A stretch of DNA of 64,000 nt from Porphyra umbilicalis (taxonomy: Eukaryota > Rhodophyta > Bangiophyceae > Bangiales > Bangiaceae): assembly GCA_002049455.2 (NCBI GenBank), contig KV918822.1:62001-126000 (forward strand). The letters run 5' to 3'. Below, in pieces: positions 1-64,000 of this stretch. Within the stretch, counting starts at the first letter, position 1; the number at the start of each line of letters is the position of its first letter. The notes under the pieces are model-generated. The model ran no database searches and was not told the DNA's origin. It saw only the letters and a list, made by a program, of their open reading frames with translations. The translations under genes were made by a program, and so were the position numbers.

Positions 1-419
1 GCTGGCAACAGGAAGACGTAGATGATAAAGGTGAACCAGCTCATGACCGTCTGCGTGACAAGGAAAGCAATCGTCACCATCCGGTTGTGGGCGTTGAAGA
101 GCAGTGCGCCAGCACCGACCAAAATGCCGGTGATGCCAAAAATGCACTCAAAGAGGGCGCCGAAGAATCTGAGCAGCGGCGGCGGAGCGCTCGACAACCG
201 GTTGGCGGGCGTCAAATCCTCGGCGGGTCGAGACAGCACAAACCGAACCGTGCCTTCGGTCAAGACGAGGGCGGACCAGAGCAACAGCATCGCCGCCGCT
301 TCCTGCCGCTTGCGGCGGTGCTTGACCTCCGCGGCCGACAGGCCGACGAGGGCGGCCATGCCCATGGGCGCCTTGGCGCCCGTGGCCTCAACGTCAGAGC
401 CGGTCGAGTGGGTGTCCAT
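1..419 (-). CDS. Polytopic membrane protein family, paralog 1 (partial)
   Basis: The ATG is at 419-417 and the frame runs off the left edge, giving about 139 residues with no stop. It shares with the three other copies in this window the signatures KRQEAAA, LTEGTVRF, a proline-rich loop, and an FxFIIYVFL helix. At least three hydrophobic segments are visible. It is the most divergent copy: the loop usually reading QDLFPADRP is EDLTPANRL, and the following LPPFLPFLA segment is altered. Function is not recognised; I infer an integral membrane protein. The C-terminal half lies outside the window, so whether the gene is intact cannot be judged. Confidence 0.8.
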   Translation of the reverse strand, partial: MDTHSTGSDVEATGAKAPMGMAALVGLSAAEVKHRRKRQEAAAMLLLWSALVLTEGTVRFVLSRPAEDLTPANRLSSAPPPLLRFFGALFECIFGITGILVGAGALLFNAHNRMVTIAFLVTQTVMSWFTFIIYVFLLP

Positions 420-2557
420 GACGAAAGGGTGGGTGGAGGGTGGCACGGGGGCGCACGGCGGACACACACGGCGCCAGGTGGGGGAGAAGACAGCACAGCT
501 GTGCAGAAAGGCCCCTAGTCCTGACGTGCACCGCGAATGTAGGCGTGTGCAGGAGGGTAGTGGTGATGGAAACTGGCGCTCTCACTCGCCCCGCACCGAC
601 GGGGTTATATGCGCGGCCTGAGGGCTCGGCCGCCGCACGGCGGCGCTGCACCATGCGGACAGAGGCCCGCGCGGCGCGTCGCAAGGGCCGCCAACGGCCG
701 CTGACGTTCCCCCCGCCCCCTCTAGAGACCGTCCAAAGCCAGACATGCCTTGGCGGGGGCAGTCGATAGAGAAACTGAGCGCCCGCCATGGCTCACCCCG
801 CTCACGGATGGTGCGGGAGGCAGCACGGGGGCGGAGAAATCACGACCCTCGCGAGCGGCAGCGGGCAACGGGCGACGCGGCGCGGCGGTCTTGCTGATCG
901 CACGGCACACGGCGTACAGTAGCTCGGGTGTTTGACCCACACGCCTGCACGGGGGGCGCACGGGGTCGGCAAACGGGTTCTTGACTTGTCTGCGCGTTTC
1001 AAGCGCGCGCGGGCGAGGCTACGCGCCACGACCGCCGCGACGCGTCACCGACGCAGTGGCTCGGCGCCCCCCGTTTCTCCGCTCAGCCCTGCGACCCGGC
1101 GCCAACAGTCACTGTGCGGGTTCCGATTTCAAGGAGGGAGGCGCGTGCAAGGGCCTGTTGGGCGCGACAGACCCGCGGATCCTGGTTTCTACGCCCTCTG
1201 GGTCCACACCCGAGGGGCTGCCGCGACAGGTCCTCCATTGGGTCAGATCTCGTTGGTGGGCCAAGCGGGTCCAGCCGAAACGGCCACCTGGGGTGCCTCG
1301 ATGGGACCTCTATCGGGAAGTGCCGACAGGCGGGATTGGTGTGCCACAGTCCCTTTACAGTACGGACTGGCCCTCGCGCTCCGAATTCTGATACTGTCGT
1401 ATCAATCTGAGTTTCTTCGCCATGTGGCGCTGCCAGCTGTCGCCAATCAGGGCGTCGCGCGCCGCTGCACCCACCGCCGCGCACGTGACGGTGACCCAGC
1501 AGCGCTAGACTCAATCTGGACGACCCGCGATCGCCTCCAACTTGGCGGCTGACGGTGGCCTCTTCGCTCGCCACCGCGCTGCCGTTCAGGTGGACTTTTC
1601 TCCACCTGGACACAGCAACCTCAAGAACTCTCGAGCGGTTCGGCCTACCGTCAAGAGACGTCCAGCTGGTTGTGACGCACCAGCTGTGTTGCCGTTCTTT
1701 CGTCCGTCATCCGCCTCGGTGTCGGCGGTCAGGCACGAGAGGACAGTGTGTCCTTTGGACGCCGCCGTTGGGGCGCACGTTGCACGGAGACGGCAAGCGG
1801 CTTTTCAGGTACCTTGGCGGGCGATACACGGTCAAGGCGCAAGGTCCTACAGTGATAGCGGACCCTTTGCGACTGAGCGACAGCACAGTCGCTGACCACA
1901 GTTTGGGACCGCCTCGTCTTATCCAGCTGTTCACCATGCGCCGGGTCGTCGTCGTTCCATTTGTTCCTATAAGTCGCAGGCACCGCCGCACAGACAGGCC
2001 GTCGTTCAACGCCGCCGGTATCAAGCGGCACGCGCATTGGTCCTCAAAAAAACTGCAGGATGCCGGCGTGCCCGCCCGACGGCTCCGTCGACGACCGACA
2101 AAAGGTTGCGGGCCTGCCGTTTGCCTGTGAAACGAAGTCGCTGCTGCACCCAGCCACACCGGCGGCGGCGAGTTGCGCGGGCGGCCACCACCGCCGCAGC
2201 CGTGACTGCATGGCACCCCGTGGAGGGAGCGGCTCGGCCGGCAGGTCAGCTGCCACGCCTGCGCGCACGCACACGGGGGGGTTTACACGCTGCCTGCCCA
2301 GCCGACGATCCCGATGGTGAGGCCGCAAACGGCCGGCGACCGTGGCACGGGCACAGGCGAGTGTGTACAACAGGACCGTGTGTCGAAAATCTACAGCACT
2401 CAGTTGAAGCCCCACGGGCTCGGCAGTCAATCGGGGCACACCAGCTAGTAACGTGCACAAGAGGCCGACCTGCAGCCGACCCATCTGGCTGTGCGCCCCC
2501 TTCCCCCATATCCCTGCCCCCCCCCCCCCCCCTCCCCGCAGCAGCCGAGGCGCCCGT
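420..2557. other. Intergenic region, no gene recognised
   Basis: About 2.1 kb between two minus-strand paralogs of the same membrane family. Open frames on both strands overlap one another and show no recognisable motif. A run of about 14 C lies at 2520-2533, just downstream of the paralog 2 stop. No RNA gene or repeat was seen. Confidence 0.5.
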
Positions 2558-3664
2558 CTAGGCGGTCATGGCGACCGACGCGCCCTCCACCCGCGCCGCC
2601 TTGGCCTGGTAGGCAAAGTACGGCCCAATCAGGGCGGTCAGCAGCACGAGCCCCGCGTGGAAGGCGGCCGCCTGCGGGGGCCCCGACGGGCGGATGGCCC
2701 CCACCTGCACAATCGTAAAGTTGAGATACATGTACACGTACGCCACGGCCGTGTAGATGAGCGCGGCGCGGAACCAGGCCGGGCGGAAGGAGGCAACGAC
2801 GCCGACGGCGCCCGCGGCGGCCATTGTCAACCCACAAAAGAGCGTCGTCAGCGGGAAGACGCCCACGTGCGGGGGCGCCACAAACACCCCGTCGAGGCGC
2901 CCCGTGCCGCCGTCGCCCGCCGCGTTGGCGAGCAGCAGCACCCCCGCAACGACCGTCGAGACGCCCCCAAACACCATGTTGCCATTCCAAAACACCCCCC
3001 GCGCCGCCGCCTTGGCCGCGTGCGCCGCCGACGCCTTGCCGGGGGGGGACTGGTGGCCGAGCAGCCGCATGCCAAACGCAAACTTGCCGCCCTGCAGCGC
3101 GAGGCACAGCGACACAGACGTGAAGATGCCCATGGTGATAAACGCGCGCGACGCGCCGAGGGTGTCAAATGGGAAGATGGGGGCCTCGAGGTACCGCGCG
3201 CGGTACGAGGGAATGAGGAAGACGTAGATGATAAACACAAACCAGCTGAGGACCGTTTGGCTGCCGAGGAAGGCGAGCGTGACGGCTCGGTTGTGGAGGT
3301 TGAAAAAGGCGGCGCCGACGCCGACAAAGACGCCCGTCAGCCCAAAGAGGCACTCGGACAGGGCGGCGAGGAAGGGGAGGAAGGGTGGCAAGACGCTCAC
3401 GGGCCGGTCGGCGGGGAAGAGGTCCTGCGCCGGGCTCGTCAGCACAAACCGCACGGTGCCTTCGGTGAGCACCAGGGCCGACCAGAGGGCGAGCAGCGCC
3501 GCCGCCTCTTGCCGCTTGGCCGTGTGGTGGGGGTGGGGGGGCCCGCCAGCGGCAAACAGGGATTCCGTGACGCTGCCAGCGGGCGCCACCCCGACGCTCC
3601 CGTCCGTGCTCGCGTCGACGGCAACGGCCACGGCGGGCGCTTCGGCGGGGGCGGTGGGGTCCAT
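2558..3664 (-). CDS. Polytopic membrane protein family, paralog 2
   Basis: 368 residues from the ATG at 3664 (MDPTAPAEAP) to TAG at 2560-2558. The open frame extends further upstream, but only through a proline run encoded by a poly-C tract (about 3686-3701), which I read as 5' UTR. A disordered Ala/Pro/Gly N-terminus of about 70 residues precedes roughly eight hydrophobic segments. Family blocks include KRQEAAALL, LTEGTVRF, QDLFPADRPV, FVFIIYVFLIPSYRARYL, HQSPPGKAS, GVFWNGNM and YLNFTIVQVGAIRP. The loops are more strictly conserved than the helices, which suggests functional sites there. No known family is recognised. It is uninterrupted and looks functional. Confidence 0.85.
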   Translation of the reverse strand: MDPTAPAEAPAVAVAVDASTDGSVGVAPAGSVTESLFAAGGPPHPHHTAKRQEAAALLALWSALVLTEGTVRFVLTSPAQDLFPADRPVSVLPPFLPFLAALSECLFGLTGVFVGVGAAFFNLHNRAVTLAFLGSQTVLSWFVFIIYVFLIPSYRARYLEAPIFPFDTLGASRAFITMGIFTSVSLCLALQGGKFAFGMRLLGHQSPPGKASAAHAAKAAARGVFWNGNMVFGGVSTVVAGVLLLANAAGDGGTGRLDGVFVAPPHVGVFPLTTLFCGLTMAAAGAVGVVASFRPAWFRAALIYTAVAYVYMYLNFTIVQVGAIRPSGPPQAAAFHAGLVLLTALIGPYFAYQAKAARVEGASVAMTA

Positions 3665-6600
3665 GTCGACGAACAAAGAGGGCGGGGGGGGGGGGGGGGG
3701 CGGGCGTGTGCGGCGCAGTCGGCGTGTGCGTCGGCGCACCAGTCACGGCAGCGGCGGGAGGCGCGGGCGTGTGGCGGGCGGGCGCTGGCAAGATCCCCGA
3801 CGACGGGTGCAGCGGTGGGTGGTGGACGAGACGGGACGCCGAGGGATCCCCCGACCACCACCGCCTATGTACGCCTCGGGCAGCGGCGCAGGCGGGGGCA
3901 GATTCATTCCCCACCCCCCACCCCCACGGGTGCCCCGCCGCCACGCGCCGCCGCGCCGCCGACCCTCCCCACTCGCACCCCCCACCCCCACGGCGCGCGC
4001 GTGCGTCGCCGCCCACCCCGTGGGCGCGACATCTGGCGGCGTCGGCGCGTGGGCGCACGGCGCCCCGCCCCCGGCGCGCGTGGGCAGGGGGAGAAACGGG
4101 GGGCGCGCGCACCGCGGCGCACTCGGACCGATTCAACCCCCGCCGCCGCGGCCGGCAGCGCGGGGGCGGCAGAGAAACGGGTGGCGGCTCGCCGCCGCCG
4201 CCGCCTTTGAGGGGGGGGGGGGGGGGGGGGGGGGGGGAGGGGGGGGGGGGGAGGGGGGGGTAGTGTAGTGGGGCCGACGCGGGACGCGCGGGGCGACGAC
4301 CCACGCGCCGTGACACGTCTGCCACCGCAGCGCGCTTGGCGGGGGTGGCGGCGGCGGCGGCGGCGGCGAGCGCGCCCGAGAGTTTCGACGCCCCCGCCCG
4401 CCCCGCCGGGGGGACCGACCCGAGTCGCCGCCGGGCGGCGGCGGGCCGGCCGCGATGGGGCACAAAGTACCGGCGGCCAACTTTTCTCCCCCGCCCCCGC
4501 GGGCGCGCCCCGGACCGATCGGCGCCCCCGCCGCGGGGCTCGATCGGATCTGCGGGCGCGCGGCAGCGCTGCCGTGCCGCCCACGGCGCGCGGCGGGGGC
4601 CACCCCGCGGGCGCGCCCGCGCGGGCGCCCGGCCGCCCGCGCGCCCCCGCCGCCGCGCGGCGCCCCGACCGGCCGCGGCGCGTCGGCGGCCGCGGCGGCC
4701 GACCGACGCGGGGCCGCCGCGTCGGCACGCCCGCCGCCGGGATCCGGGGGGGGGGGGGGGGGGGGGTCGCCCCCAACCCCCGCCGCCGCCCCCGGCGCGC
4801 AGCCGCCACGGCGGCGGGGGCGGTGGGGGCGCGGGCGCCCGCGCGACGCGGGCGCCGCCGCCCGGCCGCGCGCCCCCAACCACGGGCGAAGGGGCGCGCC
4901 CCGCCGCACGCGGCCGCCGGCAGACCCGCCTGCTTGCCGTGACGCGTCTACCGGCCGCGCGCGCGGTCGGCGGCGGCGCCACCCGCCGCTCGTCGTGACG
5001 GGAAACAGCCGCAATAGACTGCCATTCTGTTCGGGCAACTGTTCCAAACAGACCTGCAACAAACGCGATTATGGTTTGAAACCTGCTGGGGTGCACGGAT
5101 CTGGATCGCGAGCTTGGTAAAGAAATGGGCGGATCAGCCAAAATAAGTCGCATCGTCGGACTTGGTTCGGGGTCCAACTGAATACGGCGTAGAGCGGCAC
5201 AGTGCAGTCCAGGTCTCTCAACATACACAGCCTGTTTCCACATAAATACAAGTGATATGTTGAATCGGTTCGTGTTGACCGTGGGAGTAATGGAGAGCGC
5301 CACCCCCGATGCGTCCGCAAAAAAAACAAACTTTTTATTCATAGCTATCAACACCGGAATCAACGCGTCTACCCAAAATACGGTAGACACATACACGCCC
5401 AACGAACCACAACGAGGGCACGTAGTGTTGAACTGAAGGAGCAAAGCATACTCTGGACAGAGAAGCACGCCAGAACGTCCGTGCTCACACCGTCACGTGC
5501 GTACACAGGCACGGCAACGCCGCGGTGCCATGGTCGTGCAGCAAGAAGTAATTGGTGCATGTGGCCGGGGGTGGGAGCGAGTAAAGAAAGAAGGCACATG
5601 ACTGTGAACAGGAGGCCTGAGAGCGTGGAGAGGGAGACACCGAACGTACGACGAGAGGAGGAAAAGCGCCACCAGAGACGACGCATTCACAAAGCAGGTG
5701 GAAGTGCAAGGTCTGGCCGATGAGCAAGGCGAGAGAGGGGGAGGGGGAGAGGGGAGGAGGAGGAGAGGAGAAAAGGCGGCGAGGAGAGGGGCAGCGTGTT
5801 GCGAGACTGGTGGCCGTGGCATCGAACATGAAGTCGGCAACTAGGAACACATGCGGCGTCGGTGGCCGCGAACTCGTGGTGGGAGGCTTCCGGTCGCGCT
5901 GATGTCCCATCGGGAGATTCCTCAGTCGACGACCCAGGGAGGACACAGACTACTTTGCTGTTTTTGTGACGAAGGTGCACTGATCAATCAGGAAGTCCTC
6001 GAAATCTGTCTGCAATTATCTATCTGCTAGTAGTTCTCGGATATTTTATCTATCAATTTCAGCCGTTACACGGATCAGGACCTGGCACATGCACGGACCC
6101 CCCACGAAAGAGGGTAACAGCGGCGCCGAACAGAATCGTTATCCGTTCGGGTTTTTTTTCCCGAACAGACGCTTTAACAAACCAGCGTTGTGTTGTCCGT
6201 TCCCGAACAAGCCACTCTGCTGAGCATTCTGTCGAGCTGCATCCTGCAGCGACGCTGCCGCTGCCGCGGCGCGCCGACCGACTGCGGGCTCGCCGGCCGG
6301 CCGGCAGGCGCACCCGCCGGCGCCCGCTTCGACGCCGGCCGCCCGGGGTTGGCGCGCGCCACACGACCACCGGCGGGGCGGCGCCGTTTGGGGGGGGGGG
6401 GAGCCGCGCGTGGGGGGGGGACCCCCGCAGGGCGCCATGCACCCTCCGCAGCGCGGCCGCGTGGCGCGGCACCGGGTGCCCGCCAGAGGCGAGGCCGGCC
6501 GACGCGGCGGGCGCGCCGCCCGCCCGCGTCGCCACGGGCGGTCCCTCGAGGGGGCGAGCGGGTGTCTGCCCGAGAGGCTGTCCGCCGATGACGCACGCAG

Positions 6601-6789
6601 CCGGTGTGTCGGCGTCCTTGTCCCTGCCGTGGCCGTGCACCCCGCCGCCGGTGTGTTTGTCTCGCCCAAAGCCTCGGGTACCTGCTCCCCTGCGTCTCCT
6701 TCCTCCCTCCGACGCCGCGCCGCCGCCGCATCCCGCCCCACTCCCCGTTCTTGCCCGCGAGGCCGTCGGCCCGCTCCGCCGTCGCCACC
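3665..6789. other. Intergenic region with extreme GC and low-complexity tracts
   Basis: Divergent spacer between paralog 2 (minus) and paralog 3 (plus). 3665-5000 is nearly pure G+C with long homopolymers. 5000-6200 has clearly lower GC and includes a purine-rich stretch at 5725-5795. Long open frames here exist because stop codons are rare in such sequence. No protein motif or RNA gene was seen. Confidence 0.55.
4208..4260. repeat. Long poly-G low-complexity tract
   Basis: About 50 bases of almost uninterrupted G with two single A breaks. It lies in the spacer between two divergent membrane-protein paralogs. Such runs are prone to length error in assembly and could form G-quadruplex structures. 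Confidence 0.9.
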
Positions 6790-7857
6790 ATGAGCTCCTC
6801 AGAGAGCGATGGCCCGCGCGTCGACGGCGGGAACGCGCACCACCACCGCAAGCACCGCGTGCCGCGCTACCTCACCGACCACGTGTTTAAGCGGCAAGAG
6901 GCGGCGGCATTGCTCGCGGTCTGGTCTGCGCTGGTGCTCACCGAGGGCACCGTGCGGTTTATCCTCACGAGCCCGGGGCAGGACCTCTTTCCCGCCGACC
7001 GACCGGTCAATGTTCTCCCGCCCTTCCTCCCCTTCCTCGCGGCGCTTGCCGAGTGCGTGTTTGGCCTGACGGGCTTGCTCGTCGGCGTCGGCGCCGCGTT
7101 TTTCAACGCCCACAGCCGGCTCGTGACGATCGCCTTTCTCGGCAGCCAAACGGTCCTCAGCTGGTTTGTGTTTATCATCTACGTCTTCCTCATCCCCTCG
7201 TACCGCGCACGGTACCTGACGGAGTCCGTCTTCCCGTTTGACACGCTCGGCGAATCCCGTGCCTTCCTCACCATGGGCATCCTCACGTCCGTGACGCTGT
7301 GCCTCGCGCTGCAGGGCGGTCAGTTTGCGTTTGGCGTGCGGCTGCTCGCCCACCAGTCGCCTCCCGGCAAGGCGTCGGCGGCGCACGCGGCCAAGGCGGC
7401 GGCGCGGGGGGTGTTTTGGAATGGAAACATGGTGTTTGGGGGCGTCTCCACCGCTGTGGCGGGGCTGCTGCTGCTCTCCAACACAGCGGGGCGCGGCGGC
7501 GCGGGGCGCCTCGACGGGGTATTTGCCGCGCCGCCGCACGTCGGCGTGTTTCCGGTCTTGACGCTCCTCACGGGCCTGTCGATGGTGGCCACGGGGCTGT
7601 CGGGGATGGCCGCGTGCGTCGCGCACAAGCTGCTCAAACCGTTCCTTGCGATGACCGTCGCCAACTACCTGCTCATGTACCTCAACTTTACGATTGTGCA
7701 GGTGGGGGCCATCCGCCCGACGGGGCCGCCACAGGCGGGCGCCTTCCACAGCGGCCTCGTCCTCCTCACCGCCCTCATCGGGCCCTACTTTACGTACCGC
7801 GCGCGGCTGTCTCGCCACGAGCCGCACACGGATGGGTCGGAGGGAGCTGCTGCATAG
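6790..7857 (+). CDS. Polytopic membrane protein family, paralog 3
   Basis: 355 residues. I chose the ATG at 6790 because it lies in a strong eukaryotic context (GCCACCATGA), although the frame is open further upstream. A hydrophilic His-rich N-terminus of about 35 residues is followed by about eight hydrophobic segments with all family blocks: KRQEAAALL, LTEGTVRF, QDLFPADRPV, FVFIIYVFLIPSYRARYL, HQSPPGKAS, GVFWNGNM and YLNFTIVQVGAIRP. It ends at TAG 7855-7857. It is in opposite orientation to paralogs 1, 2 and 4, so the family spread by more than simple tandem duplication. No annotated family is recognised; I infer a membrane transporter-like or channel-like protein only from topology. Confidence 0.87.
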   Translation: MSSSESDGPRVDGGNAHHHRKHRVPRYLTDHVFKRQEAAALLAVWSALVLTEGTVRFILTSPGQDLFPADRPVNVLPPFLPFLAALAECVFGLTGLLVGVGAAFFNAHSRLVTIAFLGSQTVLSWFVFIIYVFLIPSYRARYLTESVFPFDTLGESRAFLTMGILTSVTLCLALQGGQFAFGVRLLAHQSPPGKASAAHAAKAAARGVFWNGNMVFGGVSTAVAGLLLLSNTAGRGGAGRLDGVFAAPPHVGVFPVLTLLTGLSMVATGLSGMAACVAHKLLKPFLAMTVANYLLMYLNFTIVQVGAIRPTGPPQAGAFHSGLVLLTALIGPYFTYRARLSRHEPHTDGSEGAAA

Positions 7858-9082
7858 GTGGCACGGCTCGTCCCTGGGGGGGGTCCGCTGCACGTCTGGG
7901 GTGTCGTGTGCGCTACGCTTCCCCTGGACTGTACTTTCTAACTGTGGGTTGGCGACCCTTCAACTAAAATCTTATTTGTTCGTCTACGCCGGTGCCAAGA
8001 GGATGACGGGCCCACCGCCGAGTGCTTGCCCGTGGAGAGCATTGTTAACAATGAGATGCTATCGCCATATTCAAGCCACGTTGCACAACGTGTCCCATTA
8101 AGCACCTGAAGTCCGACGTAACTTCACTTTTTAGACGAAAAAGCCCTTTTTTTGTTCGGGGCATGGAAATCGAACTACCTACTTGATTCTGGCTTCCGCT
8201 GACCAAAAATAGCTGTGCGGCTATCGCTTTTCTATTTCGAGTCGGAATAGCTTTTAGGATAGCCGAGGCTATCTCACGGGGGCCTCTGATTGGCCCATGT
8301 GATGGATCAACGACCCGTTTCACAGCAAATAGTAGCACGTGGCTGCAACGTGTGCGCCACGTCTGCAAGATTGACTGCCAGTTTCTTCTGGGCAGAGATG
8401 GTGGGAACGTCCGCAAGAGCTGTCGTACATGGCAATGGTCCTACAGTGACGTCCTTCTAGGCGTGGTCGTCATCAAGCGCTGCACATTTTGACCTGTTTC
8501 TTTGTCCGTCTGCCGACGAGCGTTCTCTGCGCCTTCGTTAGGGTTGATACGGCTGCTCACCACAGTTGTCATCTGCCGCTGCAGTGAATCAAGTCCTGGC
8601 AGAAAATATTGTCTTGATCGGGCCCAGACAAGGCCTGGTGTAAGGAAACATGCAGGTACTTAGGCTCATGACAGCACAGCAGCCAACCGCTGACGTACAT
8701 GTGGCTGTCTAAGGACGCGGACTTGGTTCTAGAATGGAATAGCCGATAGCGATAGCCTGAGTTGTTGGCAATGCTCTGACCACCTCCTGAGCCGCCGCGA
8801 CGCCGTGTGGTGCGGTGTGGCTGCGCTCGACGGGTGACGACGCGATGACAGTAAGCAGACGGCGGACTAGCCCTGCGGTCGACCAGGGGAAGAAACGGAA
8901 CAGGGGAGACCATTCGAAACACCCTTTGGAGTCGAGTTCACAAACTCTCAGAAACGATCATATGAAGTATCACGACTCCGACCCCCCTCCTGGAAGCGGC
9001 CGTAGAGCACGGATTGAAAAGTTGAAAGATCTCTCCGGAGGAGATCGGTTAATCTATTCATTAATTTGCTATTATATATGTA
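7858..9082. other. Intergenic region of lower GC
   Basis: About 1.2 kb between paralog 3 and the inverted-repeat element at 9083. Base composition drops to near balanced GC. A few short open frames exist with no motif. No gene or repeat is recognised. Confidence 0.5.
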
Positions 9083-9711
9083 TGGTGCGTGTCCCAAAAA
9101 CGAGACATGGCGGTTTTTTCTTTTTTTTCTCGGCCCACTGGCCTTCTGCAACGGTCCGATAATGTAATGTGATCCACTCGGTCCCAATGTGCTTCCAGAA
9201 CAGCCCCTGACAGTGTTATCAGAGGCGGCACATCCTGACGTGTCATGGGGGAAAGTGTCATTCATTGCAACTTCGACAGGTGACGATCACGCGGCCCAAT
9301 CGAATGCACAGATACTAGAGCAGGCATGTGCTGACAACTTGTGCGCGAAGAAAAGGGAACCACCTTACCAATAAAAACGTGAAAAAGACCCCCATGTAGC
9401 CCCCTGTGAGGAAAATACGATTTGGGACACCCCTCATCGAAGCTCCAGTTAGCACATGAGCTTTGGCGTTGCAAACCTTTAACCCCAAGAACCTGAAAAA
9501 GACTGGCTCCAAGATCGGGGCTATCTGAGAGGTCCACAGAACAGGGCCCACAGGCGGGTATGAAGGAGTTGTCAGCCAAGCACGCGTCGGGAGAGGCTCT
9601 TTCCATGGAGGCCAGTCGAGAATTTTCCCGTACCCCACGCCGCCTGCCCCCGTGCAGTGATGTGTCAGTCCTTCAGAAAACGCGCATGTCTCATTTTTGG
9701 GACACGCACCA
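9083..9711 (-). mobile_element. TA-flanked 629-bp inverted-repeat element (copy 4, outside rRNA)
   Basis: The element begins TGGTGCGTGTCCC and ends with the inverse complement GGGACACGCACCA, with terminal inverted repeats of about 27 bases. It is bordered by TA on each side (9081-9082 and 9712-9713), the target duplication typical of Tc1/mariner-like elements. It is nearly identical to the three copies in the 18S gene. No transposase motif is visible in its 629 bases, so it is best called a non-autonomous MITE. A 114-codon frame (9606-9262, minus) and a 61-codon frame on the opposite strand are open but have no recognised domain. Confidence 0.9.
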
Positions 9712-9713
9712 TA

Positions 9714-10349
9714 CATATATGGTGCTTTTCAAATTATGGCCGCGCCGACGGCCGTCTAGAAGCGCACAACTAGATGTGGACCACTCTGTCTGGAATGCGG
9801 TCTCGTGGTCGATACTTGTCGCAGCCAATAGAATCCAAAGGTTTACTCAGGAGTTGTACCCTGATCTCTGGATGTCAACGAGAAATCAACTAATCGTTCA
9901 GCTCAAGAAGTAATGCCACGCAGTGTCCGTCCCGCCATGCCGCCCTCCGGTTGGCAGGTCGTTCCGGGCTACGCGCAGGATATCTTGTAGAGGTAGGTCC
10001 TTTTGCTGCCCGCCCAGCCCTGACCGCAGATTGGCCAGTCTGGGAGGGGGGCGCTCTGAGGCGGCTTGGCCAATCTCAAGGTGACCGACGTTGCAAAATT
10101 GGCAGCACCCTCGCTGACGACCGTCTGAGGCTGGTTTGTTCTCAGTGCAGGCCAGCGATGGCCGCGGCCGGCGGCCATAAAAGGAACCGGTGGCCGCCCC
10201 AGGCAACATGGCCATGATGGTACAGCCAGCCAGCCTCGTGTCTATGTCAATAGCGTGGACGTGCTCCCCTCTGCCGTCTTCCCCTGACTTCAATCGTCTC
10301 TGCGGCGCTTTCCCCCTGTCCCTCCGTACCCTCTCTCCTCCCTCCCACA
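9714..10349. promoter_or_regulatory. Upstream region of the zinc-knuckle gene
   Basis: A TATA-like CATAAAAGG lies near 10177-10185, about 165 bases before the ATG at 10350. A pyrimidine-rich leader (CTCTCTCCTCCCTCCCACA) ends directly at that ATG. A CT-rich leader before ATG recurs in this window. The promoter role is inference. Confidence 0.3.
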
Positions 10350-11645
10350 ATGGTCAAGTGCGGGATCTGCCACTATGTGAGCCCCCCAGACGGTCCCAAG
10401 CACGACGCGCGGACGTGCCCGCTCAAGTATGTCCAGTGCCGCAAGAACCTTCCAATGGGCCATGCGTTCTACTCACCCGGGCAGTGCGTCAAGCCTCTTT
10501 GCATCCACAATGCCCACTGCAACAACTGCGGTTTTCAAGGCCACGTCATTGGCACGCTCAAGCTGTCCCCGACTCGCTTCAAGTTCAACGACAAGGGCAT
10601 CCTGGTCCGCAAGCAGAACAGGACGCCGCTGGGACGAGATGACTTTGTTTGCACGGTCATCAGGCAGGACTCTATCGAAAACATGATCAACAACACGCAG
10701 ATCGTGTCGGCAGCAAAGGATGTGGACGCTCACGAGCGTCGCGTTTCTACTTGTCGTCTCCAGGACAATATCAACTCGGGCGGACTGGACTTGAACGAGA
10801 CAATTCGTTTGATCGAGCACAAGGGGACAAATCCCGCCCTGTTGAGCCCCAAAAACAAGGAAAACTTCCTCGACCTGACCAAGAACGCCCACTTGGGGGC
10901 TATTGAGGCATCCCGCATCGCCCCTGAGCAGGCCGAGAGCGGACTCGAAGACGAAAGTGACGGCCAAGGCGACATCTCTGCGGAGGATGCGGCAGACGAG
11001 AAGTCCCCCAGCAACGGTGGGGATGGAAAGAAGACCGGGGCTGTGCGCCGGCTCGAGAAGACTCGTCGCAACCGGACAGACCGCTATGCGGTGGCCCTTT
11101 TTCGCGGCCGCCAGGCCGGAAAGGCCGGGATGCGTCCGGGACAGAGCAAGCCCTGGTCGCCTCGCCCCAGTAAGAGTGGTGGCGGCAGCGGGTGCGCCTC
11201 CGTGGCTGATCCCAAGCCGCGAGTTACTGATGTCGACGTCGCCATTCGCTCGCCGGGGCAGATTGCGTGGCCGGCTGGCTCGCGGATGGCTTTTGACGGC
11301 AACCTCCCGGCGTTCTTCTCTCCCACCTTTGCGTCGACGCCACCCGTCGCGCTTGCTCACAATGTTTTGGAGCACATGTGCCACTGCCCAGTCGCAGACG
11401 TGGACAAGGAACTGGGGGCAATCGTGGTCAAGGGTTCCGTCGATTTTCATGTGCGCGGCTACATGCTCTCGAGCGGAACGCTCAGCGCCGCGCAAGTTGC
11501 AGAGTGGCTCTGCTCTGCGATGGCCGTCACCATGCAGACAGCCACGGTGAGTAGCATTGCGCGTGCGGTGAGTGGTGTGGTGGAAGCTGCGGCCACTGCC
11601 GCGGCCACGGCAACTGGCCTCAAGACCCCTGTCGAGCGCTTGTAG
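10350..11645 (+). CDS. Cysteine-rich zinc-knuckle-like protein, unknown function
   Basis: 431 residues. The first 65 residues hold many Cys and His: C4-x2-C7-x10-H18-x4-C23, then C30, C46 and C51, then C57-x2-C60-x4-H65. This resembles two zinc knuckles, the first with an enlarged loop. A charged, probably disordered middle follows (acidic about 205-235, basic about 240-290), then an Ala-rich C-terminus. CCHC knuckles usually bind single-stranded nucleic acid and are common in retroelement Gag and transposon-derived proteins. Location among mobile elements and base composition closer to AT than the housekeeping genes suggest an accessory or domesticated gene. No integrase, protease or reverse transcriptase motif is nearby. 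The frame is uninterrupted and carries a consistent pyrimidine leader, so I consider it real. Confidence 0.65.
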   Translation: MVKCGICHYVSPPDGPKHDARTCPLKYVQCRKNLPMGHAFYSPGQCVKPLCIHNAHCNNCGFQGHVIGTLKLSPTRFKFNDKGILVRKQNRTPLGRDDFVCTVIRQDSIENMINNTQIVSAAKDVDAHERRVSTCRLQDNINSGGLDLNETIRLIEHKGTNPALLSPKNKENFLDLTKNAHLGAIEASRIAPEQAESGLEDESDGQGDISAEDAADEKSPSNGGDGKKTGAVRRLEKTRRNRTDRYAVALFRGRQAGKAGMRPGQSKPWSPRPSKSGGGSGCASVADPKPRVTDVDVAIRSPGQIAWPAGSRMAFDGNLPAFFSPTFASTPPVALAHNVLEHMCHCPVADVDKELGAIVVKGSVDFHVRGYMLSSGTLSAAQVAEWLCSAMAVTMQTATVSSIARAVSGVVEAAATAAATATGLKTPVERL

Positions 11646-12750
11646 TCTACTTTTTTTGACCCGCAGTGTGACTCTCCCGGTGCCCTAGTCACCCCAACGA
11701 AGAGACAGTTGGCTCCGCAAGAGCAGGACCAGTGGGCAGTAGACGCCAGCGACGACGTCGGCGGCGTGTCGGTCGTCCTGATGGTGGCGCGCGCTCAGCT
11801 GGCGCAGGCTACGTCGTGACGACGACGTCGTCGTTGACGTGATGGTGCTCATCGTGACGTGACTGCGTGCTCAAGTTCCTTCGCGCTTTGGGACCGCGGC
11901 GGAGCCGGCGGCGGTGGTGCTCGTCGTGGTCGAGAAGGGCTCCAATTTGTTACAGTACGGCCCCGAAGAACGCCTGGGGTAGGCCAGAAACGTAGCACCC
12001 TTCCTAGGCCATTAGCGTAGCACCCTCACTGGAACGTGCAGATTGGATTCGTGATTTGACAAGCGCGACAGTCTGGCTGCTGCGTGCTTATATTTTTCGG
12101 AAATGGATCGGATGACCAAGAAATACGCATTTTATGGTCTGGAAGCACACACGCACCAGCCATTCGCGATCGCACCCTCTCTCCCCACCCCCTCCCCCCC
12201 CACCACACCCCGTTCCGCCGATCCGCGAACCCACCTCCCTCGCGACCGCGCATTGCCGGCGCTCACCGCGACCACCCCAACATCCGTTGATCCTCGACGC
12301 AGCCGCAATCAGCGATTTTCCCGCGAGGTGCCCTGCGTTGCACGGTTTCGCGAAAGTGAGTGCCTGGAGACTTATATTTGCTATGAAGTCTGGGGATAAC
12401 GGCGGCTGGAGCGAGAGGGGGGTGGAGGGGAGGCCGCGTCCGATCAGGAGGGTGCCGTCCGCTTGCGTCCAGCGCCTCCAGAAAGAAGACCGCTGGGGGG
12501 GTGCGCCCAGCTGGACGCCGTCGGCGGCTCGCCGTCGGCTGCTCAATTCGAAGTACCTGCTCATTGCCGGTTCGCCTGCTGCCACTTGCAATTTCTTTGC
12601 TTCTCCGAACTGAAACCAAATCTGACCCAACCAGTGTTGCCTCACTGACAGAGGGGCTACCGGGTGTGGACTCACTCGAAGATGGTCGCGAAGACCATCT
12701 TCGAGGGCGCCCAACTTCGGGGCCGTACTGTAATGGCCTCGTCATCGCCG
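11646..12750. other. Intergenic region, nothing recognised
   Basis: About 1.1 kb of mixed composition. 11720-11930 contains imperfect GACGACGTCG-like words related to the 68-bp repeat downstream. No convincing gene was seen on either strand. Confidence 0.45.
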
Positions 12751-12754
12751 GCGG

Positions 12755-12975
12755 CGGCGACGTGGTGCTCGTCGTCGTGGTGGCGCGCGCCAACCCGTTG
12801 GCGGCCACGGCGTCCGTGGCGGCGGCGACGTGGTGCTCGTCATTGTGGTGGCGCGCGCCAACCAGTAGGCGGCCACGGCGTCCGTGGCGCCGGCGACGTG
12901 GTGCTCGTCGTCGTTGTGGCGCGCGCCAACCCGTTGGCCGCCACGGCGTCCGTCACGGCGGTGGTGGGCATTGTG
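12755..12975. repeat. 68-bp tandem repeat, about three units
   Basis: The word GACGTGGTGCTCGTC recurs at 12759, 12827 and 12895, and GCGCGCGCCAACC with GGCCACGGCGTCCGT recurs between them, giving a 68-base period. Because 68 is not a multiple of three, the open frame across it shifts frame each unit, which argues against protein coding. Confidence 0.85.
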
Positions 12976-13909
12976 GTGTCACGCGCCGAGCCGGCGGCCG
13001 CGGCGTCGACAGTGGCGACTGTGGCGTTGTTGTTGTTGCAGTTGCGGTGCGCTCAACAGGCCGCGAAAACGTCCGCTGCGGCGGATGTGGCGGCGGTGGC
13101 CGTGGCTGGTTGCGGTGGCGGAAAGAGGGGACGTCTGAAGGATGGAGTGGGCGGAGCGCGGTATGGGAAGTAGGGCACGGCGCATACACCGGCGCAATGA
13201 TAGAGGGGTGCGCATTGGAAGAAGGGTGGATGGGCATGTTTCATGCCAGAGTCAGTGAAAATGTACTTCGCCGCGGCCTCGAATACTCAGTACCGATATC
13301 GGCCTTCTCGATTTGAGCATTGTCTCGCGGTTGCATCGAACAATGAGATATGTCCATTGTCCAACAGCCGCGAAAAGCCACCTCTCGTTTTCGCCACGGG
13401 GCTGGCGTCTGGGACATTCTCGCCGCCCCGTGCTTCGGCATGGGACCGCTCCTTGATACCTGTGACCTTTCGGGGTCTTCCGAAAGGGCAGTGATCTGCA
13501 ACCTGGTCCTCACGCAGCTCTCCGCGAGTATCCTGAGAGGGTTAAAGGCGTTTTGTTTTGCTTCATTGTGAGGGAGCACTGACAACGCTTCGGCCCTTGG
13601 AGGGTGGTTGGAGGGACAGTCCTGGAGTTCCAGGGCCGCAGAGGGCCCCGTCGGCGTTCTGTGTCGCCTCGGCGGCGCTTCGTCTCCTTCGCGCACTGTT
13701 ACAGCTCGGCACTGCGAAGCACGTGCGAGCCGACATGTCGCCCTGACGCGGCGGGTTGCCGCCAAAGCGGCGTGGTGATTCTATGACGGGAGACGCTGGG
13801 ACCACGCTTGTTGCCGCCGCGCGCACTCCCGCAGCGCTCGCGCCAGCAGTTGTCGTTATTGATCTCATAACCCCCCCCAATTCCCCTGGCGGCCAGCAGC
13901 CTACAACAA
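12976..13909. other. Intergenic region before the ePHD reading frame
   Basis: Short open frames only. A frame from the ATG at 13783 encodes a hydrophobic, proline-containing stretch that could be an upstream exon of the ePHD reading frame, but no splice signal could be assigned with confidence. Confidence 0.35.
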
Positions 13910-15580
13910 ATGCGGCGAAGGGCGGAAGCGGCGACCAGGGTGTCGGCGGAACGGGCTACTGGGGGGTCGGTACGAGAAGCAGCCGGGGCTGCAGCGGATG
14001 GCGCAGGGGCGGCTGCTGAAGCGGCGACCGGGGTGGCGGCAGGCGCAGCGATCTTGGTGGCGGCGGGCAAGGCGACCGGGGTGGTATCGGGCGCGGCGGT
14101 CTCTGCGACCGGCGTGGCGGTGGGCGCAGAAACCGTAGTGGCTGCGGGCGCGGTGGGCGCGGCGGGCGCGGCGGCCGGCGTGGCGGTGGGCGCGGCGAAC
14201 GGGGAGGTATCGGGTGCGGCGAGCGCGGCGGGCGCGGCGACCATGGTGTCGGCGGGCGGAGCGACTGATGTGGCGTCGGGAATTGCGGCCTCGGCAATCG
14301 TGGTGGTGGCGGGCCTAGAGACCGGGGTGGCGTCGGGCGCGGCGACCAGGGTGGCGGCGTTGTCGGCGCCAGTGACAGTTGATGGGTTGGCGGCCACGGT
14401 GCTCTCGCCCACCTCCGTTGGGGACGTGCAACATTTGGCGACTGGGGCGGCGTCGATGACCGTGGCGGGTGTCACGGCGCCGGCAGCGAGCGTTGGGATT
14501 GGGGCGGAGGTGCGGGCTGTCGATGAGCGCCCTCCCCTGGAGCCTATCGTGCTTCCTTTGGACCCCTCCTTTCCACCGTCGGGCTTGGAAGGAAGTGATC
14601 CCGCCTACGACCCATCTCGGTCACCCCAGCCGCACGGTGCACGCCAAAGGCGCCCATTTCTCTCCGTACCAGACTCTCCGTGTGTCTTTTGCCCTGGGTT
14701 CTCCCGCACTGGCGGCATCCTGCCTTCCCCCATACTGGGGCCTTTTCGCAAGAGACTGAGCGCGGTCGGCATCGGGCGCTCCATGCCCGTATTTGTACAT
14801 GAGGTCTGTGCCCTTTGGGCAGCGGAAGTGCACCGAGACAAGCACAGTGGCGCGCTCCGCAACGTCGTCGGGGCGTACGAGCTGGGGCGGTGACTGCCAT
14901 GCGCAGAGTGTGGTCGCAAAGGGGCCACGGTTAGGTGTTCTACGCCTCATTGTCCCAAGACGTATCACTATCTGTGCCTCATGGCGGGGCGATGCACAAT
15001 GGTGCAGGCGGACTACATCATTTTATGTCCATCCCACGCTGTTGGGGACGGCGGGCCGCGGCGCCGCAAGCATCTCGAGGCAGCACGGCTGTCTGCCGCT
15101 GCTGCCCGAGCGTGCATCGTCACAACCGCCATCCGAACGGGAGCGGCCACTCCTCACACATCGATCACCGGGCTCCTCTGGGGTGAGTTGGAAGTCATTT
15201 ATTGTCTTTGTCTCGCTGGGGGGACGGCATCACCTGTCGGCAACCCGGCTCGTACTGGCCGTGGGCACGAGGCGGGTCGTCGGTTGAAGACGACGCCACT
15301 TCCGGTGCCACAAGCTGGGCGTTTCGTCGGCGGCTCACCTGCTTCACGCCGTCGTGGCGCGCATCAACAACCAGCAGAGTGCGGTGGATGCGGGAGATCG
15401 ACTGTCCCCCGAAGTGCGGCGGCTATCACGACGCCGCGGCGTCGGGCGGCAGTTTTGCTTTGCGCAATGTGCGCGCGATGCGCATACATCCCACGAAAGG
15501 GAAGGGAAAGGCGTTGGCTGTTCCTGGTGGTCAAGGATGGGGCATCCTGGAAGGTCATGCCGCGCCTCGGCAAGGGTTGA
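13910..15580 (+). pseudogene. Extended PHD finger (ePHD) protein with in-frame TGA
   Basis: The frame opens at the ATG at 13910, hits TGA at 14891-14893, and stays open in the same frame to 15580. The first ~200 codons are an Ala/Val/Gly low-complexity tract. 14681-14890 encodes the C2HC half of an extended PHD finger (CVFC, then a VHEVCALWAAEV motif). After the TGA, 14900-15037 encodes the second half (CAEC, GATVRC, CPKTYHYLC, LCPSH). This arrangement is known from chromatin proteins of the trithorax/MLL, JADE and BRPF type, where ePHD modules contact histones or nucleosomes. A zinc domain split by one stop, with all ligands kept on both sides, indicates a recent nonsense mutation, readthrough, or a sequencing error. 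No FYRN, FYRC or SET domain is visible downstream. Confidence 0.6.
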
Positions 15581-16904
15581 CACGCTCTCGGCCTGGAGCG
15601 GTTTTTGGTAAGTCTGTCCCGGATAGCGGTGGACCTGCTACTCGATTGGTCGTCGGTGACCGGCCGGGCGGTCCGACCGCGGTCCCCAACGGCTGCTCGA
15701 GGGGAAGTGGCGGCAAAAGCACACCGCCACCGCCGGGCCGCACTGATTTCAGTGCGTTATGAGCTGCAGCAGCCGCGGCTGCGGCATTGACGGAGTTCCT
15801 GCCCGCTGCGGACGAGGGCGCCCATGACGACGGGGCACGCACAGGGGGGGGGGGATGGATGCCTTTGTACTACGGGGTGTTGGAGGCGACGTGGTCGCTG
15901 GTTGCTTCGCAACAGGTGGCGGGCGAGAGGCGGCCATTGAAGAGGATGGCGAAGCAGAAGTGCCGGAGAAGGCCAACGGCGACGCCTAGCGGATGGAAAT
16001 GACGGCACGGGATGGGATAGGGGAAGCAGGTGGGGGCTCCACAGTAGCGGTGGCTCCAGAGGGGCGAATTCTCAGTGTCTCTCGAACCATTGAGAAGCCG
16101 CGCCGGGAATAGACGTAAGGGAGACGCTGTTTTATGTACGTCATTCTGTCTCTTCAGCGTGCATTACTTCGTTTCCCTCTCTTTCTCTTTTCTTTCCATG
16201 AACCCACTGATACATACTGGGAGGGCAGCACATGTCTTTGATCAAGTGGGATGGTAGCATCATCTGTTGTCGGGGCCCTTGTCTTCTGTGTCTGGGCTTG
16301 GCGTGCGTAAGCGGCCGACGAGCGGTCACACTGGGCCTGGTCACGGGGGTTGGAATGTGGTGTTCTCTTCTGTGCTCTAGAGGGCACAGGAGATTGAGCT
16401 ACCATCGGACATGTAGATTCCCCGAATTTGAAAGACAGCGGGCTTCACGGGCATCCGAAACGGAGCGGCATGACCGTAAAAATACAAGGATGCGACTACC
16501 AATGCGGTCAGTACATAATCATCAGGACCCATGTTGGCAAAAGGCCAGGCTTTTGACGGTCCGTCACATGGCCCCCACACTCGGGGAACCAGATTCCCCG
16601 GAAATATGCCGCACTAACACATATTTCAAATTGTTCCGTTTGCGACCCACTTGTGATCACCTCGTGGCTCACCAACCACTACCGCAATCCCACATTTTTC
16701 CCTGGGATTCGTAACCCCCCCGAGCGGGCCCCTACTTAAGGGCCTAATTTTGTGTAAACCCAACTTGGATTATCGACTTATGTTACTTCGCGCCCTCGAC
16801 CCCGGGGCGCCGCGCGGGTGCCACGTAGCACCCTTCCCCCGCCTCTACTCAAGGCGGTATTCGAAGCTTTGGCCGTCCTCCGGGTTATGGGCCCCGTGGG
16901 CCTT
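15581..16904. other. Intergenic region, nothing recognised
   Basis: About 1.3 kb with short overlapping open frames. No motif, RNA gene or repeat was seen. Confidence 0.45.
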
Positions 16905-16920
16905 GAGGGGAGGGTTTTCC

Positions 16921-17033
16921 GAGGGTCCTTTGAGGGTGTCTGAGGAGGGATTTCCGAGATTCCTTTGAGGGTGTCTGAGGAGGGTTTCCCGAGGGTCCTT
17001 TGAGGGTGTCTGAGGAGGGTTTTCCGAGGGTCC
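16921..17033. repeat. 35-bp tandem repeat, three units plus partial
   Basis: Units start GAGGGTCCTTTGAGGGTGTC at 16921, 16956 (with changes), 16991 and 17026 (partial), a strict 35-base period with very few differences. The preceding bases (16905-16920) also resemble the unit end. Confidence 0.9.
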
Positions 17034-17363
17034 GAGGGGAACGGATGGGATAAGAGAGTGAGGCGTGAGTGTCGCCTCGAGGCCTTCGACGTGGGCAAGT
17101 AAACTTCCGGTCACACAACTCGTGTTTGTCGCTCGGGGCGCCTTCCCCCGGTCGACGCCGTGCGTGTGTGCTCTTCGGGGTTTTCTTCCGGGGCGGGTAT
17201 TCCCCGACAGGACTACCCAGCGACACGGTTTGGCTCCCCCTCCCCCCAACTGGATGGGGTGGGCTGAGCGTGTTGTCACATTTGGGGAGCAGCAGGGGAG
17301 GAAGGCAACTCAACCTTCCTCGGGGTGGTGGCGGTGCGCCAACCCGCCTCGGGGCGAACCTAG

Positions 17364-18176
17364 TTGGTCCTCCTCCCCTTGGTGCCTAGCGCTGCGGGCG
17401 GCGCCCCGCAACGCCAGGTTTGGCTGAGTCCGGCCGGGTCGATGGCCGATGGGGGGGGGAATGGAGACCGCCCTGGTGTCGAGGTGCCTGGTGCCGGGGC
17501 GGATGAGACTACCCCCCCCGGAGGCGGATCGTCGGTTGACGGTCGCCACACCAGTGCAGGCACCACGGATGCGGGTGCCCGCGGGGCGCGGACTTTGTTC
17601 CAACCCTTGCCCCCGGGCCTCGATCCGACTGGGACTCGCCCCCCGGCAGGGGCCCCCTCGGGTAGTACTCACCCCGAGGCGGTCCTGTCGGGTGCTGGCA
17701 CTCATTTCGGCGTAGGACAGCTGCCCGACGTTACCACGTGGGGCGGTGGGTCTGTGCCACCACCGGCACGGGAACCTGCGGGTAGGAGCTCCAGTCGTGC
17801 TCCCCCAGGTTCACGGAGTGCCAAGGGTGCCCCGGCGCTTGAGCACAGCGCCGGGACTCACGGTATCGGTCCCCCGGCCCTCGGGCCCGGTGGGAGATCC
17901 CCTCTCGGTGCTTGGGAGGGGGGGGCGATGCCAGGATCGGCACGGGAGCCTGCAGGCGGGAGCTCTAGTCGTGCTCCCCCAGGCTCACGGGGTGCCAGGG
18001 ATGGCCAGGGTCTCGAATGGCGAGACGCCGTGGCCGAGGTCGTTCGGTCCGAAGTTAACCGATCGCTAGTTACGATGTTGAGGGGCTCTACGCCCCAACC
18101 AACGACCCGAACACGCCAGCGTGGGCCAGGTCAAATGGAGACTTTTCTGCCCCAGTTCTCGCGAGCAACACATTGA
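17364..18176 (+). CDS. Possible low-complexity hypothetical protein
   Basis: A 270-codon open frame rich in Gly, Pro, Ser and Ala. It contains an imperfect direct repeat of about 65 bases (around 17757-17825 and 17940-18005) encoding AREPAGxSSSRAPPGSR twice in the same frame. The last ~60 residues look more protein-like (basic and hydrophobic). In-frame conservation of the repeat is weak support for coding. No domain, promoter or splice signal was seen, and it may be non-coding. Confidence 0.25.
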   Translation: MVLLPLVPSAAGGAPQRQVWLSPAGSMADGGGNGDRPGVEVPGAGADETTPPGGGSSVDGRHTSAGTTDAGARGARTLFQPLPPGLDPTGTRPPAGAPSGSTHPEAVLSGAGTHFGVGQLPDVTTWGGGSVPPPAREPAGRSSSRAPPGSRSAKGAPALEHSAGTHGIGPPALGPGGRSPLGAWEGGAMPGSAREPAGGSSSRAPPGSRGARDGQGLEWRDAVAEVVRSEVNRSLVTMLRGSTPQPTTRTRQRGPGQMETFLPQFSRATH

Positions 18177-18549
18177 GGCTCGCGGCAAACAACTTGACCT
18201 CATGCTCGATCGCGACATATCCCCTGACAGGTCGATGACACTGGGGGGCGGTCTCGCGAATCTGCGTAGAAACAACTAGACGACGTCTGTGTGGCCACAT
18301 TTCAGAAAAGCACCATAATTGTCGATCATAATCGATCATTTTATTTCAAGTGCAGCTAACCCTAACCGTAACACAGCAAGCCATGGCAGAGGGATAAAAA
18401 CGTACTCTTTTTCGGCAGGCTTTCTTTGCCCATGTAGACGGTGTCCTCGGCTGCTCTCACTTTCTCAGGTGCATCCTCATGACCTCTTTTTTTCATGCTG
18501 TGTGCTTGTGGCCTGTTTGTTACCCAGGGCACCTGACTGCAGGCACATA

Positions 18550-18685
18550 TACAGCCGGTCTCGCTAAAACCTCGTACGCCAACTGTGGCACCACTCTTAC
18601 AAATCGGCCTCTGCGACCCCGTGAACGCCGATTTGTAAGAGTTGTGTGACAATTGGCGTGCGAGGTTTTTGCGAGAACGGCTGTA
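18550..18685. mobile_element. Hairpin MITE, family 2, copy 1
   Basis: Two arms of 59 bases (18550-18608 and 18627-18685) are inverted repeats matching at roughly nine of ten positions, separated by 18 bases. Ends read TACAGCCGGTCTCGC and the inverse complement of TACAGCCGTTCTCGC. The outermost TA on each side fits a TA target duplication with termini CAGCCG. A related copy lies at 31439-31578. There is no coding capacity, so it is a foldback MITE. Sequence similarity of the arms is seen directly; mobility is inferred. Confidence 0.8.
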
Positions 18686-19075
18686 GGCGCTTCCCTCGGG
18701 CTTCCTTCAAATCGGCCTGTACAGCCCCTACAAGGCGGATCACCGGTCCCTGCGACTACTTCCAGGGGGGGGTCGGAGACGTGATAATTCACGATAGTTG
18801 CTGACATTGGGCGCAGCGGCGCCGATCGTCGCCACAAGCCCGCGGGCGCACCGGCCGGTGCTGCCTGTCGCGTTGCGTGGCACAGCACGGCTGGCTGTGG
18901 GGGGGGCGCAGGGACGTGGACGACTGCAGCCGTACATAGCCACAGCTGTGGGGGGCGTCCTCTGAAACCACAGCCAGCGGGTGTAGCGAACCCCGGTAGA
19001 CCGCCAACGCTTAGGCCGCCACCGCACCGAGCAGCTCGACAAACCTTACGGTCACCTTCACCGACCAGAGATGTA

Positions 19076-20030
19076 GCAGGCGAAACGAGCCCCCCCCCTC
19101 TGGGGGCGCGCACGCCGCTTTTGGAGGATGCGTGCAGTTTGACCACCCCTTGCCAATGACCCATATGGGGCACATAGGGGACTTGGTCGCAGCACCATCC
19201 CACCAAGGCAGAATCGTGACGGAAACCCCCTTCCTCCATGATATTTTTCCTTGCCTAGAGAACGTTTCTGCCATGATTTCCTGTTATGGCAGACCGTTCC
19301 CCAGGCGGGATCAGAATCATGCAGAAAACACCTTCCGTCATGGTTTTGGCGATCCGTCTCGACCGGACCCTGGCCGACCCAGGCACCCCCCGGGGTGCCC
19401 CGGCAGCTGGGCAAGGTCATGAAGAGCAGGCGAAACGAGTCCCCCCCCTCTGGGGGCGCGCACGCCGCTTTTAGAGGATGCGTGCAGTTTGACCACCCCT
19501 TGCAAATGACCCATATGGGGCACATAGGGGACTTGGTCGCAGCACCATCCCACCAAGTCAGAATCGTTACGGAAACCCCTTTCCTCCATGATATTGTTCC
19601 TTTCCTAGAGAACGTTTCTGCCATGATTTCCTGTTATGGCAGACCGTTCCCCAGGCGGGATCAGAATCATGCAGAAAACACCTTCCGTCATGGTTTCGGC
19701 GATCCGTCTCGACCGGACCCTGGCCGACCCAGGCACCCCCCGGGGTGCCCCGGCAGCTGGGCAAGGTCATGAAGAGCAGGCGAAACGAGCCCCCCCCCTC
19801 TGGGGGCGCGCACGCCGCTTTTGGAGGATGCGTGCAGTTTGACCACCCCTTGCAAATGACCCATATGGGGCACATAGGGGACTTGGTCGCAGCACCATCC
19901 CACCAAGTCAGAATCGTGACGGAAACCCCTTTCCTCCATGATATTGTTCCTTGCCTAGAGAACGTTTCTGCCATGATTTCCTGTCATGGCCGACCGTTCC
20001 CCAGGTCGGGGTTAGAGTCATGCAGAAAAC
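19076..20030. repeat. 350-bp tandem repeat, 2.7 units
   Basis: Units begin GCAGGCGAAACGAG at 19076, 19426 and 19776, an exact 350-base period. Units 1 and 2 differ at only a few positions. Unit 3 follows them to about 20000 and then decays. Each unit contains a run of C followed by TCTGGGGGCGCGC and a short palindromic CCCCCCGGGGTGCCCCGG. Frames cross the units but the period is not a multiple of three, so coding is unlikely. It resembles a young satellite or a tandemly duplicated element fragment. Confidence 0.93.
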
Positions 20031-22539
20031 AATTTCTTACATCGATTCTCGTCTCAGTCCGAAGCCCTCCTGGGCCGTCCCAGGCATTCTTTTGGGTGCG
20101 TGTCGCGACGATTTGCGCGGTTTCATTTGGAATTGACGTGGAAGATCTGCTTACGGGGCCGCTCATGGTGTTTTTGCGGAAGGGTGCGCTTTTGCCACCT
20201 TTTGCGAGTTCACTACATGCTGCTCCTCAGAGATCTTTGGCCCCCACTGGCCCGTGAAGTCAGAATCGTCGGGAAAATACCATTCCAGGGCGGTCCTGCT
20301 CCTTTACGGAAGGAAGCTTCCGCGGCGATGTCCGCCGCGGAAGACGTTCTTCGTCGCAATCGACAGACGCGCCGGGATGCTATTCCTGTTGCGCTAAGCG
20401 TTTTCGGCGTGTCGGTGACCCATAGAAGCCAACGGCATATATTCTGCCTGAGGACTCTGAACCCGTCCCTCTCTCAAAGGTGTCGATTCCACTCCACGTT
20501 GGGGGAAGGTGTACGAAGAACGAGCCCAGAAGAGTTTAAGATGCGCAGACTACCCCTCACAAAACACGCTACGAGAACCCCTGTGATGTTCCGGCGGAGG
20601 CTAAAACGGATCAGATATGCAGGCCATTGCCTCAACTATTTGCCTTTTGCAGACGTGTGTCGTTGCTTGCCGATCGCTCTGACGCTCATGCGTCGTAGTG
20701 CAACCGGTGTATTCTGTTGCAAACGGTGATTCAGACTCCGGGGAAACATGGAAGTGCCTACGACCAACGGGAATTGTAGTTGAAGGCATGGATTGTTTAG
20801 ACCTGGTCAATCTCCATCGTATTCAAGTTCAATGCGAAACAGGAAACTAGTCCTCCGTGCCCCCCTGCAAATGGGGATCGTACAAACGGCGTTTGCTAGA
20901 GTTTCGCGATGGAGTTGACGAGGTCCTGCGTGACCGTCATATAAACTTGGCCCGCTCCGAATCGGGATCTCCCGCTTGGGGTTTTGTGTGACAATGTCGC
21001 ATTGTGCTGCGTTGACGTGACGGCCTGCTCCGTCCACTTCGCAGGGCAGTAATGGGATTCTTAAGTGGGTACATTATCCGAAGTCTCTTAAAACAACGCT
21101 TGAGATAACAGATCTGTTTGCCATCTCGTCTGTCGAACGACTCGTGAGTGCGGATGCGGCCTCGTTCTCGCGAACGTGTGGCACATCGGCTCACATCACA
21201 GTCAACCTGGTCCCACGTACCTGATAGCATCTCTATGCTCGTCCTGCTTTACTGCCATCGATGCATCGCATTGGCGCTAGTCGGTATGGATTTGACCCTC
21301 TACAGAGCTTTCCTGGGTTGTGCGACTGGTCATTGACTAGAATGAATAATCAATACACAAGTATGAGAATATGAAGGGCGTGTGACTAAAGGTCTATTCC
21401 ATGCATTTAGGCGCATGAGGAAAGAGTTTTCCCTGCTGTTCTAGACTTTTTTTAACCACGAGAACTAAACAGAACTGGTCTCCGTGGCATGGGTACTCAA
21501 GGGAAAAAAAATGGCACTCAAAGGATCTTGTAGCGCTGAGATGCACCTCGGTGTTTCTCTGTCCCTCCAGAATTGCGCCGTTTTCTTCGTCTCTGCCGAT
21601 CCGGAACTGGCTCTGACCAATTTCTGATGCAAGACACGGATTGATCCGATCTGGCATCCCATGGAAATGCACATTCTCTCGGCCTGCTACGAGCATCACC
21701 TGCCCCCCACCACCACCGCCCATGTTGACCAACGGCCACAAATGTCGTGCAGACTTCCCCGCAGCACCGATGACACGCATTTTGTTGCCTAGCCACGTCG
21801 ATTTACCGCCTGCAGCGTCATCAGAGGGCCTTTTATTCCAGAAAAAGGCGTTCAAGACAACGGTGGGATGCAAGGAAAAACGTCTATCTCTCAAGCCTAT
21901 GGTCGTAGCCGCCTGAAAGTGTGTCATAAAAAAGCTGATGAAGTAGGGTCCAGGATGCGTCCATGTGGAGCGCCAAGGCTCGTTTCATTGCCGAGTTCTG
22001 TGCGCACCAATATGAGTCGCGCTCATGCGCCTTAATGCGTGGAATCGACCTTTAGACGGGAGCGTCGGGACCTTGATGAAGAAACGTTTGGAGAGTCCTT
22101 CGGTGCTCGAGACAGTCGTGGAACCAGACGAAAAGTTTACAATGCTCTGCATGTGTTGGAGATAGGGCCTATAATTTGGCACCGACCAACCTGTACAGCT
22201 TTTGTGCGCTGGAAATCTGGCCCATTCCAGGATTGTTCTTGACACGGAGGAGCCTCTAAATTATACTTCTTCAAGGGCCTTCGTAACCTGTCTATGAGGA
22301 TTCCCTTTTGGGACTGCGGTAGCGTTCGCACATGGCGTGTGAGCGCTATCGCTAGTGCTTTGAAAAATATCTCGGAACGAAACGCCTGTCGGGGTACCGC
22401 AAGGTCCCCTTCAGTGGTGTGGATCTTTCCCGCGACTGGGTACGTGCCTCTCCGTGCCACTGGTCTGTCGGCCGAAAGGCACAGCTAGCACGTGAGGGGT
22501 GCGTTACGCAGAAGAGGGGAAGATAACACAATTTTTTTT
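20031..22539. other. Spacer upstream of the 18S copy; possible decayed coding remnant
   Basis: About 2.5 kb of near-balanced GC. On the minus strand three frames (22460-22137, 22245-21985, 21927-21394) follow each other and have amino-acid composition unlike random shadows, including an AGGKSTWLG stretch and a glycine run. They may be pieces of one decayed transposon-derived gene, but no family is recognised. No typical rRNA external spacer signal could be identified. Confidence 0.3.
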
Positions 22540-22669
22540 ATCCTGTTTGATCCTGCCAGTAGTCATATGCTTGTCTTAAAGACTAAGCCATGCATGTCTA
22601 AGTATAAACGCTTTTATACACGTGCACTGGGAATGGCTCATTAAACCAGTTATAGTTTCTTTGGACGTA

Positions 22670-23297
22670 TGGTGCGTGTCCCAAAAATGAGACATGCGCG
22701 TTTTCTGAAGGACTGACACATCACTGCACGGGGGCAGGCGGCGTGGGGTACGAGAAAATTCTCTACTGGCCTCCATGGAAAGAGCCTCTCCCGACGCGTG
22801 CTTGGCTGACAACTCCTTCATACCCGCCTGTGGGCTCTGTTCTGTGGACCTCTCAGATAGCCCCGATCTTGGAGCCAGTCTTTTTCAGGTTCTTGGGGTT
22901 ACAGGTTTGGAACGCCAAAGCTCATGTGCTAACTGGAGCTTCGATGAGGGGTGTCCCAAATCGTGTTTTCTTCACAGGGGGCTACATGGGGGTCTTTTTC
23001 ACGTTTTTATTGGTAAGGTCGTGCCCTTTTCTTCGTACACGAACTGTCAACACATGCCTGCTCTAGTATCCGTGCATTTGATTGGGGCGCGTGATCGTCA
23101 CCTGTCGAAGCTGCAATGAATGACACTTTCCCCCATGACACGTCAGGAGGTGCCGCCTCTGCTATCACTGTCTGGGGCCGTTCTGGAAGCACAGTGGGAC
23201 CGAGTGGGTCACATTACATTATCGGACCGTTGCAGAAGGCCAGTGGGCCGAGAAAAAAAGAAAAAACCGCGATGTCTCATTTTTGGGACACGCACCA
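22670..23297 (+). mobile_element. TA-flanked 628-bp element in 18S (copy 1)
   Basis: It is inserted between GGACG-TA and TA-CCTTACTAC, splitting the rRNA stretch that normally reads about GACGGTACCTTACTAC. TA is present on both sides (22668-22669, 23298-23299). Termini are TGGTGCGTGTCCC and GGGACACGCACCA. Removing the element plus one TA restores a normal rRNA junction exactly. It is in the opposite orientation to copy 2. A 114-codon frame (22775-23119) is open but unrecognised. Confidence 0.95.
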
Positions 23298-23631
23298 TAC
23301 CTTACTACTTTGAAAACCGTAGTAATTCTAGGGCTAATACATGCCTACACGCCCGACTCACGAAGGGTGGTATTTATTAGATAAAAAACCAACGCACTTC
23401 TGTGCTTTGTGATGAATCATAATAACTCTCGGATCGCACGGCCTAGAGCTGGCGACGGTTCATTCAAATTTTTGCCCTATCAACTTTCGATGGTAGAGTA
23501 GTGGTCTACCATGGTGTCGACGGGTGACGGGGAATTAGGGTTCGAATCCGGAGAGGGAGCCTGAGAAACGGCTACCACATCCAAGGAAGGCAGCAGGCGC
23601 GCAAATTACCCAATCCCAACACGGGGAGGTA

Positions 23632-24259
23632 TGGTGCGTGTCCCAAAAATGAGACATGGCGGTTTTTTCTTTTTTTTCTCGGCCCACTGGCCTTCTGCAA
23701 CGGTCCGATAATGTAATGTGACCCACTCGGTCCCACTGTGCTTCCAGAACAGCCCCTGACAGTGTTAGTAGAGGCGGCAGATCCTGACATGTCATGGGGG
23801 CAAGTGTCATTCATTGCAACTTCGACAGGTGACGATCACGCCGCCCAATCAAATGCACAGATACTAAAGCAGGCATGTCCTGACAATTTGTGCACGAAGA
23901 AAAGGGCACATCCTTACCAATAAAAACGTGAAAAAGACCCCCATGTAGCCCCCTGTGAGGAAAACACGATTTGGGACACCCTCATCGAAGCTCCACTTAG
24001 CACATGAGCTTTGGCGTTGCAAACCTTTAACCCCAAGAACCTGAAAAAGACTGGCTCCAAGATCGGGGCTATCTGAGAGGTCCACAGAACAGGGCCCACA
24101 GGCGGGTATGAAGGAGTTGTCAGCCAAGCACGCGTCGGGAGATGCTCTTTCCATGGAGGCCAGTCGAGAATTTTCTCGTACCCCACGCCGCCTGCCCCCG
24201 TGCAGTGATGTGTCAGTCCTTCAGAAAACGCGCATGTCTCATTTTTGGGACACGCACCA
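23632..24259 (-). mobile_element. TA-flanked 628-bp element in 18S (copy 2)
   Basis: It splits the conserved rRNA stretch GGGAGG-TA-GTGACAA, with TA at 23630-23631 and 24260-24261. Its length is identical to copies 1 and 3 but its orientation is opposite. A one-base deletion relative to the other copies (CACCCTCATCG for CACCCCTCATCG) breaks the 114-codon frame seen in them, which suggests that frame is not maintained. Confidence 0.95.
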
Positions 24260-24359
24260 TAGTGACAAAAAATAACAATAGGGGGCCTATTAGGTCCTCT
24301 AATTGGAATGAGAAGAACTTAAATCCCTTATCGAGGATCCATTGGAGGGCAAGTCTGGT

Positions 24360-25349
24360 GAACGCACGCGAGTTCCACATCTTTGCTGCTCACAGCCCTC
24401 AACAAAAAAAAAACCACGCCAGATGTCGTCGTCTCGGTCTCCGGCAGGACGGGCTGCTCACAATAAGAGCAACCGGCATGGGCTCAGCATCTGCGAAGCA
24501 GTTGAGGCGCTTGTGGAGGCATGTTTGCGAGTCATTGCAGCTAGAGCGGTACCAACTGTACGTCTTTCACGCACTGCGTGTCTCTTTCTTGAGAGACCCA
24601 GTGATGGACGATTCACACAGGGCCAGGTGAAATATTTTTACATTTACCAGGCCGTGGCTCGCCGCAAGTTCGGGCGCAGCGTCATGGCAACTGTGATGGC
24701 TTCTAAAGCTGGCACAGACCTCACAATATCCCACGTGTGTGGCAGCAGATTCTGCCTGAATGGTACACACATGGTTCTTGAGGCCAAGCAAGTGAATGAC
24801 AAACGTGTACATTGCCACGTGTTCCTAGCTTACGTTACGGACGCTTCGAAACGGCATGTTCTCGCTCAGGACCACTGTCCTCATTCACCCAAGTGCTACT
24901 CTGTCTGAGATGGGTGCTAACGGCAAAAGATGGGCAAATGAGCTCCCATCATACACTTCGAAATTGTCGGGAACGACGTCACGAAAGGCACGTTGCGTGT
25001 TTTTCGTGTAAGCTCTGGCTACCGCGGTCCGCCGAGAGGTGAGAACGAGCAATCGTTCAGGATGCAGCAGTGTGCGTTATGGTGCACGGTAGTAAAAACG
25101 CCAGGGTCGGGTTAATCCGCAGGGAAGCGCGAGCACGTGATGGGTGGAGGATCAGGACGCTATGACTTGTCTCGCATTTGTGACAATCCTGTATCACGTG
25201 AAGGCGAACCTTCAGAGACTGTAATGGAGTGGGCGAAAGCTTAAGGGACAGTCCAATTCACGGGGTAATCCGGTCCACAGGAATAGGGGGTGCAGATCGC
25301 CCCTGAGGACTGTGGAGGGTGACGTAACATGCGTCGCTCGGTAGAAATG
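24360..25349 (+). ncRNA. Group I intron at 18S position S516, with nested endonuclease gene
   Basis: The intron separates rRNA GGCAAGTCTGGT (ending 24359) from GCCAGCAGCCGCGG (from 25350). This is the well-known S516 site: the upstream exon ends in U and the intron's last base (25349) is G, as group I introns require. It is 990 bases long. It carries a homing endonuclease frame at 24423-24908. The stretch after the frame (about 24910-25349) is presumably the catalytic core; I did not fold it. S516 group I introns are described in bangialean red algae. This intron shows no internal disruption that I can see. Confidence 0.88.
24423..24908 (+). CDS. His-Cys box homing endonuclease (I-PpoI-like)
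   Basis: 161 codons from the ATG at 24423, on the same strand as the rRNA (the frame is open 81 bases further up). It contains SHVCGSRFC, NGTH, an Asn nine residues after that His, a Cys fifteen after it, and a final CPHSPKC. The spacings match the I-PpoI zinc sites and active site: catalytic His in S-H-x-C, C-x4-C-x4-H, Asn at +9, C at +15, and C-x-H-x3-C. All ligands and both catalytic residues are present, so the enzyme could be active. Such enzymes cut intronless rDNA alleles and drive intron homing. How it is expressed from an rRNA intron cannot be told from the sequence. Confidence 0.85.
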   Translation: MSSSRSPAGRAAHNKSNRHGLSICEAVEALVEACLRVIAARAVPTVRLSRTACLFLERPSDGRFTQGQVKYFYIYQAVARRKFGRSVMATVMASKAGTDLTISHVCGSRFCLNGTHMVLEAKQVNDKRVHCHVFLAYVTDASKRHVLAQDHCPHSPKCYSV

Positions 25350-25430
25350 GCCAGCAGCCGCGGTAATTCCAGCTCCAATAGCGTATATGAAAGTTGTTGC
25401 AGTTAAAACGCTCGTAGTCGGATTTCGAAG

Positions 25431-26159
25431 CACGCTCACGGGGCCGGTTTTTCCCTGGCCTTTAGGACAGGGTGCTCTCAAAGTGTAGTGATGCACACAT
25501 ATACTTAGATAATGGAACTTGATCTCCGTTTCAGAGGTGGCAGTCTGCATTCGTGTCCTCAGGGATCTGAGGGCGTGTCAGCGTTGGAAGGGTCGCGATG
25601 ACGCTAAAAAGCGAATAGAGTTACGTGGCTGAGAAGGACTCTCCTGCCACAAGGGCCACAGGGCCTGGACGGCGTCTGCCCCTCTGCCCCCCCCCACCGC
25701 CCCGAGTTGAGCGCGGCGACCGCGCGCAGCGACTTCTGGGGTTCGACGCGCCCCCGATGACCCGCGGGTGATCGTGCCTGCACGCCGTCTTCTGTTGCGG
25801 CGGCGCGTCGGCAGTTGCTGACGCCACCTAGCGGTGCGGTTGGATGCGCCCCATCGCGCGGCGATCAGTCCCACCCGCCTGCCCGTGCGCCGTGTCGGCC
25901 TCCCTGCCCGCCGTGCGCAGGTGCGCTGCGCGGCGGAGTGACGCCCCTCCTGTGGGCGTCGCGCGACGCCGGCGGGCCGCCGCCGCTGCGGAGGCGGCGG
26001 CGGCATCCCTTTCCCCGCCCCACATTCTCCCCGCCACGGCAGCGTGGCTGTACGTGCCCCCGTGCGCGCTCGCGGCTATGGAGCCGGCCGGCATGTCCGG
26101 TGTCGATGCGTCGCCGAGCGCGCCACCGCCCTGAAGGCCAGGGTATTGCACGCACGTGC
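25431..26159. other. Unexplained insertion or expansion in the 18S V4 region
   Basis: After CGCTCGTAGTCGGATTTCG (ending about 25427) the sequence leaves the 18S path and returns at about 26160-26240 (GTTTACTGTGAAGAAATCAGGGTGTTCGAAGCAGG). The normal V4 here is about 150-200 bases, so roughly 0.6 kb is extra. 25640-26110 is much richer in GC than the rRNA. 25466-25530 has a short patch resembling the later ATAATAGAATAGGACTTGATCTC motif, perhaps a decayed duplicate. No inverted-repeat ends or intron boundaries were found. Confidence 0.55.
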
Positions 26160-26854
26160 CTGGAATTGCTGTTTCTGTGAGGGTGTCTTCTTTTTCTGGG
26201 ACGCGTTGTGCGGGACTTGATTGTCTCTGCACATCTGCGGGCCGGACGTTTACTGTGAAGAAATCAGGGTGTTCGAAGCAGGCGTTTGCTATCAATACGC
26301 GAGCATAGAATTATAGAATAGGACTTGATCTCTATTTTGTTGGTTTCCGAAGAACAAGTAATGATTTATAGGGACAGTTGGGGGCATTCGTATTTCATTG
26401 TCAGATGTGAAATTCTTGGATTGATGGAAGACGAACAACTGCGAAAGCATCTGCCAAGGATATTTTCATTGATCAAGAACGAAAGTTAGGAGATCGAAGA
26501 CGATCAGATACCGTCGTAGTCTTAACCATAAACTATGCCGACTGGGGATTGGCGGGGGTTCAGTTGAATGATCCTGTCAGCACCCTGAGGGAAATCAAAG
26601 TCTTTGGGTTCTGGGGGGAGTATGGTCGCAACGCTGAAACTTAAGGGAATTGACGAAAGGGCACCACCAGGAGTGGAGCCTGCGGCATAATTTGACTCAA
26701 CACGGGACAACTTACCAGGTCCGGACAGAATAACGATTGACAGACTGAAAGCTCTTTCTTGATTTTTTGGTTGGTGGTGGTGCATGGCCGTTCTTAGTTG
26801 GTGGAGTGATTTATCTGGTTAGTTTCCATCAACGAACGAGACCTTACCCTGCTA

Positions 26855-27482
26855 TGGTGCGTGTCCCAAAAATGAGACATGCGCGTTTTCTGAAGGACTG
26901 ACACATCACTGCACGGGGGCAGGCGGCGTGGGGTACGAGAAAATTCTCGACTGGCCTCCATGGAAAGAGCATCTCCCGACGCGTGCTTGGCTGACAACTC
27001 CTTAATACCCGCCTGTGGGCCCTGTTTTGTGGACCTCTCAGATAGCCCCGATCTTGGAGCCAGTCTTTTTCAGGTTCTTGGGGTTACAGGTTTGGAACGC
27101 CAAAGCTCATGTGCTAAGTGGAGCTTCGATGAGGGGTGTCCCAAATCGTGTTTTCTTCACAGGGGGCTACATGGGGGTCTTTTTCACGTTTTTATTGGTA
27201 AGGTGGTTCCCTTTTCTTCGTACACGAACTGTCAACACATGCCTGCTCTAGTATCCGTGCATTTGATTGGGGCGCGTGATCGTCACCTGTCGAAGTTGCA
27301 ATGAATGACACTTTCCCCCATGACACGTCAGGAGGTGCCGCCTCTGCTATCACTGTCAGGGGCCGTTCTGGAAGCACAGTGGGACCGAGTGGGTCACATT
27401 ACATTATCGGACCGTTGCAGAAGGCCAGTGGGCCGAGAAAAAAAGAAAAAACCGCGATGTCTCATTTTTGGGACACGCACCA
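26855..27482 (+). mobile_element. TA-flanked 628-bp element in 18S (copy 3)
   Basis: It splits the rRNA segment after CGAACGAGACCTTACCCTGC-TA and before TA-AATAGGTG, with TA at 26853-26854 and 27483-27484. Same length and orientation as copy 1, with only scattered single-base differences. Joining the flanks through one TA gives the expected 18S order. Confidence 0.95.
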
Positions 27483-27769
27483 TAAATAGGTGTACGCATG
27501 CTCGTACTGCGTGGCTACCTTCTTAGAGGGACCATACGCGTCTAGCGTATGGAAGTTTGAGGCAATACTGTAGCAGGTCTGTGATGCCCTTAGATGTTCT
27601 GGGCCGCACGCGCGCTACACTGATACATTCAACGAGTTTCACTTTTATGTCCTTGGTCGGAAGGCCCGGGTAATCTTGTGAAAGTGCATCGTGCTGGGGA
27701 TAGATCATTGCAATTTTTGATCTTCAACGAGGAATTCCTTGTAGGCGCAGGTCATCAGCCTGCGCCGAA

Positions 27770-27819
<50 letters not shown>

Positions 27820-27860
27820 ATCCGATGAAATGTTCGGATTGTGGCGTGCGTGATGTGCTA

Positions 27861-28038
27861 CGTGCACGGCAGGGGCAGGTGGCGGCAGATGCCCGTGGTA
27901 TGTCGTAGACGCGCTGGTACTGGACGGAACAAGGGAACAAAATAAACAGAACAACACGACCACAAACGACACAGACGGCGCTCCTGGACCAAAAAGAAAC
28001 AAGCTCTGGGGCGTCATGGCCGCACCACGCCCCCCCTC
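27861..28038. other. Junction between 18S remnant and BCS1-like gene
   Basis: About 180 bases between the last recognisable 18S sequence and the stop codon of the minus-strand ATPase. It includes an AATAAA at 27940-27945 that is on the wrong strand for the ATPase. No ITS or 5.8S sequence was seen. Confidence 0.5.
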
Positions 28039-29642
28039 TCAAATGGGCAACGCCCTCGTTCTCCCCCCGTCCGATCCCGTCGCCGAGGCGCCCTTCTCCA
28101 CCTTTTCCAAAAATAAGACCACGTCCTCGACCACAGTCTTCGCGAGCTGCGTGCGGTGTTTGATGAACAGCTGCTGCAGCGTCGCGACGGAGCGGGTGGC
28201 TTTGGCAAAGTTGCCCCCCAACACCGCGTCGGCAAACCCTTCTGCGTCCTTCTCGTCGGCGACGGCCGGATAGAATGAGCGGAAGAGGGCGACGAGTTCC
28301 TGCCTCTCGGGGTGCTGAAAGGCGGCGGTCACGTCGACGCGCCCGGGCCGGAGGAGCGCCGAATCGAGCAGCTTGGGGTGGTTGGACGTGAGCACCGTAA
28401 TGCGGCCGGATGGGCCCGACGCGAGGCCGTCGAGGGCGTTGAGGAGGCCGGCGAGCGTCAGGTTCACGCCGAGCCGCGCATGCCGCGCGCCGTCGGCTTG
28501 GCCGCCGCCGCCCGTGGCGGGCGTAAAGAGGCAGTCGAGGTCTGGTCCCGCGGCAGAGGCCAGGGGGACACACGGAGCAGGCGGGCGCAGCGGGCACCAT
28601 GTAACCATGTAACAGGTCAGTAGGCTGCCACTGGCGGCAGACGCCCCCTCCACACGGGTACACAGACGCACGTACCCCCCCTCCCACAAGGCACCGCCCG
28701 CCCGGCCGCCGGACGCGGGCGCGACGTGCAACAACCCCTCGATCCCCCACCCGCGTCCGTACCTTCGAGCACGAGCACCCCGTTGCGGGGCACGTCACGG
28801 AACGCGTCGGCGAGCAGGCTGTCCGACATGCCCGTGCTGGCGGCTTGCAAAAACGCGACGGGGAGGCGGAGCTTCCCCGCGAGCGCGCGCACAAAGGAGC
28901 TCTTGCCCGTCCCCGGCGGCCCGTGGAGGAAGTAACAGCGGCGGTAGGGCACCCCTTTGGCGGTGTACCACTCGCGGGCGCCCGGCTCGAGGAACGCCTG
29001 GGCGTCTTTGACCAGATCCTCGCGGATCTTAGGCGGCATAATGACCGATTCGAGGGAGCGGGACGGGTGCAAGCCCTCTTCCACCCACCGGTTGTTGCCC
29101 CGGCACTCGGTCGAGTAGCGGTACATCTTGTAGTGGGTATGGGAGAGCTGGTCCACGCGCAGCGCGTTCCACTCGACGACGTTGCGGATGAAGGCGGTGA
29201 GGAGGGTGCGGGTGGTGGTCTTGACGCCGCCGCTGTCGCAGACGCCGCCGTCAGTGGCGGTGAATTTGGGCATGTACACAATGACGGAGCGGAGGTACTC
29301 GGGCATGCTGTACCCCGTCGGCCTTTGCGCTACGGCAACCACAACCCACACGGTGCGCCCATCCCACTCCACACGGTGCACTCCCGTGCCCGCGTGGTAC
29401 CGCACCGCATACGCGGGCCGGTCCGCACGGCGCGCGAACGCCGCGGGCGGCTCCCCCGCCGCCTCGGTGCGCTCGGCACGGTTGTCCACCGACGGCTGGG
29501 GCGCCCCCCCGTCGCCTTCACACACTGCCTCCTTCCACAGGCGGCGGGGAAGGACCACCGACTCGACGCCCGGGGCGTCGCCGACGTACGTGAGGAGGCC
29601 GTAGAAGAGGTCCGTCGCGTGCTGTTCGACTTGCGCCGACAT
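28039..29642 (-). CDS. BCS1-like AAA ATPase
   Basis: Two exons: 29642-28763 and 28541-28039, with a 221-base GT-AG intron (28762-28542). The junction codon is split after its first base and the frame is kept. The start used is the ATG at 29642 (MSAQVEQHATDLF); the frame is open to 29702 without an ATG. A plausible upstream N-terminus from the ATG at 29884 would need a frame change in the poly-G run at 29716-29730. The protein has an N-terminal BCS1-type region, Walker A GPPGTGKSS, Walker B VLVLE joined across the intron to DLD, and the TSNHPKLLDSALLRPGRVD sensor/arginine-finger segment. Mitochondrial BCS1 inserts the Rieske protein into complex III; related plant proteins have other roles. 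The sequence alone does not decide which. Confidence 0.85.
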
Positions 29643-30189
29643 GGCGGTGGTGGCGTCAAAGTAGGGCGCGAGCACCGCAGGGTCGATGGGGTGGATGGAC
29701 AAACACTGGTCACGGGGGGGGGGGGGGGGGCACCCCCGGGGAAGGGGAGGGGCGCCGCCCCGCCCGCACCCGCCGGGTCGTCGGCGGCCGGCATGTGAAC
29801 ATGGATGCCGCCGGAGTCGTCACAACCGGCGCCACCGGCGTAGCCCGACGGCGGCGCCGTCGATAGCGGCTTGGTCGGATGCATTTGCGCGGCGGGCGGT
29901 CGCGCCGCAGCGCCACTTGCCGCGCGTGACGTTCAGGCCTTTGCAGCCCCGTGAAGCGGGGCGGAGCACAGCGCAGAGGCGGAGCAACTGCGACGCCGGT
30001 GCACATTGACGAAACGCGCCGACCGCCGCAGCGTGCGGTCTGGACGCGCGTCTTTTGTATTGTACTGGGCCCATTACGTATCGCTTCGCACGGAGCTGTA
30101 GTCAGAAACGCCGCCCCCCCCCCGCACCCTGGCAGGCGCAAAAGGGGGGGGCCGTCGCGACTCCACCAACGCTTGCATCGGCGCTGCTG

Positions 30190-30850
30190 TGACAGACGGC
30201 AGATGCTGTAGGGCGTCCCTCCCGGGCATCCGCCACTGGCGCCACGCCACCAACCCAGCGACGCGGCAATTCCAGCCAGGCGCGGTCATGGTGACGGTGT
30301 TGCGTCGGGCGGTGCCACGCGCTGCACGGTCAGCACGTGCCGGGACGCTGCTTTGACAGACGGCAGCTGCGGCAGCGTTCCGCAAGGGCGTCCACCACTG
30401 GCGCCGCGCTAGCAATCCAGCGAACCAGAAATGCTAGCAAGGGACGGCCACGGTGACGATTTAGGGTCGGGGGGTGCCCCCCGCGGCACCGTCAGTGCTT
30501 GTCGGGACGCCGCTTCCGCAGACGGCAGCTGCTGTGAGGTCCCGCGTGGGCGGCCGCCCCTGGAGCCGCGCCAGCAACCCATCGACGACGCAACACCACA
30601 AGGAGAGGCCACGGTGACGCTGTAGCGTCGGGGGGTGCCCCGCGAGGCCCCGTCACGTGACGGGGCTACACTCGTGCACGCGTGTAGAGACGCCGCTGCT
30701 GCAGACGGCGGCGGCTCCAGGGTCTCCCCCCACCCCGGCATCTGCCTCGAGCGCTGCGTCATCAACCCATAGACCCAGCAACACCAGCCAGGGGCGGCCA
30801 CGGTGACGATGCAGCGTCGGGGGGGGGATGCCCGCCGCGGCACACCGCCG
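30190..30850. repeat. Degenerate tandem repeat, about 165-183 bp units
   Basis: CAGACGGC(A/G)G recurs at 30193, 30357, 30519 and 30702. Each is followed by a CCACTGGCGCC-like word, an AACCCA/AATCCAGC word, and GGCCACGGTGACG with a GCGTCGGG word. Four diverged units are clear. It is an old repeat array of unknown origin. Confidence 0.7.
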
Positions 30851-31438
30851 CGGCGAGCCGAACGCTGCCGCCACGTCCGCGCGGGGCCCCGCCACGCCGC
30901 GGGCCCGTGGAAGTGGGCCCGCAACTAAAGCGATTGGATCACCGACGCGATCGCGTGACGTGGCAATTGTGGGGCACGGCCTCGCGCACCGTTCCCCAGG
31001 TACTGTAAATTTCACATACTGTGCGTGACGCGGGCAGGGAACCATTGACGCGGGCGTGGGCGGAATCGAGGCGTCTCTTTGGCGGGTGACGCACGGCCTC
31101 GCACCGGGGTCGTGTATCCCCAACGGTGAGGGGCCTTGCGTCGGGCGCCGCCCCTCCGCCGCCGACGCTGCGCCCCACCGGGGCGGGGGTGGGTGCCACA
31201 CAACCCGCCGTTGTGGGGACGGGTGAGACCTGCCGTCACGGGGCTGCTGACACTGACCCGCTGCGGCGGCGCCCGCTGCTGGCGGCGCGTGGCAGCCCCC
31301 CGGCGGGCGGCTGGCGTCGGAGGGGTGCGCGCCGCCGCACGCCGGCGGCGGGTCGGCGGGCACCGTGAGCCGCGGCGCCCCCGCCGCAGGGCTGGTGCCC
31401 CGTGACGCGCACGCGGCGCGTCCCCCCCCCCTGACACG

Positions 31439-31578
31439 TACAGCAGTTCTCTCAAAAACCTCGCAGGCCAACGGTTGTTGCACAGCTGTTGCCCATCGGC
31501 CTCTGCGACTCGGTCCAGGTCGATGGGTCTGAGTTGAGAAACAGGCGGCGAGCGACGTTTTTTGCGAGGACGGCTGTA
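31439..31578. mobile_element. Hairpin MITE, family 2, copy 2
   Basis: Ends TACAGCAGTTCTCTCAAAAA and the inverse complement TACAGCCGTCCTCGCAAAAA match the element at 18550-18685. Both copies share the loop word GGCCTCTGCGAC. The inner arms have diverged more than in copy 1, so this looks like an older insertion. TA lies at both borders. Confidence 0.7.
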
Positions 31579-32752
31579 CAGCACCCACTATTGCCGCCGC
31601 GCGGCGGCCTCGTGGTGTATGCCGCAGCGACCGCGGCGGCGGCAGCGTCCGACGCCCGCGCCGGGCGCGGGTGGTCAGCGGCGCGCCTGACATTCGCGAC
31701 GGTATCGCCAGCCGGACGGTGACCGTGGCCTCGCAGCGTGCCCCCGTCGTGCGGTCACCCGCGTCGTTGGGCTGACGCGGGGGGACACTGCCGTGCGCCA
31801 GCTACGACCTTCCCGTTGCGTGGGAGCCGCGAGGATCATGGCGAAAGGGGCGGCGCGGGCCCGCCAGACGGCACGCGTGACACACGGGCGTGGTGGGTGC
31901 CGCGAGCACCGTCGCCCGCCACCCGCGCGTGCGGGACGTTACCGTCGACCATTCCTTCGCCGCACCGCCGCCCACCCACGGTGACGCCGTCAATGCCACG
32001 CCCGCCGCGGCAGCGTCGACGCCCACCCGCCGCACCAATAGCTTAGCGGCCGCCACGCGTTGGCGTGGCCGCGGTGCTGCGCCCATCGTGCGCTCCATGG
32101 CGGCCACCGCTGGCACCAACCCCCCCCCATGCCCCGCCTCGCGCCCGCTCGGTCGACGACGCCGCCACGCCGCTTTGCGGCGGCTGCCGCGACCGCGGCC
32201 GCCGCCCCGTGCCACGCTGATGCGCACGCGGCCGGCGGTGGGTCGATGAGGCGGCGCCCAGATGTCGATGGCCACGGACGCGCCCGTCGCACAGGACGCG
32301 GGCCCGGGCGGAGCCGCCGCCACCCAGTCGGGGGGGTGCGACGTGCGATGCTGCCGCGCGCGTACGGCGGTGCGGCGGCGGGAGCGGGAGAGGCACCCCT
32401 GCCCCATGCCAATGGAGAGCACGCAGAGGCTACAGCGGGTGGGCGGCCACGGGTCGCTGCGGTCGGCTGGCGCCGCGTCGCCGGCCGCCTGTGCCATGAC
32501 GGCAGGCGCGGCCGCCACGTGGATGCGCCACACCGCACAGCCGCCCCCTCGTCCACCCGTGAAGCGCGCCGCTGACGGTCCGCGGTCGGTCCGCTCGCAG
32601 CATCATAGCAACGGATCCGTCGAGGTGAGAGATCCACCTTTTTCTGTGGCTGTCAACGTGCGCTTCTGTACATGCACGCACTGTGCACGGCGGACGCCAC
32701 CCCCCCGTCCCCCCCTGCCCCCCCCACCCTCCCCGACGTTCCGCTCTCGCCC

Positions 32753-33829
32753 CTACAAATCCGTCCCATCGGCCTCCTCAGCCCGTGCCGTCCGTGCAAC
32801 GTACGCAAAGTAGGGCCCAATGAGCGCCGTCAGCAGGACGAGCCCCGAGTGGAAGGCCCCCGCCTGCGGAGGCCCCGTCGGGCGGATGGCCCCCACCTGC
32901 ACAATAGTAAAGTTGAGGTACGCAAGCACATAGTTGACACCGGTCAAAGCCAAAAACGGCCGCACGAGCTCCGACGTCACCGACGCGGCCACGCCGACGA
33001 GCCCCGTCACCGCCATCAGCAGCCCCGTGAAGAGCGTCATGAGGGGGAAGACGCCCACGTGCGGGGGCGCGCCAAAGAGCGCCGTCAGCCGCCCACCGTC
33101 TGCGTTGCCCACCGTGTTGGCGAGGAGCAAGCCCCCCGCCACGGCGGTGGAGAGCCCCCCAAAGGCCATGTTGCCATTCCAAAACACTCCCCGCGCCGCC
33201 GCCCGAGCCGCGTGCGTCGCCGACGCCTTGCCGGGGGGGGACTGGTGGCCGAGCAGCCGCATGCCAAACGCAAACTGGCCGCCCTGCAGCGCGAGGCACA
33301 GCGTCACGGACGTGAGGATGCCCATGGTGATGAACACACGCGACGCGCCGATGCTGTCAAAGGGGAAGATGGGGGCCTCGAGGTACCGCGCGCGATACGA
33401 GGGGATGAGGAAGACATAGATGATGAATACAAACCAGCTCAGCACCGTTTGGCTGCCGAGAAAGGCGAGCGTGACGGCGCGGCTGTGGGCATTGAAAAAG
33501 GCGGCGCCGGCGCCGACAAAGACACCCGTCAGCCCAAAGACGCACTCGGCGAGCGCCGCGAGGAAGGGGAGGAAGGGCGGCAAGATGCTCACGGGCCGGT
33601 CGGCGGGAAAGAGGTCCTGAGCCGGGCTCGTAAGGATGAAGCGCACGGTGCCCTCGGTGAGCACCAGTGCCGACCAGAGGGCGAGCAGCGCCGCCGCCTC
33701 TTGCCGCTTGGCCGTGTGGCGGACGCGGTGCGGGTCGGCTCCCTCGCCGCCGCCGGCCGTGGAGGAAGGGGGACGGGACGGGGCCTTGACGCCGCCCTCT
33801 ATGTCCTCCTCATTGTCCCACGAGTTCAT
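32753..33829 (-). CDS. Polytopic membrane protein family, paralog 4
   Basis: 358 residues from the ATG at 33829 (MNSWDNEEDIEGG) to the stop at 32755-32753. An acidic, Pro/Ser/Gly-rich N-terminus of about 45 residues precedes about eight hydrophobic segments. It carries all family blocks: KRQEAAALL, LTEGTVRF, QDLFPADRPV, FVFIIYVFLIPSYRARYL, HQSPPGKAS, GVFWNGNM and YLNFTIVQVGAIRP. By eye its core is closest to paralogs 2 and 3. It is 25 kb away from them and separated by the 18S remnant and the ATPase, so it is part of a dispersed local family. Function is unknown. Confidence 0.86.
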   Translation of the reverse strand: MNSWDNEEDIEGGVKAPSRPPSSTAGGGEGADPHRVRHTAKRQEAAALLALWSALVLTEGTVRFILTSPAQDLFPADRPVSILPPFLPFLAALAECVFGLTGVFVGAGAAFFNAHSRAVTLAFLGSQTVLSWFVFIIYVFLIPSYRARYLEAPIFPFDSIGASRVFITMGILTSVTLCLALQGGQFAFGMRLLGHQSPPGKASATHAARAAARGVFWNGNMAFGGLSTAVAGGLLLANTVGNADGGRLTALFGAPPHVGVFPLMTLFTGLLMAVTGLVGVAASVTSELVRPFLALTGVNYVLAYLNFTIVQVGAIRPTGPPQAGAFHSGLVLLTALIGPYFAYVARTARAEEADGTDL

Positions 33830-35319
33830 GGACGTACAGGTCGGGGGGATGTGACGTCGGGTGACTCAACAGAGGCAAGCAACAAGCAGCAGAGGTGGGA
33901 AGGGAGGAGCCCCGTGAAGGTGATGGTGCGTTGGGGATCAGTGGGCGGCGGCTGCTACGTCTGCTGCTGCTGTCCAGAGGTCCAGTGCCGACCCGCTGCC
34001 GTGCGCGCCTGCCATTAGTAGGCGCGGCGGCCGGACGGCGGTACCGCCGCCCGTCGCGCCGCCCCGCGGGCGGCCCATGGTCGGCAGAGGGGCGGGTCGG
34101 GGCCGGGGCGGGTGACCGCGTGGCCGACGGCCGGCGAGGGGAGAAAGAGGCGCCCCGCCGCCGTGCGCCCACCCGTCCCTCCCTCCGCAGTGCCCGCGGC
34201 AGCGCCTCGGCCGGGGACCTCGGTGAAGAGAAACCACCACCCTGGGGCGAGCGGGGGGGGGAGGGGGGGGAACCAACCCGAGCGGTCCCCGCCGCCGACG
34301 CGCGCGCGACAGAGGCGCGATGGCCGGTGGCCGGGCGCAGAAACCCCCGCGGCGGTCGTGGGCCCGCCCCCCCGCCCCCCCCGGCCAGGCCCGGCGGGGC
34401 ACGTCGACAGCCTTGCGTGCGTGCGCGCGTGCGGCGGCGTTGTCAATGGCGGCCGCGTGGCGCCCCCACGGTGCGTCGCGCGGCCGACAGTTCCGCCCGC
34501 GCCGCGGGGCGCGCGCGCGGGGCAACGCGCGGCGGGAGCCGCTCCTGCACCGCCCGTCTTGCTGCCGGTGGGGCGGATGCACGCAGAAGACAAAAAAAAA
34601 AAAAAAAAGAAGGCGCGAGGCGGGGGGCGAGCGCGCCCCGTTTGGTCGGCGGCGCGCGCCGCCGACCCCGCGGCACGCGCGGCGGCGCCCGCGCCGCTGC
34701 AGACAGCGGAGAAAGGGGGGTGTGGGGACCCCGCGGGGGGGCGTGCGCGTGCGCGTGGCGGATGGGGAGAGGCCCCCGCCGCGTGCGCGACGCGGCCGAC
34801 GCTGCGCACGCAGCGCGCGCCGGGCGGTGCGGGTCAGCAAAGCATGGGCGGCGCGGTGGATCTCTGGCCGCTAGGATACTTGTCACCAAGTGGTCCTCAA
34901 ACACAGTTGATGGAAAGCGGCAAGTAGTACAAATTGTCATCAAAGGCATCGCCAAGTGCTCAGACACAAGTATTTACTACGGCGGCGGCGTGCTCCGAGC
35001 CGCCGGCTTGGGCGGCGCGGCCGTTTTGGTGTGGCCGTGCCGCCGCTGCCGCACGGCGTCTTGCCGTCGGCCCACCCCCGCCCCCGGCCTCCTTTCTTCA
35101 TTCCAGTCAACGGCACCTTCCGGGAAGGTCCTTCCCCCACCTTTGCCAACCTTGTCCCCTCTTCTCCTCCCTTGACCCTGCGGGCGCCCCCGGTTTCCCT
35201 CTGGGCGTCGCGTGCTGCCGGCGGGCACCTCCCCCCCACCCCCCCCGCCGCCGCCCCCCCCCCGCCCCCCCCCCCCCCCCGCCCGCCCGCCCGCCCGCCC
35301 GCCCGCCCGCCCGCCCACC
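33830..35319. other. Divergent spacer between paralog 4 and the Fcf2 gene
   Basis: About 1.5 kb of extreme GC between divergently oriented genes. Notable are a 16-base A run at 34594-34609 and, just before the Fcf2 ATG, a C-rich leader (35215-35318) ending in repeated GCCC. No gene was recognised. Confidence 0.5.
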
Positions 35320-36396
35320 ATGAAGGCCGACGCGGCGCGGGCGCTGCTCGCCATTGGCCAAACCGACGGCCCCGTCCCGTCCATGATGGCGGCGAGCCAC
35401 CTCGGCCGCGCCGACCCGACGCCCATCCACCTCCTCGCGCCCGCGCGCCTCTCCCGGTCCGCCTACATGCAGCGCGCCGCCGCCGGGCGCGACGCGCGCG
35501 TGGCGGGGGGCAACATCTACGCCGCGTCCGCCCCCCCCGCCGCCCTCGACCTCCGCCGCGCCGCCGCCCACGCGTCGTCCTTGTCGTCGTCCTCGTCGGT
35601 CGGCGGCGGCGCCGCCGGCGCGGCGGGCAGCGCCGCGACCGCCGCCGCGGCGCCCGCCGCCGCGGCGGCGGCCGCGACCGCCGACGCAACCGCCGAGTGG
35701 GCGGCCATCCCCCTCGCGCACGTGGACGCGGACGGGGCGCGGGAGCTCCGCATCCTCGCCTCCCGCTCCGCCCTCGACCCAAAGCGCTTTTACAAGTCGA
35801 CGGGCGGCGGCCGCGGCCGCCGCGGCTGGGCGCCCGACCGGTTTCACGTCGGGACCGTCGTTGCGCCGGCGGCGGAATTCTACTCGGCGCGGCTGCCGCG
35901 GCGGGAGCGCCACGCGACCTACGCGGGGGAGCTGCTGGCGGATGGGGCGTTTATGGCGCGCTCGCGGCGGGCGTTTGGGGCGATCCAGGCGCGCCACGCG
36001 AGTGGCGCGCGGGGCGCCATCCGCAAGCGGAGGGGGGGGGGGGGAAGGGGCGCCGGGGGAAGCGGTGAGGTGGGTGTGGTGGAGGGGGGGGGGGGGAGGT
36101 GCTTGCGGCGAGCGGGCGAGCGGGGGGGCAGCGTCTCGGTGGTGTGCGGCGACACTCCGTGTCGGGCGTGGGGTGGATCGGGTGCTGCCCATTGGCACGC
36201 CCCGTTGTTCGTGCTGTTCTTTCTCCACACGGGTTTTGTGTCTCCCCAGATGGTTTCCAACGGCACCTGTGTATTCGAGGCTCGACAGATACGCGCACAC
36301 AAGCGTGCGACAAGATGTTGGCATCCAGTGGGCGCAGACCCGACGGGTCTGCCATACACCCACGGCTCTTGTTTCATTCATGAGCGCCACGCGTAG
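35320..36396 (+). CDS. FCF2: Fcf2-type pre-rRNA processing protein
   Basis: The ATG at 35320 lies in a CCCACCATG context after a long C-rich leader. An Ala/Ser-rich linker (about residues 75-125) precedes the Fcf2 domain at about residues 125-240. The domain carries the hallmark blocks ALDPKRFYK, FHVGTVVAPAAEFYSARL, RRERHATYAGELLAD and RAFGAIQARHASG. In yeast and animals (Fcf2, DNTTIP2) this domain works in the small-subunit processome, in early cleavages of pre-18S rRNA in the nucleolus. The C-terminus is uncertain. The open frame runs to 36396, but a GT-AG intron from 36065 to 36249 (TCTCCCCAG) is plausible and would end the protein at 36383. Either way the domain is complete. Confidence 0.85.
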   Translation: MKADAARALLAIGQTDGPVPSMMAASHLGRADPTPIHLLAPARLSRSAYMQRAAAGRDARVAGGNIYAASAPPAALDLRRAAAHASSLSSSSSVGGGAAGAAGSAATAAAAPAAAAAAATADATAEWAAIPLAHVDADGARELRILASRSALDPKRFYKSTGGGRGRRGWAPDRFHVGTVVAPAAEFYSARLPRRERHATYAGELLADGAFMARSRRAFGAIQARHASGARGAIRKRRGGGGRGAGGSGEVGVVEGGGGRCLRRAGERGGSVSVVCGDTPCRAWGGSGAAHWHAPLFVLFFLHTGFVSPQMVSNGTCVFEARQIRAHKRATRCWHPVGADPTGLPYTHGSCFIHERHA

Positions 36397-36517
36397 CCAC
36401 GGCGGGCACACCGCAGCGTCCGCGCTCGTCACCCCTCGCCCCGCCCTACATACCCAGAGGCTCACCCCGTGGCGGTGCGCGGTCCGGCCACCGTCCCGGC
36501 CCACCCAACCCCCCCTG

Positions 36518-38422
36518 CTAGTCGGCCTTGGCGGGCGCCGCCGCCGCCACGGGCGCCGCCGCCGCCACGGGCGCCGCCGCCACCACGGGCGCCGCCGCCG
36601 TCACTGGCGGCACCGCCGCCACAGGCGCTGCGGCCGCCACGGGCGCCGCCGCCGCCGCCGCCGCGTCCCCGCCACCCGACTTCGACTCCCTGTCACGCCC
36701 CCCCCCCCGGCCGCGTCCCCCCCCCCGCCCCCCCCCCCGGCCGCGCCCCCCCCCCCCCCCCCGCTGGCGCTTGTTGGAGCCGTAGCGCCCCCCCCCCCCC
36801 CCCCCGTCGCGGTCGCGCTTCTTCCCCGCCGCCCGCTTGGCATCCTGCTTGGCCCACAACTCGGTCCAGTAGGCCACCTCCGCGTCGCCCGTCAGGAGGG
36901 AGAGCGCCGGCGTTGCGCCCGCAACCGCCGGCCCCGGCGACGCGGCCGCCGCCGTCGACGCGGCGCCGGGGGTGCCAAACCGCAAGTGCCCCGCCACGTC
37001 GCCCCTGTTGTAATCCACCCACGCGACGGCGCCGTACGACTCAAAGGCCTCCTTGAGGTCCTCCCGCGTCGCCATTGGCGGCAGGCCCGTCAGGCGGAGG
37101 ACCATGCCGGGCGTCAGCTCGCGGGCAGCCACACTGGGCGTGGCGGCGGTGGTGCCTTCGCGCCTGACCGCCGCCGCCCGCGCCTTGACGCGCTCCATCC
37201 GCTCCGTGCGCTCGTCCGCCTTTTTCTTGGCGTGCGCGTCAATGGACATGATCGTCAGGGGGATGGTCTTGGTTTCCGCCTTGACCGCCGCCGTCGTGCC
37301 CGCGTCGGGGGCGGCGGCCGCAGCCGACGCGGCCGGCGGCGGCGACGGCACCCCCGTCTTGGTCGTGTCGACGAGCGTGTCCGCAACGGCCATGTCAATG
37401 GTGTGGGCGTCCTCGGCGAGCACCCGGTCCGCCGCCTCGTCAGCGTCAAACTCGACAAACACGGACCCCCGAAAGTGCTTGACCTTCTTATCGTCCGTCC
37501 ACCGGCGCAAGCGCACCGACGTGACGGTGCCATAGGGCGCAAACACTGCCCGCACCGCCTCAATCGTCGGCTCCACGGTGTTGGGCGTCCACCCGCGCAC
37601 GTACACGGCGCGGGTGCGCCAGTCGGGGAGCTTGTCGGGGGGCGGCAGCGGCGTCGCCCGCCGCACACGCGCGCGGTCGCCGTCGAGGACGAGCGCCGCC
37701 GACGGCGTCAGCGCCGCCGCCAGCGCCGCGGGCGTCGCGCCGAGGCTGACGAGCTTGGCAAACGTGGCGAGCGTCGCCAGCGGCACGTACCCGTCGACGT
37801 TTTCGTCGACCTTGGATTTGAGGAACTTGTCCCGGGGGAGGTTGGCGTCGGAAAAGTAGTACTCAACCTGCGTGCGCATGGCGGGCAGGTCCACGCCGTC
37901 GGGGATGGGCGCGTCCGCGGGGATGGGCTCGACGGCGGCGGCGGGCGCCGCCTCCGTCTCGGTCGCGGGCGCCGCCTCTGTCTTGGTTGCGGGCGCCGCC
38001 TCCGTCTTGGTCGCGGGCACCGCCTCGGCCTTGACACCAGCCGCCTCGGTCTTGACGCCGCCCGCCTCGGTCTTGACGGCGGGCGTCGTCGCGCCGGCCG
38101 CGTCGGCCGCCGCGTCGGCCTTGCCCGCGGGCGCCGCCTCGGTCTTGACCGCCGGCGTCGTTGCGCCGGTCGACGCCTCTGGCGCCGCCGCTGCCGCCAA
38201 GGCCGTCACGTCCATCGTCGGCTCCTTGGTGTCCATCGCGTCGGCGGCGGGGGGCGGCGCGGCGGCCGCGGGCGCCGCGTCGACAGCGGGCGCCGCGTCG
38301 GCGGCGGGCGCCGCGGCGGCCACTGGCGCAGTGGCGGCGGCGGGGGCAGCGTCGGCGGCGGGCGCAGCGGCATTGGCGGCGGGCGCCGCCGCGGCGGCGG
38401 CTGGCTCCTCCGCGCCGCCCAT
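36518..38422 (-). CDS. La-like RNA-binding protein (La motif, two RRMs, RGG tail)
   Basis: 634 residues from the ATG at 38422 (MGGAEEPAAAA). An Ala-rich N-terminus contains repeated TEAAPA(T/G)K units (about residues 70-170). The La motif follows (about 184-260, with QVEYYFSDANLPRDKFL). RRM1 is at about 265-365 (AVYVRGW, RGSVFVEF) and a second RRM at about 434-495 (MVLRLTGLP, WVDYNRGDVAGHLRF). An RGG/GRGR basic tail and an Ala/Pro repeat end the protein. La proteins bind the 3' UUU-OH of RNA polymerase III transcripts and act as nuclear RNA chaperones. The La motif with an RRM immediately after it and a later RRM fits genuine La rather than LARP families. It converges with the Fcf2 gene about 120 bases away. 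Confidence 0.9.
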   Translation of the reverse strand: MGGAEEPAAAAAAPAANAAAPAADAAPAAATAPVAAAAPAADAAPAVDAAPAAAAPPPAADAMDTKEPTMDVTALAAAAAPEASTGATTPAVKTEAAPAGKADAAADAAGATTPAVKTEAGGVKTEAAGVKAEAVPATKTEAAPATKTEAAPATETEAAPAAAVEPIPADAPIPDGVDLPAMRTQVEYYFSDANLPRDKFLKSKVDENVDGYVPLATLATFAKLVSLGATPAALAAALTPSAALVLDGDRARVRRATPLPPPDKLPDWRTRAVYVRGWTPNTVEPTIEAVRAVFAPYGTVTSVRLRRWTDDKKVKHFRGSVFVEFDADEAADRVLAEDAHTIDMAVADTLVDTTKTGVPSPPPAASAAAAAPDAGTTAAVKAETKTIPLTIMSIDAHAKKKADERTERMERVKARAAAVRREGTTAATPSVAARELTPGMVLRLTGLPPMATREDLKEAFESYGAVAWVDYNRGDVAGHLRFGTPGAASTAAAASPGPAVAGATPALSLLTGDAEVAYWTELWAKQDAKRAAGKKRDRDGGGGGGRYGSNKRQRGGGGGRGRGGGRGGGRGRGGGRDRESKSGGGDAAAAAAAPVAAAAPVAAVPPVTAAAPVVAAAPVAAAAPVAAAAPAKAD

Positions 38423-38959
38423 GGCGGGGGGGGGGGGATGTCGACGACCGACAACCGACGCGCACACAAACGGCAACGGGGATCGGGCAGGGAAGGTCGG
38501 CGGCGCAGGCGGCTAACAAGAGGGGGGGGTGCACAGGCGTCGGAGCGCGTGCGAGCCGGCTCTGGGCAGCGGCAATGACCGCGGCGGCAGCGGGGCCGTG
38601 CGACGTCGACGGCGGCCACGTCAAGTGAGTGAGGGCGGCCCGTGGGCTCCGCGCGCCCCGCAAGCGTCCACGAGCGAGCCTTTTGGGCGCGGTGGGGAGA
38701 CGTCGTCGGCGGCGCCCGATCTAGAAGCGAATGCCAAGTGGCCCCCATTCGATGACTTGTTGTCTCCACCACACGCGTGTGGGAATCCAACGTTCAGTAC
38801 ACCGCCTTGAAAACAAAGCATCTTGAAACCAAAGAGAGAAAAAACCGTCTCGATCGACTTGTGTTTTCACGCCACACCCGCTCCCTGCGACAATACCCGC
38901 CAGCCACGCGCCGACCGTGCCCCCCACCCCTCCTCTGACATCCACACAGCTCCCCCTGC
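38423..38959. promoter_or_regulatory. La gene upstream region and DHQ synthase 3' region
   Basis: Both flanking genes are on the minus strand. This 0.5-kb spacer must hold the La promoter and the end of the DHQ synthase transcript. A poly-G run at 38428-38437 lies directly before the La ATG, that is, poly-C on the coding strand. No specific element is recognised. Confidence 0.35.
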
Positions 38960-40396
38960 CTATGGGTTGACCACCTCCGTGCCCTCCAGGTGCAGCAGCG
39001 CATTCTCATACTCCCCGGGCTTGTCCTGGAACAGCCGCTGGTAGTACATAATCGTGTCGTACAGCACCTCCTTGTCATACGCCGCCGTGACGACGGCCGA
39101 GCCAACGCCCTCGAGGAGCACGAGCTTGAGCACCCCACTCTCCACCTTCTTGTCCACCGACATGTACGTCATAAACGTTTCGAGCGTCATGGACGGCGGC
39201 GGGCGCACGGGCAGCCCCGCGCGCGCCAGCAGCGCCTCGACGCGCTTGACGGCCGCCGCGCCCGCCTCCCCCGGCGGGTCGTCCGCAGCGGCCGGCAGCC
39301 AGCCGAGGCGCTTGGACATCTCCGTCGCCATGACCATCCCCGCCGCCACGGCCTCCCCGTGGAGCCACGTGCCGTAGCCCATCGCCGCCTCAATGGCGTG
39401 CCCAAACGTGTGCCCGAGGTTGAGCGTCGCCCGCACGCCGCCTTCCGTCTCGTCGGCGGCCACGACCGCCGCCTTGTTGGCACAACTGGCGAGCATCGCG
39501 TGCTCCAACGCGCCCGGCTGGCGGGCGGTGAGCGCCTCCATGTTGGCTTCGAGCCACCCCAGCAGCGGCAAATCACGGATGAGCCCATACTTGACCACCT
39601 CGGCAATGCCCGCCGCCAACTGCCGGTCGTCGAGCGTGGCGAGCACCGTCGCGTCGACGAGCACCGCGCGCGGCTGGTAAAAGGCGCCAATCATGTTTTT
39701 GCCGAGCCGGTGGTTGACCGCCGTCTTGCCGCCCACCGCCGAGTCGACGACCGCCAGCAGCGTCGTCGGCAGCTGCACAAACGGCACGCCCCGCACGTAG
39801 ACAGACGCGGCAAAGCCCGTAATGTCCCCAACGACGCCGCCGCCGAGGGCGAGGAGCGTCGACTTGCGGTCGAGGCGGAGCTCCATGGCGCGGTCGAGGA
39901 TGGTGTTGAGGCGCTCCATGTCCTTGTACTCCTCCCCGTCGGGGAGGGCGAGCACCGACACGGCCTTGCCGAGGGCGGTCAGGGCGGCAACGACGCGCTC
40001 CGCATACAGCGGGCCGACGGTGGTGTTGGTGACGATGAGGCACTTGTCGCCTGTGATGTAGGGCGCGTACGAGGCGGGGTCGCCGAGGAGGCCGTCGCCA
40101 AAGTGGATGGGGTAGGTGCGCGACGCGGCCGAGACGGTCAGCGTCGTCGACGCGCGCAAGCCGTCGGCGCCTGGCGTGGGGCGGCCGTCATTGGTGGCGG
40201 GCGAGGGGGGGGGGGGGGGGGAGGGTGCCGACGGGGTGGCAGTCATGGCCACCGCCGGCCGCGTCGACGCGCGGCGGGGCGTCGGGGGGGCGCCCCGGCG
40301 GGCCGTCGGCCGTGGCGGCCCAGAGCGGCTGCAGGACGGGGGGTCACCACGCCAGCCGACGGCACCCAGAGAGGGAGCCGCAGGAATAAACGCCAT
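38960..40396 (-). CDS. aroB: 3-dehydroquinate synthase, probably plastid
   Basis: 478 residues from the ATG at 40396 (MAFIPAAPSL). The open frame extends upstream, but residues before this Met look like untranslated sequence. The enzyme converts DAHP to 3-dehydroquinate, step two of the shikimate pathway. Visible family motifs are GGGVVGDITGFAAS, a PTTLLAVVDSAVGGKTAVN segment, EVVKYGLI, LNLGHTFGHAIE and HGEAVAAGM, which include the NAD and metal-binding His/Glu residues. The N-terminal ~110 residues are rich in Arg, Ser, Ala and Pro with few acids, typical of a plastid transit peptide. It is a stand-alone enzyme, not part of a pentafunctional AROM protein, as in plants and algae. It shares a 0.5-kb divergent promoter region with the next gene. 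Confidence 0.95.
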   Translation of the reverse strand: MAFIPAAPSLGAVGWRGDPPSCSRSGPPRPTARRGAPPTPRRASTRPAVAMTATPSAPSPPPPPSPATNDGRPTPGADGLRASTTLTVSAASRTYPIHFGDGLLGDPASYAPYITGDKCLIVTNTTVGPLYAERVVAALTALGKAVSVLALPDGEEYKDMERLNTILDRAMELRLDRKSTLLALGGGVVGDITGFAASVYVRGVPFVQLPTTLLAVVDSAVGGKTAVNHRLGKNMIGAFYQPRAVLVDATVLATLDDRQLAAGIAEVVKYGLIRDLPLLGWLEANMEALTARQPGALEHAMLASCANKAAVVAADETEGGVRATLNLGHTFGHAIEAAMGYGTWLHGEAVAAGMVMATEMSKRLGWLPAAADDPPGEAGAAAVKRVEALLARAGLPVRPPPSMTLETFMTYMSVDKKVESGVLKLVLLEGVGSAVVTAAYDKEVLYDTIMYYQRLFQDKPGEYENALLHLEGTEVVNP

Positions 40397-40888
40397 TGGG
40401 AAGCGTCTGGTGGGGCGACGGCGGTCGGCGAGCATCGGGTGCCGTGCCGACGCTGCCCAGCGCGGTGCAGCGCAGCGCACCAAAGACGAGGCCGGCCGCT
40501 TGGTGCTCGCGACCAAGACGGAGGCCGCAGATTTCGTCTGGATCTGTGCAACTACACTGTCCCCATCGGGCTGGGCCGTGGACAACTTAATCGAGAGGTC
40601 CTTTCTGAAAACGTGGGATCTATGCGGGGTCAACATCGTGCTACTTTTTGTTCGTTGCTTTCGAACGTGCACTGGTGGGTCCTTCCAGCACCCACCTCCA
40701 CCGATGCGTCTCGCGTCCATTGGCCAAACGGCATCCCCGCGGCTACGACGTTTCGGCGGGGCAGAGCTCGCGCGTCCCCATCATCCGCGCCCCCTGTTGA
40801 CTCCCCATAGACGCGCCCGACCTCTGCCGTACGGACCACCCACTTGTACATCTTCCCCCTCTTTTCCGCATCCCCGCCGTTGCAACCA
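40397..40888. promoter_or_regulatory. Divergent promoter region
   Basis: 492 bases between the start codons of DHQ synthase (minus) and the beta-lactamase-fold protein (plus), both likely plastid proteins. The middle (40550-40680) is lower in GC than its surroundings. Shared regulation is possible but inferred from arrangement only. Confidence 0.4.
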
Positions 40889-41942
40889 ATGGCCGCCTTT
40901 GTCGCTGCCGCCGTGCCGGCGTCGCGGCGCCTCGTGCCCACCACTACCCGCCGTCTCCCCTCCGCCGCACCCGCCCTTCGGCCCGACGTCCCCCCCCTGC
41001 GGCAACGCCGCCGCGCCGCGGCTGTCCCCCTCTCCACCCGCGGCGGCGCCACGACCATGGCGGCGGCACCGCCGTCGGGCGCGTCGGCCACGGCCGCCCC
41101 CGCGGCGGGGGTGGCCCCCCCGGGGGGACCCCCCCCTCACCTACACCTCCCTCGACGGCAACTCCTTTGTGCTGTCGGCGGGCCCCGTCGACGCGCCGAC
41201 GACGCGCCTCTTTATCGACCCGTGGTTGGTGGGGGAGCTCAAATTCTTGCCGGCCATCTCCAACTTTTTCACGGCGACCAAGGCGGCGATTGACAAGAAC
41301 ACGGACGTGGCGTCGTACGGGCGCATGGACGGGGTGGTGTTGACCCAGTCCCTCCCCGACCACCTCCACGAGCCGACGCTCACGCGGCTCGACAAGGGCA
41401 CCCCCGTGCTCGCGCCGCCGTCGGCCGAGGGCGCGCTCGCCGACCTCGGCTTTACCGACGTGACGATTGTGCGGCCGGGGGAGGGCGTCACCTTTTGCGG
41501 CGTGGCCGTCGAGGCAACGACCGGCAGCCTGGTCGGCCCGCCGTGGCAGGACCCAGAGAATGGCTACATTTTTGACTTTGGCGGCGGCGACGCGTCGTCG
41601 CGCCTCTACTATGAGCCGCACGGCAACCACGCGGACGACGTGATGGCGCGCGTCAAGGCGGTCGGGGTGGCCACGATGGTCACCCCCGTCAAGACGGTGG
41701 CCTTGAAGGGCATTGGCTACAAGCTCGTCAATGGGGACGACGCGCAGCCGGCGGCCGTGTCGATGGGCGTGTCGACGGTGGTGGTGCTTGAGAACACCAA
41801 CACCAAGGGGATGGGCATCCTCAACAAGGCCATTGGCGTGTCGGGGTCAGTGGACGAGTTCAAAGCGTCGCTCGGCAAGGACGTGCGGGTGGTGGTGCCC
41901 AAGGTCGCCACCCCCGAGGTGCTGTGCGAGGGCGACCAGTGA
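40889..41942 (+). CDS. Plastid-type metallo-beta-lactamase-fold protein, with a frame change
   Basis: The N-terminus starts at the ATG at 40889 (MAAFVAAAVPASRR), an Arg/Ala/Pro-rich transit-peptide-like stretch of about 80 residues. The conserved body is in another frame, from about 41125 (LTYTSLDGNSFVLSAG) to the stop at 41942. The switch lies in alternating C and G runs at 41115-41138, so a homopolymer error is likely. The body resembles the beta-lactamase-fold hydrolases found in cyanobacteria and plant plastids. The usual HxHxDH metal motif appears as QSLPDHLH, keeping only Asp-His, as in the plant relatives I recall. Substrate is unknown. Identification is by overall pattern, moderately sure. 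Confidence 0.7.
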
Positions 41943-42250
41943 GCGGTGCCGGCAAGGTGGTTTGGACAGAGCCCGGGCGCAGCCGTGCTGCCATGTGCCA
42001 CTGGGATGGGTGGCGGCTTTGATGTAAATATTCGGGTGCGCTATTGTGTTGTGTTGTGCCGTCCAGGATGGGTACTCACCAGTCCACGAGCAGCGGTGTG
42101 GTTGCAACAGCAACGGAGCGTTTCGCGCAGTCGGCCGGGCGCCCTAGGCCCCCTACTACTGCAAGCGGCACACAGTGGCTGGCGAGCCCAGTTAACAATA
42201 TCATCGCTACCCAAAGAGAAAAAAAAAAAAAGACAACAACACCCACGCGC
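41943..42250. terminator. Convergent 3' region
   Basis: About 310 bases between two convergent genes, with a drop in GC and an A run at 42220-42231. It presumably holds polyadenylation signals for both genes; none could be assigned exactly. Confidence 0.35.
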
Positions 42251-44891
42251 CTACGCCTCAAGTTGTGGCTGGGACGCCGGCATCGCCGCCTCCCCGTCCG
42301 AGTCGGACAGATCGTCAAATAGCCGTGTGTATCGCTGGCACCGCTGCACTTGCTCGTCGGACACGGACAAGAGGCCGTGCCCCCGCATCGGGTCCGCCCA
42401 CCCCACGTCAAAGAAGCGGGCCACGTCGTACCGCTGCCGCGCGAGTGTCCGTATCGTCGACGCGGGCACGTCTGCAAAGAGGAAGGCAAACAGCCCCTTG
42501 ACGGCAAAGAGGCTGTGCTCAATGACAAAGAAGGAGAGCAGCTCCCGCCACAGGTCCAGCTCCCCAAACAGCGGCGTCAGGCTGCCCGACGTAAAGACGA
42601 TGAGCGCCCCGTTGGTGGCCACCGACAGCAGGTTGATAAACTCGAGGATGGAGAGCCACGCGCCAATATCCCCAGACTGGTCGCTGTCGACGCGCTGGTG
42701 CAGGCGGAGGACCTTGTAGGAGTCAGAGCGCACTTCGATCAAGTTGTTGGCCAGCGAAACGAGGCACACGAGCGGGAAGGCGGTGCCAAAGAGCGCAATG
42801 TACCCAAACTGAATGCACATCTCGGCGTAGTCCTCAATCGTCGTCTGGTAGGGCGGCAGGAGGCTCTCCTTGACGTAGCGGGAAAAGCGAGACGTTGGGG
42901 CGGCGCTGCCCTCCTCCACATCGCCCGCCGCTGACGCCGCCGCCGCCTGCCGCCGGGACCGGTACGACCGCCACCGCGCCAGCTGGCGTTGGATAAAAGT
43001 CATCAGCCATGGGACGCCAATTTCCATCACCTGCTGCACGGTTGTCTTGGTGATGATCATCGACAGCAGCTGGGCTTCGAGCTCAATGGTGCAGTCGGGC
43101 GCGCCCGTCGCGTTGGAATGGATACACTTTTCGCCGGGAAAGTACGGGCGGACGAAGGCGACGTAGAAGAGCGACACGTAGTTGCTGACGAACATAAAGG
43201 AGAAGCGCTTCAGCACCAGCGCGTCCTCGTACGCCTGGTTGGTGCGGTGGTTCTCCATCTGCGTCAGCCACAGGGAGATGGCCCGCCACACTGGGTCGAG
43301 GATGGTAATCATCAGGCCTTGGAGGACGCCCGGCAGGTACTTCTCGGCGGCCGAGTTGCCAAACCGCCCAATGCCTTTGGTGACTTCGTGCTTGTAGATG
43401 AGAAGCAAAAAACTGGCGGTGGCGACCAGCGACGTGAAGAAGATGGTCGTGGAGACCGACAAGAGCACCGCCCGGCGGAAGCGGTTGGTCCGCACCCACG
43501 GCTGGTAGGGGAGGTCGTCTGCCTCCATCGCCTCCTCGTGCTCTGCCTCTTCGTCGCCCGTTGGGGTGGCGGAGGCAAACGCCGACGACGGGTCGCCATC
43601 GGCCCGAGCGCTCCCAGACGACCCCGTGCGCGACGCCGCCCCCGGCAATGCCGCCCGCCGGCGGATGGAGCCCGTCCGCGACGGCGTGCCGGCGGCCTTG
43701 TCCTCCATTTGCTGCTCGGCAACGTCGTCGAGCGGCACAAAGCCGCCCTTGCAGTAAAACCCCGGCCGGATGTCGCCCACAAACTGCGGCCGCACGTCGT
43801 CGGCCGAGTCGTCGGCAAAGTCCGACAGCCCCCACTCCAGCTGCACCCCCGCGTTGCGCCGCTTCCACCGCTCGAGAAAGACCGTCGTCCAGAGGACGAG
43901 GATGAGGGCAAAGGCAAAGCGCAGAGCCGCAATGAACACCGCGCTGCTCGTGAGGCAGTACGCCACGTACGTCGGCAGGCTGATCACGCCAATGTACAGC
44001 AGCATCCGCGTGTAAAAGGAGAGGAAGCAAAAATACATGCACACCCGCGCGCCCACGTAATCCCGCAGCTGCGACAGTGGGGGCGTCCACCAAATGTCCC
44101 AGAGGCGCGCCCAAACCATGTCCCGCACGAGCTGGTCCCGTGGCCCCCGGTCGTGGAGCGCAAACGCTTGGGAGATGTTGCCCTGAAAGACCTCGGCCTC
44201 CACGTTGATGTCGCAGCCCCACACCGCCTTGGACGACAGCACGCCGAGGATGATGAGGATGCGGTCCGAGGGTGGGAAGTAACACCTCGGCCGCAGCGCA
44301 TTGACAAACGCCTCGTCCCGCTGCGACTCATAGTCGAGGAAGCCGCCCCCAAAGTCGTCTTGCAACCGCAACTTGAGGCCGAGGTACGACGCCTTGCGCT
44401 TGAGCGCCGCCTCGGAGAGCCCAAAGCGCACAAAGACGCGGCCTTCGCTCGGCACGGCCAGCTGCGAAAAGACAAAGCCGGCCGACTTGAGGCGCGCCAG
44501 GATGCGCACCCGGTTGGCCACTGCCCGCTCCGCCTTGGTGGACTCCTTGGACGAGCGGCTGCTGCCGCTATCACTCTCGCACGGTCCGCACACGGCGTTT
44601 CCACCCTCGGCCGCCGCGGCGGCGGCCGCGGCCGGCGCCTCGAGCAGCGTCTCCTCGAGCGGAAAGCTAAACACATAGTCCCAGCCCCACGGGGGCTTGA
44701 CGCCAAAGACTTTGGCCGACGACGGCACCTCCCCGTCCGACCCGCCGTCGGGCAGCCCGTCGGCAGCCATGTCGGGAACGAGGGAGAAGTCAGAGTCGCC
44801 GCCCTTCTCCCCGACGCTGGCGGGCGACCATGCGTCGACCGCCGGGCTCACTGCCGACACGTGTTGCGCCCAGCTGACGCGTTGGCAACCT

Positions 44892-44923
<32 letters not shown>

Positions 44924-44947
44924 CCCACCGCCACCCGACGCGCCCAT
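42251..44947 (-). CDS. Anoctamin (TMEM16) family membrane protein
   Basis: 898 residues from the ATG at 44947 (MGASGGGGGG). The frame is open about 40 codons further upstream without an ATG, so the true start may be in an unseen exon. A Gly run and acidic disordered region are followed by a cytosolic N-domain. Multiple membrane helices begin at about residue 300 (VCMYFCFLSFYTRMLLYIGVI). The anoctamin body includes a WLTQMENHRT segment, an RFSFMFVSNYVSLFYVAF helix, the IEDYAEMCIQFGYIALF helix and ANNLIEVRSDSYKV. The acidic residues of that IEDY..EM and NxIEVR region fit the calcium-site helices of the family. Anoctamins are calcium-activated chloride channels or lipid scramblases. The pattern is closest to the intracellular ANO10/Ist2-like group, by eye only. 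Confidence 0.92.
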
Positions 44948-45025
44948 CGGCTCGGGCAATGCAAGCGACGCGCCCGCCGCCGCCGCTGTGCCCGTGCCCC
45001 CCGACGGGCGGCCCGGAAACGACAC

Positions 45026-45985
45026 GTCGAGCGCGTCGACGTAGCGGCTCGTGCCGTCCGAGTCGCTCGACGATGATCGTTCCCGCGCGAGGGGGGGGGA
45101 CCCGCCCCCGCCGGCCTGGCCATGCCGCCTGCCTTACCGCCCCAGCCCCACGGGCGGTGGCCACATGGAGCAGCTCGCCACGCGGCGCGGGGGCGGAAAG
45201 AGACGGGGAACGCCGGGGGGTCTGGGGGGGGGAGGGGGCGCCTCGAGGCCCGTCGGCCACACCGCGCACGATGGACGAACAGGGGGGGGAGGGGGGGCAA
45301 CCCTCGAGAGGCACGCGGGGGAAGAGCCGACGGTGACGGGCACGCCGACGCCCACGGCGGTGCACGTAGGGGGGGCGAGGGACACCCCCAGGGCCCGCGT
45401 CGCCGCACCGACGGCGCGCCACGCCACCGCCCGTCTCACCACGCACGCGCACGGCCGCTGCGCCGTCTGCTATGGGAAACGTGCTCCACGTGGGCGCTGG
45501 CCGCCATGATGGCCGCCGGTGCCGCCTACACCGCTGCGGCACCAAATAATGTGGGGGGGCGCCGCACGGACGCGCAACGCGTCAGCCGTTGCAGCGCGTG
45601 CGCCCGCCCCGCGCGACCGTCCCCTCCGTCGCGCACCAGCACTGCTCTACTGTACACCCGCTCGCCCCTACCCACTCGGGGCCGATGAGGCGGGGCGGTT
45701 CATCCCCGACTCCCGCGTCGCGGCCGCGCATGCCGCGGCCGCAACGGGCGGCGGCACACAGCGGCGCGGGGCGGGAAGCGCAGCCGTGGCGGCGGGTCTG
45801 GGGAGCAGCGCACCAACGGGGAACGACCGAGCGGGGCGGGACCACGACCCCAACTGCCAAAGCGTTCGCGAACAGATGAACGCAACGGTTCTGCGCAGCA
45901 GACACCCTTGCGATTGTATTTGCTCACGCGTCTTCCAAGTATACGTCAGTTCAGCTGTGACGCGTCCCAAACAGAATGAATGGAT
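45026..45985. other. Intergenic region upstream of the anoctamin
   Basis: About 1 kb of very high GC, including poly-G runs at 45092, 45220 and 45285. Minus-strand frames adjoining 45025 contain a Ser/Asp-rich stretch that may belong to the anoctamin N-terminus. Nothing else is recognised. Confidence 0.4.
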
Positions 45986-46151
45986 CTGAAAAAGCTCACA
46001 GCAAGAGAGCATGCTGTGACCGTGCTGTGAAACATCTTGCGATCAGTGAGGCTCCGGACGGGCTCAGTGGGAGGCCAGGCGAACAACACCAATGTCAAAT
46101 TCTTGGTTATGAGCTGTATTGAACTGCTGTGACTTGCTGTGAGCTTTTCTC
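45986..46151. mobile_element. Candidate hairpin MITE, family 3
   Basis: GAAAAAGCTCACAGCAAG at the left end (from about 45988) and its inverse complement CTTGCTGTGAGCTTTTC at the right (to about 46149) form terminal inverted repeats. Shorter GCTGTGA/TCACAGC words recur inside. The flanks GGATCT and GGATCC could be a five-base GGATC target duplication. There is no coding capacity. The surrounding 200 bases are AT-richer than the neighbourhood. Only one copy was seen in the window. Confidence 0.55.
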
Positions 46152-46824
46152 GGATCCGATGATTATTTGTGGATGCGCCTTCTTCTAATTACAGTGATGC
46201 TGTGCACCCAAGAAAACCAGTGACGATGAGTGCTGCCCAGCACTGGGGGTTGCGGATAGATGGGCGTCCTCGCATCGATGCGGCGTTCGTGACGTCATTG
46301 CAAGCCATAGGTTAACATTCAAGACGCTTTGCACGTGACGCGTCCTTTGTATCGATGACGGGTGACGGTACGCATCTTGCAAGGAGCAGCCACACGACTG
46401 GGGCCCTTGCTGCCAGGCGACCGACCCGCCGTCTTCGACTGCGGCGGGCCGCCCCCGCTGCGTCTCTTGCCTGGGACGTGGTGGGTTCGTTCATTTTTTG
46501 CGTGTACTGAAAGACCGCCGCTCCTGGAATGGGCACCTTGTCGCCATGTCACTGCCAAAACACTTGAAGGACAACATTTACAATGAACACAAACGGGCCA
46601 CCCGAAAAAAAAAGCCAAGAATGACAGTCATAGACACAATGCATGCTCTCCCAATCAACAACAGTACACCTACACACGATACAGTCCCCCAATCATCTGT
46701 CAAACCCAGCGGCGGAGCAACAGACACATGGTCGTGGACCTCGTCCTTCATACCGCCACCGTCGCTGCCCCCCACGGCGCCGACGTCGCCCCCCCCAGCA
46801 CCAACCACGCGTGCCATCCACCGC
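46152..46824. other. Intergenic region
   Basis: About 0.7 kb of mixed composition downstream of the alanine-rich gene, with an A run at 46605-46613. No motif was seen. Confidence 0.4.
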
Positions 46825-47799
46825 TCACGCCGCGTGCCGCGCCGCCGCGCGCGCCATGATGGACATGCCGAGCACCCGCGCGACAGCGCGGAGTACCTTT
46901 CCCGCCGCCCGCCGCCGCCGGCCGCGCGCCGACAAGTTTGACGCGCCGGCCGCCGGCTTGGCGTCGCGCCCATCTTCCCCCCCCTCCCCGGCCGCCGACG
47001 GCAGCGGCGACGCCGACGGCGGCGGGTCGGGCATGCCGTCGCCCCGAGCCGGCAATGGCGGCGGCGCGGCCGCCGCTGGCCGCGCGGCAAGGCGCCGGGT
47101 CCGCCGTCCCGCCCCGCCGGGCACGACCGACACGACGGGGGCCGCGGGGGGGGCAGCCACCCGTGGCTGCCGGGTGGCCACGTCGGCGGCCAGGGCGGCG
47201 AGCGCCGGCGTCGACACGGGTGGCTTGGCGCCGTCGACCTCGGTCGAGGTGGGCGTGACGACGGGGGCGGCCACCGCGACGTTGGCGGCAATAACCGCCA
47301 CCACGTCGATGTCGAGAATGGCCACGGCGCGGTCCATCCCCGTTGCTGCCGTCGCGGCGGCGGCGCGGATGGCAGCCGCCACGGCCGCCACGTCCTCCTC
47401 CATGCCGCACGCGCCAATGAGGGCGTCTTCCTCGGCCACGAGGGCGGCGGCGACGGCCGCCTCGGCGGCCGTGATATCATCGGCCGCGTGCGCGGCGGCG
47501 GCGGCCATGGCGGCCGCCTTGACGTCCGCGACCGCAGCGGTGGCCTTGTCGCCAAACGTCGACGTGGCGGCCTTGAGTGTGTCCTTGACGACGTCGGCAA
47601 TGGTAGCGGTGATGGCCACGTCGATGGCGGTGGCAGCAGCGTCGGCGGGGGCCACGTCGGCGACCGTGGCGGCAATGGTCGCAGCAACGGTCGCGCGCGC
47701 CGCCGAGACCATGTCGAGGGCGGAGCGGGCGGCGGCCGCAACGGCCGAGGCGGCCGCGTCCATGGCAGCGGCGGCGGCGGCGGCGGCGAAAGTGGCCAT
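46825..47799 (-). CDS. Alanine-rich hypothetical protein
   Basis: 324 residues from the ATG at 47799 (MATFAAAAAAAAMDAAA). The first ~190 residues are mostly Ala, Val, Ile, Thr and Asp with periodic acidic residues, consistent with amphipathic helices. A Pro/Gly-rich linker and a basic C-terminus (GRRRRAAGKVLRAVARVLG) follow. No family is recognised. The upstream region on the coding strand is a long pyrimidine tract (47825-47960), like the CT leaders of other genes here, which supports expression. Composition alone could arise from low-complexity GC-rich DNA, so coding status is moderate. Confidence 0.5.
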   Translation of the reverse strand: MATFAAAAAAAAMDAAASAVAAAARSALDMVSAARATVAATIAATVADVAPADAAATAIDVAITATIADVVKDTLKAATSTFGDKATAAVADVKAAAMAAAAAHAADDITAAEAAVAAALVAEEDALIGACGMEEDVAAVAAAIRAAAATAATGMDRAVAILDIDVVAVIAANVAVAAPVVTPTSTEVDGAKPPVSTPALAALAADVATRQPRVAAPPAAPVVSVVPGGAGRRTRRLAARPAAAAPPPLPARGDGMPDPPPSASPLPSAAGEGGEDGRDAKPAAGASNLSARGRRRRAAGKVLRAVARVLGMSIMARAAARHAA

Positions 47800-47819
47800 G
47801 GCGATCCGCGGATAAGGGG

Positions 47820-47975
47820 GGTAACGGAGAGGGAAGGGACAGAGAGGAAGGGGGAAAGAGAGAGGGGAAAGGCGGAAGAAGGGAAGGAGAAGAGGGGAAT
47901 GTGAATGGGGGAAAGGAGAAGAGGGAAAGGAGTAGAAGGGGAAGGTGAAGGGGGAAAGGAGGGGTTAGGGTACGG
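47820..47975. repeat. Purine-rich tract (GGGAAGG repeats)
   Basis: About 155 bases almost entirely A and G on the plus strand, with imperfect GGGGAAGG/GGAGAAG units. It lies directly upstream of the minus-strand alanine-rich gene, where it reads as a polypyrimidine leader. Confidence 0.85.
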
Positions 47976-49932
47976 AGAGAGAGGAGACGGGCGTGTGGAG
48001 CGGCGTGCGCGCGTCGACGGGGGCGGTCGTGAAGAGGCGGCGGCAAAGCGCGAGCGTCTCCGAGAAGCCGGTGGGTGAGCGCACGTGAGGTACGAAGAAG
48101 ACGAACACGACGATCATGTCGACGATGATGACAGTGTCGGCGGTGGTCGTCGTGGTGGTGGTTGTCGTGGTGGACAGGCGCGGATGACTGCGGTAATCCA
48201 CAGTGGCGGGGCTCTTAAACCGACCGCAGCCGTCGGGCAGTGCGTCGACGCTGCGGACGAGGCGCCCCTCCACACGCCCTCCGCAGCGGCACACGGCGCG
48301 GCGGCAGCAGCGGGGACCCACACGCCAGGGGCAACCCCGCGGACAGCGCCCGCAAAGGCGTCCCCCGCACGCATGGCCCCCCGCGCCCCCCCCGTTTGCG
48401 GCGGCGGGGACGGGCGCACCCCACGGGAGATCATCCCCCAACGCCGGTGGACGCCCGCCCCACGGCGCCCGCGCGGGCCTATCGGGGAACCGCCCCCCCG
48501 CCGCCACGCCGCGCGCCGCCGTGGGGGCCCCGCCCCCGCGCCCCCCCCTCCACCCACAAGCGTCACCCACAAGCGGCACGCCCGCCGCCGCCACTTACCC
48601 CCCCGTCCGCCGCCACCGGGGCCCCGTCGGGCCTCCCCAGGGCACCATGCCGACGACCGTGGCGGTGGTGGCCGAGGCGGCCGGCCGCGCGGGGTCCACG
48701 CGCCGGCGTAACCGTCGCGGCACGGCGGCCCGGTCCGGGCGGGCCCCGCGGAGGCAGCGTGGGCGAGGGACGCCGCGGGACGAGCCACGGCCGGCCGCCC
48801 CGGGGCGGCGTCCGTAGCCCGCGCGTGGGGGGCCACTGCCACGGCGTGGCGGGCGTGGGGGCGTCTCGGAAGCGGCCCGTTCAATCGGGGCGCGGCAGGG
48901 GCGCCGGGCGGGCGCGCCCGCAGGCCACGCGGGCGGCGGCGCGCGGGAAGCGCCGGCGCCGGTAGCGCGCCCGTGCCGCCCTGCGGCGGCGGGGCGCACG
49001 CGCGCGCGCGCCGGCGCGGGCGGTCGGCGCGAGCGCGCAGACGGGTGTATTGGCCAAGCGGCACCCACACAGCAATTCCGTCGCCGTGGCCCTCGGCACT
49101 CGAGAGCGTGTAGGGGCTGACCTCTGCACCTCCATGGTGCCGCCATGGCTCCTTCGCTGTGCACAGAGGGCGGCATCGTCGGTGGCGCAAAGAATCCAAT
49201 TGCTCGCCAGGCGCTTGAAATTGTCGGTGGAAAGGACTGGCGGCGGCCTCGACGGGAAGAAGCGCCGGCCGGTTGAAGGGGAAGCGTTGGGTGGTCCACA
49301 ACGCCCGGAAATCCCGCACGTCTGGGCGCCCCCGGGCTTGTCGCGTTGGAGGGCCACAATGCAGTAGTTGAGCCCCACTGCAGCAATGCCTTGAGTGAGC
49401 CCCTGCCTCGGATCGCTCGCACGTGTGGGCCATAGCACACACGTTGCGCTACAGGGACGTTGGCGCTCGAGCCACCGTCCCGCCCAATCATTGGTATGAT
49501 AGAGCATCAGAGTGCCGTCAACGCCACACTCGATGGTGCCCGCAAGCCACCAGCGGGGAGCCAAAAAGGTGATCTACCGTCCCGTCTCGGCTCGCACGCG
49601 GCCGCGAGTCTGTGCACCGCTGCCGGGGGGAGCGCCCCCACGCCCCCCACCCGCGTGGCAACGACAGCGGGTGGTGGGGACGAGGACGGGTGACACAAGA
49701 GACGGTGGGTGGAGAAAAAGGCGGCAGGCGCATACAAACGTTTAACCTTTTGCCTCCCTGCCGCCAATGGGCGCGGCGGCGACGCCACCCCCCCGACCCG
49801 CGGCGCCTCCCCACCCCACCACCCCACGTGGCGCCGCCACCAATCGCTGCGCCCCGGCGCTGCAGTCGGTCACCGAGCCCGCCACCCACACCTCAACGGC
49901 CACCCGTCCCCCCACCTCCACCCCCCCCAAAC
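47976..49932. other. Intergenic region, nothing recognised
   Basis: About 2 kb. 48230-49030 is extreme GC with overlapping open frames on both strands and no motif. 49040-49560 is lower in GC. No RNA gene or repeat was seen. Confidence 0.45.
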
Positions 49933-51348
49933 TCACAGCACCCCCGGCAACACGTTGGGCACCGCCGCTGTGACAAAAGCGCGCCCCCCCCCCCCGTCAC
50001 GCCCGCCACCCGCAGCACCCCATTGCGAAAGCGGCGCCCGACGGGCCCCCCCAGCGTCTCGAGCCACCCCACCGCCCGCGACGCGCGCATGATGGCCGCC
50101 GTCGGCGGCTTGCGCAGCCGCTCGTACGCGGCGAGCGCCGCGCGCACGTCTGGGTGCACCCCCCCCACGCCCGCGAGCGCCGCCGCCAGCGCCGCCCCGT
50201 CTTGGATGGCCTGGTTGGCGCCCGCCCCGAGGAACGGCGGCAGCGCGTGCGCCGCGTCGCCGACGAGGACGACGGAGCCGGCGGACCACGCCGGCAGCAC
50301 CGGGTGGTAGTAGGTCGCCGTGTCGATGAAGCGGTTGCAGTCGTCGAGGAGCTCCAGGGCGGTGGCGGGCATGCCCGAAGACGTCATGCGCTCCCGCAAC
50401 GCCGCCCGCACGCCCTCGCCAGTGGTGGTGGTGTAGGCCGCATTCTCGCCCGCGGACGCGGCGGCGGCAAAGGAGAGGACGAGAAGCCGCTCGCCGCCGC
50501 CGGCGCCATACTGCAACGCGTAGCCGCCGTCGCCAAACCATTGGCGGAGGGTGCCGCCGCCGCCCGAGGCGGCCGCCGCGGGGGAGCCGGGGGGGGCGGG
50601 GGGGGCCACCCCAAACTGGCACCGGATGCCCGAGTAGACGGCGCTGCGGTCGGGGGAGCCGCCGCCGCCGCCACCGCCGCCGCCGGGGGGGTGGGGGGGG
50701 AGGCGCCCCCCCGCCGCCAGGCGCGCCCATAACCACCCGCCGCACCGCCGAGTTGACGCCGTCCGCCCCCACGACCAAGTCAAACTCGTCCCCCCCCCCC
50801 CCCCCCCCCCCCCTCAAGGCACAGGCGGTAGGGCCCCCCCTCCCCCACCCCCCCCCCCCCACCGCCTCCACGCCCACCACCTTGACGCCCCGCCGCACGA
50901 CCACCCGCTCATCCGCCCGCACCGCCTCGTCCAACAGCGCCTGCAGCGTGTCCCGCATGATGGTGACGGCATGGACCCCCCCCCCCCCCCCTCCCCGTCA
51001 AGCAGCGTCGCCGCCGCCGCCGGCATGGCGCGCACCGCCGCCGCCACGTCGACGTCGAGGAGCACCCCCCCCCCCCGCCGAGCCGTCGGCGACGCGCGCA
51101 ACGACGCGCGCGAGCGGCGCCCCCGACGCCCGCACGTCGACGCCGAGGGCGGAGAGCACCGCCGAGCCGCCCGTCACGTTGAGGGCGCCGCCAGTGGCCG
51201 TGTCGAGGTCCGCCCGCCCGTCAAGGAGGGTGATGGAGCGCGCGTCAACGCCGGGCGTGCGAAGGAGGGCGAGCGCCGTCGCCAAGCCGCCAATGCCGGC
51301 GCCGACAATGGCGATGCGGGCGGGCTTGGCGGCGGACGCCGCGGCCAT
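49933..51348 (-). CDS. FAD-dependent monooxygenase, coding split over several frames
   Basis: The ATG at 51348 begins MAAASAAKPARIAIVGAG, with the Rossmann GxGxxG motif (VGAGIGGLATAL). The protein continues in other frames. The DG motif DEFDLVVGADGVNSAVR lies near 50790-50740, and the GD motif VVLVGDAAHALPPFLGAGANQAIQDGAAL near 50280-50195. Frame changes fall at poly-C runs near 51066-51077, 50980-50993, 50690-50712 and probably 49982-49996. After the last, a natural end VPNVLPGVL reaches the stop at 49933. All three motifs of the class A flavoprotein hydroxylase family (zeaxanthin epoxidase, salicylate hydroxylase, UbiH types) are in order, so this is one gene. Substrate is unknown. Whether the gene is intact depends on the run lengths. 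Confidence 0.75.
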
Positions 51349-51774
51349 GGTCGTTGGGGGGGTGTGGGGAGCAGGGGAGTGGCGCCCGGGAGGGGGGGAC
51401 TCACGGTGAGACGCCTCGCGGGGGGATGGGGCGCCACGGGCGTGGCGCCCCGCCCGCACGTGGCGGCGGCGGGCGTCCACGCGCAACGGCCGAGGGCGGC
51501 GCCGGTCGCCGGCGCCGCCCACGCCAGTGGACGGCCGACCATGGTAGTGGGGAAGGAGGGCGGCGCGAGAGGAAGAGGGTGGCGGGGGAGCCGCCAGCGC
51601 CGCCCGACAGGCGGCCGTGATCGCCAGCGGCCGCGGCACGACGCGCTGGTCGAAAGCACAGCGGGTGGCGGGCGGGCACGCGGGTGGCGGGCGGGCACGC
51701 GGGCGGCTTCCACGCCAGGATCCCAATGCGCTTGTGCGGGCCGCGCGGATGACCTCCCCGCAAGCGCAATACGG
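51349..51774. other. Short intergenic region
   Basis: About 430 bases between the monooxygenase start and the RAD1 3' end, both on the minus strand. Includes a duplicated GGGTGGCGGGCGGGCACGCG word at 51660-51710. No gene was seen. Confidence 0.4.
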
Positions 51775-53492
51775 TCACGGCTCGGCAGCCAATGGGGTGC
51801 CGCCGAGCCATCGCCAGGTGGACGCAACCACCCAGCGGCCAACAGCAAGAACAAGGCACGCGCCGCACCGCCCGCCGCGCTCGTACAAAGACCTCAGCAG
51901 GTGCCCGTGCCCCCCCCCGACCCCCCCTCGCCTCAGGTACCCCCCCCCCCGCCTCCTCCTCATCATCATCCTCCTCCTCCTCCTCCTCCTCCCCCCGTCA
52001 ACCACATCCGCAACGATCAGAAACTCGACAAACACCGCGCCAATCTCCAACGCCGGCCGCGGGCGGAGGGCGGGCGGCGCCGCTGCCCCCCCCGCAAAGC
52101 CGCCCGCCCCCCCCGCGCCTCGCGCAGCCGCCCCCCCCACTGGCGGACCCCCCCCCCCCCGTACCCCACGGCTGCACCCATGCCGCCGCCGCCGCCACCC
52201 CCCCCCCCCCCCCCCCCCCAATGCCTGACGCCCCCCCCACCCGCAGCTGAATGGCGAGCGAGAGCATCCCGTCAAAGTTGGTGCGGATTTTCGTGTACTC
52301 AGAGTGCCCGAGCGCCCGCACCGCGCGGCGCAGCAGCGCCAGGCGGTAGGACGACACCTGCGTGGCGCGGATGGTGAATTTGGTCAGCGGCCCCGACCCG
52401 CCGCGCCCGTCGTCGGGCGCCGGCAGCACAATGTCGCACTGGGGGATGGACGCGAGGCGCGGGGGGAGGGGACTGCCGCCCGTCGCGCTGGGCGTGCCCG
52501 CCGCCGCCGCCGCCGCCGCCGCCGCGGCGGCGGGCGTCATGCCGGCCGCGGGGGTGCCGCCGCCCCCGCCCCCCGGCGCGCCCACCGCCGAGTCGGCAGA
52601 CGCGCCCGTCAGGATGCCGAGCGTCAGCGGCGCCGGCGAGCGGAAGCGAAAGTGGGGCGCCTGCGCCGACAGCCGCAACTCGGCGTGCGTCGCGCCCCCA
52701 TAGTCGAGTTCCAGGAGGCACTCGCGGAGGGCGGGGGAGGCGATCATCAGGTGGTTCTGGATGCCGTCTCTGGCAAAGGCAAAATCCGTCAAGCCCGTAC
52801 CGTCAATGGTGGCGAGCGTGCATTGGGTGAGCGTGTCCTTCTCCTGGGCGGCAGGGCCGTGGGGGGGGGGGCGGAACGCATGCAAGCGCGACGGGGTGGG
52901 GCGGGCGTGTGGACAGCGTTATGAGTCAAAGAATGTCAGGTCAGTGCCACGACGACGGCACACAGGGGCCAACAAAAGCGGCGGCACCCCGAACCGCCCA
53001 GCAAGACCCGCCTATGCCACGCGGTTCAGCCAGCTTGGACGCATCCGCGCCCCGCTCACCCGCCCCTCCCTCAGCATTCCCCCCCCCCCCCCCCCGTACC
53101 TGCAGCAACAAGACCAGCGGGTGCCCCTGCCCGACATAGATCAGCTGCAGCGCGGTCGGGTGCTTATCCCAAAAGCCGCTAAACAGGTTGAGGCAGTCGA
53201 GCAGCGGCCCGAGGGCCACGTGCGCGGCCACGTCCGGGCGGCGGACGGTGAATTGGGCAAACACGGACTTGCGGAGGACGACGCGCGCTTGGAGGCACCC
53301 CGCGTCTTCCACGGCCAGGCGGAGGCCCCCGTGTTCGGGGACGGAGAGGACGACGACGGCGCCTTTGCGGGCCGGCGTCGCGATGCACGCGAGCGCGTCG
53401 GCGAGGATGCGCGCCGTGTCCAAGCGGCAGGAGAGGAGCGGCTCGTCCGCCGTGCCCTCGGGGGGGTCCGCGGCGGGGGCAGGCTCCGCCAT
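51775..53492 (-). CDS. RAD1: RAD1 subunit of the 9-1-1 checkpoint clamp
   Basis: Three exons in consistent phase 0: 53492-53100, 52843-52241 and 52044-51775, with introns 53099-52844 and 52240-52045, both GT-AG. Exon 1 starts MAEPAPAADP and includes SCRLDTARILADAL, VLSVPEHGGLRLAVED and the FAQFTVRRP block. Exon 2 contains EKDTLTQCTLATIDG, a typical ELDYGG strand, low-complexity Gly/Ala insertions, and FTIRATQVSSYRLALLRRAVRALGH. Exon 3 adds IGAVFVEFLIVADVV, matching the last core strand of RAD1. RAD1 forms a heterotrimeric PCNA-like ring with RAD9 and HUS1, loaded at damaged DNA to activate ATR. About 421 residues, longer than the ~280 of animals because of the insertions and a basic tail. The exact C-terminus is less sure. 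Confidence 0.87.
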
Positions 53493-54180
53493 GGGCAATG
53501 TCAAGGGGGGGGGGGGGGGTGCGGAGACACGGCGAGCAGCGGCAGCGGGACTGCAATCAAGAGCAAGACACGCGGGGTGAGAGGCAAGGGAAGGATGGCC
53601 AGAGGCGGGCAGGGAGGAAAGAGCAGCAAGCCGCACCGAGTTCCAGTCCAACAGGGCAGTATGCCTGGGGAAGCGCAAGCAGTACCGCTGCTGCCGAGGC
53701 AGAGCCCCGCCAAAGACGCGCCGCGGTGCGGCGGTGGCGCTGGACGAGGGGGTGCGGGCGTGGCGCCAAGGCGCGCCCGCCGAAACGCATCGGCGGCCCC
53801 GACCACATGGGGAATTGCCACGTGGCAACGACGTACGGATCGCACGGGGCTGACCCCACGCCGGCGCGGATCCGACCCGCCGGGTGGCACCGGCGTGCTG
53901 CCACCGACGCGGGGCGCCCACGCAGCGCCCCTGCCGCCGCCATCCCCTTCACCCCGGCCGGCCCTCGCCACTGTCGACCGGCGCTCCCCTGGTGGCGGTG
54001 GCGTTGGCGCCCCCCCCCCCCACCCCCCCCACGGCGGGTCACCCGCACGGCCGCCCCCCGCCATGGCGCCGGCGCGGGCGCCGTCCCCCCCCCCCTCCCC
54101 CCCTCGGCGCGTACCTGGCGGGGGCCCCCCCCCCCCCCCTGCTCTTCCCACCAACGGTGCCGGCGACCCCCCCCCCCACC
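53493..54180. other. Divergent spacer between RAD1 and the nucleotidyltransferase
   Basis: About 0.7 kb, GC-rich, with a G run directly before the RAD1 ATG (53506-53518). The transcription start of the plus-strand gene must lie here. Nothing else was recognised. Confidence 0.4.
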
Positions 54181-55364
54181 CGCGCGGCGGCACAAGCGTC
54201 GCTCGCCGCCGCCGCCGCCGCGTCCCCGTCGGCCGCCACCCTCCCCGGCGGCGTCGTTGCCATTGTCTTGGCGGGGGGGCAGGGCACCCGCTTCGTCGCG
54301 CCCGCCCCAAAGGTCCTCGTCCCGTTTCGGGGGCGGCCCCTCGCCGAGATTGTGGTCGCCGCCGCCGCCGCCGTCGGCGCGGTCGTCGTCGTTGTCGTCG
54401 GCCACGCCGCCGACCGCGTTGTGGCGACGCTCGGCGGCGGCGCCCGCGGCGGCGCGGCGCCGCTGGCGGAAGCTCCGGCAGACGCGGCGGTGGCGGCGCC
54501 CGCGGCGGCGGCGGCGGCGGCGGCGGCGACGCCGCCGCCGTCGCCACCGCCGCCACCGGGCCACGGCCACGGCGCGGCGGCGGCGGGGGACCCCCCCCCC
54601 CCCGCGTCGGCGCGTTTGTCCTCCAAGAGCCCCGCCTCGGCACGGGCCACGCCGTTGGCGTGGCGCTAGCCGGGGCGGTCCCCCCCGACTGGGCGGGCAC
54701 CGTCCTCGTCCTTTGCGCCGACACGCCGGGCGTCGACGGGGGGCTGCTCGAGGGGCTCCTCGCCACGCACCGCCGCTTCCTCGCCGCCGACGGCGCGCAC
54801 GGGGCGACGGTGTTGACCGGCTCCCGCGCCGCGTCGGCGAGCGGGGGGGATGGCTACGGCCGCATCGTGCGGGCGGCCAAGGCGGGGCGGGGCGGCGCCG
54901 GCGACGGCGACGACGCGGCCGCGGCGGTCATTGTCGACATTGTCGAGCGCAAGACGATTGCGGCGCTCGCCGCCGCCGCGTCGGCGGCGGCCAGCGGCGG
55001 TGGCGGCGACGGCGGCGGCGGCGCCGCCGCCGCCGCCCGCACGTATGGCGGCGTGTCGTGGACGGCGGCGGAGCTCGACGCCGTTGACGAGTTCAACTCG
55101 GGGGTGGTCGTTGCCGACGCGGGCGCGTACCGCGCCGCCCTGGCGGCCGTGGCGGCGAGCCCCACCGGCGGCGGCCGCGCCGAGTACTACGCGACGGATT
55201 TTGTGGTGGCCATGGCCGCCGCGGGGCGCACGGTGCGCGCGGCGGCCATGCGTCCGGCCGACGTGTGGCGCGTGGAGGGCGCCAACACGGTGGCGGAGCT
55301 GGCCGCCCTCGAAGCGCGCGTCGCGGAGCGGGCGCGCGTGCCGCCCGCGGCGGCGGACGCGTGA
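54181..55364 (+). CDS. GlmU-type sugar-phosphate nucleotidyltransferase
   Basis: Body from about 54235. VAIVLAGGQGTRF with PKVLVPFRGRPLAEIVV gives the pyrophosphorylase nucleotide-binding signature (54250-54360). LQEPRLGTGHAVGVAL, VLVLCADTPGVDGG, DGYGRIVR, VERK, EFNSGVVVADA and EYYATDFVVAMAAAGR follow in GlmU order, and the protein stops at 55364. It matches only the N-terminal uridylyltransferase half of bacterial GlmU; the left-handed beta-helix acetyltransferase half is absent. The likely product is UDP-GlcNAc or a related NDP-sugar. The first part (to about 54590) and the rest are in different frames, switching at a 14-base C run (54590-54603). The start codon is not certain: ATG candidates at 53884 and 54063 both lie in low-complexity leader sequence. 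Confidence 0.75.
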
Positions 55365-55884
55365 GGGCGGGGGGGACCACCCGTAGAGGGGGGGGGGCGG
55401 GCGCTCACGCCCGGTGGGCTGGCGCGTGCCGCGACCGTGAGCGCGGGGCGTGGGGCCGCGCCGCTGGGGGCATCGAGCAAGCGCAAAAGATGAGGGAACA
55501 AAAGCGGGCGTTGGCCGAGACCAACGTGCCCCTTCCATCCGACGTGGTCGGGACGCGGCACGCCCGGGGGGTTAAAAAAAAAAAAAACCAAAGGGAATCT
55601 ACCAAGGCAGCCACAAGAGCAAACACACAAGACACCACAACTGACGGCGCCGCACGGAAAAATCGACACGATACACGCGCGGGACTGCACGCCCGCACGC
55701 GGCCCCCACTCCGCATCCCCACTACACGCACCGGTGCACCCCGCGGAGACCACCACCAGACACGCCACGTCCTGGCCGCGAAACGCACACCGTCACTAGC
55801 ACCACAGTCACGCCTCCCCCCCCGCCCCCCCCCCCGCACCCCGGGTGCAACCAAGGGACCCCGCACAAGAAGAGATCGACGCCC
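55365..55884. terminator. Convergent 3' region
   Basis: 520 bases between the convergent nucleotidyltransferase and NmrA-like genes. It contains an A run at 55573-55586 and a CCCCCCCGCCCCCCCCCC stretch near 55819. Polyadenylation signals are presumably here. Confidence 0.35.
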
Positions 55885-56757
55885 TTACGCAAACACCCCC
55901 GCGTGGGCCTTGACAAAGTCCGCCACGCTCGTCGCCGACGACCCCGTCAGCGTGGCAAAATCATCATCGTCCCCCCCAAACACCGGGTCGCCGCTATCGA
56001 TCAGGTGGTTGAGCTCATTGACGCCGTCCGCCTGCCACGAGGGAAAGCCCATCCCAATCATCGCCTCCGTCGCCGCGTCGTACGGCACCTGCACGTACTT
56101 GACCTCCTTGCCGGCCGCGTCCGACACGGCCGCCGCAATGTCCATCCACGTCGCCGGCGGCGACATGATCTTGTACGTCTTGCCCTCGTGGCCCGCGCCG
56201 GTCAGGGCGGCGGCCACGGCCTTGCCGACATCGTCGGTGGAGACCCCCCGCCACGGCACGTCTGGCTTGGTCGGCCCGTACATGGCGCCGTCCGACTGGA
56301 CCGTCCCCGCCTGGCCGAGGATATTGTCCAAAAAGAGGGGGCACCGCACGTACGTGACGGGGAGGCCGAGCGACGTGACGCCCGCTTCGGCCTTGAGGAA
56401 CTGTTTGCCAAAGCAGGTGCGCACGTAGCCGCAGGTGGCCACCGACAAGACGACCAGCCGCTGGACGCCCGCCGCCTTGGCCGCCGCCGCCGACGCAATG
56501 ATCAGCTCCGCGCGGTCCTCGGTCGGGGGGGCGTTGAGGAAGGCCACCTCCACCCCCGTCAGGGCTTTGCGGAGGCCCCGCGGGTCCGTCGCCGCGCCCT
56601 CCACGCACGTGACGGACGGGAGGTCCGAAAAGAGCTCCGTCGCCTTGGCCGCCGAGCGCGCCACGGCCACGATTTCGGGGGCGGGCGACAGGGCGGCGAG
56701 CGCCTTGACAGTCGCCACGCCGGTCGAGCCGGTGCAGCCGACGACGGCGATCGACAT
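55885..56757 (-). CDS. NmrA-like NAD(P)-binding protein
   Basis: 290 residues from the ATG at 56757 (MSIAVVGCTGSTG). The N-terminal GxxGxxG dinucleotide motif (VGCTGSTGVATV) and the series of alternating strands and helices typify atypical short-chain dehydrogenases of the NmrA/HSCARG type. A Tyr-x3-Lys catalytic motif is not evident, so a redox-sensing or poorly catalytic role is possible. Other features are the RCPLFLDNIL segment, and VSTDDVGKAVAAAL followed by a KTYKIMSPP strand. There is no transit peptide. The coding-strand leader is almost pure C (56770-56823 on the plus strand is G), with the start directly after. Confidence 0.85.
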   Translation of the reverse strand: MSIAVVGCTGSTGVATVKALAALSPAPEIVAVARSAAKATELFSDLPSVTCVEGAATDPRGLRKALTGVEVAFLNAPPTEDRAELIIASAAAAKAAGVQRLVVLSVATCGYVRTCFGKQFLKAEAGVTSLGLPVTYVRCPLFLDNILGQAGTVQSDGAMYGPTKPDVPWRGVSTDDVGKAVAAALTGAGHEGKTYKIMSPPATWMDIAAAVSDAAGKEVKYVQVPYDAATEAMIGMGFPSWQADGVNELNHLIDSGDPVFGGDDDDFATLTGSSATSVADFVKAHAGVFA

Positions 56758-57698
56758 GGTTGCCGTAGGGGGGGGAGGGGGGGAGGGGGGGGGGGGTGGG
56801 GGGGGGGGGGGGGGGGGGGGGGGCCGCGCAGACGCAAAAATCAGCACGTGGTGCGGGGCAGCGGAAAGCGGTGGTATACCAACCGTCGGGGCGGCGCGCG
56901 GTGGGCGGGGCGGCGGGGGGTACGTAATCGACGCAAAAGGCGGGCGGGGTGCGCGCGGGGGCGGGTGGACAGCAACTCTGGCCGCAGGGGAGTCACACTC
57001 GACGCGGCGCGGGCAGACAATGGCGGGGGGGATATCTACGGGCGTGGGCGGACGGTGGGAGGGGGGGGGGGGGGGGGGTCAAGCGACTGCGTCAGGAGGA
57101 GGTGGGCCGCGTCTACGGGGCGGTCCGGATCGCGCGCGCGTGTGCCCCAAGGCCACTCGCGTGCAGGTCCGCAGTCGTAGGGCGAGGCGCGTCGCCAGCC
57201 CCGTCCGCGTCCGCCCTGTGGCTGGAGAACCCAGACCGCTGCTGGAGCGTACAGTAAATGAGGCTCGGACAGGTTTCTTCTGTGCATCGACTGTTCTTCT
57301 TTTCCCGCCTCTGTCGGCCGAGTCTGTCCCCTCGCAGCAGCCCGGTCTCGGCTTTGAAACTATTGCTGACAGTAAGAATTCAGCGGCATACTTTCGGCGT
57401 GAGAGAGGACTTTGCAGGATATTGGGCCAATTGATTCAACTGCCTATAGTGGTCACCGCAAGAGGCGCTCGTCGTGGACCACACGCGTGACGCTGGAGGG
57501 CCCCAGTACATCCCCTTGGCAGATGTCGAGAGCTCTCATCTCCACGGTGCCCGATGGATGTGGTCTGGCACCTCCCAGACACTCCCAGCCCCATCCCACC
57601 GCTTCCGTCCGCCGCGAGCAGACGGGCGTCACCTTTCCCCCCCACGCCCTGACCTTGGCGTCACTGCGCTGTCCCCGCAGCCGCCTGCATTGTCCACC
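56758..57698. promoter_or_regulatory. Divergent promoter region between NmrA-like and NHL genes
   Basis: About 0.9 kb. The first 60 bases are a nearly pure G tract. 57240-57560 is of lower GC, with TTCTTCTTTTCCCG pyrimidine tracts. No specific element was assigned. Confidence 0.35.
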
Positions 57699-58869
57699 AT
57701 GGCGGCCGTCAGCGCCTTTGCCGGCGCCGCCGCCGCGCCCTTCCTCCCCCCCTGGCGGCGCGGGCGACGCTGCCCCGCGGCCGCCCCGCCCGTCTGCCCA
57801 CATCCGCTCCACGGCGGCGGGTGGCGCGCCCCCCCCCCCCGCGGGCGGCCGCCACCCCAGACGGCGGCAAAGGCGACGACGGCGGGGACCCCCCCCCCCG
57901 CGGCGTGCGCCCCATCTCCCGCCGCACCGCCGTTGCGGCGGTCAATGGCGTCCTCGGCGTCGCGACGCTCGGGCTCCTCGTGCGGCTGCGGGAGCAGGCG
58001 CGCCTCCTATCCCCCGCCGCCGTCCTCACCGCCCTCGGCGCGCCCAAGGCGCCCTCCCGCAACGGCGTGGCGGCCGCGGAAGCCGCCACCGCCGCCGCGC
58101 CGACCGCCGCCGCAACGGCGGGTGGCCTCCCCCCGCCCACCCCCTCCTCCCTCGAGTACATCCGCAAAGCCGACGCGCGTGCCGACGCGCGCGTCGCCGA
58201 CTTTCCCCGCGGCGCCGAGTGGATCAACGCGCCGCCGCTGCGGTGGGGCGGGGCGCTCAAAAACAAGGTCGTCCTCCTCGACTTTTGGACCTACTGCTGC
58301 ATCAACTGCTACCACGTGCTGCCGGGGTTGGCCGCGTTGGAGGAGGCGGCGGGCCCCGCCGCCGGCTTTGCGGTCGTCGGCGTCCATTCCGCCAAATTCG
58401 ACGCGGAGAAGGACGGCGCCAACGTGCGCGCGGCGGTCGCGCGCTACGGCGTCGCGCACCCGGTTGTTAATGACGGGGGCATGGTGTTGTGGGGCGCCAC
58501 GGGCGTGACGGGGTGGCCGACGCGGGTGCTCGTCGGGCCGCGGGGCAACCTGCTCGCGCTCTGGTCGGGGGAGGGCAACGACGCGGACGTGCGGGATGTG
58601 GTGTCGGCGGCGCTGACTTTTTACGCGCCCGTCCTCAACAAGACGCCCCTGCCGGCGGCGCCGCCGTCGGCGGCGGGTGCGGGGCGGACGGGGTCGGCGG
58701 GCGCGACGCTGGCGGGCCTCCGCTACCCGGGCAAGGTCACCGTGTCGCCCGACGGGGGCACGCTCTACGTGGCCGACACGGGGCACAACCGGGTGCTGGC
58801 GGTCGACGCGGCGACGGGGGAGGCGCGGCGGGTGTGGGGCTCCCCGGGGGGCGACGCGGGCTTTGACGA

Positions 58870-58911
<42 letters not shown>

Positions 58912-59361
58912 GCGGTGCGCCTTTGCGGGCCCCCAGGGGTTGGCCGTCGACGCTGCCACCAACAGCCTGTACGTGGCCGACACGGACAACCACGCGGTGC
59001 GGCGGGTGGATTTGGCGTCGGGCGCCGTGACGACCGTCGGCGGCAATGGCACGCAGGGGTACGATTACGGGGCGGGCAAGGCCGGGGCGGCGCAGCGGCT
59101 GTCGTCGCCGTGGGATTTGGCCATTGCCGAGCTGCCCGCCGCCGCCGGCGGCCGCGCCCTCGTCGTTGCCATGGCCGGCACGCACCAGCTGTGGGCGTTG
59201 CCGCTCGGCGCCGCCGACGCGCCGACGGCGCCCGCGGGGCTGGCGGCCACCCGCTGGACCGTCTTTTCCGGCACGGGCCGCGAGGCGCAGCGCGACGCGC
59301 GCACCGCAGCGTCGACCTGCTGGGCGCAGCCGTCGGGGTTGGCGGTCGCCCCCCCCGCGGC

Positions 59362-59400
<39 letters not shown>

Positions 59401-60430
59401 GCCGCCGTCGCTCCTCGTGGCCGACTCGGAGTCGTCGTCGGTGCGCGCGGTGGCGCTCGGCGGCGCCTGCCCGTCGCGCACGCTCGTCGGCGGGGACGAC
59501 CTGCTCGCCGACAACCTCTTTGCGTTTGGCGACGTGGACGGGCGGGGCGGCCGCGCGCGGCTGCAACACCCCCTCGCCGTGGCGGCAGCGACCGACGGCA
59601 GCGGCGTGGCGTACGTGGCCGACTCGTACAACCACAAGGTCAAGCGCCTCGACGTGGGGGGGGGGGGCGTCGCGTCGTGGGTCGGTGGCGCCAAGCCGGG
59701 GGCGGCGGACGGGGCGGGGGTGCGGGCGGGCTTTTGGGAGCCGGGGGGGCTCGCGCTCTCCCCCGACGGCGCCACCCTGTACGTGGCCGACACAAACAAT
59801 GGGGCCATCCGGCGCGTCGACACGGCGTCGGGGTCCGTGACGACGCTCGGCGTCGGGGGCATTGGCGCGCTCCTCGCCGCGTCGGGCGGCGGCGGCGCGT
59901 CGGGCGCGGCGCCCGCGGGCGGCGGCGCCACGCGGCTCATTACCAACCGCGCGCGCGCGCGCCTCCTCCCCGCCCCCGACGGCGTGGCGTTTGCGCCCGC
60001 CGCCGACGGGTCCCTCTCCCTGCGCGTGCACCTCCCCCCCGGCGGGCGGTGGACCGACGGCGCGCCGTCCCGGTGGCAGGTCAACGCCACCGCCGCCGGC
60101 GGGGGCGACGCGACGGCGCGCCTGGCGGCGGGGGCGGTCACCCAAACGGGGCCCGCCGAGGGGTCGGTCGACGTGGCCGGGCTGGCGCTCCCCGCCGCCG
60201 CCGACGGGGGCGGCGTGGAAGTCGAGGCGCGCCTCTACTACTGCGGCACCGACGGCGTGTGCCGCATGGAGGCGGTCGTGTGGGCGGTGCCCGTGGCCGC
60301 GGGGGGGGGGACGCCGTCGCCCTCGAGCGCACCGTCGGCGGCCGGGCGTGAGGGGGCGGCGGCGGGCGCCCGGGGGGTGGGGACGAGAAAACACCGAAAG
60401 GGATGCCGGGGGAACACACAAAATTTCTAG
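57699..60430 (+). CDS. Thioredoxin-like plus NHL-repeat protein (SOQ1/NHLRC2-like)
   Basis: The ATG at 57699 (MAAVSAFAGAAAAPF) opens a transit-peptide-like N-terminus. The frame then shifts at a C run (57829-57841). The rest runs from about 57845 to TAG at 60428-60430. A single hydrophobic segment VNGVLGVATLGLLVRL (about residue 80-95) could anchor it. A thioredoxin-like domain follows (about 165-310) with WTYCCINC, the CxxC motif of SOQ1 and NHLRC2. Six NHL repeats then form a beta-propeller (YVADTGHNRVLAVD, YVADTDNHAVRRVD and so on), and a C-terminal beta domain ends it. In Arabidopsis SOQ1 these domains face the thylakoid lumen and suppress a slow form of photoprotective quenching. SOQ1 also has an N-terminal HAD hydrolase, which is absent here. 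Confidence 0.88.
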
Positions 60431-60726
60431 CGGGCGCGCCCGTGGCGCGACGCCCCGGGGGGGTGAGGGGGGGTGGCGTGACCGCCGTCGCACCACCCCC
60501 GCCCACCCCCGCGGGCGGTCGCCAAGCAGGTCCGCAGCGCAGGCGCCCCGGTGCGGGTTCTTCACAAACAAAACAAAACACAAAAGACGCACGGGGTACA
60601 CACGAAAACCAAGGAGAGCAAGCGGGAAGAAAAAAAAAAAAACAGGGCCACCACCCAAAAAACGCAAGTCAAGAAAGTAACACGCGCCCCCCCCCCGCCC
60701 GGGGGCCGCGGCGCCCCCCCCCCCCT
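60431..60726. terminator. Convergent 3' region
   Basis: About 300 bases between the NHL gene and the convergent large unknown gene. It holds A-rich stretches (60565-60585 and 60630-60645) in otherwise GC-rich DNA, consistent with 3' ends. Confidence 0.4.
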
Positions 60727-63674
60727 TCACGGCGCGCGGTACTGCACGACTTCGGCCATCATCCGCGTGACGACCGCGTGGAGGGCGAGCAGGTCCGCCA
60801 CGGACGCGGCGTGCACGCCCGACGCGGTCATGTCTGGGAGCGTCAGCGCCGCCTCGCAGTGGGCGGGCCCGACGCCGCCCGCGACCGTTGACAGTTTGAG
60901 GCGCACGGCGCGGCCGGCGAGCTCCCCCGCCAGCCGCTCCGACGCGACGCGGCGGACGGCGGTGAGGGTCACCCCCGCCGGCGGGCGCACCCCCCCCCCG
61001 CCAACCGCAACGACCCGTCAACGGTCATGCCAAAGGGGCCCGTGTCCCACGTGCCCTCCGTTTGCCACCGGCAGGCGGCGAGGAAGGCGACGACGCGCGC
61101 CTCCCCGGCGCACGGGGCGTCGCCGCCGCCGGCCGGCGCGGCCGCCGACGCGCCGCCCGACCGCCCCGACAGGAAGGACGCGGGGAGGGGCGGCACCGCG
61201 CCGCGGCCGCGGCCGCGCGACGCCACGTCGGCCGCCACGGCAGCGGCGGAGAGGCACCGCGGCGGCCGCTCGCCGACGTGGCACTCGCGCACGAGCTCCA
61301 ACCGCACCGACGGTTGGGGGGTGGGGGAGACGAGGGAGACGGCGGCGAGGCCGACCGGCGCGTAGCGCAGCGCCTCGAGCTGCAACCGCAAGTCCGTGGG
61401 GGGGGGGGGGGGGAGGGCACCGCCGTCGGCGCCGCCGCCGGCGGGAGCGCCCGCGGTGGCGCCGTCGGGGGGGGGACCCGCGCCGGCGGCGGTCGCGCCG
61501 GGGGCCGGCCCCGCCGGGGGCCGGCCGCCGCCGCCCTCTGCCGCCGGCGGCGGCGCGACCAGCGAGCACTTGGCGTGGTAGGTCACCCCCGCGAGGGCGT
61601 CGCGCAGGATGAGCAGGAGCACCTCCTTGCGCGGCTCCGACGCGGTCAACCGCAGGCGCGTTTTCGCAGAGTAGCGCAACAGGTGCCACTGCGGGCGGGG
61701 GACGTGGTGGGAAAAGGCCGATGCGACGGTCGGGGGGGGGGGAAGGAGCGCCTCCCCGCCGTCACCGTGGGTGGCGGTCGGCGACGCGGACGCGGCCGTC
61801 GCTAACGGTGCCGACGGCGCCGCCGGCAGGCCCACGCTCGTCAAGCCGACGCCGTGCAGTACCGAAAACGGCACGAAGGCGCCCGGCGTGGCCAAGACGG
61901 ACCGCGCAGTAGAGGGATCCACGTCGACCGCGGCGGGGGGCTCGCCGCCCTCGCCCCCGCCCGCCGCCCAAAACGCTTGCGTGCCGAGGTGCGCGCGCAG
62001 CTTGACGCGGCCCGCCCCCCCCGCCACGTACGCCTTGGTCGCCACCTCTAGCAGCTGCCGAAAGGCGGCCGCCACGTCCGTGTGCTCCCACGCGAGCAAG
62101 CGTCGGGGGCCGCGCGCGGGCACGGGCGCGGGCGCGACGGGCCTGCCGGCGGCACGGGCGGCGGCGGGGGCCCGCGGCGGCCGCACCCCCGACGGGCTGT
62201 CGAGCGACGCGCCGGCGGGCACAGCGGCCGCGTCGGCCGACGCGGAGCGGGGCGTCGGCGGCACCGCGCCGCCGCCGGCGCTGCTGCTACTGCTGTCGCC
62301 GCCGCCGCCGCCACCACCGCCGCCGCCGCCGTCGCCGACCGGCGGCCACTCGCCCGACCGCCGACGCCCGCCGTCGAGCAGCGACGCGCGGACGGTTGGC
62401 GACACCGAGTCGGCCACACGACGGAGGCGGCTGACGCCCGCCGCGAGCGCGTGCACCGCCCGCCGCGCGGTGCGCTCGTCGTCCCCCTCGAGGCGGCGAA
62501 AGGTGGCGACGAGGCGGTCGACGTAGAATTCGTCGACGAGCTCCTCCTCGTCTGCGCTGCCCCCGCCGCCGGGCCCGAGGGCGGGGCCGAGGAGCGGGCC
62601 GCCCCGCCCCACCAGCGCGCCGCCCACCCCCCCGCGGGCGAGGGACAGCGCGCCGCCGCCGCCGCCGCCGCCGCCGGGGCCCACCCCCGCGTCCGCGTCG
62701 GCCGACAGGGCGGCGGCGGCGGTGGCGGCGGTGACGGCGGTGGCCGAGACGGCCGCCTCCTCCGTGGCCGCCGCCCAGCCGGCGCCCGACTCGAGGGCGG
62801 GCAGCAGGACGACGCCCCCGGGGGGCCGCCCGCCCCCCCCCCGCACGTCGTCAAAGCCGTCGACCTCGGGGCGGGCGACAAAGCGCGCGCCGTGGAGCAC
62901 CCCAAACGCAGAGCTAAACACCGCCGTCACGTCCGCGTCGGCAAACAGGTCGTCCTCCCCCGCGTCGCTGGTCGCGTCGAGGCAGACGGCCGCCGCGGCA
63001 ACGGCGCCGTCGCCGCCGCCGCCGCCCGCCCCGCCCACACCGACGACGGCGCCGCCACCGCTGCCGTTGCCGCCGCACGCACCGCCACCCGCCGCGGCCG
63101 TTGCCGCACCTGCGGCGGCCGTCGCTGCATCAGTGGGGGCGACGAGCTCGTCAAACGCGCGCCGCTCGGCGAGGGAAAAGTGGAGCCGCGTAAGCGTCGC
63201 CGCGCCCGCGCCGGGCCCCGCCCCGGCCGCCCGCGCGGCGGCGGCGGCGGTGGGGGTGGACCCACGCGCGGGCGCGCCGCCCGTCGTGGACCGCCGCCCG
63301 CCCGACCGTGCGGGGGCGCCCCGACCGCCCACCCCCCCGCTCCCCTCTGACGCGGCGCTCCGCCGCTCGTCGTCGGTGGTGGGCCCGTCGCCCGACTCGG
63401 CGCTGCCGATGGAGCTGCCGCGGCTGCTGCCGCCACCACCGTCGCCGCCGCCGTCCGTGTCCCCATCCTCCCCGCCGCTAATCCCAGAGAGGCTCGCCGC
63501 GTCGACCGGCCGCGCGTCTGCACCCCCGCCGCCGCCGGCAAGAACCGGCGGAAGCACCTTGACGCGGGGGATCACCGCAACCGCCGGCGGTGCGCGGCCG
63601 CCCAGCGGCGGCACCAGCGCAGCGACCACGTCGGCCGGCGGCACACGACCGCCGCCGCCGCCGCCGCTGCTGCC

Positions 63675-63705
<31 letters not shown>

Positions 63706-64000
63706 CCACCACCCCCACCCCCACCACCGCCGTCGCCATCATCCAACAGCGACGACGCGACGGACGGGGGTGAGCTCGGCCCCGGCGACTCGGCGCCAAA
63801 CGAGCGCGTACTACACGCCGACGATTCCGGGACCCCCCCCCCCCCCCCCCCCCCGCCGCCGCCATGGCCCGCCGCGCCGCTCCCGGCGCTGCCGCTCGGC
63901 GCCAAGCCCGGCGGGCGCCCGCCGCCCGCCGCCCGATCGGCCGCCTTGCCGCCCGCCGCCGCCCCAGTGGCGGCGGCTGCGTCGGTGGCGGCCGGCGGGG
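60727..64000 (-). CDS. Large unknown protein, partial at 5' end, with a frame change
   Basis: The frame is open from the right window edge to a poly-C run at 60989-60996. There the conserved-looking sequence switches frame and ends MMAEVVQYRAP at 60727. About 1090 residues are visible. The N-terminal half is Gly/Ala/Ser low complexity with acidic patches. More structured parts are DEFYVDRLVATFRRLEGDDERTARRAVHALA (62545-62435), a block at about 62095-61880 (AFRQLLEVATKAYV, VKLRAHLGTQAFW), and about 61700-61560 (QWHLLRYSAKTRLRL, KEVLLLILRDALAGVTYHAKC). The end is a mixed alpha/beta region. No ATG with good context was found inside, so the start lies beyond the window. I do not recognise the family. 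The spacing of ordered blocks and linkers suggests a large scaffold or trafficking protein, which is only a guess. Confidence 0.6.

Follow-up and report, generated by a model that had tools for sequence, protein, structure and literature searches.

What could bring three elements of identical length into a single 18S rRNA gene? The question is raised by the window analysed here, a stretch of 64,000 nucleotides (C62:62001-126000) from a genome of 83.8 Mb assembled in 665 contigs, and the answers to be weighed are a transposon family drawn to rDNA, an error of assembly, DNA that is precisely removed, and the accumulation of mobile DNA in a dead gene copy. The last of these is, in our judgement, the best explanation: with a probability of about 0.85, a TA-duplicating MITE-like family, probably mobilised in trans by a transposase of Tc1/mariner type, entered an rDNA pseudogene in three separate insertions.

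Three Copies of One Element in an 18S Gene

A sequence-only reading of the window had placed three elements of 628 bases in the gene, two in one orientation and one in the other, and this description is borne out. Copy 1 lies at 22670..23297 (+), copy 2 at 23632..24259 (-) and copy 3 at 26855..27482 (+), each 628 bp long, with copies 1 and 3 sharing an orientation and copy 2 reversed. Relative to copy 1, identity is 95.2% for copy 2 and 98.4% for copy 3 (10 mismatches in 628). The terminal inverted repeats, put at 27 bases for all three, have that length in copy 2 and are perfect over 26 bp in copies 1 and 3, the TA being excluded; in the 18S copies an imperfect extension carries the repeat to approximately 37 bp. 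A fourth member of the family is found outside the rRNA match at 9083..9711 (-). It is 629 bp long with a TA on each side, and its perfect inverted repeat measures 18 bp.

The comparison with related 18S sequences on two other contigs, C336 and C207, bears on the origin of these interruptions. Closing the window at site 1 (ACGTACCTTACTACTT) and at site 2 (ACACGGGGAGGTAGTGACAAAAAATAACAAT) gives sequences identical to the C336 copy, which is uninterrupted at both sites at equal length and has no coverage of site 3. In C207, sites 1, 2 and 3 are all uninterrupted, and their length equals that of the closed window sites. Since diverged paralogues are thus uninterrupted at equal length, the elements are insertions. 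Both C336 and C207 have a single TA at each of the first two sites, and in the window it is doubled around the element, whereas C207 reads TC at site 3. At this last site the duplication is deduced from the equal length in C207 and from the TA that flanks the element on both sides. The window observation, three element insertions in an 18S sequence, is confirmed.

The Host Sequence and Its Paralogues

The interrupted 18S (22540..27956, +) matches the Rfam model SSU_rRNA_eukarya with 1083.9 bits. Compared with C336 over 449 positions it shows 16 differences (3.6% divergence), seven of which fall in the upper-case, that is highly conserved, columns of Rfam. Within the window no Rfam match to 5.8S or 28S was obtained at the gathering score. 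These substitutions at conserved columns, the lack of a 5.8S or 28S match and the presence of further repeats, elements B and C, make the window 18S look like a pseudogene. C207 differs from C336 at 34 of 450 positions, also with seven in upper-case columns. Each of C336 and C207 has its own substitutions, and so they represent paralogues rather than excised versions of the window locus.

Five rDNA-like loci were found by DNA search, namely C62 (the window), C207, C336, C174 and C4, a count that rests on DNA queries and one 18S pattern. A 27-base 18S stretch, searched in the whole assembly with up to two mismatches, occurs only in C207 (no mismatches) and in the window (one), and therefore a complete intact 18S is apparently absent from the assembly. 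C336 comprises an uninterrupted 5' part of the gene, which matches the Rfam consensus in 179 of the 183 upper-case columns. This most intact of the 18S fragments seen (L046) halts at an N beside repeated sequence, possibly the edge of a working rDNA array.

Other insertions have accumulated in the same region. Element B, a second repeat of about 715 bp (25451..26167, +), occupies the V4 region of the 18S and is interspersed, with similar sequence in L021, L022, L026 and L032; it is absent from C207, and no consistent target duplication could be read for it. A third repeat, element C (21386..22055, +), has inverted ends of about 34 bp and lies in the 5' spacer upstream of the 18S. Sequence similar to it occurs in L030 and L032, and it is absent from the matching place in C207, which holds partial similar sequence elsewhere. 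Finally, an intron-like insertion (24361..25349, +), at a site that we take to be S516 in the usual numbering, is common to the window and C207. In the window it includes a His-Cys homing-endonuclease zinc-binding region (24423..24908, +; PF05551, E 4.8e-15; residues 93-186 of the frame 24342-24908), and the C207 version is without approximately 466 bp spanning this region. No Rfam match to a group I ribozyme core was found in the insertion, even at E 10.

A MITE-Like Family across the Genome

The sequence-only reading had proposed a search of the whole genome for the element terminus, with all insertion sites mapped. The search, run with a 29-base pattern, gave 346 exact matches genome-wide, against none for the same pattern read backwards, while a 31-base pattern of the right end gave 126. 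The mapping of sites covers a narrower set. A search with copy 1 returned 441 candidates, 40 of them scored, and 20 loci were sampled from the best-scored matches with 4 kb per side; together with the window and C207 they provide 30 full-length copies, of which seven (window and C207) were chosen because of rDNA. All 30 are flanked by TA on both sides and diverge from the majority sequence by a median of 1.4%, and some family copies are located within others. The longest ATG frame in copy 1 encodes 114 amino acids (frames being compared by length), as against 386 and 422 for two DDE_3 proteins of the same genome. Short, with inverted ends, a fixed TA duplication, many similar copies and no frame of transposase length in copy 1, the family is a non-autonomous, MITE-like, TA-duplicating DNA transposon. 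Inside the 628-bp element, one TA (TTTTTATTGGTA) is bordered by family copies and another element in L023, L033, L035 and L045. Because several insertions border this one TA, the element seems itself to be a repeated insertion target.

The branching of the copies provides additional clues on their sources. Divergence from the majority sequence amounts to 1.6% for copy 1 and 1.9% for copy 3, both of which fall in the tree with the copies of L017-L020; for copy 2, which groups with the copy at 9083, it is 4.5%. At least two sources are therefore involved, since copy 2 branches apart from the other two. In C207, the family copy at the 5.8S edge is 6.9% diverged and the 18S differs by 7.6% from C336. 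Such divergences would be compatible with insertion during the life of the pseudogene, but they give no dating, because copy 2 has diverged more than the pseudogene itself.

Judged by its TA duplication, the family probably belongs to the Tc1/mariner superfamily, and sequences with the DDE_3 domain of that superfamily are abundant in the genome (359 candidates, 150 scored). No autonomous relative sharing the family ends and encoding a DDE transposase was found in eight DDE_3 loci (L037-L044), C41 or C28. The exact family end seen in L042 is part of a neighbouring MITE copy, and C28 is a family copy with an unrelated nested element. In C41 (L045, from approximately 405), a stretch that contains a DDE_3 transposase frame starts inside a truncated family copy. 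Its starting point is the internal TA at which nested copies are inserted as well, and its end there resembles that of the family (TGGCGCTTCCCC); a right end for this stretch was sought and not found.

Target Choice: AT-Rich TA or rDNA

The insertion preference of the family is for TA in AT-rich stretches, and the 18S is such a stretch. Around the TAs where the 20 centre copies inserted, local GC has a median of 0.50, compared with 0.645 for 708 background TAs drawn from this one window, minus the rDNA region and the fourth copy (Mann-Whitney p 1.4e-9). In the flanks of the 20 copies GC is 0.50 over the first 50 bp and climbs to 0.66 at a distance of 2-4 kb. TA density is 44-100 per kb in the four pieces of the window 18S, which together hold 98 TAs over 1694 bp, while the window as a whole has 15.9 per kb. 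Even so, composition alone does not explain the three insertions seen, since only 0.10-0.18 would be expected in the window 18S with GC weighting (0.03-0.06 without), figures that assume 350-600 family copies and a background of one window. The probability of at least three is 2e-4 to 8e-4, GC-weighted and with clustering ignored.

This excess over composition is among the arguments for a real but weak preference of the family for rDNA-like sequence, in the manner of Pokey and the 28S. Phrased more broadly, the family would have a genuine bias to rDNA-derived sequence (18S and the ITS/5.8S edge), exerted on relic and possibly on working rDNA. If true, another DNA transposon with an rDNA habit would stand beside Pokey, with TA instead of TTAA; we consider both formulations unlikely. 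In their favor, 5 of the 30 full-length copies are in sequence derived from rDNA (the three insertions of the window 18S, a copy in the 18S of C4 and, in C207, a copy at the ITS1/5.8S edge), and a family copy occurs in or near four of the five rDNA-like loci (C62, C207, C4 and C174). The insertions of the window and of C4 include two that lie approximately 5 bp apart in homologous 18S sequence. Moreover, among the loci examined in sequence, 5-kb stretches with three long copies that are not nested occur only in C62, C207 and C4, all rDNA relics; in L028, which lacks rDNA, one full copy is accompanied by two pieces.

Seven of the 30 copies, however, had been selected for rDNA; of the remaining 23, one is in rDNA. 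The test of the 20 sampled loci for rDNA relied on similarity to the window 18S and its 5' spacer, and on Rfam for 16 of them (L017-L032 of L017-L036). An 18S-like sequence within 4 kb was found by blastn in one of the 20 (L031), and Rfam at gathering level gave no match in L017-L032, the short 18S fragment of L031 included. The suggestion that the family targets rDNA-like sequence thus finds no support as the main rule, the visible preference being for AT-rich TA. The four 18S insertions of the window and C4 also use four different TAs, and the 30 sites, which are partly non-independent, show no strong motif beyond TA, the most extreme column being G at -3 (0.08). At homologous sites the element may be missing: C336 shows no interruption at either site 1 or site 2 and no family copy in the 1.3 kb fetched, and C174 is uninterrupted at the place where an 18S fragment of its relative C4 holds a copy, the closed C4 being one base shorter than C174. 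The family copy of C174 begins approximately 180 bp past its 18S stretch and appears to be shared with C4 by descent. Finally, other repeat families entered the same dead copy.

As to clustering, exact termini on C1-C52 among the matches listed imply at least two copies within 5 kb in 13 of 77 groups and at least three in 3 of 77; the input was 100 of the 346 29-base termini and 43 of 100 listed right-end places, with nested and partial copies included. We conclude that most of the pattern can be put down to the preference for TA in AT-rich DNA, to clustering in general and to a dead gene being tolerated; such clustering may also account for the excess over composition in the 18S.

Insertion, Misassembly or Excision

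The favored explanation, separate insertions of a MITE-like family into an rDNA pseudogene, would then operate as follows. A Tc1/mariner-type transposase probably acts in trans on the 628-bp family, and three separate insertions, each duplicating a TA, would have reached the pseudogene. They would be tolerated there because the copy is out of use. Dense in TA, and poor in GC within a GC-rich genome, it would offer a good target, and local clustering of the family would raise the count. The sequence-only reading had also offered a dead rRNA copy as a sink for such elements, and it is this proposal that is supported by the substitutions at conserved positions and by the other repeats inserted.

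Since rDNA is often misassembled, unrelated element-bearing reads might have been joined to rDNA in the assembly, and the C336 18S does end at an N. Against such an artefact, which we hold to be very improbable, stand the TA-exact junctions, the homologous uninterrupted paralogues and the mutual differences among the three copies. The weakest alternative, also raised from the sequence alone, is that TA-bounded DNA is precisely removed from DNA or RNA in the manner of ciliates, leaving a functional rRNA gene; the exact TA boundaries and the 18S sequence restored by closing agree with it, but it finds no support and is most improbable, given that the element-free copies are other, diverged loci, that the host gene has conserved-column substitutions and other insertions, and that the termini (TATGGTGC) are unlike the end consensus of ciliates.

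The locus thus looks like a dead and AT-rich gene copy in which mobile DNA has accumulated in the ordinary way, and not like a targeting or excision system. What it offers is a dead rDNA copy seen filling with mobile DNA, and, for one MITE family, both filled and uninterrupted sites are now available.

Comparison with Known Systems

The internal eliminated sequences of ciliates are TA-bounded and mostly unique segments. The window elements share the TA boundaries; in contrast, they belong to a multicopy family, their uninterrupted counterparts are diverged paralogues and they carry no sign of excision.

In two reports, Pokey and mPok of Daphnia are described as a piggyBac DNA transposon family with MITEs, present in rRNA genes and elsewhere, mostly duplicating TTAA and using a single 28S site except for one mPok copy in ITS2 (PMC3849761, PMC3315735). 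Of the DNA transposons that have MITEs and occur in rRNA genes, Pokey is the closest known parallel. Both are DNA transposon families with MITEs inside rRNA genes and elsewhere; the window family, however, duplicates TA and occupies different 18S sites in relic copies. The site specificity of Pokey has no parallel here, with three different sites in the window and so few of the sampled loci near 18S-like sequence.

The accessible parts of the literature on MITEs, mariner elements and transposons in rDNA or rDNA pseudogenes yielded nothing pointing to the 628-bp family. Among MITEs of Tc1/mariner type, Stowaway-like and similar families duplicate TA. The window family resembles these in its short length, inverted ends, TA duplication and hundreds of similar copies, in a genome where DDE_3 is abundant. 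It departs from Stowaway in its end sequence (TGGTGCGTGTCCC) and from Tc1/mariner-type MITEs at large in that the loci examined yielded no transposase-bearing element with matching ends.
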